The notes beneath the pieces are model-generated. The model saw only the letters and a program-made list of their open reading frames with translations, did no database searches and was not told the origin of the DNA. Below are positions 1 through 59,074 of a stretch of 59,074 bases of DNA, in pieces. How positions within the stretch are numbered: position 1 is the first letter of the stretch; each line of letters opens with the position of its first letter. The position numbers and the translations under genes were made by a program. Source of the DNA: Mycobacterium sp. (lineage in GTDB: Bacteria > Actinomycetota > Actinomycetes > Mycobacteriales > Mycobacteriaceae); contig JAOPVX010000127.1 of the NCBI GenBank assembly GCA_025965975.1, forward strand, positions 1 through 59,074, given 5' to 3'.

Positions 1-417
1 ACGGTGCACGAGGTCGGGGTATTCCTTTTCGGGCCACATCAATCTGTCGCAGGCGTCGATGGGCCCACTGCGGGCTGGGATGTAATTCTGCGACGGGTCG
101 CTGAGGTCATATCGGTTGTCGCCTATCGGCGGGAAGTCGGTCGGTCTGGCCAGTAGGTCGGTCACTGAGGTCGAGGCGGACACGCGGCGCAGGGTCGATG
201 TCGTTGGCGCGGTGTCTCGACTTGACGTTTCGGAGGTACCCGTCGTGTTGATGCCGACGGCTACCGCTGAAGTGATGAGCACCACCACAGCGACGAAGCC
301 CGCCACCCACAGCACGGGCAACCGGCGACCGGTAGGCGGCGCGCCCCCCAACTCATTGAGATCTTCGTAAGCGCCGGACGTGGTCGGCCTTGATCCGGGC
401 TCGTGGTGTTGGTGCAT
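1..417 (-). CDS. Single-pass membrane protein, 3' end cut by window edge
   Basis: An open frame runs without a stop from an ATG at 417 to the window edge (139 codons visible). The N-terminus is His/Pro/Thr-rich and cytoplasmic-looking. A hydrophobic segment lies at about residues 36-57 (LWVAGFVAVVVLITSAVAVG) and is followed by a Ser/Thr-rich stretch. The outer part then has a motif reading FPPIGDNRYDLSDP and a Cys near residue 124. This is the layout of mycobacterial membrane-anchored sensor-domain or lipoprotein-like proteins. I do not recognise the family. It precedes a run of minus-strand envelope genes. The C-terminus lies outside the window, so length and function cannot be judged. Confidence 0.7.
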   Translation of the reverse strand, partial: MHQHHEPGSRPTTSGAYEDLNELGGAPPTGRRLPVLWVAGFVAVVVLITSAVAVGINTTGTSETSSRDTAPTTSTLRRVSASTSVTDLLARPTDFPPIGDNRYDLSDPSQNYIPARSGPIDACDRLMWPEKEYPDLVHR

Positions 418-436
418 TCGGATTCGCCTCGGCTGC

Positions 437-919
437 CTACGGATCAACCGTGAATGGCTGCTCGCCGCGGATGTGCTGACCTTCCTTGGTATCGACGTCG
501 ACGACGTAGGTGTACTGACCCGGCGCCTTGATCGAGAACTTCCAATGACCGCTCTCGGCGAAGCCGTTGACGCTCTGGTTGGCGGTGTAGACGACACCTC
601 CGTTCCCGTCGAGCACCGTAGAGGATTCGTGCCCCCAGATGATGGAGCCGTCAGCGGTGTTCCAGCTCAGTCCGAGGTCCGCTGACCAATGTCCGTTTGC
701 GGTTTGACCGATTCGGAAGTGGTCGTGTGCGATCTCGGTGCCATACGCAAATCCACGCTGGATGTAGATCGACAATTGCAGACCGGTCGGGTCCGCATTC
801 GCCGGCGCCGCGGCCCCTAATGCCATCATCAGCGCTGTCGCGAGTCCTACTGCCACCGCACGAGGACTGAAGATGCCGTCACCGTGGTGCCGCGTCTGCA
901 CATCATGTCGTCGACCCAC
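437..919 (-). CDS. Small secreted protein of unknown function
   Basis: About 160 residues. A Sec-type signal peptide has a hydrophobic core (AVAVGLATALMMALGAAAP) and an Ala-X-Ala cleavage site just before ADPTG. The mature part is about 115 residues, rich in Gly, Trp and beta-strand-like segments, and ends PFTVDP. It looks like a small beta-sandwich exported protein. I know no function for it. The frame stays open to a TTG at 1003. I chose the GTG at 919 because a purine-rich GGAAAGGTGG lies just upstream and the longer N-terminus would be unusual for a signal peptide. It has no Cys in a lipobox, so it is probably released or loosely wall-bound. Confidence 0.7.
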   Translation of the reverse strand: MGRRHDVQTRHHGDGIFSPRAVAVGLATALMMALGAAAPANADPTGLQLSIYIQRGFAYGTEIAHDHFRIGQTANGHWSADLGLSWNTADGSIIWGHESSTVLDGNGGVVYTANQSVNGFAESGHWKFSIKAPGQYTYVVDVDTKEGQHIRGEQPFTVDP

Positions 920-1047
920 GGGGCCCACCTTTCCGGAGTTGATTTCGCTGGATCTATGGAACGTAGTGCCGCATTGAGGTTTGCGGATTGGCAAACCGAC
1001 CAATTAGAGGTGGATTCGTACGAATGGCCTACAGAATCTCGGCCGGC

Positions 1048-2982
1048 CTAGCGCACCCGCTCCGTCGAGGTCCACCGACCGTCAGCGAACCGATGCGTGA
1101 CTTCGATGGTCGCGTAGGGCGAGTAGCCGAGGTCAGCGGTTGCACCGCTGGTGTCGGGATATACCAGCTTTTCGTCGGTGATGACCGCCGAGTCATCAAT
1201 CCGCACCTGATCGATACTGCGAGGTTCGCCGTATGTTTCACCGCGAACTGGCGAGGTTCCGGGCATGATGGTTTCGCCAACGGGCCGGGGAGACGTCGGG
1301 GTTGAAAAGTCAAACACGCCAACGAATTCCATCATGGACGTACGCCCGGCGCAGCACATGTCGAACGTGGAGCCGAAGCAAACAAAGGTCACCACCGCAT
1401 CCTCGGTCCCGTCTGCATTGGCGTCAAGCCAGCCGGCCAGCTTGGCATCTCTAATCGACGCGCCACCGAATTGTCCGGCCGCGGTCCTCGCTTCGCCTTC
1501 TCCGTTCGTCACAGTGATGGGGACAGTGTTGTCCCAGCCAGTGGAACCATTTCCGCATGTGGCGGCTGGGAATGTCATGCTGCGGATGGTGTCATCGGTG
1601 ACACCCGACGGTCTGGTCGGATTCGCGCTCGCATGCGGGGCACATCGGCAAAGGATGATGGTCTTGACGGTGCCGCTGATGGTGCCGCCTGCATCGGCGT
1701 AACCGTGGACCAGAATGCGGTAGGCATTGGGAGTGGCGGGGTCCGCGGTGTAGAGCACGCTGCGGGAACCATCGCCGTTGTCCATCGCGGCCAGCGGATT
1801 CCCGTACAGCTCGGTGGCCCGACTCAGTGGGGTACCGGGACGCACACCATCGATCGTGTGACCTCCATCGTGCGGCACGATCGAATCCAGGCTGCCATTG
1901 ACGAAGCCGAAATCGCAGTCCCGCCATACCACGACGACGCGGCCGCTGGTCGACGCGTCGGGGAAGTCGGGGTGCGCCGCCCTGATGTCGGTCCACGCCT
2001 CCCCCAGCCTGACACCGCCCAGGCCGTCCGAGGACAGCGCGGTTTCCGCCGCGCCGATGTTCTGGGTGGCCAACAGACGAGCAGCGAGCTGGCTGGCGTT
2101 GGCCGCGATGACGAACAACCCACCGGTGGCAGTGGCGATACATCTCAACTGATCGCTGGCCGGGCCGTCGGTCTTGAAGCCGACCGTGGAGATGGCCAGG
2201 TTGGGATGGGTCCGTTTCACCTGTGCGGCTTCATCACACGGCGGCTGACCGCAGGTGTCCTCACCATCGGAGACCAGCACGATGGCCTGGGCACTGTCAT
2301 CGGCGGGCAGTTGGGCGACCGCGGTACGCAGCGCCAGGCTGATCGGCGTGTATCCCGACGCCCGCAGGCCAGCGATGCCGTCTCTCATCTGGTCCCGATT
2401 CAGCCAGCTCAACGGGATCGGCGTCCGCACGTCGGTACATCCCTCGTCATGCTCGGCCTCCGTCGATCCAGTCCCGGTGCCGTAAGTCGTCAGCCCGATC
2501 GTCGCGTCATCGGGCAGCGCGTCGACCAAACCCTGAGCCGCTGCCTTCGCCGCATCGATACGAGGACCAGGCGCATCGGCCTGAGTCATCGAACCCGACG
2601 CATCCAGAATCAACACCGTCGGCACCGAGATGATCACCGGCGCAGCGGGACCCGCAGGCCCGGCCGTCGACTCCGCATCCCGACCACCCAGCGCCCACAC
2701 CGTGACACCAACCACCGCCACCAACGCGACCACCACCGCAACCGCGACCACCACCCACCCCGACCGCCACCCACCCGAGCGCTCCGATCGCGGAGCCCAC
2801 ACCGGCTGCGCCGCAACCGGTTCCGACACCGGCACCACAATCCTCGGCGGAGCGGAACCGGCATCGTCGACCCAGAACTGCCAGCCCGGCGGCGGCGCAG
2901 GCCACGACGGATCCACAGACCGACCAGGCCCAGGCGACCAACCAGGCGCCACCGGCCAACCGGGGGGCGGATTAAACCGCAT
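1048..2982 (-). CDS. Membrane-anchored von Willebrand factor A domain protein
   Basis: 644 residues from the ATG at 2982 (GGGGTGGGG upstream). Residues 1-40 are Pro/Gly/Trp repeats (PPPGWPVAPGWSPGPG), a common N-terminal tail in mycobacterial membrane proteins. A transmembrane helix lies at about 76-97. The vWA domain spans about 122-300 with an intact MIDAS start, DASGS at 127-131, plus the later Thr (GYTPIS) and Asp (VSDGEDTC) positions. The remaining about 340 residues are Cys-containing and repeat-like, resembling sensor-type extracytoplasmic domains. The expected role is metal-dependent protein-protein binding outside the membrane. The gene lies just downstream of the pseudokinase-GH3 gene on the same strand, with 44 bases between. 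In TerY-P triads vWA proteins work with kinases, but this one is membrane-bound, so equivalence is only an inference. Confidence 0.85.
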   Translation of the reverse strand: MRFNPPPGWPVAPGWSPGPGRSVDPSWPAPPPGWQFWVDDAGSAPPRIVVPVSEPVAAQPVWAPRSERSGGWRSGWVVVAVAVVVALVAVVGVTVWALGGRDAESTAGPAGPAAPVIISVPTVLILDASGSMTQADAPGPRIDAAKAAAQGLVDALPDDATIGLTTYGTGTGSTEAEHDEGCTDVRTPIPLSWLNRDQMRDGIAGLRASGYTPISLALRTAVAQLPADDSAQAIVLVSDGEDTCGQPPCDEAAQVKRTHPNLAISTVGFKTDGPASDQLRCIATATGGLFVIAANASQLAARLLATQNIGAAETALSSDGLGGVRLGEAWTDIRAAHPDFPDASTSGRVVVVWRDCDFGFVNGSLDSIVPHDGGHTIDGVRPGTPLSRATELYGNPLAAMDNGDGSRSVLYTADPATPNAYRILVHGYADAGGTISGTVKTIILCRCAPHASANPTRPSGVTDDTIRSMTFPAATCGNGSTGWDNTVPITVTNGEGEARTAAGQFGGASIRDAKLAGWLDANADGTEDAVVTFVCFGSTFDMCCAGRTSMMEFVGVFDFSTPTSPRPVGETIMPGTSPVRGETYGEPRSIDQVRIDDSAVITDEKLVYPDTSGATADLGYSPYATIEVTHRFADGRWTSTERVR

Positions 2983-3026
2983 CAACCCCACCCCTGACTC
3001 TTGCTAGCCATCTGCTGGTCACGCCG

Positions 3027-5210
3027 TCAGCCGCCGCACGAACCCACATGCTTTCCGGCCGCCACATGATGTAAAGCATCATCGACACGGCCGGCCCGGA
3101 GATCGCCGGAGTTGTAGGCCTCTACCAGCCGATCCAACACAGCAGGAACCTGGTCGGTGGTGATCCACAGAGCCGTATCGGCGCCCGCTTGCAACGCCCG
3201 CAGCGCAGCCTCGGCGACGCCGTAGCGCGAAGTGATCGCGGCCATACTGGACAGGTCATCGGTGAACACCCAACCGGTGAAAGGGGTTCCGCCGTAGTCG
3301 CCGGAGCGCAGAAGCGCGTACGCCGCCGGGCTCAGGCTTGCAGGTTCAGTGCCGGTAAGTTCTGGCACCTGTAGGTGGCCCACCATGACGGCGACGGGCG
3401 GCTGGGCGATCAGCGTTCGATAGGGAATGAGGTCGTCGTCCTTTAGACTCGATAGGGGAGGCGTCGTCACCTGGCCCGTGTGGGAGTCGCCGGAACCGTG
3501 CCCGTGTCCCGGAAAATGTTTCAGCACAGGCATCACACCTGCATCGCGAAGCCCTTGGGTATACACCTGCGCGAATCGCATGACAGTGTCGGGGTCTGCG
3601 CCGAAGGATCGGTCGCCGATGACGCTGTCGTCGGGCGCTGCGGTGACATCGACAACCGGCGCGAAATCGACAGTGATGCCAAGGGCACGCATTTTGCGGC
3701 CACGGTCCAGCGCGATGGCGTAAACCTCAGGGGGAGTGCGTGTCTGGGCAAGCACGCGCGGCGACGGCTGTTCCCCAATGAGTTTCGCCAGTCGCTCGAC
3801 CCGACCGCCTTCCTCGTCCACGCTGACGGCGAGGGGAAAGGGGCCGCTCGTTGCGGCGATTGCCGCCAGGGATCCGTCGTTGAGCATTGACAGGTCAGTC
3901 CAGCTGCCGATGAAAATGCCGCCGACATGCTGGGTGGCGACGACTTGGCGCGCGTCGTCGGCGTCCGTCACCCCCACCATCAACAGCTGAGCCAGCTTGT
4001 CGCGGATAGGCATTTGGGCAAGCATCGCTGCCGCGGGATCGGTACAGGCCGGTACGCCGGCGGACGCCACGGAGGCCGCAACCGTCGAGGATGGTGCCGC
4101 AGAGGGATTTTGCGGTTCGATCGGTGACGGCCCCCGCCGGTGTGAGCTGAACATGAACGCGCCCACCACAAGCGCTGCCGCAACGATGATCCCAATGATC
4201 GCCGGCTTGAGTACGCCGCGCGCCTGTGGCCCGGGCTCGCGGGCTTCGGGCTGACCCTGTGGCGACGCCGAGGGCTTGCCCGACTGCGTGATCGGTGGCC
4301 AGGCATCGACGGCGCGTTCGACGTCAGCCGCCTTCTCTCTTCGCGTCGTCGCGGGCGGCATCGGTGTGGGTGCGGTGATCGGTCGCTCGGCGCTCGCCGG
4401 TGGGCCCAAGTCGGCGACAAACGCACGGCACGTCGGGTATCGCGTCTCGGGATCGGCGGCGAGTGCCCTACTTAACGCGACGCGCACCTCATCCACAGCC
4501 GGACCATCCGCCGTGCGAGCCAGCTCACGAAGGTGGTGCCCGCCACCGCGATTGTCGGTACCGATGTCGGGTCGGATGCCTGCGAGCATGTGCAGCGCGG
4601 ACGCCGCAAGTCCGTATTGGTCGACACGGCTATCGAGCTGATCGGTGTGTGTTGTCTGCTCGGGTGCGGAGTAGGCATCCGGCGCAACGGCCGGCCAGCG
4701 GTTGACGATCTCACCGATGCCGAGGTCGGTGAGAACGATCTGAAACGCCGCCGAGTCGGGATTGGCGATCACGATGTTGGTCGGCTTGACCCGTAGGTGC
4801 AGGACATCGTTTCGGTGTGCGTAGTCGAGTGCCTGGGCGATCGCTGCGGTGATGGTCAGTACGGCATCGCCGGGGATGCCGGTGGGATATCGGTCCTGAA
4901 GCCACTGCAGGGCATTGGCCCCGTCCACGTAGTCCGACGCCACCCACAGCGCGGCGCCGTCGGCGCCCCAGTCGCGGACGCGCGCAATGTGCGGATGACC
5001 GAGCGCGCCGGCACGCTCCAGTGTCTGGTCAAGTCTTGCGCGCAAACCACGGTCGGTGGCCACCTCGGATCGGATGATTTTCAGTGCGACCGGCCGACGC
5101 AGGTCGGGGTGCCGAGCCACATAGACAGCGCCAACGCTGCCCGTCCCGAGATATCGCTGCAGCGTGTAACCCGCATAAGTCTCCCCGGCGGTCAGTGGCG
5201 GGCTTTGCAC
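3027..5210 (-). CDS. Protein kinase-like domain fused to extracytoplasmic GH3 beta-N-acetylglucosaminidase
   Basis: 727 residues, GTG start. Residues 13-268 are a Ser/Thr kinase fold: glycine loop GTGSVGAVY (22-30), Lys44 in VALK, DLG at 162-164 and APE at 182-184. The catalytic-loop HRD is replaced by HLR (138-140), so the catalytic base Asp is absent and phosphotransfer is doubtful. A Pro-rich linker leads to a transmembrane helix at 333-355. Residues about 396-718 form a GH3/NagZ-type domain with DEEGGRVER (465-473), KHFPGHG (564-570), the Asp-Ser-His acid/base motif (575-577) and the TDDLSSM nucleophile region (650-656). The hydrolase should therefore sit outside the membrane and act on N-acetylglucosaminyl wall fragments, like mycobacterial LpqI. 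The pairing of a likely pseudokinase with a wall hydrolase in one chain is odd. Confidence 0.9.
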   Translation of the reverse strand: MQSPPLTAGETYAGYTLQRYLGTGSVGAVYVARHPDLRRPVALKIIRSEVATDRGLRARLDQTLERAGALGHPHIARVRDWGADGAALWVASDYVDGANALQWLQDRYPTGIPGDAVLTITAAIAQALDYAHRNDVLHLRVKPTNIVIANPDSAAFQIVLTDLGIGEIVNRWPAVAPDAYSAPEQTTHTDQLDSRVDQYGLAASALHMLAGIRPDIGTDNRGGGHHLRELARTADGPAVDEVRVALSRALAADPETRYPTCRAFVADLGPPASAERPITAPTPMPPATTRREKAADVERAVDAWPPITQSGKPSASPQGQPEAREPGPQARGVLKPAIIGIIVAAALVVGAFMFSSHRRGPSPIEPQNPSAAPSSTVAASVASAGVPACTDPAAAMLAQMPIRDKLAQLLMVGVTDADDARQVVATQHVGGIFIGSWTDLSMLNDGSLAAIAATSGPFPLAVSVDEEGGRVERLAKLIGEQPSPRVLAQTRTPPEVYAIALDRGRKMRALGITVDFAPVVDVTAAPDDSVIGDRSFGADPDTVMRFAQVYTQGLRDAGVMPVLKHFPGHGHGSGDSHTGQVTTPPLSSLKDDDLIPYRTLIAQPPVAVMVGHLQVPELTGTEPASLSPAAYALLRSGDYGGTPFTGWVFTDDLSSMAAITSRYGVAEAALRALQAGADTALWITTDQVPAVLDRLVEAYNSGDLRAGRVDDALHHVAAGKHVGSCGG

Positions 5211-5337
5211 CGCTATCTCCGCGAACCGCTAGAAATGATCGTGCCGTCTGTGGGCTCGCCCACGGTCGGCTCTGCGTCCTGCAAGCATCGAGACCGTGGC
5301 ACGCATCTCGCCGACACACGCCGCGTCCGTGTTGCCC

Positions 5338-6255
5338 TCAGGGTAGGTAGCCCGCCGTCGGTTGGACCCACAGCTTTGTCGCTACGGATCTGGCCAGAAC
5401 CAGTGCCACGACAGCGAGCAACGCCGGCAGCACCAGATGGAAAATGATGAATTCAGAGCTTAGGCTCGAGATTTTGTCGTTGAGGGCGCCAGCGTACTTA
5501 TCGGCGAAACTGTCAATGCGAGACGTGTTTATGCCGAACTGTGTCGCGATGGCGTCCACTTTGTTCATCACACCGGTGACGGCGCCTGTCAATGCGTTCG
5601 CAGCCTTGTTCACGGCGACAGCGAGGAGCAGGTTGGCCGCTACCACAATGCCATTGCCGGCCATCACCAGCTTGAGGCTGCTGGAGTTTCGCTGCCATAA
5701 CAGGAACCCGGCCAGTAACAGCAGTGGAACAGCAACAATTTCGGCGATCGTTGCCGCCATCGTGAGGTAGTACCAGCCGCTGCCCGATGGCAGGTGCTTC
5801 GCGTATTTGTAGAACTTGAACAGCAATTTGATCTGGTCAAAGCGCTGCACGACCGTCACGGCTGCCCACAAACCGCCGACGATGCTCAAGATGGCCGCGG
5901 TCTTCGGCGCGCCCTCACCAGAACCGAGGAACGTACCGACTGACCAGCCCGTCGGCTGCCCCGGCTGCTGGGCAGCCGGCTGCCAGGCGGGGGTTATCGC
6001 TTGCCCGCCACCGTAGGGATTGACTAGGGGTGCCGGCGCGTATGGGTCCGGCGGGGTGACGTCGTATGGATTCGGCGCGTATGGACTCTGCAAGGGTGGT
6101 GGGGCCTGATAGCCACTACCATCGGACGCGGCGGGGTACGGCTGTGGGCCGGGGGAGGCCGGCGGTGGCGCCAGGTGCGGGTTTGGCGCCGATTGATCCG
6201 TGCCTCCGTAGGTGTAGCCCTTGCCGAACTTGCTCGGTGGCAACTGATCGGTCAT
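5338..6255 (-). CDS. Proline-rich multi-pass membrane protein
   Basis: 305 residues with an ATG at 6255 and a strong AGAGGGGG ribosome site. Residues 1-100 are a Pro/Tyr/Gly-rich cytoplasmic tail (PPSKFGKGYTYGG, PYAPNPYDVTPPDPYAPAP). About four hydrophobic segments follow (AAILSIVGGLWAAVTV; a pair around IAEIVAVPLLLLAGFLLW and IVVAANLLLAVAV; and a C-terminal FIIFHLVLPALLAVVALVLA). Between the last two is an amphipathic stretch with many Ala and Asp. Such tails are common in actinobacterial membrane proteins near Ser/Thr kinases. I do not recognise the family. It lies upstream of the kinase-GH3 gene on the same strand with 127 bases between, so an operon is possible but not certain. Confidence 0.8.
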   Translation of the reverse strand: MTDQLPPSKFGKGYTYGGTDQSAPNPHLAPPPASPGPQPYPAASDGSGYQAPPPLQSPYAPNPYDVTPPDPYAPAPLVNPYGGGQAITPAWQPAAQQPGQPTGWSVGTFLGSGEGAPKTAAILSIVGGLWAAVTVVQRFDQIKLLFKFYKYAKHLPSGSGWYYLTMAATIAEIVAVPLLLLAGFLLWQRNSSSLKLVMAGNGIVVAANLLLAVAVNKAANALTGAVTGVMNKVDAIATQFGINTSRIDSFADKYAGALNDKISSLSSEFIIFHLVLPALLAVVALVLARSVATKLWVQPTAGYLP

Positions 6256-6291
6256 TTGTAACCCCCTCTTGAAGGCACGGAATCCAGGCGT

Positions 6292-6735
6292 TCAGCAAAG
6301 GTACCTCGGGAGCGCCCAAACTACCATGTCCACGGCGTAGCTGAGCCGTGTGACGACCGGATTCAGCCGAACGGCTGACAGGCCGTTCGGCTGAGTGACT
6401 CGCCCTTTCAGGCCGCGCTCGCCGAACAGATTGGGTACTCGTCTGCAGTGCCCGTTGAGCGCTGTGGCCACCGGCATGCGCCGCACCTGGGCGTCGATGT
6501 CGGGCTTGGTGAGCTCGACCGCCGCCAACACCGACTGCAGTGGGTCGAGCAACCCTTCGCAGGACGTCTGACAGCGGCGGCGCGCACTGTCGACCGTTCG
6601 TACGAAATCATGTATCCGCGCAGCGCTGAGCCCGTTGCTGGACTCCAATCGAATGCTACCGTTTGGCCACCGCCTGGTGGCGACCACAGCAAAGCCGCTC
6701 ACATCATTGCGAAGGATCATCGAAAATGCCTGCAT
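6292..6735 (-). CDS. Doubtful hypothetical protein
   Basis: A 147-codon open frame with fairly high third-position GC and a plausible amphipathic middle (LLDPLQSVLAAVELTKPDIDAQVRR). It has no recognisable domain and no clear ribosome site. Its start overlaps the first bases of the divergent gene at 6726, which argues that, if real, it starts further in. It may instead be the untranslated spacer between two divergent transcription units. I keep it because nothing else explains these 430 bases and its codon choice resembles its neighbours. Confidence 0.3.
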   Translation of the reverse strand: MQAFSMILRNDVSGFAVVATRRWPNGSIRLESSNGLSAARIHDFVRTVDSARRRCQTSCEGLLDPLQSVLAAVELTKPDIDAQVRRMPVATALNGHCRRVPNLFGERGLKGRVTQPNGLSAVRLNPVVTRLSYAVDMVVWALPRYLC

Positions 6736-7247
6736 ACCAAGAAATTCCGCCGCTGGCCGGCGAACAGGTTATCTTCGCCGCGGACTTCACCCCCTCACCG
6801 ATACTTCGCAACAACAAGTCGGGCTTGATAATTACCAGTGAGCGCGTGGCGGTCCTGCACCCGCAACACGTCTTCCTGTTCTTCCAGGTCGGGCAGACCG
6901 TTTCGAGCGCGCCGATCAGCAAGCTCGCCGAGGTCACCGTCGGGCGCTTGCTCTCGCGCTCCCACCTGCGGTCCGCCATTTTTGCCGGCTTTATCGGCCT
7001 TTTCGCCCTCACCATGCAGAGCACCTTGGATGCCATCATGGGTCCGTTGTCGATACTGGTCGTGTTGCTCGCGTTCGGGGTGGCGGCATTTCAGTTGTGG
7101 TTGGCACGCCACCTGGGCATGACAGTTCAGCACGCCGGCGGCGGAACACTGTCAGTGCGTGCCGATCGCGCCGAGCATCAGATGTTGCTGGCCGCAGCCG
7201 ATCTCACTCAGCAACTGATGATCGGGCGCAAGCCGGCGACTCCGTAG
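6726..7247 (+). CDS. Membrane protein with bacterial PH-like domain
   Basis: 173 residues starting at the ATG that gives MPAYQEIPPL. A longer in-frame start at 6663 would add 21 residues lacking coding character. The first about 70 residues read like a bacterial PH-like fold (EQVIFAADFTPSP, LIITSERVAVLHPQ). Two hydrophobic helices with a short turn follow (SAIFAGFIGLFALTM; ILVVLLAFGVAAFQLWLA). The C-terminus resumes soluble beta and helix character (LSVRADRAEHQMLLAAADL). Such small PH-like membrane proteins usually act in membrane-associated complexes. No catalytic motif is seen. It stands alone on the plus strand, divergent from the kinase-GH3 side and 181 bases before the first kinase-like gene. 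Confidence 0.75.
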   Translation: MPAYQEIPPLAGEQVIFAADFTPSPILRNNKSGLIITSERVAVLHPQHVFLFFQVGQTVSSAPISKLAEVTVGRLLSRSHLRSAIFAGFIGLFALTMQSTLDAIMGPLSILVVLLAFGVAAFQLWLARHLGMTVQHAGGGTLSVRADRAEHQMLLAAADLTQQLMIGRKPATP

Positions 7248-7428
7248 GTGGCGGCGGGCACATGCCCGATCAAACGGAGGCGGATCGCTCCGGACTCCCA
7301 CGGCAACCATCATGGTTTGATGCCGGCGAGGACGCTGAGCACCGCGACGATACCGGTGTCAGCACCTAAACCGGCAGCCTCGCCCTCCAACCGCGGAAGC
7401 CCCGACTGGTCGACGAGGGAGGTCACCG

Positions 7429-9043
7429 ATGCAGATGGTGACTTTGGCTGACGGTTCCCCAATCGAGTTGGAAGCTGAGCTGGCCCGTGCCGGCGAGGGC
7501 ACCGTCTACCTGGTCGAAGCCCACCCGGAATGGGTGGCAAAGATCTTCCATCCGCACCTGAGTGATCGGTGGGCGAAGCTCGCAAAGATAACGGCGATGG
7601 CCGCACAACCGCCGCACGGCGCGGTTCAGTCTGACGGATTCGTGGTGTTGGCCTGGCCCCAGCTCGTTCTGAATGGAGACGCCGGGGCGTGCGGATATGT
7701 CATGGCCCGTGTCGACACTGCCAACGCGGTCGAGATTCACGCCGTGTCCAACCCGTCGGCTCGCGCGGCGCCGCCGCCCTCAGCGCCCCAGTGGACCGCC
7801 CGCCTCACCTGGATGCATCTTGTGACCATCGCGGCAAACCTGTGCCTTGCCGTCGACGCGGTCCACCGTACTGATGCGGTCATCGGGGACTTTCAGGAGC
7901 GCAACATCTTGGTCTCCGACACCAGCCGCGTCACCCTGGTGGACTGCGACTCTATCCAGTTCGCTTCGCCTTCGGGCCACCGATTCTTGTGTGCGGTAGC
8001 CCGACCGGAGTTCACCGCACCAGAACTTGCTGGAGTTGATCTTCACAGCCAGATCCGCGAGCCGTCGTCGGATCTGTTCGCTTTGGCGGCGCATATTCAT
8101 CAGCTCCTCATGGCGGGCAATCATCCGTTTCTGCGCGGTACTGGGCGGGGGCGGGCGAACAGCCGGACGCGCTGAGCCTCGCCAACACCGGGTCGCGCGC
8201 AGGGCGCCCGGCTCGCCGCTGCTCACCCACCCACTCGCGCCGCCAGTCACGTTTCTGCCCAACGACATTCAGTTACTCTTCGCCCGCGCCTTGACCGACG
8301 GTGCGCGCGACCCAGCGACCCGGCCCACCGCGACCGAATGGCGAGACGCGTTGCTGCGCATCACAACGGCGCCGTGTCGAGCCGGACTCCATCAGGTTCC
8401 GCTGGGCTGTTATCTGTGCCCATGGTGCACCATCGAGAACGAGCGCCACACGCGCAGAAAGCGCGCGCACAACACACCTCCGCCGGATCAGACGATCCAC
8501 TGGACCGATTCCGCCAAGGCCAGCGGTCCCACAGGGTCAACCGCCGGTGCCGCGACACCACCCCCACCGCCACCCACCGCAGGCCCACGCCCACAACAGC
8601 ATCGACCTCGCCGTTCCGACGATTCCGCCCGTCCATCCCACGCTGTTTCGGGCGGGATCGGATTTGTGACTGGAAACTGGCCAGCAGTCTTGGCGTACCG
8701 GTCTCTCGGTAGCGCCTTCGGTACCGCGGCCGCGTTCGGTGTGTATCTCACCCATTTCGTCGCCGGTGCGATATTGCTCGTCTTTACCGTCGCGCTCGCG
8801 GTCGGGGCCATATTGTGTGTTCGGCGCAATCACGTTGGGAAAACGTGGATTACGGTTGGCTGTGTTGGCCTGATCTGTTACACGGTTGCGGCCGGGATGG
8901 GCAGCTCGCCGCTGCTGCCCTACATCAGCGCCCTCGGCTACCCCCACGAGCCCGTTGACGCCTGGCTATGGAATGCGCTCGGCATCGGCCTACCCGCCGT
9001 TGGGGCCGCCGTAGTGAGAAAGCTGGATCGGAGTCGGCTGTAA
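7429..9043 (+). pseudogene. YegI/TerY-P-type protein kinase-like gene with two frameshifts
   Basis: Starts at an ATG at 7429 after a GGGAGG site. The first frame (to 8175) gives 248 residues with an ARAGEGTV loop, Lys38 (VAKIFHP), GDFQERNIL (Asp154, Asn159), LVDCDS (Asp172) and TAPEL. Alignment by eye with the convergent paralogue at 9209-10702 shows homology moving to a second frame at about 8147-8151 (GEQPDALSLANTGSRAG). It moves to a third at about 8195-8200 (HPLAPPVTFLPND) and runs on to 9043. Each shift is explained by one missing G in a G-run. Restored, the protein would be about 538 residues: kinase fold, a zinc ribbon (C-x-x-x-H, CPWC), a Pro-rich linker and several C-terminal membrane helices. 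As given it is broken. Sequencing undercall in homopolymers is the simplest reading, true decay the alternative. Confidence 0.75.
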
Positions 9044-9208
9044 GCGGTAGGCGACGCGTTGGCGGCGTCGCGAACGGGGGTTGCGAAGGAGCACGCGAAA
9101 CCGTACCGTACGTGCCGCGATCGACAGCCGAATATTGGAAGGTCCCGGACGACACAGTTACGTGTTGGCCGGCAATCCCGCAGGCGCTGCGCCTGGCGAT
9201 GCGGACCC

Positions 9209-10702
9209 TCAAAACGGCGTTGTGCGAGTGATCGTATTCGTGACGGTTGGCGGCGGTGTATGCCAGTCAGCCCTGTCCTGCGCATTTAGCACAATCAGAA
9301 TCGCGACCAGGATCGCCAGCACGCCGAACACGCCCGCGGCCCACAAGAGCGCTCGCTGGGCCGAAGACATAGCACGCCGCGGCCGGGGAGTGGTGGCGTT
9401 GCTTGTTGCGGGCTGTGCCCCTCCGGTGGACGTCGATCGGCGCCGAGTGGGATTGGCTGCCGGACGCGACGGTGTTGATGGAGGTGCAAACCACGAGATC
9501 TGCTGCGCGGACAGGGCTGCGGCGGCGGTTTTGCGGACGTCACGCCGGTGGGTGCGTTCACCGCTGATGGAGCACCACGGGCAGCCTCGGCCACCGGCCG
9601 GGATCTGGTGGCCACGTTGGCACTGGGTCACGCGTACCGCCAGTAGCGCATGGCGCCATTCGTCGGCGGTCGGCCTTGCGTTGGGGTCGTGTGCGCCGAC
9701 GGTGAACGCTCGCGCGAAGAGTCGAAGGAGGTCGTCAGGCAGGAAGCTCACCGACGGTGCTAACGGATGCACCCGCAACTGTGAACTCGGACCGCCAGCC
9801 CATTGGCCCTGTTTGGCCAGTGTCATCGCGCTCGGTTGCTCCCCAGGTCCCGTCCAGTTGCCGCGCAAGAACGGATGGTTGCCGCCCATCAACAACAGAT
9901 GGATATGCACGGCCAACGCAAATAGGTCAGACGACTTGTCCCGCGGCGATATTCGTAGATCCAGCCCCGCCAGCTCGGGGGCGGTGAATTCCGCTCTGGC
10001 CACCCCACACAGATACTGTCGACCGCGAGTGTCAGTGAACTGCATCGAATCACAGTCGACGAGGGTCACTCGTGCAGTATCAGACACCAAAATGTTGCGC
10101 TCCTGAAAATCCCCAATCACTGCTCGGGTGTCGTGCACGGTCTGCACGGCCAAACACAGGTTGCTGGCCACGGTGACCAGGTGTTGCCACGTGATGTGGC
10201 GGGGCCACTGTGGCGCAGTTGATGCCGGCTCGGTGCGGTTGGAGGGGTTGCTGACCATATGGATCTCCACCGCGGTGGAGGTGTCGATGCGCGGCATGGT
10301 GTAGCCAACTGCGCCGCCGGGCTCATCGATCAAGAATGTCGGCGAGGTCAGGACGACGAATCCGTCGGGCTGCGTCGCGCCTGGCGGCCGTGAGTTGACC
10401 ATAGCGGCGACCTTGTCGTGCTTTTCAGACAGATCCTTGAGCTCCGGATGGAAGATTTTCACCACCGCGTCACGCCGGTCGACGATCTCGCGGATCGTGC
10501 CCTCGCCCGCGCGTGCCAGTACCGACCCCAGCGACAGCTCACCCCAACCCTGTGCGAATACCGAATGCACTGCTACCGGCAGCGAATCGCCGCAAGACCG
10601 AGCCGCGCCGAATATTGCGCTGATGGTGCGCGTCGTCGCCCCGCTCCCGACGGGGCGGGTGGCCAGCACGGCTCCAGACTCCAATGCCTCGGCGATATCC
10701 AA
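9209..10702 (-). CDS. Atypical protein kinase with zinc ribbon and C-terminal membrane anchor (YegI/TerY-P-triad type)
   Basis: 497 residues from a TTG at 10702. A GTG at 10570 would give 453 residues and begins where similarity to the paralogue at 7429 begins. Motifs on the long numbering: glycine loop ARAGEGTI (63-70), Lys82 in VVKIFHP, catalytic GDFQERNIL (Asp198, Asn203), metal-binding Asp216 in LVDCDS and TAPEL (240-244). A zinc ribbon uses Cys361, His365, Cys374 and Cys377 (CPWC). A low-complexity Pro/Thr linker and one transmembrane helix (451-472) follow, leaving a short outer tail. GDxxERN..VDCDS is characteristic of kinases found with vWA and PP2C proteins in TerY-P triads and yegI-yegK-yegL. 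No PP2C gene is visible here. Unlike the kinase-GH3 protein, its catalytic residues look complete. Confidence 0.85.
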   Translation of the reverse strand: MDIAEALESGAVLATRPVGSGATTRTISAIFGAARSCGDSLPVAVHSVFAQGWGELSLGSVLARAGEGTIREIVDRRDAVVKIFHPELKDLSEKHDKVAAMVNSRPPGATQPDGFVVLTSPTFLIDEPGGAVGYTMPRIDTSTAVEIHMVSNPSNRTEPASTAPQWPRHITWQHLVTVASNLCLAVQTVHDTRAVIGDFQERNILVSDTARVTLVDCDSMQFTDTRGRQYLCGVARAEFTAPELAGLDLRISPRDKSSDLFALAVHIHLLLMGGNHPFLRGNWTGPGEQPSAMTLAKQGQWAGGPSSQLRVHPLAPSVSFLPDDLLRLFARAFTVGAHDPNARPTADEWRHALLAVRVTQCQRGHQIPAGGRGCPWCSISGERTHRRDVRKTAAAALSAQQISWFAPPSTPSRPAANPTRRRSTSTGGAQPATSNATTPRPRRAMSSAQRALLWAAGVFGVLAILVAILIVLNAQDRADWHTPPPTVTNTITRTTPF

Positions 10703-10743
10703 TCGCGCGCGACGGGCCAGCGGGGTGGGGGATTGGGGCGCAT

Positions 10744-11685
10744 CTAGTCACGCAGCCCGAACAGCGCCATGGCATTCGCGTCGAGGATGGCGTGTGCCTC
10801 GCCGGGATCCGCGACGTCCATGACGTAGTCGACAGCCCGCACGAATGTGTCGCCGTCCTCGTAGGGAAAGTCGGTGCCGAGCATGAGGCGGTCGGCGCCA
10901 AACGAGTCGATGGCGCAACGCAGAGCGGGCGCGTGGCAGTGGCTGACGGTGTCGTACCACAGCCGGTGTGCGGCCTGGCTCGGCGGCTCAGGCGTGTCGG
11001 GCGCCTCCACCGCGATGTGGTCGTCGGCCCGGCGGGTGATCATCGGCAGCGCGCCGCCCAGATGCGAGCAGATGATCTTCACCGCCGGATACCGCTGAAG
11101 GTGCCCGGAGGTGATCAACTGCATGGCGGCGATGGTGTCCTCGAACGGTGCACCGACCATCCAGGTGATCTGATGTTCGCTGACGAGCGGCGAACACGCC
11201 CCGTTGCCTACGGGATGCAAGTACAGGATCGCAGCGCGGCGATCGAGTTCGGCGAAGACGGGCTCGAACTGCGGATCGGTGATCGCGCGGTCGAGGATGC
11301 TGGTGTTCATCGTCAGACCGACCATGCCCAATTCGTCTATCGCACGCGCCATTTCGGTGATCGCGGCGTCGATATGGGGCATCGGTGTGGCCGCGAAGGC
11401 CCGGAAACGATCCGGATGTGCGGATACCAGCGCGGCGTACTCGTCGTTGACGTAGCGCGCCGCGGCGATGGCCAGGTCCTCGTCGGCGGCGTACGGCAAC
11501 TGGTGCGCCGCCGACACCACCTGCATGTCGACGCCTGCGCGATCCATCAACCGCAGCCGCGTGTCAAGCTCGGCACCACCGCCTGCGCCGATATCGCGCT
11601 GGGTGGCGGTGTCGGTTCTGCCCAGCTCAACCAGCATGTCGAGGTAAGCATCGGTCCAATAGTGCGCGTGCACATCGATACGCAT
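10744..11685 (-). CDS. Metal-dependent amidohydrolase (ACMSD-like TIM barrel)
   Basis: 313 residues from the ATG at 11685. A TTG nine bases upstream is also open. The N-terminus MRIDVHAHYW carries the first metal-binding His-x-His. A conserved LYLHPVGNG follows in the middle, then ICSHLGGALP and the C-terminal LMLGTDFPYEDGD, which holds the catalytic Asp. This is the amidohydrolase-2 / aminocarboxymuconate semialdehyde decarboxylase family: a hydrolase or non-oxidative decarboxylase acting on a small cyclic or aromatic acid in the cytoplasm. The substrate cannot be told. It sits upstream of the kinase-like gene on the same strand with 41 bases between, but is probably functionally unrelated. 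Confidence 0.85.
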   Translation of the reverse strand: MRIDVHAHYWTDAYLDMLVELGRTDTATQRDIGAGGGAELDTRLRLMDRAGVDMQVVSAAHQLPYAADEDLAIAAARYVNDEYAALVSAHPDRFRAFAATPMPHIDAAITEMARAIDELGMVGLTMNTSILDRAITDPQFEPVFAELDRRAAILYLHPVGNGACSPLVSEHQITWMVGAPFEDTIAAMQLITSGHLQRYPAVKIICSHLGGALPMITRRADDHIAVEAPDTPEPPSQAAHRLWYDTVSHCHAPALRCAIDSFGADRLMLGTDFPYEDGDTFVRAVDYVMDVADPGEAHAILDANAMALFGLRD

Positions 11686-11772
11686 GTCTGCCAACGCTAT
11701 TCGGTTGAACGGCGCGCCGAGCAGTGTTTAGCCGATACCCGCGGCAGTTCGACGGGACTAGCCTCGGAGCAC

Positions 11773-12591
11773 GTGACCGAGAAACTGCACGTCGACCTCA
11801 GCGGCGCGCCGCAGACCATGCTCGCGACGTTCTACGCCAAGGCCGTAGACGCCGACTTAGAGAAACCGATCCTTGGTGATCGATGGGCCGGAGACATCGT
11901 CGGTCGCATCGACTACGACTGGAAAAGGACCGCGATCACGACGGCGAACTCACCGGCGGTGACCACCCGCAGCGCGCACTTCGACAAGTGGGCTGGCCAG
12001 TTCCTCGCGGCCCACCAGCAGGCCGTAGTGCTGCACTTGGGCTGCGGACTGGACAGCCGCTTCTTTCGGCTCGACCCCGGCCCCGGAGTCCAGTGGTACG
12101 ACGTCGACTACCCCGAAGTCGCTGAGCTGCGCCGACAGCTCTATCCGGACCGCGACCACTACCACGTCGTGTCGGCCTCGGTCACCGACCCGGCCTGGCT
12201 CGACGACATTCCGGGCGACCGCCCTGTGCTGGCGATCGGTGAGGGCCTGACCATGTACCTGACCCAGGAGGCGGGCACCGCGCTCTTGCGTCGGGTCGTC
12301 GACCGCTTTCCGTCGGGTGAATTGCAGTTCGACGCGTTCAACCGGCTTGGGATCAAATCGCAGTGGACGAACACGGTGGTGCGGCGCTCGGGAGCGACGC
12401 TGCACTGGGGCATCGACGGGCCCGACGACATCATCGAGGCGGTACCCGGCGTGCGGCTGCTGGCCTGGGTGTCGGCTATCGATTCGGACGCCTTCGATCA
12501 TGTGCCGTGGTACTACCGGGCGACGGTCAAGGGCATGTCGCTGGTGCCGGTGCTGCGCTACATGGCGCAGTATCACCGCTACGCGTTCTGA
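11773..12591 (+). CDS. S-adenosylmethionine-dependent methyltransferase (leucine carboxyl methyltransferase family)
   Basis: 272 residues from a GTG at 11773. The frame is open far upstream, but that part is only antisense to the amidohydrolase. The SAM-binding loop reads VVLHLGCGLDSRFFRLD, followed by WYDVDYPEV with the acidic ribose-binding residue. EGLTMYL is a hallmark of the PPM1/LCM-like class widespread in mycobacteria and actinobacteria. These enzymes O-methylate small molecules or peptides. The target is not predictable. The last 13 bases overlap the end of the convergent DUF4262 gene. Confidence 0.88.
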   Translation: MTEKLHVDLSGAPQTMLATFYAKAVDADLEKPILGDRWAGDIVGRIDYDWKRTAITTANSPAVTTRSAHFDKWAGQFLAAHQQAVVLHLGCGLDSRFFRLDPGPGVQWYDVDYPEVAELRRQLYPDRDHYHVVSASVTDPAWLDDIPGDRPVLAIGEGLTMYLTQEAGTALLRRVVDRFPSGELQFDAFNRLGIKSQWTNTVVRRSGATLHWGIDGPDDIIEAVPGVRLLAWVSAIDSDAFDHVPWYYRATVKGMSLVPVLRYMAQYHRYAF

Positions 12592-13046
12592 GCCCGCATA
12601 CCGAGCACCGGTTGCGTTGCCCTCCCGTCGGCGAATTCCGCAGCCCACGGCCACCGGCCACGGCCGTCGGCCCAAACCAACTGCAGTGCCCGAATCTCCG
12701 GCCCACCGAACGCCACCGCAAAGTTCATGTGTGCGTCAGGACGAGCCACCTTGACGATCTCGATGAGTGGTCCCGCTGGAATCGTGATCTGCTGACCGGG
12801 CGCAAACGTCTCGCCGCACACGGCATCTCGCGCCACGCTGTTAAGGAGCCGCACTGCGCGCTGTGGAGAAACACCGGTCACCAGCAGCTCGGGCACGTCC
12901 CAATCGTGCAGCCCGATGGTGTAAGCGTAGGGGGTGCGGTCACTTTCGACGAACTGGACCGCCCATCCCTGCGTGCGTATCGTCGCGCGCAGTTCGTCGA
13001 AGTAGTCCTCGACGGTGCTGCCGGGATGATCGCACTTCCAGCACAT
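12579..13046 (-). CDS. DUF4262 domain protein
   Basis: 155 residues from an ATG at 13046 with a good AGAAGGA ribosome site. It begins MCWKCDHPGST. The body matches the DUF4262 pattern as I know it: GWAVQFVESDRTPYAYTIGL, then PELLVTGVSP and a C-terminal VWADGRGRWPW. Members are often small cytosolic proteins of unknown function, scattered in actinobacteria and sometimes near toxin or phage genes. The two N-terminal cysteines (CWKC) might bind metal. The gene is divergent from the FAD oxidoreductase, with 79 bases between. Confidence 0.85.
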   Translation of the reverse strand: MCWKCDHPGSTVEDYFDELRATIRTQGWAVQFVESDRTPYAYTIGLHDWDVPELLVTGVSPQRAVRLLNSVARDAVCGETFAPGQQITIPAGPLIEIVKVARPDAHMNFAVAFGGPEIRALQLVWADGRGRWPWAAEFADGRATQPVLGMRAQNA

Positions 13047-13125
13047 GGTGTCCTTCTTTCTGTCGTAGTTGGGGCCAGCCTGCACCAGTGGTCCGACAAG
13101 TAGGTCGTCCTGCCAGAATCGGACG

Positions 13126-14505
13126 GTGCCCACCCAAGCGCCGGTCAACGGTCACGTCTCGCATTGGTTCACCGAACGCCCACCGGTGCGCCCGCAGCTG
13201 CCAGGCGATCGTGACGCCGACGTGTGCATCGTCGGCGCCGGATACACCGGGCTGTGGACGGCGTATTACCTGAAGCGCGCCGACCCGTCGGTGCGCATCG
13301 TGCTGCTCGAGGCCCGCTTCGCCGGCTTCGGCGCATCGGGCCGCAACGGCGGGTGGCTGTCCGGGCTGGTGCCGGGTGACCGCAACCGGATGGCCGAGCT
13401 CCACGGCCGCGACCGCGTGCGCCATTGGCAGCAGGCGCTGAACGACGCCGTCGACGAGGTCATCGACGTCGCGGCGGCCGAGGGCATCGAGGCCGGCATC
13501 GTCAAGGGCGGCACCATGCAGGTCGCCCGCAACGCCGCGCAGGCGTCGCGGCTGACCGCGGAGCTCGACGAGGAACTGAGCTGGAAGATCGACGGCATCG
13601 CGCCGCTGACGAAAGCCGAAGCGGCCGAACGTATTCGGCTCGACGGGGTGGTGTCGGCCTACCACACCCCGCACTGCGCCCGGGTGCAGCCCGCCAAGCT
13701 GGCGTGCGGTCTGGCCGACGCGGTGGGGCGGCTCGGCGTCGACATCTACGAGATGTCACCCGCCACCACCATCCAGCCGCGGCGAGTGACCACGCCGCTC
13801 GGTACGGTCACCGCACCGATCGTGCTGCGTGCGACGGAGGGCTTCACGGCAGCGTTGCCGGGGCTACGGCGGCGCTGGCTGCCGATGAACAGCTCGATGA
13901 TCGCCACCGACCGGATCCCCGACAGCATCTGGCAATCGATCGGCTGGAGCGGCTGCGAAACCCTCGGCGACACCGCGCACGGCTTCTTCTACGCCCAGCG
14001 CACCGTCGACAACCGCATCGCGATCGGCGGGCGCAGCGTGCCGTACCGCTATGGGTCCCGCACCGACGTCGACGGCCGGGTGCCCGAGCGCACGATCGAA
14101 CACCTGACCGCGACGCTGCACGCGATCCTGCCGCAGGTCCGTGACGTCCCGATCGCGCACGCGTGGTGCGGTGTGCTCGCCGTGCCGCGCGACTGGGAGT
14201 CAAGCATCGTGCTGGACAGGACGACGGGTATGGGCGCCGCAGGCGGATATGTAGGCCATGGCGTTACCGCCACCAACCTGGCCGGCCGCACCCTGGCGGA
14301 TCTGGTTCTCGACCGGCAGAGTCCGCTGACCGAGCTGCCATGGGTCGGTCACCGGTCGCGCAATTGGGAGCCAGAGCCGCTGCGCTGGCTCGCCGTGCGC
14401 GGCATGTACCTGGCGTACAAGGCCGCCGACTGGCATGAAGCCCGCGGCAGATCTACGACATCGCCGATCGCCGTCGTCGCCGACAAGATCGCCGGGCGGC
14501 CCTAG
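13126..14505 (+). CDS. FAD-dependent oxidoreductase of the DAO/gamma-glutamylputrescine oxidase family
   Basis: 459 residues from a GTG at 13126. A Rossmann FAD motif lies near residue 30 (DVCIVGAGYTGLWTAYYLKR) followed by VLLEARFAGFGASGRNGGW, the typical FAD-clamping loop of PuuB-type oxidases. A second FAD region near the C-terminus reads AAGGYVGHGVTATNLAGRTLADL. It probably oxidises a secondary or primary amine (amino acid, polyamine or N-methyl amino acid) to the imine with O2 as acceptor. The substrate is unknown. No permease or aminotransferase neighbours the gene. It overlaps the stop of the convergent SRPBCC gene by four bases. Confidence 0.88.
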   Translation: MPTQAPVNGHVSHWFTERPPVRPQLPGDRDADVCIVGAGYTGLWTAYYLKRADPSVRIVLLEARFAGFGASGRNGGWLSGLVPGDRNRMAELHGRDRVRHWQQALNDAVDEVIDVAAAEGIEAGIVKGGTMQVARNAAQASRLTAELDEELSWKIDGIAPLTKAEAAERIRLDGVVSAYHTPHCARVQPAKLACGLADAVGRLGVDIYEMSPATTIQPRRVTTPLGTVTAPIVLRATEGFTAALPGLRRRWLPMNSSMIATDRIPDSIWQSIGWSGCETLGDTAHGFFYAQRTVDNRIAIGGRSVPYRYGSRTDVDGRVPERTIEHLTATLHAILPQVRDVPIAHAWCGVLAVPRDWESSIVLDRTTGMGAAGGYVGHGVTATNLAGRTLADLVLDRQSPLTELPWVGHRSRNWEPEPLRWLAVRGMYLAYKAADWHEARGRSTTSPIAVVADKIAGRP

Positions 14506-14972
14506 CCCGTTTCGGCCTTCTCCTTGAGCCGCTGCAGTGTCAGCGTGATGTGCTCGGCGTTGGCCGCGTCGCGATCCCGGACTCCTGTGCCGATCCACGC
14601 GGTCTTGGTGAACCAACCGGGACGCTGGTCCCACGTTCGCTCGGTGACGCGGCACCCACCGTCGGCGCTGGCGATGTCGTATCGCCAGCGCGCGATGGGC
14701 AGCCCGAAGTAGCGCACGTCGAAGGCGAAGACCTGGCCAGGTTCGGCGTCGGTGACGGTGCACGTGGTGCTCCATCGGTAGACACCGTTGCGGTTGTGCC
14801 CCTTGAACACCGCGCCGGGGCGGGCGGCATCGCCAATGCGCCACTCCATTGCGGCCGCTTCTTCGGCCAGCGACGCCAGCGTTCCTAGATCGGTGATCAG
14901 GTGATACACCGTGTCAGGGTCGGCACCGATGCTGACGTCCGCCTGCGCTGAGGCCGGGCCGGATTCAGTCAT
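14502..14972 (-). CDS. SRPBCC family (polyketide cyclase/START-like) protein
   Basis: 156 residues, ATG at 14972. It has the START/Bet v1-like pattern: an opening strand DVSIGADPDTVYHLITDL, a central WSTTCTVTDAEPGQVFAFDV and YFGLPIARWRYDI, and a long C-terminal helix ending in ERTW...LQRLKEKAETG. Such proteins bind hydrophobic ligands in a cavity. Many mycobacterial copies are annotated as polyketide cyclase/dehydrase without known activity. It is monocistronic in this window and convergent with the FAD oxidoreductase. Confidence 0.85.
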   Translation of the reverse strand: MTESGPASAQADVSIGADPDTVYHLITDLGTLASLAEEAAAMEWRIGDAARPGAVFKGHNRNGVYRWSTTCTVTDAEPGQVFAFDVRYFGLPIARWRYDIASADGGCRVTERTWDQRPGWFTKTAWIGTGVRDRDAANAEHITLTLQRLKEKAETG

Positions 14973-15030
14973 GCCGCGATCGTAACGACGTGTCAGGAAT
15001 CACGGACCACACTCGGTCGTTGCCATACCT

Positions 15031-15405
15031 ATGAGCGATCGACCTGTACTCGAGCCCACCGCGTCCCATCCCATCACCGTCGAACCGACCGAAAAGCGCG
15101 TGACCGTGCGCGTCAACGGTGAACTGGTTGCGGACACCGACCAGGCGCTGACCCTGCAAGAGGCCGCCTATCCCGCTGTGCAGTACATCCCCATGGGCGA
15201 CGTCGTGGCGCAGCGGCTCAAGCCGAGCGACACCGAGACGTACTGCCCGTTCAAGGGTGACGCGAGCTACTACCACGTCGTCACCGAGACCGGCCAGACC
15301 GTCGACGACGCGATCTGGACCTACGAGAAGCCCTACCCCGCGGTGGCCGCGATCGCCGGTCATGTCGCGTTCTATCCGGACAAGGCCGACATCGTCCTCG
15401 CATAG
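15031..15405 (+). CDS. DUF427 domain protein
   Basis: 124 residues starting MSDRPVLEPT. The family signature is clear: KRVTVRVNGELVADTDQAL, YIPMGDV, TYCPFKGDASYYHVV and a C-terminal WTYEKPYPAV...HVAFYPDKADIVL. DUF427 proteins are small cytosolic beta-tent proteins with no proven activity. They are common in actinobacteria, often as single genes. It lies nine bases before the DNA glycosylase gene on the same strand, so the two are probably co-transcribed, though no functional link is known. Confidence 0.9.
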   Translation: MSDRPVLEPTASHPITVEPTEKRVTVRVNGELVADTDQALTLQEAAYPAVQYIPMGDVVAQRLKPSDTETYCPFKGDASYYHVVTETGQTVDDAIWTYEKPYPAVAAIAGHVAFYPDKADIVLA

Positions 15406-15414
15406 CCTGAGGCG

Positions 15415-16338
15415 ATGCACAGCTCGGTCAGCATCGTCTGCAGCGTTGTCATGGCCGGGCCAGCCAGCCCAGGCCTGACCCTGTCGCCGCTTCGCCGCGG
15501 CGGCGGCGACCCGTGCTACCACGTCGCCCCTGACGGTGCGATCTGGCGCACCAGCCTGATGCGCAGCGGCCCGGTCACGGCACGCATCACGAAGTCGGCA
15601 CCCGATACGGTCGACTGCGAGGCATGGGGAACGGGCGCAACGGAATTCGCCGAGACGTTGCCTGCGCAGCTGGGCGCCGAGGACGACACGTCCGGCTTCG
15701 CCCCTGACGAGCCGACCATCGCCGCCGCGCATCGACGTGTACCGCACCTGCGGCTCGGCCGCACCGACCGGGTGCTGGAGGCGCTGATCCCCGCGGTGCT
15801 CGAGCAGCGGGTGTCTGGCATGGACGCCCGTCGCGCATGGCGGGCGCTTATCACCAAGTTCGGGTCGCAGGCACCTGGGCCCGCGCCTGCCCACATGCGG
15901 GTGCCGCCCTCCGGTGACGTATGGCGGCGCATCCCGTCGTGGGAGTTCCATCGCGCCAACATCGACCCCGGCAGGGCCCGCACGATAGTGGCGTGCGCGC
16001 AGCGTGCCGATTCGCTGGAGCGGCTGGCCACCCGACCGCCCGAGCAGGCTCGTGTGGCGCTGATGTCGCTGCCGGGGGTCGGGGAGTGGACAGCGGCCGA
16101 GACCGCCCAGCGCGCCTTCGGCGACGCCGACGCACTGAGCGTCGGTGACTACCACCTGGCCAAGATGATCGGCTGGAGCCTGCTTGGCCATCCGATCGAC
16201 GACCCGGCGATGGTGGAGTTGCTTGAACCACTGCGGCCACATCGGCACCGCGCGGTGCGGCTGCTGGAGGTCAGCGGGCTGGCGCTCAATCCGCGGTTCG
16301 GTGCCAGACAGGCCATACCGAATCTTCGTGCGATCTAG
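15415..16338 (+). CDS. DNA-3-methyladenine glycosylase II (AlkA-like HhH-GPD)
   Basis: 307 residues. The C-terminal two-thirds carries the helix-hairpin-helix GPD core: LPGVGEWTAAETAQRAFGDAD, then LSVGDYHLAKMIGW, where the Asp is the catalytic residue. Before it lies VLEQRVSGMDARRAWRAL, the usual pre-hairpin helix. It should excise alkylated purines in base-excision repair. The N-terminal about 100 residues form the variable beta domain. Another ATG at 15448 would remove 11 residues. I keep 15415 because it follows DUF427 with normal operon spacing. Confidence 0.9.
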   Translation: MHSSVSIVCSVVMAGPASPGLTLSPLRRGGGDPCYHVAPDGAIWRTSLMRSGPVTARITKSAPDTVDCEAWGTGATEFAETLPAQLGAEDDTSGFAPDEPTIAAAHRRVPHLRLGRTDRVLEALIPAVLEQRVSGMDARRAWRALITKFGSQAPGPAPAHMRVPPSGDVWRRIPSWEFHRANIDPGRARTIVACAQRADSLERLATRPPEQARVALMSLPGVGEWTAAETAQRAFGDADALSVGDYHLAKMIGWSLLGHPIDDPAMVELLEPLRPHRHRAVRLLEVSGLALNPRFGARQAIPNLRAI

Positions 16339-16365
16339 CCGGCCGCGCTCGACCTCGTCTACCGG

Positions 16366-16815
16366 TCACGTGGTAGCGGCGTCCTCCATGGCGTCGTCGC
16401 GCGCAGGACGGTCCGCGAGTTCCTCATTGCGGCCGAACAGGTGGGGGTAGGCGATGCCCGCGATCGCCGCGCCGACCAGCGGCGCCAACCAGAACACCCA
16501 CAGCTGCGCCTGGGCGCCGTCGCCGTTGAAGAATGCGACGCCGGTGGACCGTGCCGGGTTCACCGAGGTATTGGAGATCGGAATCGAGATCAGGTGAATG
16601 AGCGTCAGGGTGAGGCCAATTGACAAGCCCGCGAAGCCCTTTGGCGCGCGGTTGTCGGTCGAACCGAGGATCACCAGCAGGAACATGCCGGTAAGGACGA
16701 TCTCTGCGACGATCACAGCGGCCAGTGAGTAGCCGCCGGGGGAGTGCTCGCCGAAACCGTTGGCGGCCATATTGCCGGTCGCCGTCCAACCCTTCTTGCC
16801 CTTGGCCACGCACAT
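16366..16815 (-). pseudogene. Aquaporin AqpZ, C-terminal half only
   Basis: The frame encodes only the second half of an AqpZ-type water channel: [19 protein letters not shown], then [33 protein letters not shown] and the second NPA box with its selectivity Arg (VNPARSTG), ending in [16 protein letters not shown]. The first three helices and first NPA box are absent. About 110 residues are missing compared with the 231-residue E. coli protein. Upstream, the sequence becomes the truncated bicupin gene in another frame. A local ATG at 16815 exists but the purine-rich stretch sits too close to serve it well. A half channel cannot form a pore alone, so I treat this as a deletion remnant or a mis-joined assembly. 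Confidence 0.85.
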
Positions 16816-17533
16816 ACTCCTTCTCGGCGGTGATCGGATGCCAATGGGGTTCGCGCATGCCCTCTTCGCGGATGCGCAGCGAGTACATCGACAGGTCCTT
16901 GAGCGCGGGCCAGAACTGCAGGCGGGCCAGCCGGGCCGAGCCGACCGCGATCCCGATCGGCGGGCTCTGCGCCTCGATGGCGAACTTGTGCGGGTCGTCG
17001 AAGTGTGCAGTGGACGCGACGACCGGATCGCCGCTGCGGGCCGCCAGCGCACGATCGGTGGTGTCGCGACGGATCTTGGCGAAGTCCGATGCGGGCAAGT
17101 CGCAAGTATTGCCGAGCACCGCGTCGGTCATGGCGCCGAAAGCCGCTGCCAGACCGAAGTCTTCGGGCCGCTCGCTGCGGAACGCCAGGATGAGTTCGGC
17201 GGCGTCCTCGCCGATGTTCTCGATGTGGTGCAGCGAGCCGGAGTCGATGTGGAACATCTCGCCGGCGCCGACGGTGAAGCTGGAGAACTTGCTGTAGGTG
17301 TCCAGCACCGAGACCAACGACGTGCCCGAAACGCAGTAGGTCAACTCGTTGGCATTCGCGTGCCAATGAGGCGTGCGCATCGCGCCGGGGTTGAGCATGA
17401 TCCGCTTGATGGACATGCCCGACAGGATCGGAAAGCTGTCCGCGGTCACCCGCCTTATCGAGCCGAGGTCGTTCTCTTCGACGATCTCTCCGTCGGTCAA
17501 AGAGGTGGCGTGCCGGCTGGGTGTGGCTGTCAT
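16424..17533 (-). pseudogene. Bicupin (oxalate decarboxylase-like) truncated in its second cupin
   Basis: The ORF starts MTATPSRHATS at 17533. Residues about 40-110 form the first cupin with metal ligands PHWHANANE, and the later HIDSGSLHHIENIG. A second cupin begins around residue 225 with [15 protein letters not shown]. At about 16800-16815 the homology stops. The remaining about 128 codons read the aquaporin remnant in the wrong frame (Arg-rich nonsense such as [11 protein letters not shown]). The second cupin barrel, the true C-terminus, any spacer and the front of aqpZ are therefore missing. Intact relatives bind Mn and act on oxalate or similar acids. This copy should be inactive or partly active. 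It lies 27 bases after the CLC gene on the same strand. Confidence 0.85.
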
Positions 17534-17560
17534 GGCGGAAGCTTCCCACTCGCGGGCTCA

Positions 17561-18946
17561 TCAGCGAAGGCGATCGGCCTCGGCGGCTTCGCGGTTCAGG
17601 CGCTGCGCCTGATAGATCGACACGGAGGTTCGGGTGATCAGCAGGTAGGCGATGCCGACCGCGATCATCGCGCCAGGAATCACCGAGAACGAGCCGGTCA
17701 TCTCGGCGACCATGATCATCACGGCCAGTGGCGCGTGCGCGACGCTGCCGAAGCAGGCCATCATCGCGACGACCACGAATACGCCTGGGCCGTCGGGAAT
17801 CCCGGGTGCGCCGGTGAGGTCGGCGAGCCGCCAGATCGCCGCGCCGACGAACGCGCCGATCACGATGCCGGGGCCGAAGATTCCGCCCGACCCGCCGGTG
17901 CCGATCGACAACGACGTCGCGACGATCTTGGCGAGCGGCAGGATCAGCACGATCCATAGCGGGATCGTCATCAAGGTGTCCTTGGCCGACGCCAGCTGCG
18001 CCCAGCCGTAGCCGCTCGACAGGATCTGCGGGATCAGCAGCGCGAGCAGGCCGACCAGCAGTCCGCCGACCGCGGGCTTGAGCACCGAACCACCCGGCAG
18101 CCGCTTCGTCAGCGTGACCGTGCCGTGGAAGACGCGGGCGTAGAGGTATCCGATTGCGGCCGAGACGATTCCGATCACCAGGAACCAGACGAGCTGGCGG
18201 GCGTCGAAGTGGTAACCCGGCGCGATGAAGCCGAACAGCGGCTCGAAGCCCAGGATCGAGCCGTAAATCGCGTACGCCGTGCCCGAGGTGATGAAGCCCG
18301 GTATCAGCGAGCGGTAGTCGAAGTCCTCGCGGTAGACGATCGACGCCGCTAGCACCGCGCCGCCGAGCGGCGCACCGAAAATCGCGCCGATGCCCGAGCC
18401 GATGCCGATCGACACCGCGACGCGGCCGTCCTCGTCGGACAGCTCCAGCCAACGGGTGAGCAGCGAGCCGAAGCCCGCCGAGATCTGTGCCGTCGGGCCT
18501 TCACGGCCGCCAGAGCCGCCGGAGCCGATCGTCAGAGCGCTCGACACCATCTTCACCAGCACCGCGCGGACGCGGATCGCCCGCGGGTCGGTGTGCACCG
18601 CTTCGATCGCGCTGTCGGTGCCGTGCCCCTCGGCTTCCGGGGCGAGCTTCGCGACGATGTACGCCGACACCAGCGCGCCGCCAAGCGTGATCAGCGGGAT
18701 GGCCCATGGCCGGTCGAAGCCCGCCGACCCCCTGTCGCCGCCGTCGCCGGACGCGGTTGGCACGTCGTAACCGCCGAGGAACCCGAGCAGGAACTGGCCT
18801 GCGTAGTCGAGCATCAGGTAGAACGCGACGGCGCCAAGTCCCGCGATGATGCCGATCGAGATCCCGAGGATCAGCCACTTGCGCAAGTAGCCGGAGCGCC
18901 GAACGAAACCACCAAGCCCGCCGCGCGATTCACCGGCCTCGGCCAT
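17561..18946 (-). CDS. CLC-family chloride channel/antiporter
   Basis: 461 residues from an ATG at 18946 (MAEAGESRGG). The CLC selectivity motifs are present: GSGGSGGREGP (gating Glu), GIGSGIGAIFGAPLGGAVLA, and GTGGSGGIFGPG near the C-terminus. About ten to twelve hydrophobic helices fill the rest. It has no cytoplasmic CBS domains, so it is of the short bacterial type. It should exchange chloride (or fluoride/nitrate) for protons across the membrane, for example in acid resistance. It follows the thioesterase gene by ten bases, so the two are probably in one transcription unit that continues into the broken cupin gene. Confidence 0.93.
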   Translation of the reverse strand: MAEAGESRGGLGGFVRRSGYLRKWLILGISIGIIAGLGAVAFYLMLDYAGQFLLGFLGGYDVPTASGDGGDRGSAGFDRPWAIPLITLGGALVSAYIVAKLAPEAEGHGTDSAIEAVHTDPRAIRVRAVLVKMVSSALTIGSGGSGGREGPTAQISAGFGSLLTRWLELSDEDGRVAVSIGIGSGIGAIFGAPLGGAVLAASIVYREDFDYRSLIPGFITSGTAYAIYGSILGFEPLFGFIAPGYHFDARQLVWFLVIGIVSAAIGYLYARVFHGTVTLTKRLPGGSVLKPAVGGLLVGLLALLIPQILSSGYGWAQLASAKDTLMTIPLWIVLILPLAKIVATSLSIGTGGSGGIFGPGIVIGAFVGAAIWRLADLTGAPGIPDGPGVFVVVAMMACFGSVAHAPLAVMIMVAEMTGSFSVIPGAMIAVGIAYLLITRTSVSIYQAQRLNREAAEADRLR

Positions 18947-18956
18947 GAAGCGGATG

Positions 18957-19667
18957 CTATCCGAGGTCGGCGGTGACGCGGGCGATGATCGCCACCTCTC
19001 CGTCACCGCCGATCGCCCGTGCATCGCCGACGGCGCTGCTCCTGCCGACCCGCAACGGCGTTCCGACGTAACGGGATTCGGGGCCGCTGCGGAACTGGCG
19101 CAGAAAGTTGACGCGAAGCGATGCGGTGTTCAACGGCTGGTCATCGCGGCTTTCGTTGACGGCAGCCGAGCTGACCAGCTCCATCGCCATCGCCGAAACG
19201 CCGCCGTGCACGATGCCGAGGCTGTTGTTCAGCACCGGGTCCGGGTCCTGCACGAGGACCTTCCCCGCGCCGCCGCTCTCGGCGACCCGAACCGCCATCC
19301 TGTCGCCAAGTGACGCGGGAGGCAGAGGACCTGTCGGGCCTTCGGGCAATTCGGCGAGATGGCAAGGGGCCGAGATGTAGAACGAGCGCATGGTCGCGGT
19401 CGCAACGACGGAGTCGCGGTGGGTGAGTTCGCACAACCCGAGTGAGTTGGGGCCTTTTCGGCCGCACGGTCGGCCGGTCGCGATCACAGGAACCTTGGGC
19501 GCTCCGGCGATCAGCGCCAGCGCGTCCGGCGCGAGCTCGAGCGACAACTCGCTGCTCACCGTCCATTCGTCGGGTCCCCGACGGTGCTGGTTCACCAAAC
19601 CGCCGATGTGGTCCACCAGCATCGTGAACGCCGCGACGGTCGGCATACCGGTCAGGGGGTTGATCAT
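18957..19667 (-). CDS. PaaI-family acyl-CoA thioesterase (double hotdog), probably 5'-truncated
   Basis: 236 residues from the ATG at 19667 (MINPLTGMP). Two hotdog folds are visible: N-terminal [19 protein letters not shown] and the catalytic-type [21 protein letters not shown]. It should hydrolyse acyl-CoA esters. Upstream the frame stays open with CIASIPAGG that also looks homologous, then turns into Arg-rich antisense of a broken ATPase. The native N-terminus may therefore have been lost together with the front of that ATPase. Stop-to-start distance to the CLC gene is ten bases. Confidence 0.75.
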
Positions 19668-19723
19668 CCCGCCCGCGGGTATGGAGGCAATGCAGCGCTG
19701 CGGGCCTTCCCTGGCGTGAGGAG

Positions 19724-20363
19724 GGCGCGATCGTCCTGCACGTCCTCGTCGAAGGTGCCGTCGCGGGCGCGCTGGCGCTGTCCGACGAGATCCGCGAGGA
19801 GTCCCGGGCGGCCGTCCGCCCTGCACAAGCTCGGCATCCAGGTCGTCATGATCACCGGCGACGCGCAGGCCGTGGCGGATTCAGTGGCCGCCCAGCTGGG
19901 CATCGACCGGGTGTTCGCCGGCGTGCGGCCCGAGGACAAGGCGGCCAAGGTGGCGTCCTTGCAGGAGGAGGGCCTGCGGGTCGCGATGGTCGGGGACGGC
20001 GTCAACGACGCACCCGCCATGGCGCAGGCCGACGTGGGCATCGCGATCGGCGCGGGCACCGATGTGGCGATCGCCTCCGCGGGTGTGGTCCTGGCCGGCT
20101 CCGACCCGCGCTCGGTGCTGTCGGTGATCCAGCTGTCGAAGGCGTCATATCGAAGGATGAAGCAAAACCTCTGGTGGGCAGCCGGATACAACCTGATCGC
20201 GGTGCCGCTTCCGGCCGGTGTGCTGGCGCCGATCGGCTCTGTGATGCCGATGTCGGTTGGCTCGATCTTGATGTCGATCTCGACCGTGGTGGTGGCGCTG
20301 AACGCCCAGCTGCTGCGGCGCCTGGATCTGCGGCCCGAGGCCAGTGTGCAGGCTATTCTCTAA
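19724..20363 (+). pseudogene. Heavy-metal P-type ATPase, C-terminal fragment with frameshift
   Basis: Homology begins abruptly at [31 protein letters not shown], inside the actuator/P-domain boundary. It shifts frame at about 19816 (a lost CG in CGCGCC would explain it). It then continues through [16 protein letters not shown], the hinge motif [22 protein letters not shown] and two terminal helices with [23 protein letters not shown]. That last motif is typical of CopB-like P1B-type pumps. The phosphorylation DKTG motif, metal-binding CPC-type helix and first membrane helices are all missing. The fragment cannot pump. It abuts the 5' end of the divergent thioesterase gene. Confidence 0.85.
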
Positions 20364-20776
20364 GAATCTGACTAGGCTTTGCGCAAACAGGTGCGACGTA
20401 GTCGGTGCAGCACACAGACTCGGATGTCCATCACAGCAAACATTGTGAATGAATAGGCGAAGAATGTGATCTTCCCCGCACCGGACCGGGTGTATCGCGG
20501 CCCGGCCGAAAGACTAACAGCGGCAACGTCATTCGCTCGTTGTCGCCACCTCGAACGTCAGCGCTGCGGATCCCCGGGGCGAGTATAGTTAGGTTCGACT
20601 AAGTTGGCATGTCAGGCGGTGTTTGTCATATCGTTTTCTCCACTTGTGGCGAGTGGGATAGGGCCGTCGTTCAGTGCTGCACGGCGGCACCTCCATCGCC
20701 GAGCCGGCCAATGCCGTCGTTGACGGCTGCCTTGCATAAGCTTCACGAAGGCGTGCGGAGAAAAGGGTAGGTGGGA
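20364..20776 (+). promoter_or_regulatory. Intergenic region upstream of gltB, probable promoter
   Basis: This 413-base gap holds no credible gene. A SigA-like -10 hexamer TATAGT lies at 20584-20589, which would leave a leader of about 180 bases before gltB. The nearest ribosome site is the purine run GAGAAAAGGGTAGGTGGG just before the ATG at 20777. I looked for a GlnR-type repeated GTnAC/GAAAC pattern and did not see a convincing one. Confidence 0.35.
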
Positions 20777-23700
20777 ATGGCGCCCAGCAGTCAAGGGCTG
20801 TACAACCCCGCGTTCGAACATGACGCGTGCGGCGTGGCGATGGTGGCCGATATGCACGGTCGCCGCACCCGCGACATCGTCGACAAGGCCATTACGGCCC
20901 TGCTGAACCTGGAGCACCGCGGTGCCCAGGGTGCCGAACCGCAAACCGGTGACGGCGCAGGCATCCTGCTGCAGGTTCCCGACGAGTTCCTGCGCGCCGT
21001 CGTCGAATTCGACCTGCCCGAATACGGCAGCTACGCGACCGGCATCGCGTTCCTGCCGCAGTCCTCCAAGGACGCCGCCACGGCGTGCGAGGCGGTGGAG
21101 AAGATCGTCGAGGCCGAGGGCCTCGAGGTGCTTGGCTGGCGCGAGGTCCCGACCGACGAGTCGTCTCTGGGTGCGCTGGCCCGCGACGCGATGCCGACGT
21201 TCCGGCAGCTGTTCATCGCAGGGGCGTCGGGCATGGATCTGGAGCGCCGCGCCTACGTCGTGCGCAAGCGTGCCGAGCATGAGCTCGGTACGAAGGGGCC
21301 CGGCCAGGACGGTCCCGGTCGCGAAACCGTTTACTTCCCAAGCCTTTCCGGTCAGACGTTCGTTTACAAGGGCATGCTGACCACGCCGCAGCTCAAGGCG
21401 TTTTACCTTGACCTGCAGGACGATCGGCTCACCAGCGCGTTGGGCATCGTGCACTCGCGGTTCTCCACGAACACGTTCCCGTCGTGGCCGCTGGCCCACC
21501 CGTTCCGGCGCATCGCCCACAACGGCGAGATCAACACCGTCACCGGCAACGAGAACTGGATGCGGGCGCGCGAGGCGCTGATCAACACCGACGTCTTCGG
21601 CTCGGTGCCAGCGGCGAGCCGCGAAAAGGGCACGAGCCTCGACAAGATCGTCCCGGTCTGCACCCCTGGCGCGTCGGACACCGCGCGATTCGACGAGGTG
21701 CTCGAACTGCTGCATCTCGGCGGGCGCAGCCTGCCGCACGCGGTGCTGATGATGATTCCCGAGGCGTGGGAGCGCCACGAGTCGATGGACCCGGCGCGAC
21801 GGGCGTTCTACCAGTACCACGCGGGGCTGATGGAGCCGTGGGATGGCCCAGCGTCGATGACGTTTACCGACGGCACCGTGATCGGTGCGGTGCTGGACCG
21901 TAACGGCCTTCGCCCGTCACGGATTTGGGTCACCAGCGACGGTCTGGTCGTGATGGCCTCCGAGGCCGGCGTGCTCAACCTCGACCCATCCACCGTGGTC
22001 AGGAAGATGCGGCTGCAGCCCGGCCGCATGTTCCTGGTCGACACCGCGCAGGGCCGCATCGTCTCCGATGAGGAGATCAAGGCCGAACTGGCCGCCGAGC
22101 AGCCGTATCAGGAGTGGCTCGACGCCGGTCTCTTCCACCTCGACGAGCTGCCCCAGGGTGACTATGTCCGCATGCCGCATCACCGGGTCGTGTTGCGCCA
22201 GCAGGCTTTCGGCTACACCTACGAGGAACTCAACCTGCTGGTGGCGCCGATGGCCCGCTCCGGCGCCGAGCCGCTCGGCTCGATGGGCACCGACACTCCG
22301 GTGGCCGTGCTCTCCCAGCGGCCGCGGATGTTGTTCGACTACTTCCAGCAGCTGTTCGCTCAGGTCACCAACCCGCCGCTGGACGCGATCCGCGAAGAGG
22401 TGGTGACGAGCCTTTCGGGCACCGTTGGCCCGGAGGGCGACCTGCTCAACCCCACCGCGGATTCGTGCAGGCAAATCGTGTTGCCGCAACCGATCCTGCG
22501 CAACCACGAGCTGGCAAGACTGATCAACCTCGACCCAGATCAGGAGATCGACGGCCGCAAACACGGCCTTGGGACCGCCGTGGTCCGCTGCCTTTACCCG
22601 GTGAACCGGGGCGGCCAGGGACTGAAGGAGGCGCTCGACAACGTCCGCGCCAAGGTGTCGGCGGCCATCCGTGAGGGCGCGCGCATCATCGTGCTGTCCG
22701 ATCGCGAATCCAACGAGCAGATGGCCCCGATCCCGTCGCTGCTGGCCGTCTCGGCGGTGCACCACCACCTGGTCCGCGATCGCACCCGTACGCACGTCGG
22801 CCTGCTCGTCGAGTCCGGCGACGCCCGCGAGGTGCACCACATGGCTGCGCTGGTCGGCTTTGGCGCCGCGGCGATCAACCCGTACATGGCGTTCGAGTCG
22901 ATCGAGGACATGATCGACCGGGGCGCGATGAAGGATCTCGACCGCGAGAAGGCGAAGGCGAACTACGCCAAGGCGGCGGGCAAGGGCGTGCTGAAGGTGA
23001 TGTCCAAGATGGGCATCTCGACGCTGGCGTCCTACACCGGCGCGCAGCTGTTCCAGGCCATCGGCATCAGCCAGCAGGTGCTCGACGAGTACTTCACAGG
23101 GCTGAGTTGCCCGACGGGCGGCATCGACCTCGACGACATCGCCGACGACGTCGCGGCCCGCCACGCGCTGGCGTACCTGGACCGGCCCGACGAGTGGGCG
23201 CACCGCGAACTCGAGGTCGGCGGCGAGTATCAGTGGCGCCGCGAGGGCGAGTACCACCTGTTCAACCCGGACACAGTGTTCAAGCTGCAGCACGCGACGC
23301 GTTCCGGCCAGTACTCGATCTTCAAGGAGTACACGGCGCTGGTCGACGATCAGAGCGAGAAGATGGCGTCGCTGCGCGGTCTGCTCAAATTCAAGGACGG
23401 CGTACACACGCCGGTGCCCTTGGATGAGGTGGAGCCGGCCGGCGAGATCGTCAAGCGCTTCTCGACCGGTGCGATGAGCTACGGCTCGATCTCCGCCGAG
23501 GCGCATGAGACCCTGGCGATCGCGATGAACCGCCTTGGCGGCCGGTCGAACTCGGGTGAGGGCGGCGAAGACGTCAAGCGGTTCGAGCATGACGAGAACG
23601 GCGACTGGCGGCGCAGCGCCGTCAAGCAGGTGGCGTCGGCGCGGTTCGGTGTCACCAGCCACTACCTGACCAACTGCAGTGACATCCAGATCAAGATGGC

Positions 23701-25384
23701 CCAAGGTGCGAAACCCGGTGAGGGTGGGCAGCTTCCGGGCAATAAGGTGTACCCCTGGGTCGCCGAGGTGCGGCACTCCACACCGGGTGTCGGCCTGATC
23801 TCCCCACCGCCGCACCACGACATCTACTCGATCGAGGATCTGGCGCAGCTGATCCACGACCTGAAGAACGCCAACCCACACGCCCGTGTGCACGTGAAGT
23901 TGGTCAGCGAAAATGGGGTGGGAACGGTGGCAGCCGGTGTGTCGAAGGCGCATGCCGACGTGGTGCTGATCTCGGGTCACGACGGTGGCACCGGCGCCAC
24001 CCCGCTGACGTCGCAGAAGCACGCGGGCGCACCGTGGGAGCTCGGCCTGGCCGAGACGCAGCAGACGCTGCTGCTCAACGGGTTACGCGACCGGATCGTC
24101 GTTCAGGTCGACGGCCAGCTCAAGACGGGCCGCGACGTGGTGATCGCCGCGCTGCTCGGCGCCGAGGAATTCGGCTTCGCGACGGCGCCGTTGGTGGTGT
24201 CTGGCTGCATCATGATGCGGGTGTGCCACCTCGACACCTGCCCGGTCGGCGTGGCGACCCAGAACCCGGTGCTGCGGCAGCGGTTCACCGGCAAGCCGGA
24301 ATTCGTCGAGAATTTCTTCATGTTCATCGCCGAAGAGGTCAGGGAAATGATGGCCCAGCTGGGCTTCCGGACCGTCAACGAGATGGTTGGCCAGGTCGGC
24401 TCGCTGGACACCACGAAGGCCGCCGAGCACTGGAAGGCCTACAAACTGGACCTGTCGCCGGTACTGTACGAGCCCGAGTCGGCGTTCATGAACCAGGACC
24501 TGTACTGCAGCTCGCGTCAGGACCACGGCCTTGACAAGGCGCTGGATCAGCAGCTGATCGTGATGAGCCGGGAGGCCCTCGACTCGGGCACACCGGTGAA
24601 ATTCTCCACCACGATCGCCAACACCAACCGCACTGTGGGCACCATGCTCGGCCATGAGCTGACGAAAGCCTATGGCGGGCAGGGGCTGCCCGACGGCACC
24701 ATCGACATCACGTTCGACGGCTCTGCGGGCAACAGCTTCGGCGCGTTCGTGCCAAAGGGCATCACGCTGAGGGTCTACGGAGACGCCAACGACTATGTCG
24801 GCAAGGGGCTGTCGGGCGGCCGCATCGTGGTGCGTCCGTCGGACAGCGCCCCAGCGGACTACGTGGCCGAGGAGAACATCATCGCCGGCAATGTGATCCT
24901 GTTCGGCGCCACCAGCGGCCAGGTGTTCCTGCGCGGCGTGGTGGGCGAACGGTTCGCGGTCCGCAACTCGGGCGCCCACGCGATTGTCGAGGGCGTCGGT
25001 GACCACGGCTGTGAATACATGACCGGCGGCAAGGTCGTCATCCTCGGGCCCACCGGCCGCAACTTCGCGGCAGGCATGTCCGGCGGCGTGGCGTATATCT
25101 ACGACCCGGCGAGCACACTGGGTGACAATCTCAACGCGGAGATGGTCGACCTCGATGCGATGGACGACGACGACATCAAGTGGCTGCACGGCATGATCCA
25201 GGCGCATGTCGATGCGACGGATTCGGCTGTGGGACAATGTGTCCTCACCGATTGGGAGAACGAGCTGACGAACTTCGTTAAGGTGATGCCGCGCGATTTC
25301 AAGCGGGTGTTGCAGGCGATTGCAGAGGCCGAGCGCACCGGCGAGGATGTCGATACGGCGATCATGGCGGCGGCGAATGCCTGA
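20777..25384 (+). CDS. gltB: Glutamate synthase large subunit
   Basis: 1535 residues from the ATG at 20777. The GTG two codons upstream is less likely because family members start just before [11 protein letters not shown] short propeptide precedes the catalytic Cys of the N-terminal nucleophile amidotransferase domain ([11 protein letters not shown]). The central domain is followed by the FMN-binding synthase domain ([33 protein letters not shown]). The 3Fe-4S cysteines are in [17 protein letters not shown], and the C-terminal beta-helix is rich in GG repeats. It transfers the glutamine amide to 2-oxoglutarate, giving two glutamates, with electrons from GltD. It overlaps gltD by eight bases, so the subunits are translationally coupled. 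Length matches the actinobacterial enzyme. Confidence 0.98.
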
Positions 25385-26843
25385 TCCCAAAGGCTTCATG
25401 AAGTACACACATCGCGAGACCCCGCAGCGGCGGCCGGTCCCGCTGCGACTGCTCGACTGGAAAGAGGTCTACGAGGACTTCTCCCACGACGTGCTGCGCG
25501 AGCAGGCGACACGGTGCATGGACTGCGGTATCCCGTTCTGTCACAACGGGTGTCCGCTTGGCAACCTCATTCCCGAGTGGAACGACCTGGTGCGCGCGGA
25601 CCGTTGGCGTGATGCGATCGAGCGGCTGCACGCCACCAACAACTTCCCGGAGTTCACCGGTCGGTTGTGCCCTGCGCCGTGTGAGGGATCGTGCGTGCTC
25701 GGCATCAACCAGGACCCGGTGACCATCAAGCAGGTCGAGGTCGAGATCATCGACAACGCCTTCGGCGAGGGCTGGGTCGTCCCGTTGCCGCCCGACCGGC
25801 TGACCGGCAAGACCGTCGCCGTCGTCGGATCCGGCCCGGCAGGCCTGGCCGCCGCCCAGCAGCTGACCCGCGCCGGGCACGTGGTGACGGTGTTCGAACG
25901 CGACGACCGCATCGGCGGCCTGCTGCGCTACGGCATCCCCGAATTCAAGATGGAGAAGCGCCACATCGACCGTCGGTTGGCGCAGATGGAGGCCGAGGGA
26001 ACGCGGTTCCTGGCCGGCGTGAACGTCGGTATTGATATAACAGCGCATCACCTCCGTTCCGAATTCGACGCAGTGGTGCTGGCAGGCGGCGCGACTGCGT
26101 GGCGCGATCTGCCTATCCCCGGCCGCGAGCTCGACGGCATCCATCAGGCGATGGAGTTCTTGCCGTGGGCCAACCGCGTGCAGCAGGGCGATCCGGTGCT
26201 CGGCGAGGACGGCGAGCCGCCGATAACCGCCAAGGGCAAGAAGGTGATCATCATCGGCGGCGGCGACACCGGTGCCGACTGCCTTGGCACCGTGCACCGG
26301 CAGGGTGCGGTGAGCGTGCACCAGTTCGAGATCATGCCCCGCCCACCGGAAGCCCGCTCTGATTCGACGCCGTGGCCTACCTACCCGCTGATGTTCCGGG
26401 TGTCGTCGGCCCACGAGGAGGGTGGTGAGCGCGTCTATTCGGTGAACACCGAGGAGTTCGGCGGCAACGACGGGCGTGTCACCGGGCTGCGCGGGCACCA
26501 GGTCGCTATGAACGCGGGCAGGTTCGAGAAGATCGAGGGCACGGACTTCGAGCTGGAGGCCGACCTGGTGCTGTTGGCGATGGGCTTCGTCGGCCCCGAG
26601 CGCGAAGGCCTGTTGGCCGATCTCGGCGTCGAGATCACCGACCGTGGAAACGTGGCCCGCGATCCGGAGTTCGCCACCACCGTGCCCGGTGTGTTCGTCG
26701 CCGGCGACATGGGCCGTGGGCAGTCGCTGATCGTGTGGGCAATCGCCGAAGGCCGCGCTGCCGCGGCCGGTGTGGACCGCTACCTGATGGGTCAAACGGC
26801 GCTTCCTGCGCCGATCAAGCCCACCGCTGTACCGCAGCGCTGA
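25377..26843 (+). CDS. gltD: Glutamate synthase small subunit
   Basis: 488 residues from the ATG at 25377, inside the gltB stop region. This is the start used by mycobacterial homologues ([14 protein letters not shown]). Two cysteine clusters for 4Fe-4S centres are near the N-terminus: [17 protein letters not shown] and CPAPCEGSC. An FAD Rossmann motif follows ([17 protein letters not shown]), then an NADPH Rossmann motif ([15 protein letters not shown]) and a closing FAD contact [18 protein letters not shown]. It oxidises NADPH and feeds electrons to GltB for ammonia assimilation. Confidence 0.98.
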
Positions 26844-26934
26844 CCTGTGCGATACGTAGCAAACAGGTAGCAAACGGCTGCGACACGCGGGCGAATCAGG
26901 GGCTTTTGCTTCTGGTCGCGAGACAGTAGTCCCG

Positions 26935-27744
26935 ATGACTGGCCGCAAACCGATCACCTACGCCGGGACCGAGCTGAACCGGCGGCACTTCCTTGCGGGC
27001 CTGTCCGTGGCAACCCTTGCCGGCGTCGGCCTTGCCCGCTGCACCGTCGGCGCCCAACCGCGGGTCGCACAGGCCGAGGCGTCGGCGCCACCGGTGGTCG
27101 CGGCGCGGATGCCGCTGCCCGGCGGCGGGGCGCTGAGCAGCATCCCAGGCGCAGGCGACCTGCTGGCGCTGACGCTGGACGACGGTGTCAACTCCGACGT
27201 GGTGCGGCTCTATACGCAGTTCGCCAAGGACACCGGCGTGCGGCTGACGTATTTCGTCAACGGCACTTATCGGTCGTGGACGGAAAACCGTGAGTTGCTG
27301 CGGCCGCTGGTTGAGGCGGGGCAGGTCCAGCTCGGCAACCACACGTGGTCGCATCCTGACTTAGCGACACTGCCCAAAGACCAAGTGGCGGAACAACTTC
27401 GACGCAACCACCAGTTCCTGATGCGAACCTACGGCGTCGACCCGCGGCCGTACTATCGGCCGCCTTACGGCAGCCACAACCCCGTTGTCGACGCCGTCGC
27501 CGCCGAGCTCGGCTATTCGGTGGCCACGATGTGGTCCGGCTCGCTGGAGGACCAGAACGTGATTCCCGAGGACGAGATCGTCAAGATGGCCAACAAATAC
27601 TTCAATCCGCAAGCCATCGTGATCGGTCATCTCAACCACCTGCCGGTCACGCACGTCTACGACCAACTCGTCGATGTGATCCGCTCGCGCAATCTGCGCA
27701 CCGTCACCCTCGACGACGTCTTCGCCAAACCCGGGCAGGCATGA
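26935..27744 (+). CDS. Tat-exported polysaccharide deacetylase (NodB family)
   Basis: 269 residues. A twin-arginine signal is clear at residues 16-37 (NRRHFLAGLSVATLAGVGLA), so the enzyme is exported folded. The NodB domain has TLDDG with the first metal Asp, HTWSH with the two metal His, and YYRPPYGSHN. An MWSG near the C-terminus replaces the usual third motif. It should remove acetyl groups from N-acetylglucosamine polymers or cap sugars in the cell envelope. The Cys after LAR is not a normal lipobox, so I expect a soluble exported enzyme. It stands 91 bases after gltD and is probably separately expressed. Confidence 0.88.
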   Translation: MTGRKPITYAGTELNRRHFLAGLSVATLAGVGLARCTVGAQPRVAQAEASAPPVVAARMPLPGGGALSSIPGAGDLLALTLDDGVNSDVVRLYTQFAKDTGVRLTYFVNGTYRSWTENRELLRPLVEAGQVQLGNHTWSHPDLATLPKDQVAEQLRRNHQFLMRTYGVDPRPYYRPPYGSHNPVVDAVAAELGYSVATMWSGSLEDQNVIPEDEIVKMANKYFNPQAIVIGHLNHLPVTHVYDQLVDVIRSRNLRTVTLDDVFAKPGQA

Positions 27745-27952
27745 CGCGATCTCATCGGAGGCAGGCACGATCGATTTCGGCGCTAGCTGTGAGACACCTC
27801 ATCCGTCACTTTGGTAACTTCAAAAACATCAGATGATTGTCCGGCGCGCCTATTTCAGTTTGCCAGGCAATCGGTATCTAATGACTTCATGAGGGTACTG
27901 CGGTAAGGTAGGCCCCCGGTTCAGCTATTGCCATCTCGCAGGAGTGAGCACC

Positions 27953-28093
27953 GTGTACCACAACCCGCTATATCGGTCTCGGGTGAGTCGAATCGCCTGG
28001 TCATGGTTTCGCCACCCGGTCAAATGCCGCGAATTCCCTGCCAAGGCCGAGCGGCTGATCACGGCAGACGAGCTACTTCTTTACGGCGTCTAG
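27953..28093 (+). CDS. Possible small protein of 46 residues
   Basis: A GTG at 27953 sits seven bases after an AGGAG site. It opens a 46-residue frame with balanced composition: an aromatic and basic middle (AWSWFRHPVKCREF) and an acidic-helical end (AKAERLITADELLLYGV). M. tuberculosis has a small gene (Rv3857c) at this place between gltD and the PHP protein, but I cannot confirm homology by eye. The rest of the gap 27745-28172 shows nothing else I recognise apart from an AT-rich patch before 28160. Confidence 0.4.
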   Translation: MYHNPLYRSRVSRIAWSWFRHPVKCREFPAKAERLITADELLLYGV

Positions 28094-28172
28094 CGAAACC
28101 GAACCCCGCGAGTTGCGCCGATTTGACTGCGCGTGACCATCGGTTTGCCTAACCGTTATATTATCGTTATCG

Positions 28173-29033
28173 TCACTTGTCTTTGCTGGTGAGCAGCCCG
28201 GATGCGGTGATCTCATTGGCGAGCGGTTCGAGCACTGCGGGGTCGTAGGGCGGTGGCAGGTACACGATCGCGAGGTCAAGACCTTCCTTGCCGAGAGCCG
28301 CCGCCTCCTCGACCACCTGTGCGTAATCGCGCTCCGGGCTAAGCCGCACATGCGCCGAGAGCATGATCTCCGCGGGATCGCGGCCGATGTCCGCGCAATG
28401 GGAAGCGAGCACGTCGCGCTTGCGCGCGAACTCCTCGGGCGGGCCGCCGACGAAGTTCCAGTGATCGGCGTAGCGGGCGGTGATGCGCAAGGTGCGCTTC
28501 TCCCCGCTGCCTCCGATGCAGATCGGCGGATGCGGCTTCTGCGGGCCCTTCGGCTCGTTGCGGGCGTCCGTGAGCTGGTAGAACTTGCCGTCGAACGTCG
28601 TCGTCTCCCGCGAAAGCAGGCCGATAAGCACCTGGCACGCTTCCTCGAACCGATCGAAGCGCTCCTTGATGGTGCCGAGTTCGATCCCGTAGGCACCGGA
28701 TTCCTCCTCGTTCCAGCCCGCGCCGATGCCCAGCTCGAGCCGGCCGTTGGAGATGATGTCGAGCGCCGCAGCCATATTCGCGAGCACCGCGGGGTGGCGG
28801 TAGTGGATGCCGGTGACGAGCGTGCCGAGCCGCAGCCGCTTGGTGGCCTGCGCCAGCGCGGTCAGCGTGGTCCAGCCCTCGAGGCATGGCCCCGCGGAGT
28901 CGGAGAAGATCGGATAGAAGTGGTCGAAGGTCCAGCCGGACTCGTACACCTCGATGTCGTCAGCCGCCTGCCAGACGGCCAGCATGTCGGACCACGGGGT
29001 GTTCTGGGGGGATGTCTTGAAAGCGAATCTCAC
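28173..29033 (-). CDS. LLM-class F420-dependent oxidoreductase
   Basis: 286 residues from a GTG at 29033 giving VRFAFKTSPQNTPW, the usual opening of this family. The bacterial luciferase-like TIM barrel is recognisable: GWTFDHFYPI, LGTLVTGIHYRHPAVLANMAAALD, GRLELGIGAGWNEEE and a C-terminal PICIGGSGEKRTLRI. These enzymes use F420H2 (or FMN) to reduce or oxidise small organic compounds and are numerous in mycobacteria. The substrate is unknown. It is divergent from the PHP gene with a 222-base spacer that may hold both promoters. Confidence 0.9.
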   Translation of the reverse strand: MRFAFKTSPQNTPWSDMLAVWQAADDIEVYESGWTFDHFYPIFSDSAGPCLEGWTTLTALAQATKRLRLGTLVTGIHYRHPAVLANMAAALDIISNGRLELGIGAGWNEEESGAYGIELGTIKERFDRFEEACQVLIGLLSRETTTFDGKFYQLTDARNEPKGPQKPHPPICIGGSGEKRTLRITARYADHWNFVGGPPEEFARKRDVLASHCADIGRDPAEIMLSAHVRLSPERDYAQVVEEAAALGKEGLDLAIVYLPPPYDPAVLEPLANEITASGLLTSKDK

Positions 29034-29255
29034 AACTTCGCAAACTAGTCGCAGAAGCTGATTAATTCCCGGCGCAGGCAAGGTCAATATCCACGTGATC
29101 GATTTGACCCCGGGTGTCGCCGCACGTCCGACGTGTTGACGAACGTTTGCCGATGATGCCCAGGCGCTGGACCGCGTCGTCGCGCTGAGCGGGCGCGATC
29201 CGGCAGGGCGCTAGCTCGGCACCACCAGGGGTGTAGCCGGGGGCAGACTGGAGCC

Positions 29256-30260
29256 ATGGATCCGGTAATCGCGCTGCGCCAGATTGCCTACTACAAAGAC
29301 CGGGCGCGGGAAGACTCACGGCGCGTGATGGCCTACCGCAACGCCGCAGACATTGTCGAGGCGCTGACGGAGGCCGAACGGGACCGCCACGGCGCCGCCG
29401 ACAGCTGGCAATCGCTGCCCGGCATCGGGCCCAAGACCGCGAAAGTGATCTCCCAGGCCCTGGCCGGGCGCGAGCCGGATGCGCTTGTCGAATTGCGTTC
29501 CAGCGCCAAGGATCTCGGTGGCGGTGACATCCGCGCCGCGCTGCGCGGCGACCTTCACGTGCACTCTAATTGGTCTGACGGCTCTGCGTCGATCGAAGAG
29601 ATGATGTTCGCGGCAAGGGAATTGGGGCACGAGTACTGCGCGTTGACGGACCACTCGCCACGCCTGACCATCGCCAACGGCCTGTCGCCCGAGCGCCTGC
29701 GCAAGCAGTTGGACGTCATCGACGAACTGCGTGACGCGGTCGCGCCGATGCGTATCCTGACCGGCATCGAGGTCGACATTCTGGAGGACGGTTCGCTGGA
29801 TCAGGAACCGGCACTCCTCGAGCGTCTCGACGTGGTGGTGGCCAGCGTGCATTCCAAGCTGGCGATGGATGCGCCGTCGATGACGCGGCGAATGATCAAG
29901 GCGGTAACCAATCCCAACGCCGATGTCCTTGGGCACTGCACCGGTCGGCTCGTCACCGGCAACCGCGGCATCCGTCCCGAATCAAAATTCGACGCCAAGA
30001 CGGTGTTCACCGCCTGCCGCGATCACGGCACCGCCGTGGAGATCAACTCACGTCCGGAGCGTCGGGATCCGCCGACCCGCCTGCTGAACCTGGCACTGGA
30101 GATCGGCTGCCTGTTCTCCATCGACACCGACTCCCACGCGCCCGGCCAGTTGGAATTCCTTGGCTATGGCGCCCAGCGCGCGCTCGACGCGGGCGTGCCG
30201 ACCGAGCGGATCGTCAACGCCTGGCCCGCCGAGAAGCTTCTGGAGTGGACAACGGCCTAG
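29256..30260 (+). CDS. PHP-domain phosphoesterase with helix-hairpin-helix N-terminus
   Basis: 334 residues starting MDPVIALRQIAYYK. Residues 45-75 hold a DNA-binding HhH motif (SLPGIGPKTAKVISQAL). The PHP domain has DLHVHSNWSDGS, TDHSPRL, GIEVDIL, SVHSKL, LGHCTG and DTDSHAPGQL, which give the full set of metal ligands. It resembles the C-terminal PHP part of PolX and stands alone as in M. tuberculosis Rv3856c. A metal-dependent phosphoesterase in DNA repair or nucleotide turnover is likely. It overlaps the stop of the convergent polymerase gene by four bases. Confidence 0.92.
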   Translation: MDPVIALRQIAYYKDRAREDSRRVMAYRNAADIVEALTEAERDRHGAADSWQSLPGIGPKTAKVISQALAGREPDALVELRSSAKDLGGGDIRAALRGDLHVHSNWSDGSASIEEMMFAARELGHEYCALTDHSPRLTIANGLSPERLRKQLDVIDELRDAVAPMRILTGIEVDILEDGSLDQEPALLERLDVVVASVHSKLAMDAPSMTRRMIKAVTNPNADVLGHCTGRLVTGNRGIRPESKFDAKTVFTACRDHGTAVEINSRPERRDPPTRLLNLALEIGCLFSIDTDSHAPGQLEFLGYGAQRALDAGVPTERIVNAWPAEKLLEWTTA

Positions 30261-31489
30261 TCAGGGAGGTGCGGCATTTCGAGGCCTGGGTCAAGGCCGA
30301 GCAGCACGCCGCGGGTCAACGCGGTGTTGCCGTAGCGCTGTCGCACCTTGTCGACCGCCTCATCGATCGCGAAAGTGTCCGCGCCGAAGCCGCCAGGCCG
30401 GCGACATAGGGCCATGGTCTCGAACGGCAACTCCAGTTGTTGTGCGCCGTCCCGGTCGATGTTGCACACCGCGAACCCGACCAGCGTCAAGCCGCGCTCG
30501 GCGATCAGCGGAGCGGCCGCCGCGACCAGGCCGCGCGAGGTGTCGAGGATGGCGTCTGTCGATGCCGTGGCGCGGGGCATCGTGTGCGACCGGGTGGCCC
30601 GGCTGAAGTCGTCAAAACGCAACCGCAGCACCACCGTTCGGCCCGTACGGTCCGCCTTGCGCATCCGCCGCGTGATCCGGTCGACGAGGTTGACGACGAC
30701 CGCGTCGACCTCCGCTGCCGACATGGTGTTGCCCGCCCGGCCCAACGCCCGCTGAGCGCCGACTGAGCGACGCCGCACGCCGGTCACAACCCGGCGTCGA
30801 TCGATGTTGCGGGACAACGCAAATAGCTGACGGCCCATCGCCCCGCCCACCATCGACGCGAGCGTGGACTCGCTGAGCTCGGCGATATCCGAGACTGTCT
30901 GGATGCCGTGCGCATGCAGTTTCTCCGCCGTCTTCACACCGACGCCCCACAGCCGGCGCACCGGCAGCGGATGCAGGAATGCGAGTTCACGGTCCGGCGG
31001 TACCAGCAGCAGGCCGTCGGGCTTGGCCTCCTGGCTGGCGACCTTGGCAAGGAACTTGGTTCGCGCGATGCCGACGGTGATGGGCAGCCCAACGCGGTCA
31101 CGGACCTGCGCGCGCAGCCGGGCGGCGATCTCGACCGGGGTGCCCGACACCCGCCGCAGGCCCGAAACGTCGAGAAACGCCTCGTCCACCGAGAGCGGCT
31201 CGACCACGGGCGAGGTGTCGTGGAACACCTCGAACACCGCATCGCTGGCTTGTGAATACGCCGACATCCGCGGCGGCACCACGATCGCGTTCGGACACAG
31301 CTGGCGGGCCTGGCGTCCGCCCATCGCGGTGCGCACGCCGTATGCCTTCGCTTCGTAACTCGCCGCCAGCACGACGCCGCCGCCGACGATCACCGGCCGG
31401 CCGCGCAGCGTGGGGTCGTCTCGCTGCTCGACAGATGCGTAGAACGAATCGAGGTCAGCGTGCAGGATGCTCGCCGAGGACACGAACAT
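30257..31489 (-). CDS. dinB: DNA polymerase IV (Y-family, DinB)
   Basis: 410 residues. Motifs: HADLDSFYASVEQ (metal Asp), YEAKAYGVRTAM, SVDEAFLDV (second metal pair) and VGIARTKFLAKVAS. A little-finger domain follows, with a C-terminal QLELPF that fits the sliding-clamp binding consensus. It performs error-prone translesion synthesis. M. smegmatis carries a third DinB paralogue near ethR/ethA, absent from M. tuberculosis, and this gene has that position, so it is probably DinB3. That assignment is from memory of gene order. No LexA box was seen upstream. Confidence 0.94.
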   Translation of the reverse strand: MFVSSASILHADLDSFYASVEQRDDPTLRGRPVIVGGGVVLAASYEAKAYGVRTAMGGRQARQLCPNAIVVPPRMSAYSQASDAVFEVFHDTSPVVEPLSVDEAFLDVSGLRRVSGTPVEIAARLRAQVRDRVGLPITVGIARTKFLAKVASQEAKPDGLLLVPPDRELAFLHPLPVRRLWGVGVKTAEKLHAHGIQTVSDIAELSESTLASMVGGAMGRQLFALSRNIDRRRVVTGVRRRSVGAQRALGRAGNTMSAAEVDAVVVNLVDRITRRMRKADRTGRTVVLRLRFDDFSRATRSHTMPRATASTDAILDTSRGLVAAAAPLIAERGLTLVGFAVCNIDRDGAQQLELPFETMALCRRPGGFGADTFAIDEAVDKVRQRYGNTALTRGVLLGLDPGLEMPHLPD

Positions 31490-31513
31490 ATGTTCGCATC
31501 GAGGTACGACGAA

Positions 31514-32155
31514 TCAGCGGCGTTCGCCGTAGATGCTGGTGGTCCAGATGTGCACAAGGTTGTCGAGCACGCGCCCGTCGGGCAGCGACGGCTGGTGACC
31601 GGCGAACGACCCGGTCATCACCGATTCGTTCATCAGGTTCAAGGCGGTCGACAGTTCGTGTGCCGGCACCGTCACCGGCGCGGCGCCCCTGGTGCGTTCG
31701 GCCTCGATCACGCCGGTGATGTGGTCGATCCACCGCTGCATGGACGTCGCCCACAGTTCCCGCGCCCCGCCGTTGGTGGCCTTGGCCGCCACCGCGGCCG
31801 AGCAGACGGCGCGGTGCGCCCCGAAGGTTTCGAAGAACACGTTGATGCCGTTGCGCCAGATACCGCTGCGGTCCGCCGGCGGGTTCTCGATCAACCGGGC
31901 CAGTGCGGCGTCGGCCTGGGCGATGACCCGTTCCAGCAGCGTCAGCAGCACCGCGTCCTTTGACGGGAAGTAGAAATAGAACGTCGGGCGCGAGATCCCT
32001 GCACCTTTGGCTAGGTCATCAACGGAGATCTCGGCCAGTCCGCGATCCTTGAGGAGCCGCTCGGCGGTCTCCAGAATGGCCAGCTCACGGTCGTCCCCGG
32101 ACGGGCGGGCGGCGCGACGGCCACGGCCGGTTCGGGCTTGGCTGGCGAGGATCAC
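31514..32155 (-). CDS. ethR: TetR-family repressor EthR
   Basis: 213 residues from a GTG at 32155. The N-terminal helix-turn-helix reads ISVDDLAKGAGISRPTFYFYF, nearly identical to what I recall for M. tuberculosis EthR. The ligand-binding helices hold WRNGINVFFETFG and LSTALNLMNESV, and the end is HIWTTSIYGE. It represses the divergent ethA monooxygenase by cooperative binding to the operator between them, and releases it when hydrophobic ligands occupy the long pocket. The spacing and operator are conserved here, so the regulation is expected to be the same. Confidence 0.95.
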   Translation of the reverse strand: MILASQARTGRGRRAARPSGDDRELAILETAERLLKDRGLAEISVDDLAKGAGISRPTFYFYFPSKDAVLLTLLERVIAQADAALARLIENPPADRSGIWRNGINVFFETFGAHRAVCSAAVAAKATNGGARELWATSMQRWIDHITGVIEAERTRGAAPVTVPAHELSTALNLMNESVMTGSFAGHQPSLPDGRVLDNLVHIWTTSIYGERR

Positions 32156-32170
32156 GAGGAAAACTTTACA

Positions 32171-32223
32171 ACATGTCGAATTTCTCGACGGACTGTTGAC
32201 CTACTCGACACTGTGTTGATAGC
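32171..32223. promoter_or_regulatory. EthR operator and divergent ethR-ethA promoter
   Basis: This 53-base part of the 76-base ethR-ethA spacer carries repeated TCGA-centred half sites (ATGTCGAA, CTCGACGG, CTCGACAC) and two GTTGA units, ending GTTGATAGC. That matches the arrangement of the long operator in M. tuberculosis, where several EthR dimers bind together. It lies next to both start codons, so binding would block ethA and also autoregulate ethR. Confidence 0.75.
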
Positions 32224-32231
32224 TTTACGCC

Positions 32232-33710
32232 ATGACCGAATTTGTCGACGTCGTCATCGTCGGAGCCGGCATCTCCGGCATCAGCGCCGCCTGGCACCTG
32301 CAGGACCGCTGCCCTAACAAGAGCTATGTGGTGCTGGAACGCCGCGAGAACCTCGGCGGCACGTGGGACCTCTTCCGCTACCCCGGCATCCGGTCCGACT
32401 CCGACATGTTCACGCTCGGCTTCCGATTCAAGCCGTGGACATCGGAGAAGGCCATTGCCGACGGGCCGTCGATCATGTCGTATCTGAAGGAGACGGTCGC
32501 CGAGTCCGGCATCGACAAGCACATCCGGTACGGCCAGAAGGTGATCGCCGCCGACTGGTCGGATGCCGAGAACCTCTGGACGGTTCGCGTCGAGCGCGAC
32601 GGTGAAGAAGTCGAGATCAAGGCGTCCTTCCTGGTCGCCTGCAGTGGTTACTACAACTACGACGAGGGCCACACGCCGGAGTTCGCAGGCGCGGAGGACT
32701 TCGGCGGCACGATCATTCACCCGCAGCACTGGCCCGAGGAGCTCGACTACGCGGACAAGAAGGTCGTCGTCATCGGCAGCGGTGCCACCGCCGTGACCTT
32801 GATCCCGGCCCTGGCGAATTCGGGCGCTGGACACGTCACGATGCTGCAGCGCTCACCGACCTACATCGGCGCGCTGCCCGACGTCGACCCGTTCACCGTG
32901 CGGATGAACAAGACGCTGCCGGCCAAGCCGGCCTATGTCGTCAACCGCTGGAAGAGCATCCTCGTCCAGTTCGCCCAGTACCGGATGAGCAGGCGCTTCC
33001 CGAAGTTCATGCGCAAGATGCTGATGACCATGGCGCAGCGCCGCCTGCCGGAGGGCTACGACGTGCAGAAGCATTTCGGTCCGCGCTACAACCCGTGGGA
33101 CGAGCGACTTTGCCTGGCGCCCAACGGCGATCTGTTCAAGACCATCCGCGCGGGCAAGGCCGACGTTGTCACCGATGAGATCGAGCGCTTCACGAAGACC
33201 GGCATCAAGCTGGCCTCGGGTGTTGGAGAGCTGCAGGCCGACATCATCGTCACCGCAACGGGTCTGAACCTGCAGCTGTTCGGGGGCGCGGCGATTTCCC
33301 GGAATGGCGAGCCGGTTGAGCTCAACGACACCATGGCCTACAAGGGCATGATGTTGACGCACATGCCGAACATGGCCTTCACGATCGGCTACACCAACGC
33401 ATCGTGGACGCTGAAGGCCGACCTGGTCTCGGAATTCGTCTGCCGGGTGCTCAACTACATGGACGCCAAGGGCTTTGACACCGTGGAACCGCAGCATCCG
33501 GGCAACTCCGTCGACGAGCGGCCCCTGATGGACTTCACGCCGGGTTACGTGCTTCGGGCGTTGGACTACTTGCCGAAGGCGGGACACGTAGCGCCGTGGC
33601 GGCTCAAGCAGAACTACCTGCTGGACCTGCGGTTGATCCGGCGCGGCAAGGTCGACGACGAGGCGCTGGAGTTCACCAAACACCGTGCGCCGGTGACGGC
33701 TTCGGCCTAG
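32232..33710 (+). CDS. ethA: Baeyer-Villiger flavin monooxygenase EthA
   Basis: 492 residues. FAD Rossmann motif VIVGAGISGISAAWHL at the N-terminus. The Baeyer-Villiger fingerprint F-x-G-x-x-x-H-x-x-x-W is intact as FGGTIIHPQHW near residue 157. The NADPH Rossmann motif is VVVIGSGATAVTLIP. It oxidises ketones and sulfur compounds with NADPH and O2. The M. tuberculosis orthologue activates thioamide drugs such as ethionamide. It is controlled by the divergent EthR. Confidence 0.95.
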   Translation: MTEFVDVVIVGAGISGISAAWHLQDRCPNKSYVVLERRENLGGTWDLFRYPGIRSDSDMFTLGFRFKPWTSEKAIADGPSIMSYLKETVAESGIDKHIRYGQKVIAADWSDAENLWTVRVERDGEEVEIKASFLVACSGYYNYDEGHTPEFAGAEDFGGTIIHPQHWPEELDYADKKVVVIGSGATAVTLIPALANSGAGHVTMLQRSPTYIGALPDVDPFTVRMNKTLPAKPAYVVNRWKSILVQFAQYRMSRRFPKFMRKMLMTMAQRRLPEGYDVQKHFGPRYNPWDERLCLAPNGDLFKTIRAGKADVVTDEIERFTKTGIKLASGVGELQADIIVTATGLNLQLFGGAAISRNGEPVELNDTMAYKGMMLTHMPNMAFTIGYTNASWTLKADLVSEFVCRVLNYMDAKGFDTVEPQHPGNSVDERPLMDFTPGYVLRALDYLPKAGHVAPWRLKQNYLLDLRLIRRGKVDDEALEFTKHRAPVTASA

Positions 33711-33777
33711 CGCCGGCGCATCGGATATTTCCGCACCGAGCGTGCAGGCACTGCGAAAATCCTCATGACATTAGCGG

Positions 33778-34263
33778 CTAACTGCTAACGCTAACCACGA
33801 CGATGCCGTCGTCGTCGCTGTAGCCGATCTCGCCAGGGACGAACACCACCCCGCCGAACTCGACCGCGACATCGCGTTGGCCGCCGCCGGTCTTGGTGCC
33901 CTTGCGCGGATTGGTCCCAAGCGCCTTGATGCCGATGTCCATGGTGCGCAGCACCGCCGCGTCGCGGACTGCGCCGTTGATGATCAGCCCGGCCCAGCCG
34001 TTGTCGACGCCAAGGCCGGCGATGACGTCGCCGACCAGTGCGGTGTGTAGCGAGCCGTCGCCGTCGATCACAAGTACCCCGCCGTTGCCTGGCTCCGACA
34101 GCACCGACTTGAGCAGGGCGTTGTCCTGGAAGCAGCGCACCGTGGTGATCCGCCCCGCGAATCGCGACCTGCCGCCGTACTGGCCGAATTGAAGGTCGCA
34201 GCTGCGGACGTTGGGACCGATCTCGTCGACCAGATCAGCCGTGGGGCGAAATTCTAAGGACAC
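33778..34263 (-). CDS. rraA: RraA-family protein (RNase E inhibitor/aldolase-like)
   Basis: 161 residues from a GTG at 34263. The fold signature includes [15 protein letters not shown], then [46 protein letters not shown] and [11 protein letters not shown]. In E. coli RraA binds RNase E and slows mRNA decay. Related proteins are metal-dependent aldolases. The mycobacterial copy (annotated menG or rraA, Rv3853) is not a methyltransferase despite the old name. It lies eight bases after the MerR-type regulator gene, probably in one operon. Confidence 0.92.
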
Positions 34264-34270
34264 CGCGCCA

Positions 34271-35035
34271 TTATTTCAGGCAGCGAGCGACGACGATGTG
34301 GTGCAGGAATTGGGCAAGGCCGGATTCGACGGCGTCGTAGTAGCGGGTGAATCGTTCGTCCGCCAGATACATCTCCACCAGTTTGCGGTGCATCTCGTTG
34401 CCGCAGTCGTAGAACCGCTCGATCGACGCGCGGTGCCGCGCCGCCAGCTCGTTGGCCTCATCGGATCCGGGCTCAACGCCGCGGCGCTTGGCCTGCGCCA
34501 GGGCCTCGAGCAGTGCGTCTCCCTCGGCCTTGATCGCGATCCAGTCGTGCTTGCTGAACTGCGAAACCCGTTGCTGTGACTGCTTCAACGCGTCCGTCTG
34601 GCCCCAGCGCTGTTCGGCCTCGGCGGCGTACTCGGAGCTGAAGATCGCCAAAGCTTCAGTACCGAAGATCTCGACCTGTTCCTGCGTGGTCAGTTGGATG
34701 CCTTCGCGGTGTGCATTCATCAGGTCCTCCACTGCTTTGATGGTGTGCTGCAGCCGCTCGGCCCGCTCACGCAGCAGCGTGTGCTGCCGCCGCAGGTGCT
34801 CGAGCACGTCCGCGCTCGAGTCGTCGAGCAGGGCGCGGATCTCGTCGAGCGGCATCTCGACGGACCGGTACACCAGCACAAGGTGCAGCCGCTCGATGTC
34901 GGCGTCGGTGTAGCCGCGGTAGCCCGCCGGGGTACGGATGCTCGGCACCACAAGACCGATGCGGTCGTAGTGGTGCAGGGTGCGCACGGAGACACCCGTG
35001 AGGTCGGCTACCGCGCCGACGGTGTTGGCGTCCAT
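34271..35035 (-). CDS. MerR-family regulator with TipAS-type ligand-binding domain
   Basis: 254 residues from an ATG at 35035 ([14 protein letters not shown]). Residues 5-72 are a MerR helix-turn-helix and wing ([31 protein letters not shown]). A coiled dimerisation helix follows ([21 protein letters not shown]). The C-terminal about 130 residues resemble the TipAS domain that binds thiopeptide antibiotics ([29 protein letters not shown]). Length is nearly that of TipAL (253). It would activate genes on binding a drug-like ligand. Its target is not evident here. Confidence 0.88.
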
Positions 35036-35105
35036 GCCGCCACTATCGACCATGACGCCGCGTGAGGGGCAAGCCGTTTTGGTCAGTCGTCGGAGTGACC
35101 GGCGC

Positions 35106-35603
35106 TTATTCGCCGCTCCCGCGACGGGCAGCGAGAAGCACCACAAGGATCGCCAGCACACCGGCGGCGATGGCGGCGGCCAGCGGCAGCCGTGACGGCT
35201 CAGGTCCGATCAACGGCACCGGCGCCGGACCCGCGACGGGGTTGGGCGCGCTCGCTACAGCGGATTTTGCTTTCGCCGCAGCCTCTTTCGCGCCGGACGT
35301 GAGGTCGCCGTTGGTGTCGGCCAGCTTCGCAGCCGTTGGCGCCTGCTTGGGTGGCGCTTTCTTCGCCGCGGCCTTGTTGGCGGCCTTCTTCGCCGGCGCC
35401 TTCTTGGCGGGCTTGGCCGGCGGCTTCTTGGCCGCCTTGGCCGGCGCCTTCTTGGCGGGCCCGGCCGGTGGCTTCTTGGCCGGCGGTACGGGTGGTTCGG
35501 CGGCAGGCGGGACCGGATGTGGGCTCGGCGCCGGCGGCGCATCTTCAGCGGCCGGTGCTGCGGCGTCAGGCTTTTCGTCGGGTCGATCCTGCTGGTCTGC
35601 CAT
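35106..35603 (-). CDS. hns: Histone H1-like, membrane-anchored nucleoid protein
   Basis: 165 residues from an ATG at 35603. The first about 45 residues are acidic and Pro-rich. The middle is a long run of lysine-rich AAKKAPAK/PPAKPAKK repeats (about 45-95) resembling eukaryotic H1 tails. The C-terminus has a hydrophobic segment (PLAAAIAAGVLAILVVLLAA) ending in RRGSGE, so the protein should attach DNA to the membrane. It corresponds to M. tuberculosis Rv3852, which is 134 residues. This copy is longer because the repeat and Pro-rich parts are expanded. Its role in nucleoid organisation comes from the family. Confidence 0.85.
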   Translation of the reverse strand: MADQQDRPDEKPDAAAPAAEDAPPAPSPHPVPPAAEPPVPPAKKPPAGPAKKAPAKAAKKPPAKPAKKAPAKKAANKAAAKKAPPKQAPTAAKLADTNGDLTSGAKEAAAKAKSAVASAPNPVAGPAPVPLIGPEPSRLPLAAAIAAGVLAILVVLLAARRGSGE

Positions 35604-35698
35604 GTGGCTGCTCCTTTGCGCCTGTCTCGTCCTCCGCCTGTCCCGCGTGAGTGTGTGCACCCGGCAGTTGTCCCCATCATGCCAGGTGGGGTGAGGCG

Positions 35699-36622
35699 CT
35701 AACCCGTGACGGTCAGGGCGGCCGCCAACGTCAGTGCAACGGCCATGATCGCCAGTTCGACGAGCGACCGCGATCGCGACACCATCGCCGTGGCGCGGTG
35801 TGAACGTGCGGCGGCCAGCCAGATCGTCCGGTTGCGGTACGCCAACACGACAAGCACGACCGTCACCACGACCTTCGCGGACAGCAGCCGGCCGTATCCC
35901 GTCGCATACAGCTGACTCGGCGAGGCGATCGTCACGGCCGCGCCAAGCACGCCGCCCACCAGCAGCGTCGCCACACACGTCAGGGACAACTGCGAGAACC
36001 GCGGGAGCACCCTTGCCCACTGGCCGCGGTGCTCGACCGTGAGCACCAGCGCCGCCAGCGTGCCGCACCACAGCGCCGCCGCCAGGGTGTGGGCGGCCAC
36101 GGCCATCCCTCCCAGCCCACTCTCGGAGAGATGGCCGGTGAGTGGACGCGCCGCGATCCCGGCAGCGGCGAAACCCATGACCGCGACATTCGTCGCCGCC
36201 GAACGCGGTGCCGCCGCCACGGCGAACCACACCAGGCCCGCCGCCACCGCGCTGAACAGCACCGACCGTCCCGCCGTCGTGTGAAGGGCGAAATCGACCG
36301 CAGTGTGCACGCCGAGCCGGGGGACGGGAACAGCCGCGGCCTGCGCGGCCGCCACGCCGAGCCGGAGCAGCTCGGCGAGCAGCGAGACGGCTGCGGCGAT
36401 CGTCAACGGAGCGGTGGCCCGGCGGATCAGCTCACCGCGGTATCGGTCGACGTCGAGCATCGGCACCGCGGCCAATCCGAACGTGACGACCGCCGAGCCG
36501 TCGGCCACGGCCCGCACCAGCGTCGCCGCCAGCGAGTTCTGCTGCAAGGCGAGTGACCAGGCCACCACTGCGGAGGCAGCGACGACCACGGCTCCGCCTG
36601 CCACCGCGCGCTGACGGGTCAC
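35699..36622 (-). CDS. Copper-resistance D-type membrane protein
   Basis: 307 residues from a GTG at 36622, which overlaps the CopC stop by four bases (GTGA). About eight hydrophobic helices are visible, including a CopD-type core with HTAVDFALHTTAG, GHLSESGLGGMAVAAHTLAAALW and a C-terminal VVVTVVLVVLAYRNR. CopD proteins take copper from CopC outside the membrane. The two genes are coupled, which supports copper uptake or distribution rather than efflux. No CsoR or CueR-type regulator lies nearby. Confidence 0.88.
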   Translation of the reverse strand: MTRQRAVAGGAVVVAASAVVAWSLALQQNSLAATLVRAVADGSAVVTFGLAAVPMLDVDRYRGELIRRATAPLTIAAAVSLLAELLRLGVAAAQAAAVPVPRLGVHTAVDFALHTTAGRSVLFSAVAAGLVWFAVAAAPRSAATNVAVMGFAAAGIAARPLTGHLSESGLGGMAVAAHTLAAALWCGTLAALVLTVEHRGQWARVLPRFSQLSLTCVATLLVGGVLGAAVTIASPSQLYATGYGRLLSAKVVVTVVLVVLAYRNRTIWLAAARSHRATAMVSRSRSLVELAIMAVALTLAAALTVTG

Positions 36623-37125
36623 CTCTGCCGTCGCACCGCCCAAGTCGCGCCGACGACGACGATCAGGCCGGCCGCGACGAAGAACGGCCACACCGGGATC
36701 CCCCCACCCGATGGGCTCGTCGCGGACGCCGACGGACCGGGCGTGCCGGTACCGGACACGGTGAGCCGGAACGACCAGGACCCGGAGACCACATGCCCGT
36801 CGGCCGACGTCACCCGGTAGTTCACCGTGTACGTGCCGGACGGGCCTAGCGGCAGCACGCCGACGCTGATCACCGCACCGACGACGTGCGGGTCACCGGT
36901 CGACCAAAGGTTGCCGTCAGGGCCGACCACCGTCATCGCCGCGAACTGGGGCTGCAGCTTCTCGTTGAACGTCGCGCTGACCTTCTGCGGTGCCTGGGAC
37001 AACTCGGCGTTCTCGACCGGGTCGGTCGCCACCCGGACGGCATGTGCCGACGCCACACCGGCCCCTGCGAGCGCCGCAATGACCAGTCCGAGGATCAGTG
37101 TCACCGACGCGACGAGGCGATTCAT
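36619..37125 (-). CDS. CopC-domain copper-binding exported protein
   Basis: 168 residues from an ATG at 37125. The signal peptide ends VASA with cleavage before HAVRVATDP, so the mature protein would start with the histidine that forms the copper brace. The beta-sandwich CopC domain spans about 27-125 (ATFNEKLQPQFAAMTVVGPDG, YRVTSADGHVVSGSWSF, where the His may be the second ligand). A Ser/Pro linker leads to a C-terminal transmembrane helix (VWPFFVAAGLIVVVGATWAV), so it is surface-anchored. It is translationally coupled to the CopD gene. Confidence 0.9.
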   Translation of the reverse strand: MNRLVASVTLILGLVIAALAGAGVASAHAVRVATDPVENAELSQAPQKVSATFNEKLQPQFAAMTVVGPDGNLWSTGDPHVVGAVISVGVLPLGPSGTYTVNYRVTSADGHVVSGSWSFRLTVSGTGTPGPSASATSPSGGGIPVWPFFVAAGLIVVVGATWAVRRQR

Positions 37126-37247
37126 GTTCGCGTCGTACCACCAACGCCGTCGCGACCGCAACGACGCTAAGCGCGAACGTTCTGCCTGCCGGCGAGCGCC
37201 CCATTCGGCGGCACCCCCGCGGCGGGAGTGGCGGTGGACAGAGTCGG

Positions 37248-37901
37248 TCAGACCAGGCCCAGCCGGGCCATCAAGTCCGCGTCGATGCCATCGAGCTGCT
37301 CGGCAATCGCGGCGTGAGCGGCGCGGCGGCGCGAGGCCGGCATGTTCTCGGCGGCGGTGACTGCGGCGGACAGGTCGCGGAGCCGCTCGGTGATGGCGAT
37401 GACAAACTGCTTGGTCTCGACGTCCTTCGGCTTCTTCTCGGCAACCAGCCGCAACGAGTGCTCGGCGCCGGCGATCCGCGCGGACAGCGTAGCGCCATGC
37501 CCGGAGAACCGACCGATCTGGCTGAGCGGGACGCCGAGCCGATCGGCCCGCCGTTCGTCGACGAAGCCGCGCGCCGCGATGGCGGCCCGGTAGACAAGTG
37601 GCACCACGATCGGCGCGAGCAGCCGGGACACGGTGAGCATGCGCCGAATTCGCGTGGGGGAGAACAACTTACCTTCGCGGGCCGTCTTAAGCTGAGTCTC
37701 GGCAACCTTCAGTGCCGCCTTCTCGCTGCCGCGCTGCGCTTTGAGTTGCGCCTTGAGGGCATTGGTTTCGGTTCTGTGGGTGGCCTTGATGCGACGGGCT
37801 TCGTTCTTCGCGGCGAGTTTGGCCTCGAGTTTGGCCTTGGCCTTGATGGCGCGCGCCTCGGCCCTGCGGGTGGCGCGGGTTTTGCGCTTGAACAGGCTCA
37901 T
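37248..37901 (-). CDS. Lysine/alanine-rich coiled-coil protein (Rv3850-like)
   Basis: 217 residues. The first 80 form a highly charged helix of Lys/Arg/Ala/Glu (ARAIKAKAKLEAKLAAKNEARR) that should be a long coiled coil. The rest is helical with TRIRRMLTVSRLLAPIVVPL, possibly membrane-associated, and FVDERRADRLGVPLSQIGRF, where the family conservation is strongest. It matches the position and length of M. tuberculosis Rv3850. The function is unknown. Its basic N-terminus next to the histone-like gene could mean nucleic acid binding, but that is only a guess. Confidence 0.8.
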   Translation of the reverse strand: MSLFKRKTRATRRAEARAIKAKAKLEAKLAAKNEARRIKATHRTETNALKAQLKAQRGSEKAALKVAETQLKTAREGKLFSPTRIRRMLTVSRLLAPIVVPLVYRAAIAARGFVDERRADRLGVPLSQIGRFSGHGATLSARIAGAEHSLRLVAEKKPKDVETKQFVIAITERLRDLSAAVTAAENMPASRRRAAHAAIAEQLDGIDADLMARLGLV

Positions 37902-38053
37902 CCCGGCGGCCTCCGGTCATCTCGTCGACGATTCATGTCAGGGCAGTGATGGTGCAGCCCAACACTATCGTCCGGATCATCTGCCGCACCTGTGTGTCCC
38001 GGTGGCGGGCAGATTCAGATCGACAGCAAACCGTTGAGTGTGTTTGTGCGAGA

Positions 38054-39139
38054 ATGATCGGATCATCTCAACAGCCGGTTGGTAACGCCTTGAAGGGTGG
38101 TTTCGACGTGGGTTCGCGTGTGCGCATCGCCGCAGCGGCCTGCCTCATGGCTTCTGGGCTGTTAGCCGGCGGCGCCGGCGCTTCCATGGCCTTTGCCGGC
38201 CCTCCGCTGACTGATGACTCCGGTGACAAACACACCAACGATTCGTTGGGTGATTCGACCCGCGATGGCGTAGATCACGGCCGTGACGGTTCCGGTGAGG
38301 GACCGACGTCCGATCCCGGCGAGAAGAAGACCACACCTGGCGAACATTCCGGAACCGTAGGGAACGACGGCGACAAAGGTAAAGGCAACGGCGGCACCCA
38401 AGATCTCTCTGCAACCACGAAGCCCTCTCCCACCACGAAGCCCTCTCCCACCACGGAGCCCTCTTCAACCACGGAGGCCTCTTCCACGTCCGAAGAGCCT
38501 CCGCCACCGACCGGCGGACCCGGCCAGTGCAAGGAAGAGAAGAAGGCTCACTGCTCGCCCGGCTGGCCGTGGTGGCCGTGGCCATGGAATCCAGGACCAG
38601 GTGCACCCCCGGGACCCGGAGGTAATGGTGGCGGCGGTGGCGCCCCCGCGGTGCCGTCAGGCCGTCCGAGCGTGCCGCCGCAGATGCAGTTGCCGCCCGA
38701 GCTGATGCCGCCCGCGACCGAACCGGTCGGACCAAGCGTCATCGACGTCGCACCCGGTGTTGGCGTTGCGGCCGCGGAGCTCCCGATCGCACCGATCACG
38801 CTGCCGGTCGTCGTGGCGCCGGTCACGGGTCTGGGCGGCGGGTCACCTGGCACGCCGACGTTGCCGGGCGCACCCCGCGGTGTGACTGCAGAGCCACTCG
38901 CGGGTCGAGAGCCGCTGCCTGCCAACGTGGGCAGCAACGTCGCCGTTCCGGCGTCCTCGTACCGGATCGGCTACACGGAGTATTTGCGGAGTGCCGGGTT
39001 ATCCCAGGTCGTGGCCTTGGCAGGGCCGGGGGTTGCGGGCATGCTTGTGCTCACCGGCGCCGGCGGATTGGTTGGATATCGCCAGGCAAAGGCGGGCCAT
39101 GCGGTACACACAAGCGGCACCGCACGGTTCGGGAACTGA
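38054..39139 (+). CDS. Exported Pro/Thr-rich surface protein with C-terminal membrane anchor
   Basis: About 361 residues from an ATG at 38054. An upstream frame to 37946 and a GTG at 38108 are also possible. A Sec signal (VRIAAAACLMASGLLAGGAG) is followed by a Gly/Asp-rich part, four TTKPSP-type repeats, a CKEEKKAHC pair and a Trp/Pro-rich patch (PGWPWWPWPWNPGPG). A Pro/Val-rich stalk and a hydrophobic segment near the C-terminus (VVALAGPGVAGMLVLTGAGG) complete it. It has the look of a wall-spanning, probably O-mannosylated protein. It heads a likely three-gene operon with the peptidase (61 bases on) and the DUF6545-like membrane protein. Confidence 0.8.
   Translation: MIGSSQQPVGNALKGGFDVGSRVRIAAAACLMASGLLAGGAGASMAFAGPPLTDDSGDKHTNDSLGDSTRDGVDHGRDGSGEGPTSDPGEKKTTPGEHSGTVGNDGDKGKGNGGTQDLSATTKPSPTTKPSPTTEPSSTTEASSTSEEPPPPTGGPGQCKEEKKAHCSPGWPWWPWPWNPGPGAPPGPGGNGGGGGAPAVPSGRPSVPPQMQLPPELMPPATEPVGPSVIDVAPGVGVAAAELPIAPITLPVVVAPVTGLGGGSPGTPTLPGAPRGVTAEPLAGREPLPANVGSNVAVPASSYRIGYTEYLRSAGLSQVVALAGPGVAGMLVLTGAGGLVGYRQAKAGHAVHTSGTARFGN
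38414..38485 (+). repeat. Four tandem 18-base repeats (TTKPSP codons)
   Basis: Units at 38414-38431, 38432-38449, 38450-38467 and 38468-38485 share ACCACGAAGCCCTCTCCC. The first two are identical and the last two diverged. They encode a Thr/Ser/Pro stalk in the exported protein. Such repeats change copy number by slippage and alter stalk length. Confidence 0.9.
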
Positions 39140-39200
39140 CAAAACTGCCCGCCCGTGCGGGGGCGGACAGCGCATAGTGGACTCGTCGAAAGGTGGTTAT

Positions 39201-39692
39201 ATGCCTGCCAGCCGCCGCGTCACCCGCGCCGTCAGTGCGGTGCTCGATCTCGCCCCACGACGCGGGGAAGTGTCGCTGCCCCGTCTCGTCGACGCCGTTG
39301 GCCAGGATCGCGAACGGCGGATAGAACTCAAGATGGCCGATCTGCCTCCCGGAGTGTGCGGGCAGTGGCGCCAGTACGCCGATCGCGACGTCTTCTTGAT
39401 CCAGAAGGGCCTGCCCGCCTGGGACCGCACCCTGGCCCACGAGCTCGGGCACCTGGTGCTCGGGCACGAGGGCATCCCGGTTGTCCAGGCGGCCCGCGAA
39501 AACGTCGACCTGGCGAGCTCCGACCTGATCGGATACATGCTCAACCAGCGGACCGGCTGCATGGGTCCCAGCGGTGAGGACGCCGAGCAGGAGGCCGAAG
39601 ACTTCGCGGCGCTGCTCATCTACCGCCTCGGTCGGCTGCCGTCGGATCGCTCCTCGATCGTCCAGGTCCGACTCGGAGAGGCATTTGGTTGA
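39201..39692 (+). CDS. ImmA/IrrE-type metallopeptidase
   Basis: 163 residues from an ATG at 39201 after GAAAGGTGG. The zincin motif is LAHELGHLVLGHE (HExxH and a following His-Glu), with a further acidic EDAEQEAEDFAALLIYRL as expected for the third ligand helix. ImmA/IrrE peptidases cut or relieve XRE-family repressors in phage, conjugative and stress systems. The next gene starts inside its stop (four-base overlap), so the two products probably work together. The convergent EspR gene is an XRE-like regulator and is a possible substrate. That is inference. Confidence 0.85.
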   Translation: MPASRRVTRAVSAVLDLAPRRGEVSLPRLVDAVGQDRERRIELKMADLPPGVCGQWRQYADRDVFLIQKGLPAWDRTLAHELGHLVLGHEGIPVVQAARENVDLASSDLIGYMLNQRTGCMGPSGEDAEQEAEDFAALLIYRLGRLPSDRSSIVQVRLGEAFG

Positions 39693-40849
39693 TCATCTGG
39701 GTGATCGCCGGTCTGCTCGGATTGGCCACCGGCCTGCGTATTGGGTGGGCCCTGGTCAACAAGCAATCGCTGGTGAGCACCGCGATGATCCTGGCGTTGG
39801 GCAGCCTCGGATTGGTGGCCGCACTGAATTGGCAGCCGTTGACGCTGCTGATTGACACGGTGCTGCATTGGCCCAACATATCGATGGGCCTGTCCCAGCT
39901 CGCGTTGATCGGCTGCGCCGCGGGCAGTTGCGTGATGATCACGACCGTGTCTTCGGAGCGCACGCCTTCCACTGTTCGCAAAATTGCTATCGCGCAGTAC
40001 AGCGTTGCCGGGGTCATCGCGGTCGCGAGTTTGGTGACCTTCTTTACCGCCGGCCAGCAACCGGAGATGTCGCCGGAGGAGTACCTCAAGCGCAACCTCG
40101 CATCAAGCGACGGGAGGTTGCCGTGGTTGCTGCCGCTGCTCTACGTGTTGTTGGCGCTGACCCTGGTGTCGTGGGCAGGCATGCGTCACTCCAATAGGAG
40201 CCGGCGCGGTCGCGCCCTGTTTGTCTTCACCATCGGCATCGTGCTGATCGTGCTGGCATCCGCGTTCTTCTTCCTGCGGGCTGCGGGTACCACCCGGTTC
40301 GTCGGCGTCGGAGCGGCGGCCACCCTGCTGGGCTGCGCGATGTTGGTGGTCGCCGCTGGGTCGCTGCTGCCAAGCGTCGAAGACTGGTTCGGCGCCCGCC
40401 ACGAGCTGCGCACCATCCAGCCGCTGCTGACGGAGCTTGGTCGGCGCCACCCCGATGTCGGCATCGGGGTACGCCCCCGCGGCCCGCTGGTGTTCCGGGT
40501 GGCCGAGCGGATGTCGCTCATCTCCGACGCACTTTTCCTGGAGGCCACCTCCGCCGATGCCGCGCGGAAGCGGCCGGTCGACGCCACCGGCGCACTACCC
40601 ACACGCGAGCTCAACGCTGTGGACGACGTGTCGGAACTCGAGCCGCCGTCGGTGCCACCGCATGAGCAGGCGCGGGCGATCGCCATTTGGGTCCACGCAG
40701 CGCGAGAGGACGCGCCGAAAGACGCCAGCGCGACGTTTCCCGGGCTTGACTGGCTGCGCCAGCCCACCACCTACTCCGATCGCGAATGGATCCTCGAGAT
40801 CGCGCAGCAGTATCGCGAGCTCACGGTCTCCAAGAGTGGGACGGTCTGA
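39689..40849 (+). CDS. Multi-pass membrane protein of the MAB_1171c/DUF6545 type
   Basis: 386 residues from a TTG at 39689 (LIIWVIAGLL). Seven hydrophobic helices occupy about residues 3-235 (WVIAGLLGLATGLRIGW, LLYVLLALTLVSWAGM, GIVLIVLASAFFFLRAAG, ATLLGCAMLVVAAGSL). A cytoplasmic tail of about 150 residues contains LISDALFLEATSADAARKR and ends YRELTVSKSGTV. This arrangement, directly after an ImmA/IrrE gene and near an XRE gene, is recurrent in actinobacteria, where the membrane protein is called MAB_1171c family. The function is unknown. Confidence 0.8.
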   Translation: MIIWVIAGLLGLATGLRIGWALVNKQSLVSTAMILALGSLGLVAALNWQPLTLLIDTVLHWPNISMGLSQLALIGCAAGSCVMITTVSSERTPSTVRKIAIAQYSVAGVIAVASLVTFFTAGQQPEMSPEEYLKRNLASSDGRLPWLLPLLYVLLALTLVSWAGMRHSNRSRRGRALFVFTIGIVLIVLASAFFFLRAAGTTRFVGVGAAATLLGCAMLVVAAGSLLPSVEDWFGARHELRTIQPLLTELGRRHPDVGIGVRPRGPLVFRVAERMSLISDALFLEATSADAARKRPVDATGALPTRELNAVDDVSELEPPSVPPHEQARAIAIWVHAAREDAPKDASATFPGLDWLRQPTTYSDREWILEIAQQYRELTVSKSGTV

Positions 40850-40867
40850 GCGCCAGACTTTCCCAAA

Positions 40868-40893
40868 TTCGCCGGACGCCGCGTTGCGGCGAA
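40868..40893. terminator. Bidirectional hairpin between DUF6545-like gene and espR
   Basis: Arms TTCGCCG (40868-40874) and CGGCGAA (40887-40893) pair perfectly, with a further CCGC/GCGG pairing inside around a GTT loop. No U-run follows on either side, as is usual in mycobacteria. It lies between the two convergent stops, so it can end both transcripts. Confidence 0.6.
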
Positions 40894-40900
40894 CGACGGG

Positions 40901-41299
40901 CTAATCGTCCAGGTGCTCCCGGCGACGCAGCTCATCAACCTTCTGGAAGATGTCCTGCTGGGCCTCTGCGGACAACCCGACGGTGCGCGCCGCAATACGG
41001 CGAACACCCTCGTCACGCATATTCGCCAGCCAGGTCAATTCCTTGTCGAGCTTCTCGTAGTACTCGTCGTCGGTGAAGTAGGCCGGCTTGATACGGAAGA
41101 AGTTGGCAAGGGCTGCCATGGTGGCTGCCGAGGGGTTGGTGCGGTTGCCTGAGCGGAGCTGCGACAGGTACGGAGCCGACATCGTGACGCCTTCAGACTT
41201 GAGCGCAGCGATGACTTCAGCCGACGTATGCGGGCCACGACCGGGCGGGTAAACCGTGTCGAACAGGCGGTTTAGGCGGGCGGCGAACGTCTTGCTCAT
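40901..41299 (-). CDS. espR: Nucleoid-associated regulator EspR
   Basis: 132 residues from an ATG at 41299 (MSKTFAARLNRLFDTVYPP), exactly the length of the M. tuberculosis protein. The N-terminal helix-turn-helix contains TMSAPYLSQLRSGNRTNPS. The C-terminal dimerisation part has YFTDDEYYEKLDKELTWL and ends REHLDD. EspR binds DNA at many sites as a dimer of dimers and activates the espACD genes needed for ESX-1 secretion, among others. Sequence match to what I recall is strong through the recognition helix. Confidence 0.96.
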   Translation of the reverse strand: MSKTFAARLNRLFDTVYPPGRGPHTSAEVIAALKSEGVTMSAPYLSQLRSGNRTNPSAATMAALANFFRIKPAYFTDDEYYEKLDKELTWLANMRDEGVRRIAARTVGLSAEAQQDIFQKVDELRRREHLDD

Positions 41300-41761
41300 C
41301 GATTTGACCTCCACATGCTTGACGAGCGGGTTTTGTAGGGCGGCGTATTTGCTGACTATCGTAGCGAGAGTTGTGCCAACAACCAAGTGCAAACCGCAGA
41401 AAAGTTAACCCGTCTTTTCGTTTGTTGTGGCCGCTACAGGTCTTAACGGCGTCGTCGGTGTGCGCCGGCACCGTCATCCTACGGTGCGGCGAAGCAAATA
41501 ATAACGCTTGCGTGGCGGTGACTTTCCTTGAAGTTCGACACAGTTCGTCACAGGAATGCCGATGTTCAACACGGGCAACCGCGATCACGTGCCGCGAAGC
41601 CGAATCCCATGTTTGCTAGTTGCGTAGGCAAGCGGGCGCGGTTTACGCCCGTCGGCCCGCTCCCCGGCACGTTACGCCGGATAGCGAGGTGGCAATGGGA
41701 ACCTGGTCAGTCGTTCGACGGACAGTAGCCAGCCGGGGGCCCACCCGGATCCGGCGACGAT
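41300..41761 (-). other. Long upstream region of espR without a supported gene
   Basis: These 460 bases hold only short competing open frames with poor coding character. The part next to espR is relatively AT-rich (stretches such as AATAATAACG near 41500 and CAAACCGCAGAAAAG near 41390), as expected for a regulated promoter. In M. tuberculosis the espR promoter region is also long and receives several regulators. I did not find a clear PhoP-type direct repeat. Confidence 0.5.
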
Positions 41762-42345
41762 TCAAGCGGCTCGCGGCGCCAGCGAATGCTCGCCGCGGTT
41801 GCAGACCAAGGCCACCGCAGCCGCGCTTGTGGCGGCCACGGCCACCGCTGTGGTGGCCCCTGGCGCGACCCACCGAAGGCCGCGCGCTCCGTCGAAGAGC
41901 AGCCACAATCCGAAGAGCAGGAACAACACACACTGGCAAGGCCGTGCAGGAAATGCTCTGGCAACCGCCTGTGCAGCACCGCGCCCACCGCGATGGCGAC
42001 CCCGTCGGCGAGCAGCACATGTCGCGGTTCGGCGACCTTGACCGCCTGGTCGTCGTCGCCCGGGCCACCCTCGCGTCATGTCCACACCGCGAACAGCAGG
42101 AAGGCGATGGCCGCGACGAACGCGATGGCCGCGACGAACGCGATGGGTCGCTGCGGCCGCGTAAGCCCGAGGAAATGGCCGATCGCCAGCGAAAGCCCGT
42201 GCACCAAGACCGATGCGATGCCAACGCCGGACAGCACCACCCACCACCGGTGGCGCAGGGCGTAGGTCATGGTCATCAGCTGCGACTTGTCACCGAGTTC
42301 GGCGACAAACACCACGGAGAGACTTACGAGTGCGGCGGTGAGCAT
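41762..42345 (-). pseudogene. GDT1/TMEM165-type manganese exporter, broken
   Basis: The start (MLTAALVSLSVVFVAELGDKSQ) is a perfect first half of a two-repeat GDT1/UPF0016 transporter, with the ELGDKSQ cation motif and four helices ending FLLFAVWT. A stop follows at 42076. Downstream the linker (GDDDQAVKVAEPR) jumps straight to the end of the second repeat (LLADGVAIAVGAVLHRRLPEHF). The second ELGDK motif and two helices, about 50 residues, are therefore missing. A further shift in a TG-run at about 41935 moves the rest (LFLLFGLWLLFDGARGL) to a third frame, ending at 41762. Members export Mn2+ or exchange Ca2+/H+. This copy should be dead as written, although its riboswitch is intact. Confidence 0.75.
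42104..42139 (-). repeat. Tandem 18-base repeat inside a membrane helix
   Basis: Two identical copies of GCGATGGCCGCGACGAAC (plus strand) plus a partial third copy starting at 42140. On the coding strand they give IAFVAA twice in the fourth helix of the GDT1-type protein. An extra unit would lengthen the helix by two turns, beyond the family norm. Confidence 0.85.
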
Positions 42346-42364
42346 GGAGACGACCTCTCGACAC

Positions 42365-42495
42365 GTCGCCGACGGGCCAATTGCTCGCGACCCGCCAGAC
42401 TTCGGTCGAAGGTCTCGCCCACCGCATTGCGGTTCGCCGGCCGGGCTGTGCGCCAGTATGTCGACTAGCCGATTGGGAGCTACTCCCCTCCGCTG
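42365..42495 (-). promoter_or_regulatory. yybP-ykoY manganese riboswitch
   Basis: Read on the minus strand, the leader of the GDT1-type gene contains the conserved GGGGAGUAGC (42479-42488), then GUCGACAUACUGGC. After a variable stem-loop comes GCGAGACCUUCGACC, in the order expected for the yybP-ykoY aptamer, ending about 20 bases before the ATG at 42345. This RNA class binds Mn2+ and is repeatedly found before GDT1/MneA-type Mn exporters, which supports the call. Binding should turn expression on, most likely by freeing the ribosome site or an anti-terminator. Confidence 0.72.
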
Positions 42496-42601
42496 ACGTC
42501 ATCGACCATAGCGATCATTGAGCCGGCGCGCCACTGTCCGCGGTGAGTTCGGGCACCCGAATCGAGCATTGAGGGCGACGAATCAAACGGCTCGAAAACC
42601 C

Positions 42602-43135
42602 TTATGCCGCAAGCAGCATGGCCAAAATAGCGGTGTCGGGATGACTGATCGGGTCGACACCGACCCGGCTCACCATTGACGTCACCGTGCCGTCGGACTC
42701 CGCCTCGACCCATGCCGCCCGATGCTCGAGGCCCAGGTGAGGAAGCCCAGGCAGCAGCACGCAGCCGGACGCGGCGCCCATGCACTCGGGCAGTGACGGC
42801 GTGGTCTCCGAGGGTGGGTGAAGCATCAACAGCGCCGGCGGTTGATGCAGCGCGAAATACCCTGGCGGCACTGCTGATTCACCCACCACCGTGCCCTCGG
42901 CGACCACCAGTCCAACCGTCCCCGGCTCCGGTTGCTCGGGCAGTTCTTCACGGGCGCCGAAAATCGTTGTGGTAGAAAGCAATCCAGGCAGCGAAGCGAC
43001 ACGAACGGCGACCATCAGCAACTGCGCCCACTCCTTGGTCGAATCCGGCCACCGGCCGGAAACCACGAAGCCCTTCAGTGATCCGCGCGAATGAAACGGG
43101 GCAATCTCGATCGCCCGACCGGACCCCATCTCCAT
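42602..43135 (-). CDS. Conserved mycobacterial protein (Rv3847-like)
   Basis: 177 residues from an ATG at 43135 (MEMGSGRAIEIAPFHSRG). Beta-strand-rich with several Gly/Pro turns (EPGTVGLVVAEGTVVG, CMGAASGCVLLPGLPHLG) and a hydrophobic end PDTAILAMLLAA. It has no recognisable catalytic motif. Position and length match M. tuberculosis Rv3847, next to the superoxide dismutase locus. The function is unknown. Confidence 0.8.
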   Translation of the reverse strand: MEMGSGRAIEIAPFHSRGSLKGFVVSGRWPDSTKEWAQLLMVAVRVASLPGLLSTTTIFGAREELPEQPEPGTVGLVVAEGTVVGESAVPPGYFALHQPPALLMLHPPSETTPSLPECMGAASGCVLLPGLPHLGLEHRAAWVEAESDGTVTSMVSRVGVDPISHPDTAILAMLLAA

Positions 43136-43278
43136 CTCGCCTCCCCGCCATCGGTGTTCGGACTTGCCGCGACACGCCTGTGGGTCGATCTACTCAGAAT
43201 GCGCAGGTTCCAGCCCTTGCGCAAGCGGACACGCAAACACTCCGACACCGAACGTGCCGACACTTGGACGCCGGCGAG

Positions 43279-43617
43279 TCAGTCACCGCGTGCGCGGACC
43301 GTCCACAGCACGCGGTAGGAGCCGGCCGCAGGCACCCACCCGAACTGCCGCGAGTCGACGACACCGGGCGCGTGGGGGTTGTCGGAGCGGGCCTCGAATG
43401 TTGCGCCGCGACCCGCGCCGCGCACGCCGCCAACGCGCTTGACAAGCCACCGCGACGGCAGCGTCGGATCGCGGAACACACGCAGCTGGCCCCGCCGAGG
43501 GTCGCCGGCGCGCAGTGCAAGGAGCCCGTCACCCGGCCGGAGTGCTGGACGCATCGAGTCCTCGACGACGGCGAACCGGCGCAGCGGCCAGCGTCGCTGT
43601 GGATGGTTGCGGCCCAC
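43279..43617 (-). CDS. sodX: Nickel superoxide dismutase maturation protease (S26 signal peptidase-like)
   Basis: 112 residues from a GTG at 43617. An ATG at 43641 would give 120 residues but overlaps the sodN start. The serine-lysine dyad of S26 peptidases is visible: VVEDSMRPALRPGDG holds the nucleophile Ser and WLVKRVGG the general-base Lys. The end has AGSYRVLWTVRA instead of a membrane anchor. SodX-type proteases cut the leader of Ni-SOD to expose the nickel-binding histidine. Its head-to-head position with sodN supports this. The sodN promoter must then lie within the first codons of this gene. Confidence 0.88.
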   Translation of the reverse strand: MGRNHPQRRWPLRRFAVVEDSMRPALRPGDGLLALRAGDPRRGQLRVFRDPTLPSRWLVKRVGGVRGAGRGATFEARSDNPHAPGVVDSRQFGWVPAAGSYRVLWTVRARGD

Positions 43618-43639
43618 TCCGAAAGGGTAAGTTAGGACC

Positions 43640-44062
43640 ATGCTGCAACGACTCTTCGCACACGCCACCCCTGCCCACGCCCACTGCGACTTGTACTGCG
43701 GCGTCTACGACCCCGCCCAGGCCAAGATCGAGGCCCTCTCGTGCCTGAAGACGCTCCAGAAGTACCACGACTCCGACGATGAGCACTTCCGCACCCGCGC
43801 CATCATCATCAAGGAGCAGCGCGCGGAGGAGGTCAAGCATCACCTGATGGTGCTGTGGGCGGACTTCTTCACCAAGGAGCACTTCGAGCAGTTCCCCAAC
43901 CTGCACCAGCTGTTCTGGGATGGGGTTCATGGAGCGGGTGACGTCAAGAAGTCGACCGACGTCGCCGTCGCCGAGAAGCTGCTCTCGACGATCGACCAGA
44001 TCGCCGACATCTTCTGGCAGACGGAGAAGGCCAAGGGCATGGGGGTCTACCCGCCGGCGTGA
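43640..44062 (+). CDS. sodN: Nickel-containing superoxide dismutase
   Basis: 140 residues. A 14-residue leader (MLQRLFAHATPAHA) precedes the nickel hook HCDLYCGVYDP. His, both Cys, Asp and Tyr of the hook are conserved. The usual Pro at hook position 5 is Tyr. The rest is the four-helix bundle typical of the family (ALSCLKTLQKYHDS, RAEEVKHHLMVLWADFF, DVAVAEKLLSTIDQIADIFW). It dismutates superoxide in the cytoplasm after SodX cleavage and forms a hexamer in known cases. In M. tuberculosis the equivalent slot holds the iron enzyme sodA, which is absent here. Confidence 0.95.
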   Translation: MLQRLFAHATPAHAHCDLYCGVYDPAQAKIEALSCLKTLQKYHDSDDEHFRTRAIIIKEQRAEEVKHHLMVLWADFFTKEHFEQFPNLHQLFWDGVHGAGDVKKSTDVAVAEKLLSTIDQIADIFWQTEKAKGMGVYPPA

Positions 44063-44070
44063 GAACGCAC

Positions 44071-44100
44071 CCTGACCGCGGCCGGTCGGCCGCGGTCAGG
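44071..44100 (+). terminator. Perfect 13-base hairpin after sodN
   Basis: The arms CCTGACCGCGGCC (44071-44083) and GGCCGCGGTCAGG (44088-44100) pair without mismatch around a GGTC loop, nine bases after the sodN stop. There is no U-run, as is common for mycobacterial terminators. The region from here to 44288 shows no gene. Confidence 0.8.
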
Positions 44101-44288
44101 ATCGCACCGTCGAGCGACCCATGGCCGGACTCGGCGCTTGGTGGATCCTCTGGTGGCGGGTCGGATCTCAAAGAGGTTCTCCACCAGGCTGATCGAGGCT
44201 CGAGACACACGTCTATCCGGTCGGCCCCCGCACACACCGGCCCAGCGCACACCGCGAGAACGCGCGCATACACCCGACTCGGTTGGAT

Positions 44289-44447
44289 TCAGAACAGAAC
44301 GATCAGGGCGAGAATGCCCAACAGCACGAGCGCGATGACACCGGCGCGCATACACGCCATCAGTTGACCGCGGGTGTAGATGTTCGCCGAGGAGTGCCAC
44401 TCAGACGGCGGTACAGCGGACCCCGGACCCATCGGATGTGACGCCAT
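44289..44447 (-). CDS. Small single-helix membrane protein (52 residues)
   Basis: An ATG at 44447 lies directly after a strong AGGAGGG site. It opens 52 codons: a soluble start (MASHPMGPGSAVPPSEWHSS, then NIYTRGQLM) and a C-terminal transmembrane helix (AGVIALVLLGILALIVLF). The strong ribosome site and typical topology make it a credible small protein. No family is known to me. It faces sodN across the hairpin region. Confidence 0.65.
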   Translation of the reverse strand: MASHPMGPGSAVPPSEWHSSANIYTRGQLMACMRAGVIALVLLGILALIVLF

Positions 44448-44653
44448 CAAACCCTCCTGACCTGCACGATCTTGGCCCTCCCCCAGTGAGATCTGTCACA
44501 AGCGCCTCGTGTGACGCTGATCATAACCCCTTTTGTGGCGGGTGAAAAATCGACACCGCCATTGGAAAACCATTGTGAAAACGTGGCGAAAACTCAGCGG
44601 TCAGCGCGGTATCCGCCGCGTGCGCCGACGCCAACACCTGTCCCGCGCTGGGT

Positions 44654-44971
44654 TGTGGATCGATCCATGATCCGCCCGTAACGGAAGCGGGCGGGGACTG
44701 CCAGCAACCCCCGCGACGCTCGGTCAACCCGACAGGGCGTAGCCACAACGTGTCAACCGAATGAACGACAGGGACGGCCGCGGTCGGTGCGCGCAGCCGG
44801 AAAGTTAGCCTGCCAACCCATTTCGCTCGGGGCCCGTCGGCCTGTTGATCGGCGGCCGCTGGCAGCGCAAGGTTATCCACAGTAACTTCCAGCAACCCCA
44901 CAGATTCACCGGCTCAAACGGGGTTTCGGCCGATGGCGGGCTGTGGATGAACCTGTGGAAATTGTGGATAG
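44654..44971. other. Cluster of DnaA-box-like sites in a 600-base non-coding gap
   Basis: The gap 44448-45048 has no convincing gene. It holds five sites resembling TTATCCACA: 44654-44662 (inverted, two mismatches), a perfect copy at 44873-44881, and three inverted copies packed at 44942-44950, 44954-44962 and 44963-44971. The last three are 12 and 9 bases apart. The chromosomal origin is not expected here, since dnaA, dnaN and rpmH are absent. A DnaA-titration or regulatory site is possible. Confidence 0.5.
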
Positions 44972-45048
44972 TCCGGCATTGCTGACACGGCATCCGCTCA
45001 CCCACCGAAAGGCATCGTGGTGGAGTGCCAGCGGCGCGCCGTGTCAGC

Positions 45049-45399
45049 ATGAACGGCATGGACGAGCCGCGGGTCGCGCAAGCGCAGATCGCCGATGTTC
45101 CCTCGACGTTCGACGGGTTGGTGGTTCTGCTCGACGTACGCGAGGACGACGAATGGCAGCGCGGTCATGCGCCCGGCGCCAAGCACATCCCGATGGGTCA
45201 GGTTCCTTCACGCATCGACGAGATCAGCGCGGAGGCCAAGCTGTTCGTGGTGTGCCAGGCGGGCGGCCGATCACAGCGCGTGGCGCAGTATCTGGCCCGC
45301 AACGGCTACCGCCCGGTGAACGTCTCGGGCGGCATGTCCGCCTGGGCCGGTGCCGGCCGTCCGGTTGTCACCGACGACGGCACTACGGGCGTCATCTGA
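45049..45399 (+). CDS. Rhodanese-like sulfurtransferase
   Basis: 116 residues from an ATG at 45049. An in-frame ATG at 45058 is equally plausible. Single rhodanese domain: LVVLLDVREDDEWQRGHAPGAKHIPM is the CH2A-like motif. FVVCQAGGRSQRVAQYLARNGY holds the active Cys, and VNVSGGMSAW closes the fold. It transfers sulfane sulfur to cyanide or protein thiols in the cytoplasm. It is followed 23 bases later by the DUF4328 gene. Confidence 0.9.
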   Translation: MNGMDEPRVAQAQIADVPSTFDGLVVLLDVREDDEWQRGHAPGAKHIPMGQVPSRIDEISAEAKLFVVCQAGGRSQRVAQYLARNGYRPVNVSGGMSAWAGAGRPVVTDDGTTGVI

Positions 45400-45422
45400 C
45401 GGGCCGCCGCTAGGCTGGTCGG

Positions 45423-46487
45423 ATGATCCAGGTGTGTTCTGCGTGCGGAACGCGGTGGAACGTGCGCGACCGAAGGCGGGTCTGGTGCCCACGCTGCCAC
45501 GGGACTCTGCTGGCGCCGTCCGGCGCCGCGCCCGGAGCCGAGTGGAGCGCCCGTCCGACAGGACCGCCGGGCGGGCTCGGGTCTCCGCCTGCTGGCGGGG
45601 GACGCACGCCGCCGAGGCTGCCGCCCGGATATCGCTGGATCGCGGTGCGGCCGGGGGCGGCCCCGCCGCCGCACCGCCGCAGGCGACCCCTCGGCCCGAC
45701 CCCGCGCTATCCGGTAATCCCCAGGTGGGGTCTGGCGGACAATCTCGAGGCTCCCGAGTTGCAAGCGGCCGGGCCGCGCAGCGGCCCGTCCCTTGCGATG
45801 GTGCGTGCCACCCTGCTCGCGACGATGGTGGTGCTGGGTGTCGCCGCGCTGGTGCACGTGGTGCGCTATGCACTGCTGATCGCCAACCGATCGGTGTTGT
45901 TGAACAAAGTGGTGGCGTTCGCAGCGACCTGGTCGGGCGTGCTCGCCAGTGTCGTCGCGATGTTCACGGTCGTGGCCTGCGTGGTGGTGCTGACCAACTG
46001 GTTGATAGCGCGGCGGGCCACGGCCTTCGCGCATCACCGCCGCGACGATCCACGCCCGGCATGGGTGCTGCGGGCGGGTTGCCTTGTGCCGCTGGTGAAT
46101 CTGGTCTGGGCGCCGGTGTTCGTGATCGAGTTGGCCGGCGTCGAAGATCGGCTGAATTTGCTGCGCAGGCCGATCCTGGTGTGGTGGATCGTGTGGATCT
46201 TCAGCACCGCGGTTTCGGTGTTCTCGCTCGCGACGAGCTTCAGCCAGGATCCGCAGGGCATCGCGGACAACACGGTGACCACGATCGTCGCCTACCTGCT
46301 GGCGCTGGCGGCACTGCTGTTGGCTATGAAGGTGTTCCTCGGCTTCGAGCGCCGGCCGGTCGAGCGGCCGGCCAGGCGCTGGGTGATCGTGCGCGACGAG
46401 GTGGACCCATCGGCCGACAAGCAAACAGCACCCGAGCCTGAGCCGGCAGCTGCGGTTGAGTCTGAAGGGCAGAACCCGGCAGCATAG
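45423..46487 (+). CDS. DUF4328 membrane protein with N-terminal zinc ribbon
   Basis: 354 residues. The N-terminus MIQVCSACGTRWNVRDRRRVWCPRCHG is a CxxC...CxxC zinc ribbon. A Pro/Arg-rich linker (PPRLPPGYRWIAVRPG) follows. Five to six helices form the DUF4328 domain (LLATMVVLGVAALVHVV, SVVAMFTVVACVVVLTNWL, RRPILVWWIVWIFSTAVSV, VTTIVAYLLALAALLLAMKV). The C-terminal tail is acidic. M. tuberculosis Rv3843c has the same plan and position. The function is unknown. It ends four bases before glpQ1. Confidence 0.88.
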   Translation: MIQVCSACGTRWNVRDRRRVWCPRCHGTLLAPSGAAPGAEWSARPTGPPGGLGSPPAGGGRTPPRLPPGYRWIAVRPGAAPPPHRRRRPLGPTPRYPVIPRWGLADNLEAPELQAAGPRSGPSLAMVRATLLATMVVLGVAALVHVVRYALLIANRSVLLNKVVAFAATWSGVLASVVAMFTVVACVVVLTNWLIARRATAFAHHRRDDPRPAWVLRAGCLVPLVNLVWAPVFVIELAGVEDRLNLLRRPILVWWIVWIFSTAVSVFSLATSFSQDPQGIADNTVTTIVAYLLALAALLLAMKVFLGFERRPVERPARRWVIVRDEVDPSADKQTAPEPEPAAAVESEGQNPAA

Positions 46488-46491
46488 CCGT

Positions 46492-47316
46492 ATGAAGTCG
46501 GGCGACGGCATGTTCGGCGGCCATCCGTTCGTGGTGGCGCACCGTGGCGCATCCGCCGAACGTCCGGAGCACACCCTGGCGGCCTATGAACTGGCGCTCA
46601 AGGAAGGCACCGACGGTGTTGAATGCGATGTCCGCCTGACCCGCGACGGCCACCTGGTGTGCGTGCACGACCGGCGGGTGGACCGGACGTCCAATGGGAC
46701 CGGACTGGTCAGCGAGATGACACTGGCGCAGATGCGCGAACTCGACTTCGGGGGGTGGCACCCCAGTTGGCGCCCCGACGGCAGCCAGGGCGACACCGGC
46801 CTGCTCGCGCTCGACGACCTGGTTTCCCTCGTCCTGGACTGGAACCGGCCCGTCAAGCTCTTCATCGAGACCAAGCATCCCGTTCGATACGGCGCGCTGG
46901 TGGAGAGCAAGGTGCTGGCCTTGCTGCACCGGTATGGCATCGCGTCGCCGGCCTCGGCGGATCTGTCCCGCGCGGTGGTGATGTCGTTCTCCGCGGCGGC
47001 GGTGTGGCGGATCCGGCGCGCGGCCCCGATGCTGCCGACGGTGCTGCTCGGTGAGACCTCCCGCTACCTCGGCGGAGGCGCCGCCACTACCGTCGGCGCC
47101 ACCGCCGTTGGGCCGTCCATCGCGACGCTGCGCGAACACCCCGAGTTGGTGGACCGGGCCGCGGCCCAGGGCCGTGCGCTGTACTGCTGGACCGTCGACC
47201 ACTACGAGGATGTCCGGTACTGCCGCGACGTCGGCGTGGCGTGGGTGGCGACGAACCATCCCGGCCGCACCAAGGTATGGCTGCAGAACGGGCTGACGGG
47301 CGCGGGAAGGGATTAA
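46492..47316 (+). CDS. glpQ1: Glycerophosphodiester phosphodiesterase
   Basis: 274 residues from the ATG at 46492, the same length as the M. tuberculosis enzyme. GDPD motifs: VVAHRGASAERPEHTLAAY (catalytic His-Arg and Glu), GVECDVRLTRDGHLVCVHD (metal Glu/Asp and second His) and FIETKHP. The C-terminus has ALYCWTVDHYEDVRY. It hydrolyses glycerophosphodiesters to glycerol-3-phosphate and alcohols. It is in operon with the DUF4328 gene. No exported signal is seen, so it should act in the cytoplasm. Confidence 0.94.
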   Translation: MKSGDGMFGGHPFVVAHRGASAERPEHTLAAYELALKEGTDGVECDVRLTRDGHLVCVHDRRVDRTSNGTGLVSEMTLAQMRELDFGGWHPSWRPDGSQGDTGLLALDDLVSLVLDWNRPVKLFIETKHPVRYGALVESKVLALLHRYGIASPASADLSRAVVMSFSAAAVWRIRRAAPMLPTVLLGETSRYLGGGAATTVGATAVGPSIATLREHPELVDRAAAQGRALYCWTVDHYEDVRYCRDVGVAWVATNHPGRTKVWLQNGLTGAGRD

Positions 47317-47322
47317 AGCTCG

Positions 47323-48534
47323 TCAGCCCGGCTCGCCGGCATCGAGGACGTCCTGCGGGACGGGCGAGTCGGACGCCAGCGCCGCGAACAGCTGGCGCGC
47401 GGCGTCGCTGTTCCACACCACGACAGAACCGGAGTCGCTGCCGGTGAACTCCCCGATCGGCACGGTTGCGGTGGTGACGTTGCCCCGCAGGGCCAGCGCC
47501 AGCCGTGCCAGGTCCCAGATGTGGACGCGCGCATCGACTGTGAGCGCGCGGGCGCCCGCATGCGCCATCGGGTACCAGCGCAGCGGGTTGAGCAGTACGG
47601 CCGGGCTGGCGGCACGATGCAGCAGGGCCGACATGAACCGGCGCTGGTTGATCATCCGATCCAGGTCGGCCCGTGGGGTGGCGCGAGTGCGGACATAGCC
47701 GAGCGCGTTGCGGCCGTCGAGCTTCTGACACCCGGCGGGCAGGTCGATGCCGGCGAGCGGGTCGCTGATCGGTTCAGCGGGGCACATGGTCACTCCACCG
47801 ACCGCGTCGACAAGGACGGCGAAACCGTCGAACCCGATCTCGGCGTAGTGGTCGAGCCGGATCCCCGTGGCCTGCTCGACGGTCTGCGCCAACAGCGGAG
47901 CGCCGCCGACGGCGAACGCCGCGTTGATCTTGTCCTCGCCGTCGCCGGGAATCGGCACGTAGGAGTCCCGCGGGATGGACACCATCGTGGTGGGTGTGCT
48001 TGATCCGATTCCGGGAACGTGCACGAGCAGGATGGTGTCGGTGCGGCCGTTGCCGATGTCGCCGCCGGTGGCCAGCTCGGCCTGCTGGTCAGGGGTCAGG
48101 CCCTGGCGGCTGTCCGATCCCACCAGCAGCCAGGTGGTGCCCTTGCCGGCAGCGGGTCGCTCGGGATAGTCGGCCAGCGCAGGGATGCGGTGCAGCGACG
48201 AGTCCGTCCACCAACCCGCGCCCACCACCGCGACGACGAACACCAACAGGAACGCGAGCACAATGCGGCCCCAATGTCGTTTGCGGCGCGGCTTTTTTGC
48301 CTTCGTTGGGGCAAGTGGTTGTTGCTCCATCGGCGCAGGCCGGTGCGGCGGCCGCACAGTGGGCGGCGGGGCCGCGGGACCACGGGGCGGACGCGGCGGA
48401 CGAACCGGGGGCGGCTGCGGGCGCGGTGGCCACGCGGGATGCGGCCGGTAGTTGGGGTCACGGCGGATCACTTGCGACGGCTCCCGGCGCGACCTCGGGG
48501 CGGGGCCAGGGGCGCGCGGCCCGTCGTCGTTCAC
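47323..48534 (-). CDS. LytR-CpsA-Psr (LCP) family protein
   Basis: 403 residues from a GTG at 48534. A Pro/Arg-rich cytoplasmic tail leads to one transmembrane helix (RIVLAFLLVFVVAVVGAGWW). The LCP domain follows: LLVGSDSRQGL with Asp/Arg for the lipid diphosphate, TDTILLVHV, STPTTMVSIPRDSYV, KINAAFAVGG and a GYVRTRATPRADLDRMINQRRF end. LCP enzymes attach arabinogalactan or other polymers to peptidoglycan from a lipid carrier. M. tuberculosis has a shorter relative (Rv3840) in this slot. Here the gene is full length, 31 bases after the CPBP gene, and converges on glpQ1 with six bases between. Confidence 0.93.
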   Translation of the reverse strand: MNDDGPRAPGPAPRSRREPSQVIRRDPNYRPHPAWPPRPQPPPVRPPRPPRGPAAPPPTVRPPHRPAPMEQQPLAPTKAKKPRRKRHWGRIVLAFLLVFVVAVVGAGWWTDSSLHRIPALADYPERPAAGKGTTWLLVGSDSRQGLTPDQQAELATGGDIGNGRTDTILLVHVPGIGSSTPTTMVSIPRDSYVPIPGDGEDKINAAFAVGGAPLLAQTVEQATGIRLDHYAEIGFDGFAVLVDAVGGVTMCPAEPISDPLAGIDLPAGCQKLDGRNALGYVRTRATPRADLDRMINQRRFMSALLHRAASPAVLLNPLRWYPMAHAGARALTVDARVHIWDLARLALALRGNVTTATVPIGEFTGSDSGSVVVWNSDAARQLFAALASDSPVPQDVLDAGEPG

Positions 48535-48565
48535 AGCAACGAATCTACGTGCCAGGCAGCCGCGA

Positions 48566-49342
48566 TTACGTCAGCCAGCCGAGGTGGCCCGCCGCCAGCG
48601 CATAGCCGACGTAGGCGATCGTGTCGATGATCCCGTGCGCGATGATCAACGGCCACAGCCTGCCGGTGCGCTGCCACACATAGGCGAACACCAGGCCCAT
48701 CACGACATTGCCCAGTCCCGCGCTGAAGCCCTGGTAGAGGTGGTATGCACCGCGCAGCAGGCTGGAGGCCAGCAGGGCCGCCACCGGGTTGACCCGCAGC
48801 TGGCGCAGCCGCGTCAGCAGGAACGCGACCACGATGACCTCTTCTGCCCAGCCGTTGGCGAACGCCGATACGATCAGCACCGGTATCCGCCACCAGGTGT
48901 CGTAGAGCTCCGCTGGCTCCACGTGTGCGCTCAACCCCAGTGCCCGGGCCGCCACGTACAGGCCCAGTCCTGGGAGTCCGATCAGCGCAGCGAGGCCGAG
49001 GCCGCCAAGCACGTCGGGCCGCAAGCGCACCCTGCCAAGCCCGATCTGAGCGGGCCCGAATCCACTGCGCCACAACAGGTATACGCCCAGAGTGCCCCAC
49101 GCGACGAGTTGGAAGGTGACCGCGAGGTTCAGGCCGAGATCAATGAGGTCGAACGGTGAGCGACGCGGATTGAGGGCTACCCGCCGGCCGGCCAGGCCGA
49201 GCAGCACCGCCTCGATCAGGTTCAGAAACGCCGTATAGGCACTCAGCCCGAACGACACCGCCAAGACGACCGCGATTTCGATGCGCAGCCAACGCCGCTG
49301 CGGATCGGTCAGCTCGTCGGGTGGCCCTGTCACCGGAGACAC
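48566..49342 (-). CDS. CPBP-family intramembrane metalloprotease
   Basis: 258 residues from a GTG at 49342. About seven hydrophobic helices. CPBP motifs: GWAEEVIVVAFLLTRL (the paired Glu), RGAYHLYQGFSAGL (motif 2 with Arg and His) and LIIAHGIIDTI (motif 3). Such proteases resemble CAAX-processing enzymes. In bacteria some act in bacteriocin self-protection or cleave membrane-bound regulators. It sits between the DUF2470 gene (18 bases upstream) and the LCP gene (31 bases downstream), so the three are probably one operon. Confidence 0.9.
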   Translation of the reverse strand: MSPVTGPPDELTDPQRRWLRIEIAVVLAVSFGLSAYTAFLNLIEAVLLGLAGRRVALNPRRSPFDLIDLGLNLAVTFQLVAWGTLGVYLLWRSGFGPAQIGLGRVRLRPDVLGGLGLAALIGLPGLGLYVAARALGLSAHVEPAELYDTWWRIPVLIVSAFANGWAEEVIVVAFLLTRLRQLRVNPVAALLASSLLRGAYHLYQGFSAGLGNVVMGLVFAYVWQRTGRLWPLIIAHGIIDTIAYVGYALAAGHLGWLT

Positions 49343-49360
49343 GGTAGCGGCAGCGGGGTC

Positions 49361-50079
49361 CTAGAGTCGTCGCGCGCGCAGCCCGTTGAGGAACGGGCAG
49401 CCCATCAGGATGCGGATCGCCTGGCTGAGCCCGGTCACGTCGTCGACCGGTTTGGCGAACGGCAGCCGCACATCGTGATCGCCTTCGTCGTTTTCGACCC
49501 GCAGTTGCACCCCGTAGCGGTCGAGGCCAAGCGGTCTGACCCGGCCGCGGCGCAGCGGCATCGGCAGCCGGGTCGCCAGCCGGTCGACGACCTCGTGATG
49601 TGCCGACTCCATGTGCTGCAGCCGGCACGACTCCGTCGCGCGTCCGCGACCTCCACCGACTCGATTTCCAGTCGCATCAACGCGTAGCGGGTGTCGGCGA
49701 CGGAATCAGAATTCACTTGGAGAAGAGCGGGATTGGGGTCCTTGGCGGCGATCAGGTCGAGCAGGGCGGCGACTTCGCTGACGGGGACGCCGTGCAGACG
49801 CCCGCGGATCCACACCAGTGAGCGCACCGGCTCACGCAGCGGCAGCGGGGCGTAGTCGGTCATCTCAAGTACCGCCCCCAGACCCGCGGTCCCTGCGGCG
49901 AGCGCCATCCCGGCGAGGATGCCGTCGCAAGGGACGGTGATCGCGAACGATCCGTCGGCGAGCAGCTGGTGCACCGGTGTGGAGGTGGGCTCGACGCCCT
50001 CGACCGCGAACATGGCGCCACCCGCCCGCCCGCCCGCACTGCGGATTCGCTCGGCCGTCGTCGGTGCCACTGCTGTCAT
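49361..50079 (-). pseudogene. DUF2470 protein (Rv3839-like) with one frameshift
   Basis: The first frame (MTAVAPTTAERIRSAGGRAG to ALMRLEIESVEVADA) covers the N-terminal half. Around 49645 homology changes to a second frame that gives ESCRLQHMESAHHEVVDRLA and the DUF2470 end VRPLGLDRYGVQLRV... FLNGLRARRL, stopping at 49361. One missing G (GCGGCG to GCGCG) would restore about 239 residues. DUF2470 domains occur in haem-related and HugZ-like proteins. In M. tuberculosis, Rv3839 is repressed by iron through IdeR, and a good iron box lies just upstream here. The shift may be a sequencing error. Confidence 0.8.
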
Positions 50080-50097
50080 CGCGCCAGCTCCAATTGA

Positions 50098-50116
50098 TGA
50101 GGTACGGCTAACCTAA
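50098..50116. promoter_or_regulatory. IdeR iron box
   Basis: TGAGGTACGGCTAACCTAA matches the 19-base iron box TTAGGTTAGGCTAACCTAA at 16 of 19 positions, including a perfect right half. It lies 19 bases before the start of the DUF2470 gene, where bound IdeR with iron would block transcription. It also lies about 78 bases before pheA, which may or may not respond. Confidence 0.8.
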
Positions 50117-50193
50117 CTAGCCAACCGTTCGGGGAGCACGGCCTACCGAAGCGGCATCAGGGGCGGCGCCCCGACAACCGATAGGGTTGAAAT

Positions 50194-51120
50194 GTGCCAC
50201 GCATCGCCTATCTCGGACCCGAAGGGACATTCACCGAGGCGGCCTTGCTCAAGATCTCGGCCAGCGGGTTGGTTCCCGGCACCGGCTCGTCGGACGCCAT
50301 CACGCCGATCCCAACGGAGAGCACGCCCGCAGCTCTCGCCGCTGTCCGGTCCGGCGACGCCGACTACGCCTGCGTGCCGATCGAAAACTCGATCGAGGGA
50401 TCGGTTCTGCCGACCCTGGACAACCTCGCCGCCGGGACGCCACTGCAGATCTTCGCCGAGCTGACCCTCGACGTGTCGTTCACCATCGTCGTGCGAAGAG
50501 GCACGCCGGCCTCAGAGGTGGACACCGTGGCGGCCTTCCCGGTGGCGGCCGCCCAGGTGCGGCATTGGCTGACCGAACACCTGCCGAAGGCGCAAGTGGT
50601 GCCTGCCAATTCGAACGCCGCGGCCGCACACGACGTCTCCAACGGGCGCGCCGACGCCGGGGTGAGCACGGCACTGGCGGCGGCACGCTACGGCCTGACG
50701 GTGCTGGCCACCGATGTCGTCGACGAGCCAAACGCGCGCACCCGGTTCGTGTTGGCAGGGCAGCCGGGACCGCCGCAGGCCCGCACAGGAGCCGACCGCA
50801 CCTCGGTCGTGCTGCGGCTCGACAACGTCCCAGGCGCGCTGGTGTCGGCGTTGACGGAGTTCGCGATCCGCGACATCGACCTCACCCGTATCGAATCCCG
50901 GCCCACCCGAACCGAACTCGGCACCTACATCTTCTTCCTGGACTGCGTGGGGCACATCGACGACCACGCGGTCGCCGAGGCACTCAAAGCCCTGCACCGT
51001 CGTTGTGCTGACGTGCGCTACTTGGGTTCGTGGCCGACAGGAGCTGCCGCCGGTGCGGTGCCGCCCCTGCTCGATGAGGCATCCCTCTGGCTGACGCGGC
51101 TGCGGGAGGGCAAGCCGTGA
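50194..51120 (+). CDS. pheA: Prephenate dehydratase
   Basis: 308 residues from a GTG at 50194. The dehydratase domain opens RIAYLGPEGTFTEAAL and holds CVPIENSIEGSV and the NARTRFVLAG active-site Thr-Arg-Phe. A C-terminal ACT domain follows (NVPGALVSALTEFAIRDIDL, then IESRPTRTELGTYIFFLD), the phenylalanine feedback site. It converts prephenate to phenylpyruvate for phenylalanine synthesis. It overlaps the next gene by four bases (GTGA). Confidence 0.97.
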   Translation: MPRIAYLGPEGTFTEAALLKISASGLVPGTGSSDAITPIPTESTPAALAAVRSGDADYACVPIENSIEGSVLPTLDNLAAGTPLQIFAELTLDVSFTIVVRRGTPASEVDTVAAFPVAAAQVRHWLTEHLPKAQVVPANSNAAAAHDVSNGRADAGVSTALAAARYGLTVLATDVVDEPNARTRFVLAGQPGPPQARTGADRTSVVLRLDNVPGALVSALTEFAIRDIDLTRIESRPTRTELGTYIFFLDCVGHIDDHAVAEALKALHRRCADVRYLGSWPTGAAAGAVPPLLDEASLWLTRLREGKP

Positions 51121-51803
51121 GTGGGCGGCTGGTGCTGGTCCGACACGGACAGTCGCACGGCAACGTCCACCGTCGCCTCGACACCCGGCCGCCAGGGGCG
51201 GCGCTGACCGACCTTGGCCGCGATCAGGCCCGCGCCTTCGCCCGCGACCTGCCGCATCGCCCGGCGATGATTGCTCACTCGGTGGCCGTGCGGGCCGCCC
51301 AGACCGCGGCGGAGATCAGCGGCGAGCTCGGCCTTGACACCCACGAATTCGAGGGCATTCACGAGGTCCAGGTGGGTGACCTCGAGGACCGCAACGACGA
51401 CACCGCGATCGCCTCGTTCGAGTCGGTCTATCAACGGTGGCACGAGGGCGATCTGGACGTGCCGATGCCGCGCGGGGAGACCGGCAACGAGGTGCTCGAC
51501 CGCTATGTGCCGGTGCTGACTGGGCTGCGGATGCGCCACCTCGACGACGACGCGTGGCATGGCGACATCGTCGTGGTCAGCCACGGCGCCGCGATCCGGC
51601 TCGTGTCGGCGGTGCTGGCGGGCGTCGACGGCAGCTTCGCCCTCGACCATCACCTGGCCAACACAGAATCCGTTGTGCTGTCGCCGATTACCGACGGGCG
51701 GTGGAGCTGCGTGCAGTGGTCGACGCTGACGCCGCCGTTCTACCCCGAGCCCGATGTGCACCCGGTCGAGGATGCGCTGCAGTCAGCCGACCCGATGGGC
51801 TGA
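51117..51803 (+). CDS. Histidine phosphatase (phosphoglycerate mutase-like)
   Basis: 228 residues from a GTG overlapping the pheA stop. The phosphohistidine motif LVLVRHGQSHGNVHRRLD, then a second catalytic region VVVSHGAAIRLVSAVLAG. Most proteins of this group annotated as mutases in actinobacteria are phosphatases acting on small phosphates. The tight coupling to pheA is conserved in mycobacteria (Rv3837c), but no link to aromatic synthesis is proven. Confidence 0.92.
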   Translation: MSGRLVLVRHGQSHGNVHRRLDTRPPGAALTDLGRDQARAFARDLPHRPAMIAHSVAVRAAQTAAEISGELGLDTHEFEGIHEVQVGDLEDRNDDTAIASFESVYQRWHEGDLDVPMPRGETGNEVLDRYVPVLTGLRMRHLDDDAWHGDIVVVSHGAAIRLVSAVLAGVDGSFALDHHLANTESVVLSPITDGRWSCVQWSTLTPPFYPEPDVHPVEDALQSADPMG

Positions 51804-51977
51804 TGCGAGGGCGCCGCATGTGCACCCGAGCGCGTCGCAATCGACGCTGAATGCGTGCACCACTTCGGGGGTGGCGCAGCCGTCCTCGGTGCATTCCGAC
51901 CGATACCAGGCGTGGTGAACGACGGTGCCATGGCAGTGCTCGAGCCCCGCAAGGCACTCGCGGCAGTCACTGCTCAT
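51783..51977 (-). CDS. Small cysteine-rich protein
   Basis: 64 residues starting MSSDCRECLAGLEHCHGT. Eight Cys and several His are arranged CxxC...CxH...C...C...C...CxC, which suggests two metal sites or disulfides. Composition and codon use look coding. It is convergent with the mutase-like gene and overlaps its end by 21 bases. I do not know a function. A zinc-binding small protein is the natural guess. Confidence 0.6.
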   Translation of the reverse strand: MSSDCRECLAGLEHCHGTVVHHAWYRSECTEDGCATPEVVHAFSVDCDALGCTCGALASAHRVG

Positions 51978-52068
51978 GGCCCCTTGATAGCACCGGGCAG
52001 GGGCAAAGCGTGGTTGCCGCGCCTGGCTCGGGCCCGTTATCCAGCCGGTCGGTGTTTGCGCAACCGGC

Positions 52069-52407
52069 TCATCCCCAACCCAATTCGTGAAGCCGCTCGT
52101 CGTCGATGCCGAAATGATGGGCGATCTCGTGGATCACCGTGATCGCGACTTCGTCCACCACCTCATCGTCGTCTTCGCAGACCTCAAGCAGCGCCTCGCG
52201 GTAGATAGTGATGGTGTCGGGCAGCGAGCCCGCGTACCACGAATCACGTTCGGTCAGTGCCACACCGTGATACAGGCCGAGCAGGTCGGGTTCGTCGGGG
52301 TTACGGGCCTCGACAAGGACCACGACGTTGTCGATGGCCGCGGCAAGCTCGGGCGGAATCAAGTCGAGTGCGTCGGAGACCAGCTCGTCAAACCGTTGCG
52401 GGCTCAT
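52069..52407 (-). CDS. Zincin-like metallopeptidase family protein (Rv3836-like)
   Basis: 112 residues from the ATG at 52407. A GTG at 52419 would add four. The active helix VDEVAITVIHEIAHHFGIDDERLHELGWG carries HExxH and a following His. The upstream part has LVSDALDLIPPELAAAIDNVVV and LLGLYHGVALTERDSWYAGSLP, typical of this minimal metallopeptidase family. A role in protein turnover is unproven. It is 16 bases after the Rv3835-like gene on the same strand, so probably co-transcribed. Confidence 0.88.
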   Translation of the reverse strand: MSPQRFDELVSDALDLIPPELAAAIDNVVVLVEARNPDEPDLLGLYHGVALTERDSWYAGSLPDTITIYREALLEVCEDDDEVVDEVAITVIHEIAHHFGIDDERLHELGWG

Positions 52408-52423
52408 CCGCCCGGGCACGCGG

Positions 52424-53839
52424 CTACTGCCCCGGCGGTGGCAGTGGCTCGGCAGGCGGCGCCGGCGCAGGCGCCGGTGCGGCCTCAGGCGGAGGTGGAG
52501 GGGCAACAGGTCCAGGAGGCGCGCCCATACCCTGCGGGGCGCCGTCGGGTGGCGGTGGTGCATCCTGCGGTGCGCCAGGCGGCGGTGGTGCGTTGAGGAA
52601 CGCGTTGCCTGGTGGCGGAGGGGCCACCGTCGAGGTCGGTGCGGTCTGACCCGCCGTGGTGCCCGTCGACTGTTGCCCAGGCATGTGCTGGGTCTGCTGA
52701 CCCGGGTCGGTGGTCTGAGGACTGGTGTACTGCGAGGAGGTGTCCGGCATTTGGGGCTCGATTAACGGGATCGGCGGCAGGTCAAGCCGACCTTCGGGGA
52801 TGTCCGGCGGCGCGATCGGCGGCTGACCGTTGATCATCAGCGGACCCTTGGCGCTGTTGAGCAATGTCGACCAGCCGCCGTTGCCCAGTGTCGCGCCGAT
52901 GCTGCACGACACCTGGTGGCTGCCCGCCGACCAGCTCGGCAGCGAGACGGTGCTGTAAATCAGGGTGAGTGTGGTGCTGCGCAGCTGGATCGGCGCCAGG
53001 TAGGCGTCCGTCATCCTGGTGCAGGCGTCCTTGATGAAGGTGTCCTGGTCGGGTTCCGGCGGCAACGCCGTTGGGAACTTCTCGGCCAGGTTGACCGCGC
53101 CCGTGACCTCCATGGCGTGTGGCGCCGCGCAGTCGACTGGAATGTCGGTCGGCTGGTTGGTGGTCGGGTCGATGCCAAGGCAGGTGCCTGCCGGCCACAC
53201 CTTCGACTGGTCGACGTCGGCGACCTTGCCCTTGAACGCGATCTGCTGGTTGTTCGGCCCCGGCAGCTGCAAGCCGCACAGCATGCGTCGCTCACCCGAC
53301 TGTCGCCACGCCTTCTCACCCGACCACAGCATGCTGACGGTGAACCGGCTGTTCGGGTCGAAGCGGGCGCCGAGGTAGCGCTTCACGGCTACCGAGCACT
53401 GCTCCTGGCTGATCTGCTGAATACGGGCGGCCGACGGCGGCTGCGCGCCGGGGCCGTACTCGGTTCCTGGGAAGGTCCGCATGTCCACCGACTCGGCGAC
53501 CTCGAAGCGGTGCTCGTCTTTGCAGTCGACGATCTGCGCCGAGTCCGGGGTGCGCTCGGGCCAGTTCAGACAGTCGCCACTGTTGGCGTGGTTGAACGTG
53601 TCGTTGCCCCGGGGGCCGAGTGAGATCGTGCTGGCGGTGAGCCCGTTGGAGCCGTCCTTGCCCGGCAGCGCCGTGATGAGCCCTGCGATGAGCAGGCCAC
53701 CCAGCGCCGTCAACAACAGCGCGCGGCGCGTCGACGTGGCCTGCAGACTCTGCCACCACGCCACCCGCTGCGACGGCTGTTCGTCGTCGCCCTTGTGCGA
53801 GTCTGCGAGCGATTGCCCGCGTTCGGGTGCCTCCAACAT
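52424..53839 (-). CDS. Septum-formation family membrane protein (Rv3835-like)
   Basis: 471 residues from an ATG at 53839 (MLEAPERGQSLADSHKGDD). The frame is open further upstream, but that part overlaps serS and is antisense. A short acidic cytoplasmic tail leads to one transmembrane helix (RRALLLTALGGLLIAGLITALPG). Two related outer domains with Cys pairs follow (GDCLNWPERTPDSAQIVDCKDEHRFEV; GTCLGIDPTTNQPTDIPVDCAAPHAMEV), the Septum_form pattern. The end is a long Pro-rich tail (PPPPGNAFLNAPPPPGAP). The exact role in division is unknown. Confidence 0.88.
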   Translation of the reverse strand: MLEAPERGQSLADSHKGDDEQPSQRVAWWQSLQATSTRRALLLTALGGLLIAGLITALPGKDGSNGLTASTISLGPRGNDTFNHANSGDCLNWPERTPDSAQIVDCKDEHRFEVAESVDMRTFPGTEYGPGAQPPSAARIQQISQEQCSVAVKRYLGARFDPNSRFTVSMLWSGEKAWRQSGERRMLCGLQLPGPNNQQIAFKGKVADVDQSKVWPAGTCLGIDPTTNQPTDIPVDCAAPHAMEVTGAVNLAEKFPTALPPEPDQDTFIKDACTRMTDAYLAPIQLRSTTLTLIYSTVSLPSWSAGSHQVSCSIGATLGNGGWSTLLNSAKGPLMINGQPPIAPPDIPEGRLDLPPIPLIEPQMPDTSSQYTSPQTTDPGQQTQHMPGQQSTGTTAGQTAPTSTVAPPPPGNAFLNAPPPPGAPQDAPPPPDGAPQGMGAPPGPVAPPPPPEAAPAPAPAPPAEPLPPPGQ

Positions 53840-53963
53840 CGGCTCTATTGTGACAGGCGTGTCGGGCGTTGTGACAAGTGATGCAGTTGTAATGTTACGA
53901 GGTTGTGCCTGAGCGGCCCCCTCGGCATCTTCGGCCTGCGCGACCGACAGTAGGGTTGCGGCC

Positions 53964-55223
53964 GTGATCGACGTCAAGCTGCTGCGCGAAAACCCTGACC
54001 TGGTGCGCGCATCGCAACGTGCCCGCGGCGAAGACCCAGGACTCGTTGATGAGCTCCTCGACGCCGACGCCGCGAGGCGGTCTGCAGTGTCAGCCGCCGA
54101 CAACCTGCGCGCCGAGCAGAAGGTGCTCAGTCGAGACATCGCAAGGAGCGGTCAGGAAGAAAAGGCTGGGCTGCTGGAAACGGCCAAGTTGAATTCGGCA
54201 AGAGTCAAGGCCGCCGAGGTCGAGCAGGCCGACGCCGAAAAGGCGTTCACCACGGCGTATATGGCGATCTCGAATGTGATCATCGACGGCGTGCCTGCCG
54301 GCGGCGAGGACGACTTCGTGGTGCTTGACATCGTCGGAGAGCCACCGGCCATCGAACATCCGAAGGACCACGTCGAGCTCGGCGAGTCGCTCGGCCTGAT
54401 CGACCTGGAACGTGGCGCGAAGGTATCAGGGGCGCGGTTTTACTTCCTCACCGGCGCAGGGGCACTGCTGCAGCTCGGCCTGATGCAGCTCGCGGTGCGG
54501 CTTGCCACCGAAAACGGTTTCACCCTGGTGATCCCGCCGGTCCTGGTGCGCAAGGAAATCATGGCGGGCACCGGATTTCTCGGCGCGCACAGTGAAGAGG
54601 TGTACCGCGTCGAGGCCGACGACCTGTACCTCGTCGGCACGTCGGAGGTGCCGCTGGCCGGATTCCACTCCGACGAGATCCTCGACCTGTCCGACGGGCC
54701 CCTGCGCTACGCCGGCTGGTCGTCGTGTTTCCGCCGCGAGGCGGGTAGCCACGGCAAGGACACCCGCGGCATCATCAGGGTGCACCAATTCGACAAGGTC
54801 GAGGGCTTCGTCTACTGCAAACCGGACGAGGCCGAGGCCGAGCACCAGCGGCTGTTGGCGTGGGAACGCGAGATGCTCGCGAAGATCGACGTGCCGTATC
54901 GTGTAATCGACATCGCCGCAGGCGATCTCGGCGCCTCGGCGGCCCGCAAGTTCGACTGTGAGGCATGGATCCCGACGCAGCAGACCTACCGTGAGCTCAC
55001 GTCGACGTCGAACTGCACGACGTTTCAGGCCCGGCGGCTGGCCGTCCGCTACCGCGACGAGAACGGCAAGCCGCAGACGGCCGCGACTCTCAATGGGACC
55101 CTGGCGACCACGCGATGGCTGGTGGCGATCCTGGAGAACCATCAGCAGCCCGACGGCAGTGTCCGCGTTCCTGAGGCCCTGGCGCCGTTCGTCGGCACAG
55201 ACGTACTTGAGCCGAAAGGCTAA
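53964..55223 (+). CDS. serS: Seryl-tRNA synthetase
   Basis: 419 residues from a GTG at 53964. An N-terminal long-arm coiled coil ([21 protein letters not shown]) is followed by the class II core: motif 1 region [19 protein letters not shown], motif 2 [22 protein letters not shown] and motif 3 [18 protein letters not shown]. It charges tRNA-Ser. Its stop overlaps the next, convergent gene by four bases. In M. tuberculosis the sulfolipid genes lie beyond serS; they are missing here. Confidence 0.98.
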
Positions 55224-55555
55224 GGAGCCAGCAGCTCGTCGAGCATGGCCAGAAACTCCTTCGGGCGCTGCGGCGTGAACGCGGGCTTTGGCCGCGTACC
55301 CGGCACGTCGAGCGTCACCAGCGTGGACTTGATCGGCCGCCACACATCCAAGGGCAGCCAGCGGCGTAGGTCGGAGGTGCCCCAGATGCGGAACCGCACA
55401 TTGAACAACCCAAGCGGCTCGGCCTTGTACCCGCGGATCGAACGCAGCGGGATCACCTTGGAGGTGCCCGACGGAAAGTGATAGCGCCGCAACGTGATCG
55501 CCTCACGATCCAGCTGGATCAGGCCGTCGTCGTAGTACTGGCGTGGCGCGGTCAT
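55220..55555 (-). CDS. Small PH-like conserved protein
   Basis: 111 residues starting [37 protein letters not shown]. The alternating hydrophobic strands and the [20 protein letters not shown] segment suggest a bacterial PH-like barrel, ending in a helix [13 protein letters not shown]. There is no catalytic motif. Its ATG overlaps the stop of the preceding Rieske gene (ATGA), so the two are translationally coupled and may act together. Confidence 0.8.
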
Positions 55556-57102
55556 TTGCGCTCCGACCTCAGTTCATGGCCCTTGGTGGTCAGGCAGCGG
55601 CCGGTGTCCAGGTTCCACTGCCAGCCATGCAGGTTGCAGGTCAACGTGCTGTCCTCCACCACGCCGAACTTCGACAAGTCGGCCTTCAGGTGCGGGCAAC
55701 GACGCTGAATCTCCCATCCGTCCAAGGTGATCGACGCGGTGTTGTCATGCGCCTCGGCGAACCAGCCGTCGGCGTAGGCGATGCGCTCGTCGGTGAGGCA
55801 CTTGAAGAACGTGTAAAGGTACTCGTTGTAGCCGCCGACCCGCCAGGCTGAGAAACGGGTCGACAAGAAGATGGTGTTCACCCAGTCCGGCTCGGCGTCC
55901 CGCAACACGGTCCGCACCAACTCAGGGGCGATCGCGAACCCGTAGCGGAACTTTTCATCGGGAATCGGTTCGCGCACCGCACGTTTCGGGAAGTCCAGTA
56001 CGATGGTTTCAGGGCCCAAGCGCAGCTCGACCGGATACCCGATGCCGTCGCAGATCTGGTCGCTCTGCAGCATGATCGGCTCGAGTACCGCCCGCAACGG
56101 CTCGAGCAAGGGTTCGCCGGCCGCGGGCGCCCAACTGGCCTTCTCGGCGGCCAGTACCGCCGCCATCCGTTCGGCGTAGTCGGCGATGTAAGCGGCCTTG
56201 CCCGTGGTGAAGATGGCATGCACGTCGTCGTCGGGCAGCGGGTGAATCAGTGAGTTCAACTGTGGCCCAGTGAAATCCGCCGTCGACCCGGGAATCATCA
56301 GCAGGCCGTAGTCGTGGCCGTTTGTCCGCATCTGGTCCAGGAACACCGCCTGGTCCGGGAAGATGTTGGCAGGGTCGCCGTGGTCGTCGTTGAGGTCACG
56401 CAGTTCGGGGTCGAGGAAACAGGGCGGCCCGGCCGACGGCACCACCCACGTCGCGCCGACCTGAGCGATGTACTGGCGGCAGCGGTCCATCTGGCGCTGA
56501 CGCTTCTGGGTGCCGAACGCCTCCTTCGCCCGTGCCGGCATGTCGTAGACCATCGGGTACCAGATCGCGCCCGAGTACTGCAGCATGTGCACGTCGACGT
56601 GGCCGAAGTCGGCGTGCAGCGCGTCAAGGTCGACGGGCCGCGCGTCGTTCATGTTGAAGCAGACGGTCTCCCCGTCGTCGACCACAAGACCGGAGTCGCC
56701 GATCGGACCGTCGGCCGGGGCGCGCAGCGCGATGATCATCACATCGAGGTCGCCCTTGGGCCCGCTGACGCGGTGTTTGACCGAGTCCGTCGTCTCGAAG
56801 AACCGAGAAAAGCCCACCTTCTCGAGCTCGCGTTGCAGGTCGGGCACCGGGTAGTCGGGCAGCAGCACGACCGCGTCCTCGTTGACGTGCTCGCGCAGGT
56901 TTTTCGGGTCGAAGTGGTCTGAGTGCAGGTGCGAGACGTACAGGTAGTCGACGTCGCCAAGCGCGTCCCAGTTCAAGGTGCTGTTGTCGGGGAACGGGAA
57001 CCACGACGCGAAGTACGCCGGGTTGACCCACGGGTCGCACAGGATGCTTCCTGCCTTGGTGTCGATCCGGAAACCCGCGTGCCCGACGCTTGTGACCTGC
57101 AC
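55552..57102 (-). CDS. MBL-fold protein with C-terminal Rieske domain (Rv3818-like)
   Basis: 516 residues, the length of M. tuberculosis Rv3818. The metallo-beta-lactamase motif is SHLHSDHFDP (HxHxDH) in VDYLYVSHLHSD. The middle resembles UlaG-type hydrolases. The C-terminal Rieske cluster has CPHLKAD and CNLHGWQWNLDTGRC, giving the Cys-His pairs for a 2Fe-2S centre. The combination resembles CMP-N-acetylneuraminate hydroxylase-like proteins. The substrate is not known in mycobacteria. Confidence 0.92.
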   Translation of the reverse strand: MQVTSVGHAGFRIDTKAGSILCDPWVNPAYFASWFPFPDNSTLNWDALGDVDYLYVSHLHSDHFDPKNLREHVNEDAVVLLPDYPVPDLQRELEKVGFSRFFETTDSVKHRVSGPKGDLDVMIIALRAPADGPIGDSGLVVDDGETVCFNMNDARPVDLDALHADFGHVDVHMLQYSGAIWYPMVYDMPARAKEAFGTQKRQRQMDRCRQYIAQVGATWVVPSAGPPCFLDPELRDLNDDHGDPANIFPDQAVFLDQMRTNGHDYGLLMIPGSTADFTGPQLNSLIHPLPDDDVHAIFTTGKAAYIADYAERMAAVLAAEKASWAPAAGEPLLEPLRAVLEPIMLQSDQICDGIGYPVELRLGPETIVLDFPKRAVREPIPDEKFRYGFAIAPELVRTVLRDAEPDWVNTIFLSTRFSAWRVGGYNEYLYTFFKCLTDERIAYADGWFAEAHDNTASITLDGWEIQRRCPHLKADLSKFGVVEDSTLTCNLHGWQWNLDTGRCLTTKGHELRSERK

Positions 57103-57140
57103 TAACGCCCCTTCTGCTCGATGTGTATCCGCTCTGAAGC

Positions 57141-57830
57141 TTAATGGGAGGAGATATCGCCGGCGTTCCAGAGCCGCCGGTAGTGGTCGATGCGAGTCGC
57201 GTCAGGATCCACGCCGTAGGCGTCCAGCAGTTCGCCGTCCCAGGAGCCGGCGTAATTCCACGACAGCGACAGCGTTGCCACCGCAAGGTCGGCCCACCGA
57301 TCGGCGACGCCAAGGTCGCCGAGGTCGACGTGCCCGCAGCAGCGGCCGTCGTCGTCGATCAACGTGTTGGGCGCGCACGCGTCGCCGTGGCAGACCACGA
57401 GCCGGTCGATCGGCGGTGAGTCGGTCACCCACGGCGGCGTGCCGAACGGGCAGTCGTCGACCGGCAGCCGGTCGTGCAGCAGCCGCAACCCGGCGCCTAT
57501 CGCGCGCGCCGCGGTCCGCGGGTTGGCCACCCAGTGCGGGTCAACGGCCGATCGCCCTTGCAGTCCCGCTGTGTGCAGCCAGCCGCCGCCCGCGCCCAAC
57601 ACACGTGGCACCCGGAGATACGCTGCCGCCCAGCCAAGCCGCTCGGCCTCGGCAACCAAGTGCTGTGCCAACCCGGGCGTCGCCGTCTTCACGAACTCGC
57701 GTCCAGGGCCGGAGCCCACCTCGAAGGTGACACCATCCAAATCGTTGACCCAGACCGCGGCCACCGGTCGGCCCGCGGCGATGTCGACGACGATGCCGGG
57801 GGTCGGCACCGGGCCGGTGGGAACGGTCAC
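57141..57830 (-). CDS. Phosphotransferase (aminoglycoside phosphotransferase-like)
   Basis: 229 residues. The APH catalytic loop is VVCHGDACAPNTLIDDD (Asp and Asn), followed by GHVDLGDLGVADRWADLA, which holds the metal-binding Asp. The N-lobe Lys lies in GREFVKTATP. These enzymes phosphorylate small molecules, not only antibiotics. The native substrate of the Rv3817-type protein is unknown. It lies 38 bases upstream of the Rieske gene, on the same strand. Confidence 0.9.
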   Translation of the reverse strand: MTVPTGPVPTPGIVVDIAAGRPVAAVWVNDLDGVTFEVGSGPGREFVKTATPGLAQHLVAEAERLGWAAAYLRVPRVLGAGGGWLHTAGLQGRSAVDPHWVANPRTAARAIGAGLRLLHDRLPVDDCPFGTPPWVTDSPPIDRLVVCHGDACAPNTLIDDDGRCCGHVDLGDLGVADRWADLAVATLSLSWNYAGSWDGELLDAYGVDPDATRIDHYRRLWNAGDISSH

Positions 57831-57891
57831 GCCTGCCCCTATCTGTTCGCCCGTCTACGGCTGAACCTGCAAGCGCACTACGCTTGCGGCT

Positions 57892-58692
57892 GTGGAACCG
57901 GTATACGGGACAGTCATCCAGCTCGCCCGCCTGGTGTGGCGGATGCAGGGCCTGAAGTTCACCATTACCGGTGTCGAGAACCTGCCCCGCACCGGGGGTG
58001 CGGTGGTCGCGATCAACCACACCAGCTACTTCGACTTCACCTTCGCGGGACTGCCCACCTACAGGCAGCACCTGGGCCGCAAGGTGCGATTCATGGCGAA
58101 GAAAGAGGTCTTCGACAACAAGATCACCGGGCCGATCATGCGCAGCCTGCGCCATATCGAGGTGGACCGGCACAGCGGCGCGCCATCCTTCGAGGAGGCC
58201 TGTCAGAAGCTGAAGGAAGGCGAGCTGCTCGGCGTTTACCCCGAGGCCACCATCAGTCGCAGTTTCGAGATCAAGGAATTCAAGTCGGGGGCGGCCCGCA
58301 TGGCGATCGCCGCCGACGTGCCGATCGTCCCGCACATCGTCTGGGGCGCGCAGCGGATCTGGACCAAGGGGTATCCCAAGAACATGTGGCGCCCCAAGGT
58401 GCCGATCTCGGTGGCCGTCGGCGAACCGATCGCCCCGACCCTGCCGCCGACCGAACTGACCGCGCTGCTGCATTCGCGGATGCAGCATCTGCTGGAGCGG
58501 GTGCAGGACGCGTACGGCCCACATCCGCCAGGTGAGTACTGGGTGCCGCACCGGTTGGGTGGGGGAGCGCCATCGCTGGCAGAGGCCAACCGGATGGACG
58601 CCGAGGAGGCCGCCGAGAAAGCCGCCCGCCGCGCGGTGGGGGAACCTCCCGCTCGCGGGGGACAGTCCGGACCCGCCGAGGCGCCGGGGTAG
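57892..58692 (+). CDS. Lysophospholipid acyltransferase (PlsC-like)
   Basis: 266 residues. The acyltransferase motif NHTSYFDF (HxxxxD) lies near residue 40. The second motif is GVYPEATISRSFEIKEFKSGAARMA, and the third is VPIVPHIVWG. The C-terminus is Glu/Ala-rich and variable. It should transfer an acyl chain from acyl-CoA or acyl-ACP to a lysophospholipid or glycolipid at the membrane. It is tandem with a second copy five bases downstream. Confidence 0.92.
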   Translation: MEPVYGTVIQLARLVWRMQGLKFTITGVENLPRTGGAVVAINHTSYFDFTFAGLPTYRQHLGRKVRFMAKKEVFDNKITGPIMRSLRHIEVDRHSGAPSFEEACQKLKEGELLGVYPEATISRSFEIKEFKSGAARMAIAADVPIVPHIVWGAQRIWTKGYPKNMWRPKVPISVAVGEPIAPTLPPTELTALLHSRMQHLLERVQDAYGPHPPGEYWVPHRLGGGAPSLAEANRMDAEEAAEKAARRAVGEPPARGGQSGPAEAPG

Positions 58693-58697
58693 CGCAC

Positions 58698-59074
58698 ATG
58701 GAACCGGTCTTCCGCACGCTGGAGATATCAGTCAGCCTGGCGACAAGGGCCATCGGGACCAGGATCACCTACCACGGCCTGGGCAACGTCCCGGACCGCG
58801 GCGGCGCCGTGATCGCGATCAACCACACCAGTTATGTCGACTGGTTCCCTGCGGCGCTGGCGGCGTATCACCGGCACCGCCGGCTGCGGTTCATGATCAA
58901 GACCGAAATGCAGGACGTGAAGGTCGTCAACTTTCTGATCAAACACTCAGGGACGATCCCGGTGGACCGTGATGCCGGGGGGAGCGCCTACGCCGTTGCG
59001 GTGGAGCGACTACGGGCCGGGGAGATCGTCGGCGTGTATCCCGAGGCCACGATCAGCCGCAGCTTCGAGCTCAA
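58698..59074 (+). CDS. Second lysophospholipid acyltransferase, cut by window edge
   Basis: About 125 codons are visible from an ATG at 58698 to the window edge. It has NHTSYVDW (HxxxxD), a hydrophobic lead (PAALAAYHRHRRLRFMIKTEM) and the second motif VGVYPEATISRSFEL. It is a close paralogue of the preceding gene, in the same operon (five-base gap). The tandem pair matches M. tuberculosis Rv3816c-Rv3815c. Confidence 0.9.
   Translation, partial: MEPVFRTLEISVSLATRAIGTRITYHGLGNVPDRGGAVIAINHTSYVDWFPAALAAYHRHRRLRFMIKTEMQDVKVVNFLIKHSGTIPVDRDAGGSAYAVAVERLRAGEIVGVYPEATISRSFEL

What the first reader, a model, noticed from the sequence alone, without database searches (positions are those of the whole stretch)
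3027..5210. Pseudokinase-GH3 hydrolase fusion across the membrane
One chain joins a cytoplasmic kinase fold with HRD changed to HLR (catalytic Asp lost) to an extracytoplasmic NagZ/LpqI-like GH3 domain with intact motifs. A receptor in reverse is possible: cytoplasmic binding of a nucleotide or partner could control wall-sugar cleavage outside. Kinases with PASTA or NHL outer domains are known. I do not know of a described kinase-GH3 pair of this kind.
Basis: partly seen in the sequence, partly recalled or inferred. Interest (0 to 1): 0.72.

Follow-up and report, generated by a model that had tools for sequence, protein, structure and literature searches.

The report
Dead-kinase and cell-wall sugar-cutter fusion
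In some mycobacteria an enzyme that trims sugars from cell-wall fragments outside the cell is joined through the membrane to a kinase-shaped domain inside that has usually lost catalytic residues, which suggests an undescribed link between wall recycling and internal signalling.

Summary
Window 3027-5210 (-) is one 727-aa frame: kinase fold (residues 5-270), one membrane helix (337-356), LpqI/NagZ-type GH3 (402-717). HRD is HLR; beta3 Lys, HRDxK Lys, Asn and DFG Asp remain. It is not an assembly error: at least 11 of 297 sampled Mycobacterium genomes carry the full-length fusion, with a wide score gap below; a twelfth was found separately; of 150 genomes of the order only two, both Mycobacterium, had it. 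GH3 motifs are intact in 12 of 12. The HRD Asp is lost in 8 of 12 and the beta3 Lys in 5 of 12, while the kinase half stays under purifying selection (dN/dS 0.21-0.34 in four pairs). The joining happened at least twice, perhaps three times; one apparently recent fusion has an intact kinase. Best reading: a PknF/PknI-like kinase-TM module replaced the lipid anchor of LpqI and became a pseudokinase scaffold tying muropeptide recycling to phospho-signalling. 'Receptor in reverse' is possible but not the best-supported option. I found no description in the library searched.

The parts
3027..5210 (-). Kinase-TM-GH3 fusion gene, 727 aa, GTG start
   Evidence: same architecture in 11 other genomes
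4401..5198 (-). Cytoplasmic kinase-fold domain (residues 5-270), PknF/PknI-like
   Evidence: Pfam Pkinase 8e-23; 7naa 2e-57, PknI 1e-46; tree
5079..5081 (-). Beta3 lysine Lys44 (VALK), kept
4791..4799 (-). HRD replaced by HLR (residues 138-140); catalytic Asp lost
   Evidence: HLQ in the two closest relatives
4719..4727 (-). DFG-equivalent DLG (162-164), metal-binding Asp kept
   Evidence: this Asp is invariant in 12 of 12
4143..4202 (-). Single transmembrane helix (residues 337-356)
   Evidence: mean hydropathy 2.42, next best segment 1.23; one such segment stands out in each of 12 fusions
4026..4142 (-). Pro/Ser/Ala-rich outer linker (residues 357-395)
   Evidence: residues 273-395 (linker plus TM) evolve fastest, dN/dS 0.46-0.69
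3060..4007 (-). LpqI/NagZ-type GH3 domain (residues 402-717), extracytoplasmic
3501..3521 (-). KHFPGHG motif (564-570)
   Evidence: 12 of 12 fusions
3480..3494 (-). SGDSH (573-577), the NagZ Asp-His dyad loop
   Evidence: 12 of 12 fusions; a dyad is described for NagZ in PMC6572805, its place in this loop is recalled
3246..3263 (-). TDDLSS (650-655), expected nucleophile Asp motif (role recalled)
   Evidence: 12 of 12 fusions
3036..4046 (-). Cys389 and Cys725 bracket the GH3 domain: the only two cysteines after the helix, a likely disulfide
   Evidence: exactly two cysteines after the helix in 12 of 12 fusions; disulfide inferred
1048..2991 (-). Downstream VWA-domain protein, 35 bases after the fusion's stop; likely same transcript
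   Evidence: Pfam VWA_2 5e-11; operon inferred from spacing only
5338..6255 (-). Upstream Pro-rich, apparently membrane protein; weak homologue (25%) in the G043 fusion locus
   Evidence: no Pfam match
9209..10702 (-). Divergent kinase with zinc-ribbon-like cysteines; homologues in 4 other fusion loci
   Evidence: Pfam Pkinase 6e-6, below gathering
7429..8175 (+). Second kinase of the same type, frame apparently broken (further homology lies in another frame, 8027-9043)
   Evidence: the break is read by eye
437..1003 (-). Small protein, apparently secreted; homologue (78%) in the G241 fusion locus

Best explanation
A membrane-anchored isoform of LpqI. A PknF/PknI-like kinase-plus-TM module has replaced the lipid anchor of LpqI. 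The kinase half is now a pseudokinase, kept for non-catalytic work: a cytoplasmic docking or scaffold platform, probably itself bound or phosphorylated by active kinases, that places and limits an active exo-N-acetylglucosaminidase on the outer face of the membrane. There the GH3 trims GlcNAc from released GlcNAc-MurNAc fragments. SHOWN by sequence: the architecture, loss of the catalytic Asp, intact GH3 motifs, purifying selection on both halves, recurrence in 12 genomes. INFERRED: GH3 activity, topology, no phosphotransfer, scaffolding, partners.
For: GH3 motifs intact in 12 of 12, kinase residues eroded differently by lineage: HRD Asp lost in 8 of 12, beta3 Lys in 5 of 12. HRD Asp lost in 0 of 35 comparison kinases. 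Short activation segments (7-29 residues, 11 of 12 at most 24) against 27-31 in 31 other genomic kinases. Kinase-half dN/dS 0.21, 0.34, 0.32, 0.34 in four pairs, so it is constrained although catalytic residues are gone. 91 of 116 LpqI-type frames have a lipobox by a simple pattern; the 12 fusions have a TM helix and no lipobox. At least two independent joinings suggest the link is useful. Two unfused LpqI genes lie head-to-head with a degenerate kinase of the same type (L010, L018). 8 of 12 fusion loci have an atypical kinase, PP2C, VWA, amidase or domain X nearby, against 0 of 27 control loci. Precedents: EssB/YukC acts as a scaffold and a scaffold role is proposed for MviN (PMC12599244, passages and section 4).
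Against: No structure prediction, no expression or biochemical data. Rapid change of the kinase half (about 48% identity between the window and its nearest relatives, GH3 78-79%) is also what a loosely constrained anchor would show. One fusion (L035) keeps Lys, Asp, Lys, Asn and DFG and may be active; kinases without the HRD Asp can sometimes transfer phosphate (recalled). No single partner gene is present in all loci. Neighbour queries were taken from fusion loci, so each source locus matches by construction.
Confidence: 0.45

Rival explanations
1. Outside-in receptor: the GH3 domain is the sensor (and destroyer) of muropeptides and passes its occupancy through the TM helix. In the intact-kinase copy the kinase signals; in the others the pseudokinase relays to a partner kinase.
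For: Receptor-kinase layout; L154b (G270) combines an intact HRD/DFG kinase and full activation segment with the start of a GH3 domain. A second, atypical kinase lies in 5 of 12 fusion loci including the window. GlcNAc-MurNAc is proposed to be sensed by mycobacteria (PMC6572805 discussion passage).
Against: GH3 motifs are kept in 12 of 12, whereas sensor domains often lose catalysis (recalled). Catalytic residues of the kinase are lost in 11 of 12 full-length copies. A partner kinase is not present in every locus.
Confidence: 0.2
2. Passive anchor: the kinase-TM part merely replaced the lipid anchor, and the kinase half is a slowly decaying relic.
For: Seven unfused LpqI2 copies (L132, L133, L134, L136, L137, L138, L140) have a TM anchor resembling that of the G011 fusion (shared KPRL after the helix) and no kinase was found in frame with them: the kinase half can be absent. 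Linker and kinase evolve fastest.
Against: Kinase-half dN/dS 0.21-0.34, no internal stop in 12 copies, His138, Asp162 and other positions invariant in 12 of 12. A true relic would drift towards dN/dS 1.
Confidence: 0.2
3. Inside-out control: nucleotide or partner binding to the pseudokinase gates GH3 activity outside.
For: In the window Lys44, Lys142, Asn145 and Asp162 survive, so ATP binding is plausible; a signalling gene neighbourhood.
Against: Five of 12 fusions lost the ATP-binding Lys, so ordinary nucleotide control cannot be general. Linker plus TM is weakly conserved (23% identity with G241), a poor lever for a compact TIM barrel. LpqI without a kinase is active (PMC6572805).
Confidence: 0.12
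4. Artefact of assembly or frameshift.
For: The window's genome is a draft of 449 contigs, and a neighbouring kinase gene (7429-9043) does look frame-broken.
Against: Same join in 11 other genomes, four of them single-contig; no stop in the 727 codons.
Confidence: 0.01

Closest known systems
LpqI / NagZ GH3 exo-beta-N-acetylglucosaminidase (M. tuberculosis 6GFV; 4YYF, M. smegmatis source recalled)
   Same: GH3 domain aligns over its full length with the same motifs; expected substrate GlcNAc-MurNAc fragments
   Different: LpqI is a lipoprotein (PMC6572805); here the anchor is a TM helix carrying a cytoplasmic kinase fold
PknI and the kinase of PDB 7naa (PknF-like; that name is recalled)
   Same: Best solved relatives of the kinase half; same subgroup at 100/100; PknI also has a short activation segment (14) and lacks the HRDxK Lys
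   Different: Both keep HRD; neither is known to me to carry a GH3 domain (only their kinase domains were seen)
MviN/MurJ pseudokinase (ActPs3 family)
   Same: Mycobacterial pseudokinase attached to a peptidoglycan-pathway membrane protein; scaffold role proposed (PMC12599244; FhaA recruitment recalled from Gee 2012, not read)
   Different: MviN has lost Lys, HRD and DFG (VALT, L.., Y--); the window keeps Lys and the DFG Asp; the partner is a flippase (recalled), not a hydrolase
EssB/YukC pseudokinase
   Same: Single-pass membrane pseudokinase used as scaffold (PMC12599244 section 4)
   Different: Part of type VII secretion; no GH3 domain
TerY-P phosphorylation triad (VWA, PP2C, kinase; definition recalled)
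   Same: Two fusion loci (G043, G200) carry VWA, PP2C and zinc-ribbon-like kinase genes
   Different: Of these the window locus has only the kinase type; no PADLOC match for the VWA and PP2C of G043 and G200

Membership tests
LpqI/NagZ (GH3) | GH3 N-terminal (TIM barrel) domain | tested here: met
   Pfam 4e-84 over 2-314 of 316
LpqI/NagZ (GH3) | KHFPGHG, Asp-His dyad loop and nucleophile Asp | tested here: met
   KHFPGHG, SGDSH, TDDLSS in 12 of 12, aligned with 6gfv and 4yyf
LpqI/NagZ (GH3) | Lipobox lipoprotein anchor (LpqI proper) | tested here: not met
   TM helix without lipobox in the 12 fusions; lipobox pattern in 91 of 116 LpqI-type frames
LpqI/NagZ (GH3) | NCBIfam equivalog PRK05337 cut-off | tested here: not met
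   138.6 bits against 207; true LpqI was not run as a control, so this may not discriminate
LpqI/NagZ (GH3) | Exo-N-acetylglucosaminidase activity | not testable with these tools
   needs an enzyme assay
Active PknB-type Ser/Thr kinase | Beta3 Lys | tested here: met
   Lys44
Active PknB-type Ser/Thr kinase | HRD catalytic Asp | tested here: not met
   Arg140
Active PknB-type Ser/Thr kinase | DFG Asp | tested here: met
   Asp162 in DLG
Active PknB-type Ser/Thr kinase | Normal-length activation segment with Thr phosphosites | tested here: not met
   23 residues without Thr, against 27-31 in 31 other genomic kinases
PknF/PknI subgroup of mycobacterial kinases | Groups with PknI and 7naa in a kinase tree | tested here: met
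   100/100 for a group of 19 of 48 rows
ActPs3 (MviN) pseudokinases | VALT, HRD and DFG all lost | tested here: not met
   window keeps Lys44 and Asp162 (motifs from PMC12599244 Table 1)
ActPs2 and DYD pseudokinases | Beta3 Lys replaced by Arg | tested here: not met
   Lys44 in the window; Thr, not Arg, where lost in the fusions (definitions)
TerY-P triad | VWA, PP2C and kinase genes together | tested here: not met
   window locus: kinase type only, plus an unrelated VWA protein; TerY-like VWA and PP2C in 2 of 12 fusion loci; G000 has two PP2C_2 matches, both on other contigs

The most novel reading that the evidence does not exclude
Mycobacteria have repeatedly built a self-erasing muropeptide receptor by capturing LpqI as the outer domain of a PknF/PknI-type kinase. 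The hydrolase both reads and destroys its ligand, and over time the kinase half gives up catalysis and becomes a relay or scaffold for a neighbouring atypical kinase with PP2C, VWA and a secreted amidase. The G270 copy with an intact kinase would be the young stage, the window protein the mature pseudokinase stage.
Probability: 0.17. Interest if true: 0.82.

Novelty: new variant of a known kind. Interest (0 to 1): 0.6.

Why it matters
It would be a physical link, in one chain, between a muropeptide-recycling enzyme with intact motifs and a kinase-fold signalling domain across the membrane. How mycobacteria sense and control their own wall fragments is open, and deleting LpqI is reported to raise resistance to antimycobacterial agents (PMC6572805, a passage seen). 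A natural series, from unfused LpqI, through LpqI beside a degenerate kinase and an apparently fresh intact-kinase fusion, to older pseudokinase fusions, makes the role of the kinase half directly testable.

Tried and rejected
Assembly artefact: rejected. Fusion as sole LpqI of the window's genome: PF00933 finds no second LpqI in G000 (its other GH3, on C256, reads by eye as a frame-broken beta-glucosidase), but the usual LpqI neighbour TetR is not found there either (best 31%), so the canonical locus is probably missing from this draft and the absence means little. TerY-P defence membership: the VWA and PP2C of G043 and G200 gave no PADLOC match, and the kinase matches to PD-T4-6 look like general kinase similarity. 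Mobile origin: of 18 plasmid records with a match none has a place covering 80% of the query, and the ten listed are kinase-only or GH3-only; no viral contig encoding a relative was found. One origin for all fusions: the kinase tree puts 12 in one clade (96/91) but the GH3 tree does not (p-AU 0.0345). Gene conversion of the GH3 half is a possible reason but the evidence is slight: between G241 and G295 the GH3 is 95-99% identical in six of seven 150-base bins (91% in the seventh), the kinase half 79-88%, the downstream flank 81-93%, but the upstream flank also reaches 99% (83-99%). Promoter and terminator scan: nothing above chance.

Not done: fold comparison (structure prediction accepted no job in three tries).

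Full report
WHAT IS THERE. Window 3027-5210 on the minus strand is a single open frame of 727 codons starting with GTG. Pfam finds Pkinase (E=8e-23) and Glyco_hydro_3 (E=4e-84). One hydrophobic segment (337-356) separates them. The GH3 half aligns over its whole length with solved LpqI-type enzymes (4yyf, 6gfv), the kinase half with 7naa and PknI. The kinase keeps Lys44, Lys142, Asn145 and Asp162 but reads HLR where HRD is expected; its activation segment is 23 residues. Cys389 and Cys725 bracket the GH3 domain, and exactly two cysteines follow the helix in 12 of 12 fusions, as expected of an extracytoplasmic domain with a disulfide. Charge next to the helix gave only a weak orientation signal (K+R in 20 residues higher on the N side in 7 of 12, equal in 3, lower in 2), so the topology rests mainly on the domains and cysteines.

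HOW COMMON. The host belongs to Mycobacterium in the broad sense (organism names of relatives). With a profile of six fusions, 11 of 297 sampled genomes of the genus gave a full-length match (862-1150 bits, from model position 1-3); the next match in the list has 707 bits and starts at position 291. A twelfth came (Mycolicibacterium sp. CBMA 234, L035, genome G148). Of 150 genomes sampled from the order only two had the full-length match, G000 and G011, both Mycobacterium; 14 of the 150 are listed as Mycobacterium, and the rest includes 86 genomes without any match that the output does not list. One search followed the failed, and the failed.

THE TWELVE (key: WIN=G000, L149=G043, L150=G145, L034=G008 (same protein as L007), L151=G011, L152=G289, L153=G241, L154=G270, L155=G295, L156=G200, L157=G121, L035=G148). 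GH3 motifs DEEGGR, KHFPGHG, SGDSH and TDDLSS: 12 of 12. HRD Asp lost: 8 of 12, replaced by R, Q, A or H. Beta3 Lys lost (to T): 5 of 12. Only L035 keeps Lys, Asp, Lys, Asn and DFG, and its activation segment is 20 residues. His138 and Asp162 are invariant. Activation segments, read from an alignment, are 7-29 residues in the 12 (11 of 12 at most 24; four have no recognisable APE) and 27-31 in 31 other genomic kinases. In the kinase tree set, 0 of 35 non-fusion kinases lack the HRD Asp; 2 of 35 (the two LpqI-adjacent kinases below) lack the beta3 Lys; 3 of 35 (those two and PknI) lack the HRDxK Lys. The comparison kinases are mainly the best-scoring ones of G000 and G270 and were filtered for long matches, so they lean towards typical kinases.

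SELECTION. Nei-Gojobori dN/dS for the kinase half, linker plus TM, and GH3: G241/G295 0.21, 0.53, 0.12; G145/G008 0.34, 0.69, 0.14; window/G241 0.32, 0.50, 0.12; window/G295 0.34, 0.46, 0.13. The kinase half is constrained although its catalytic residues are gone. dS for the window pairs is above 1 and so rough.

ORIGINS. A thirteenth, incomplete protein, L154b, lies just after L154 in G270 and is cut by the contig end. It has an intact kinase (VALK-type Lys, HRDVKPAN, DFG, 30-residue activation segment) joined to the start of a GH3. Its kinase falls outside the clade of the other 12. Its GH3 part falls among ordinary LpqI with 30% of columns filled, and it is 92.8% identical over 332 bases to the ordinary lpqI beside aftD in the same genome. 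That is a separate and probably recent joining. In G145 and G008 the fusion sits at the ordinary lpqI place between aftD and the TetR gene, and its GH3 groups (96/92) with the unfused LpqI of G055 and G112, where a degenerate kinase gene of the same type lies head-to-head with lpqI. The GH3 tree weakly rejects one clade for the 12 (p-AU 0.0345); the kinase tree supports one (96/91). So two origins are well supported and a third is likely but contradicted by the kinase tree, whose long branches may attract.

NEIGHBOURS. tblastn with neighbour proteins: an atypical kinase of the window's 9209-10702 type in 5 of 12 fusion loci, amidase_2 in 4, a domain without Pfam match (domain X) in 6, TerY-like VWA plus PP2C in 2; at least one of these in 8 of 12, none in 27 control loci around unfused LpqI (11 fetched regions and 16 chosen; three shorter loci were left out). 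Each query came from a fusion locus, so one match per query is by construction. Of the remaining four, two are the aftD-TetR loci and two (L154, L035) have neither. In the window the fusion is followed after 35 bases by another VWA-domain protein. The VWA, PP2C and kinase genes occur together only at G043 and G200; G000 has two PP2C_2 matches, both on other contigs.

STAND-ALONE LPQI. A separate LpqI-type GH3 exists in G043, G011, G148, G289, G241, G295, G121 and G200, and in pieces at contig ends in G270. G145 (96% complete) and G008 (70% complete) show only the fusion. G000 shows no other LpqI but also lacks the usual neighbouring TetR, so its canonical locus is probably missing from the draft. 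91 of 116 LpqI-type frames show a lipobox by pattern; seven unfused copies have instead a TM helix resembling that of the G011 fusion, so loss of the kinase half after fusion is possible.

MECHANISM. LpqI is an exo-acting N-acetylglucosaminidase on soluble fragments, not an autolysin (PMC6572805, section 7 read; other passages). The fusion should therefore act in muropeptide recycling. Of the readings I favour a scaffold or docking role for the pseudokinase (0.45), then an outside-in receptor (0.20), a passive anchor (0.20) and inside-out control (0.12). Ordinary nucleotide gating cannot be general, because five fusions lost the ATP-binding Lys. EssB/YukC is described as a scaffold and the same is proposed for MviN (PMC12599244: outline, passages, sections 4 part 1, 6, 7, 12, 13); other bacterial pseudokinases there have gained new enzyme activities, which is not excluded here.

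NOVELTY. No paper in the held library has both LpqI and 'kinase domain'. The listings of searches (15 of 92 shown; 15 of 137; 7 of 7; 15 of 16; 10 of 3,051) named no kinase-GH3 chain. The review of bacterial pseudokinase families has no occurrence of hydrolase or NagZ. PMC13041923 was seen in passages only. The library lacks most subscription journals, and annotation databases were not searched for the protein by name. Recalled and not tested here: the PknF identity of 7naa, the pseudokinase-like conformation reported for PknI, MviN-FhaA, and the TerY-P literature (two papers seen as a search listing).

Noticed in passing
window 7429-9043 (+): A kinase gene of the same type as 9209-10702 whose homology runs out of frame near its middle (7429-8175, then 8027-9043): broken gene or sequencing error.
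   Followed up: partly
L154 (G270 C5) 6790-8919 and 9489-11036: Two kinase-GH3 proteins in tandem, one with a degenerate and one with an intact kinase; the second is cut by the contig end, and the contig's other end holds a GH3 C-terminal part.
   Followed up: partly
L010 (G055) and L018/L061 (G112): Unfused LpqI head-to-head with a separate degenerate kinase (beta3 Lys to Arg, HGDVTAA, 6-residue segment). In G055 the kinase lies between lpqI and aftD; in G112 the contig ends inside the kinase, and its LpqI has a TM anchor instead of a lipobox.
   Followed up: partly
L151 9052-11484, L152 4124-6601, L157 8716-9981: A protein with a conserved domain without Pfam match lies directly upstream of the fusion in three genomes; the same domain matches in kinase and PQQ proteins of other fusion loci (L156, L149).
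   Followed up: partly
G000 C256:16936-17564 (L002): A beta-glucosidase-like GH3 gene in the window's genome that appears frame-broken.
   Followed up: no
L153 and L155 fusion genes: GH3 halves are 95-99% identical in six of seven 150-base bins while the kinase half is 79-88%: a possible recombination mosaic.
   Followed up: partly
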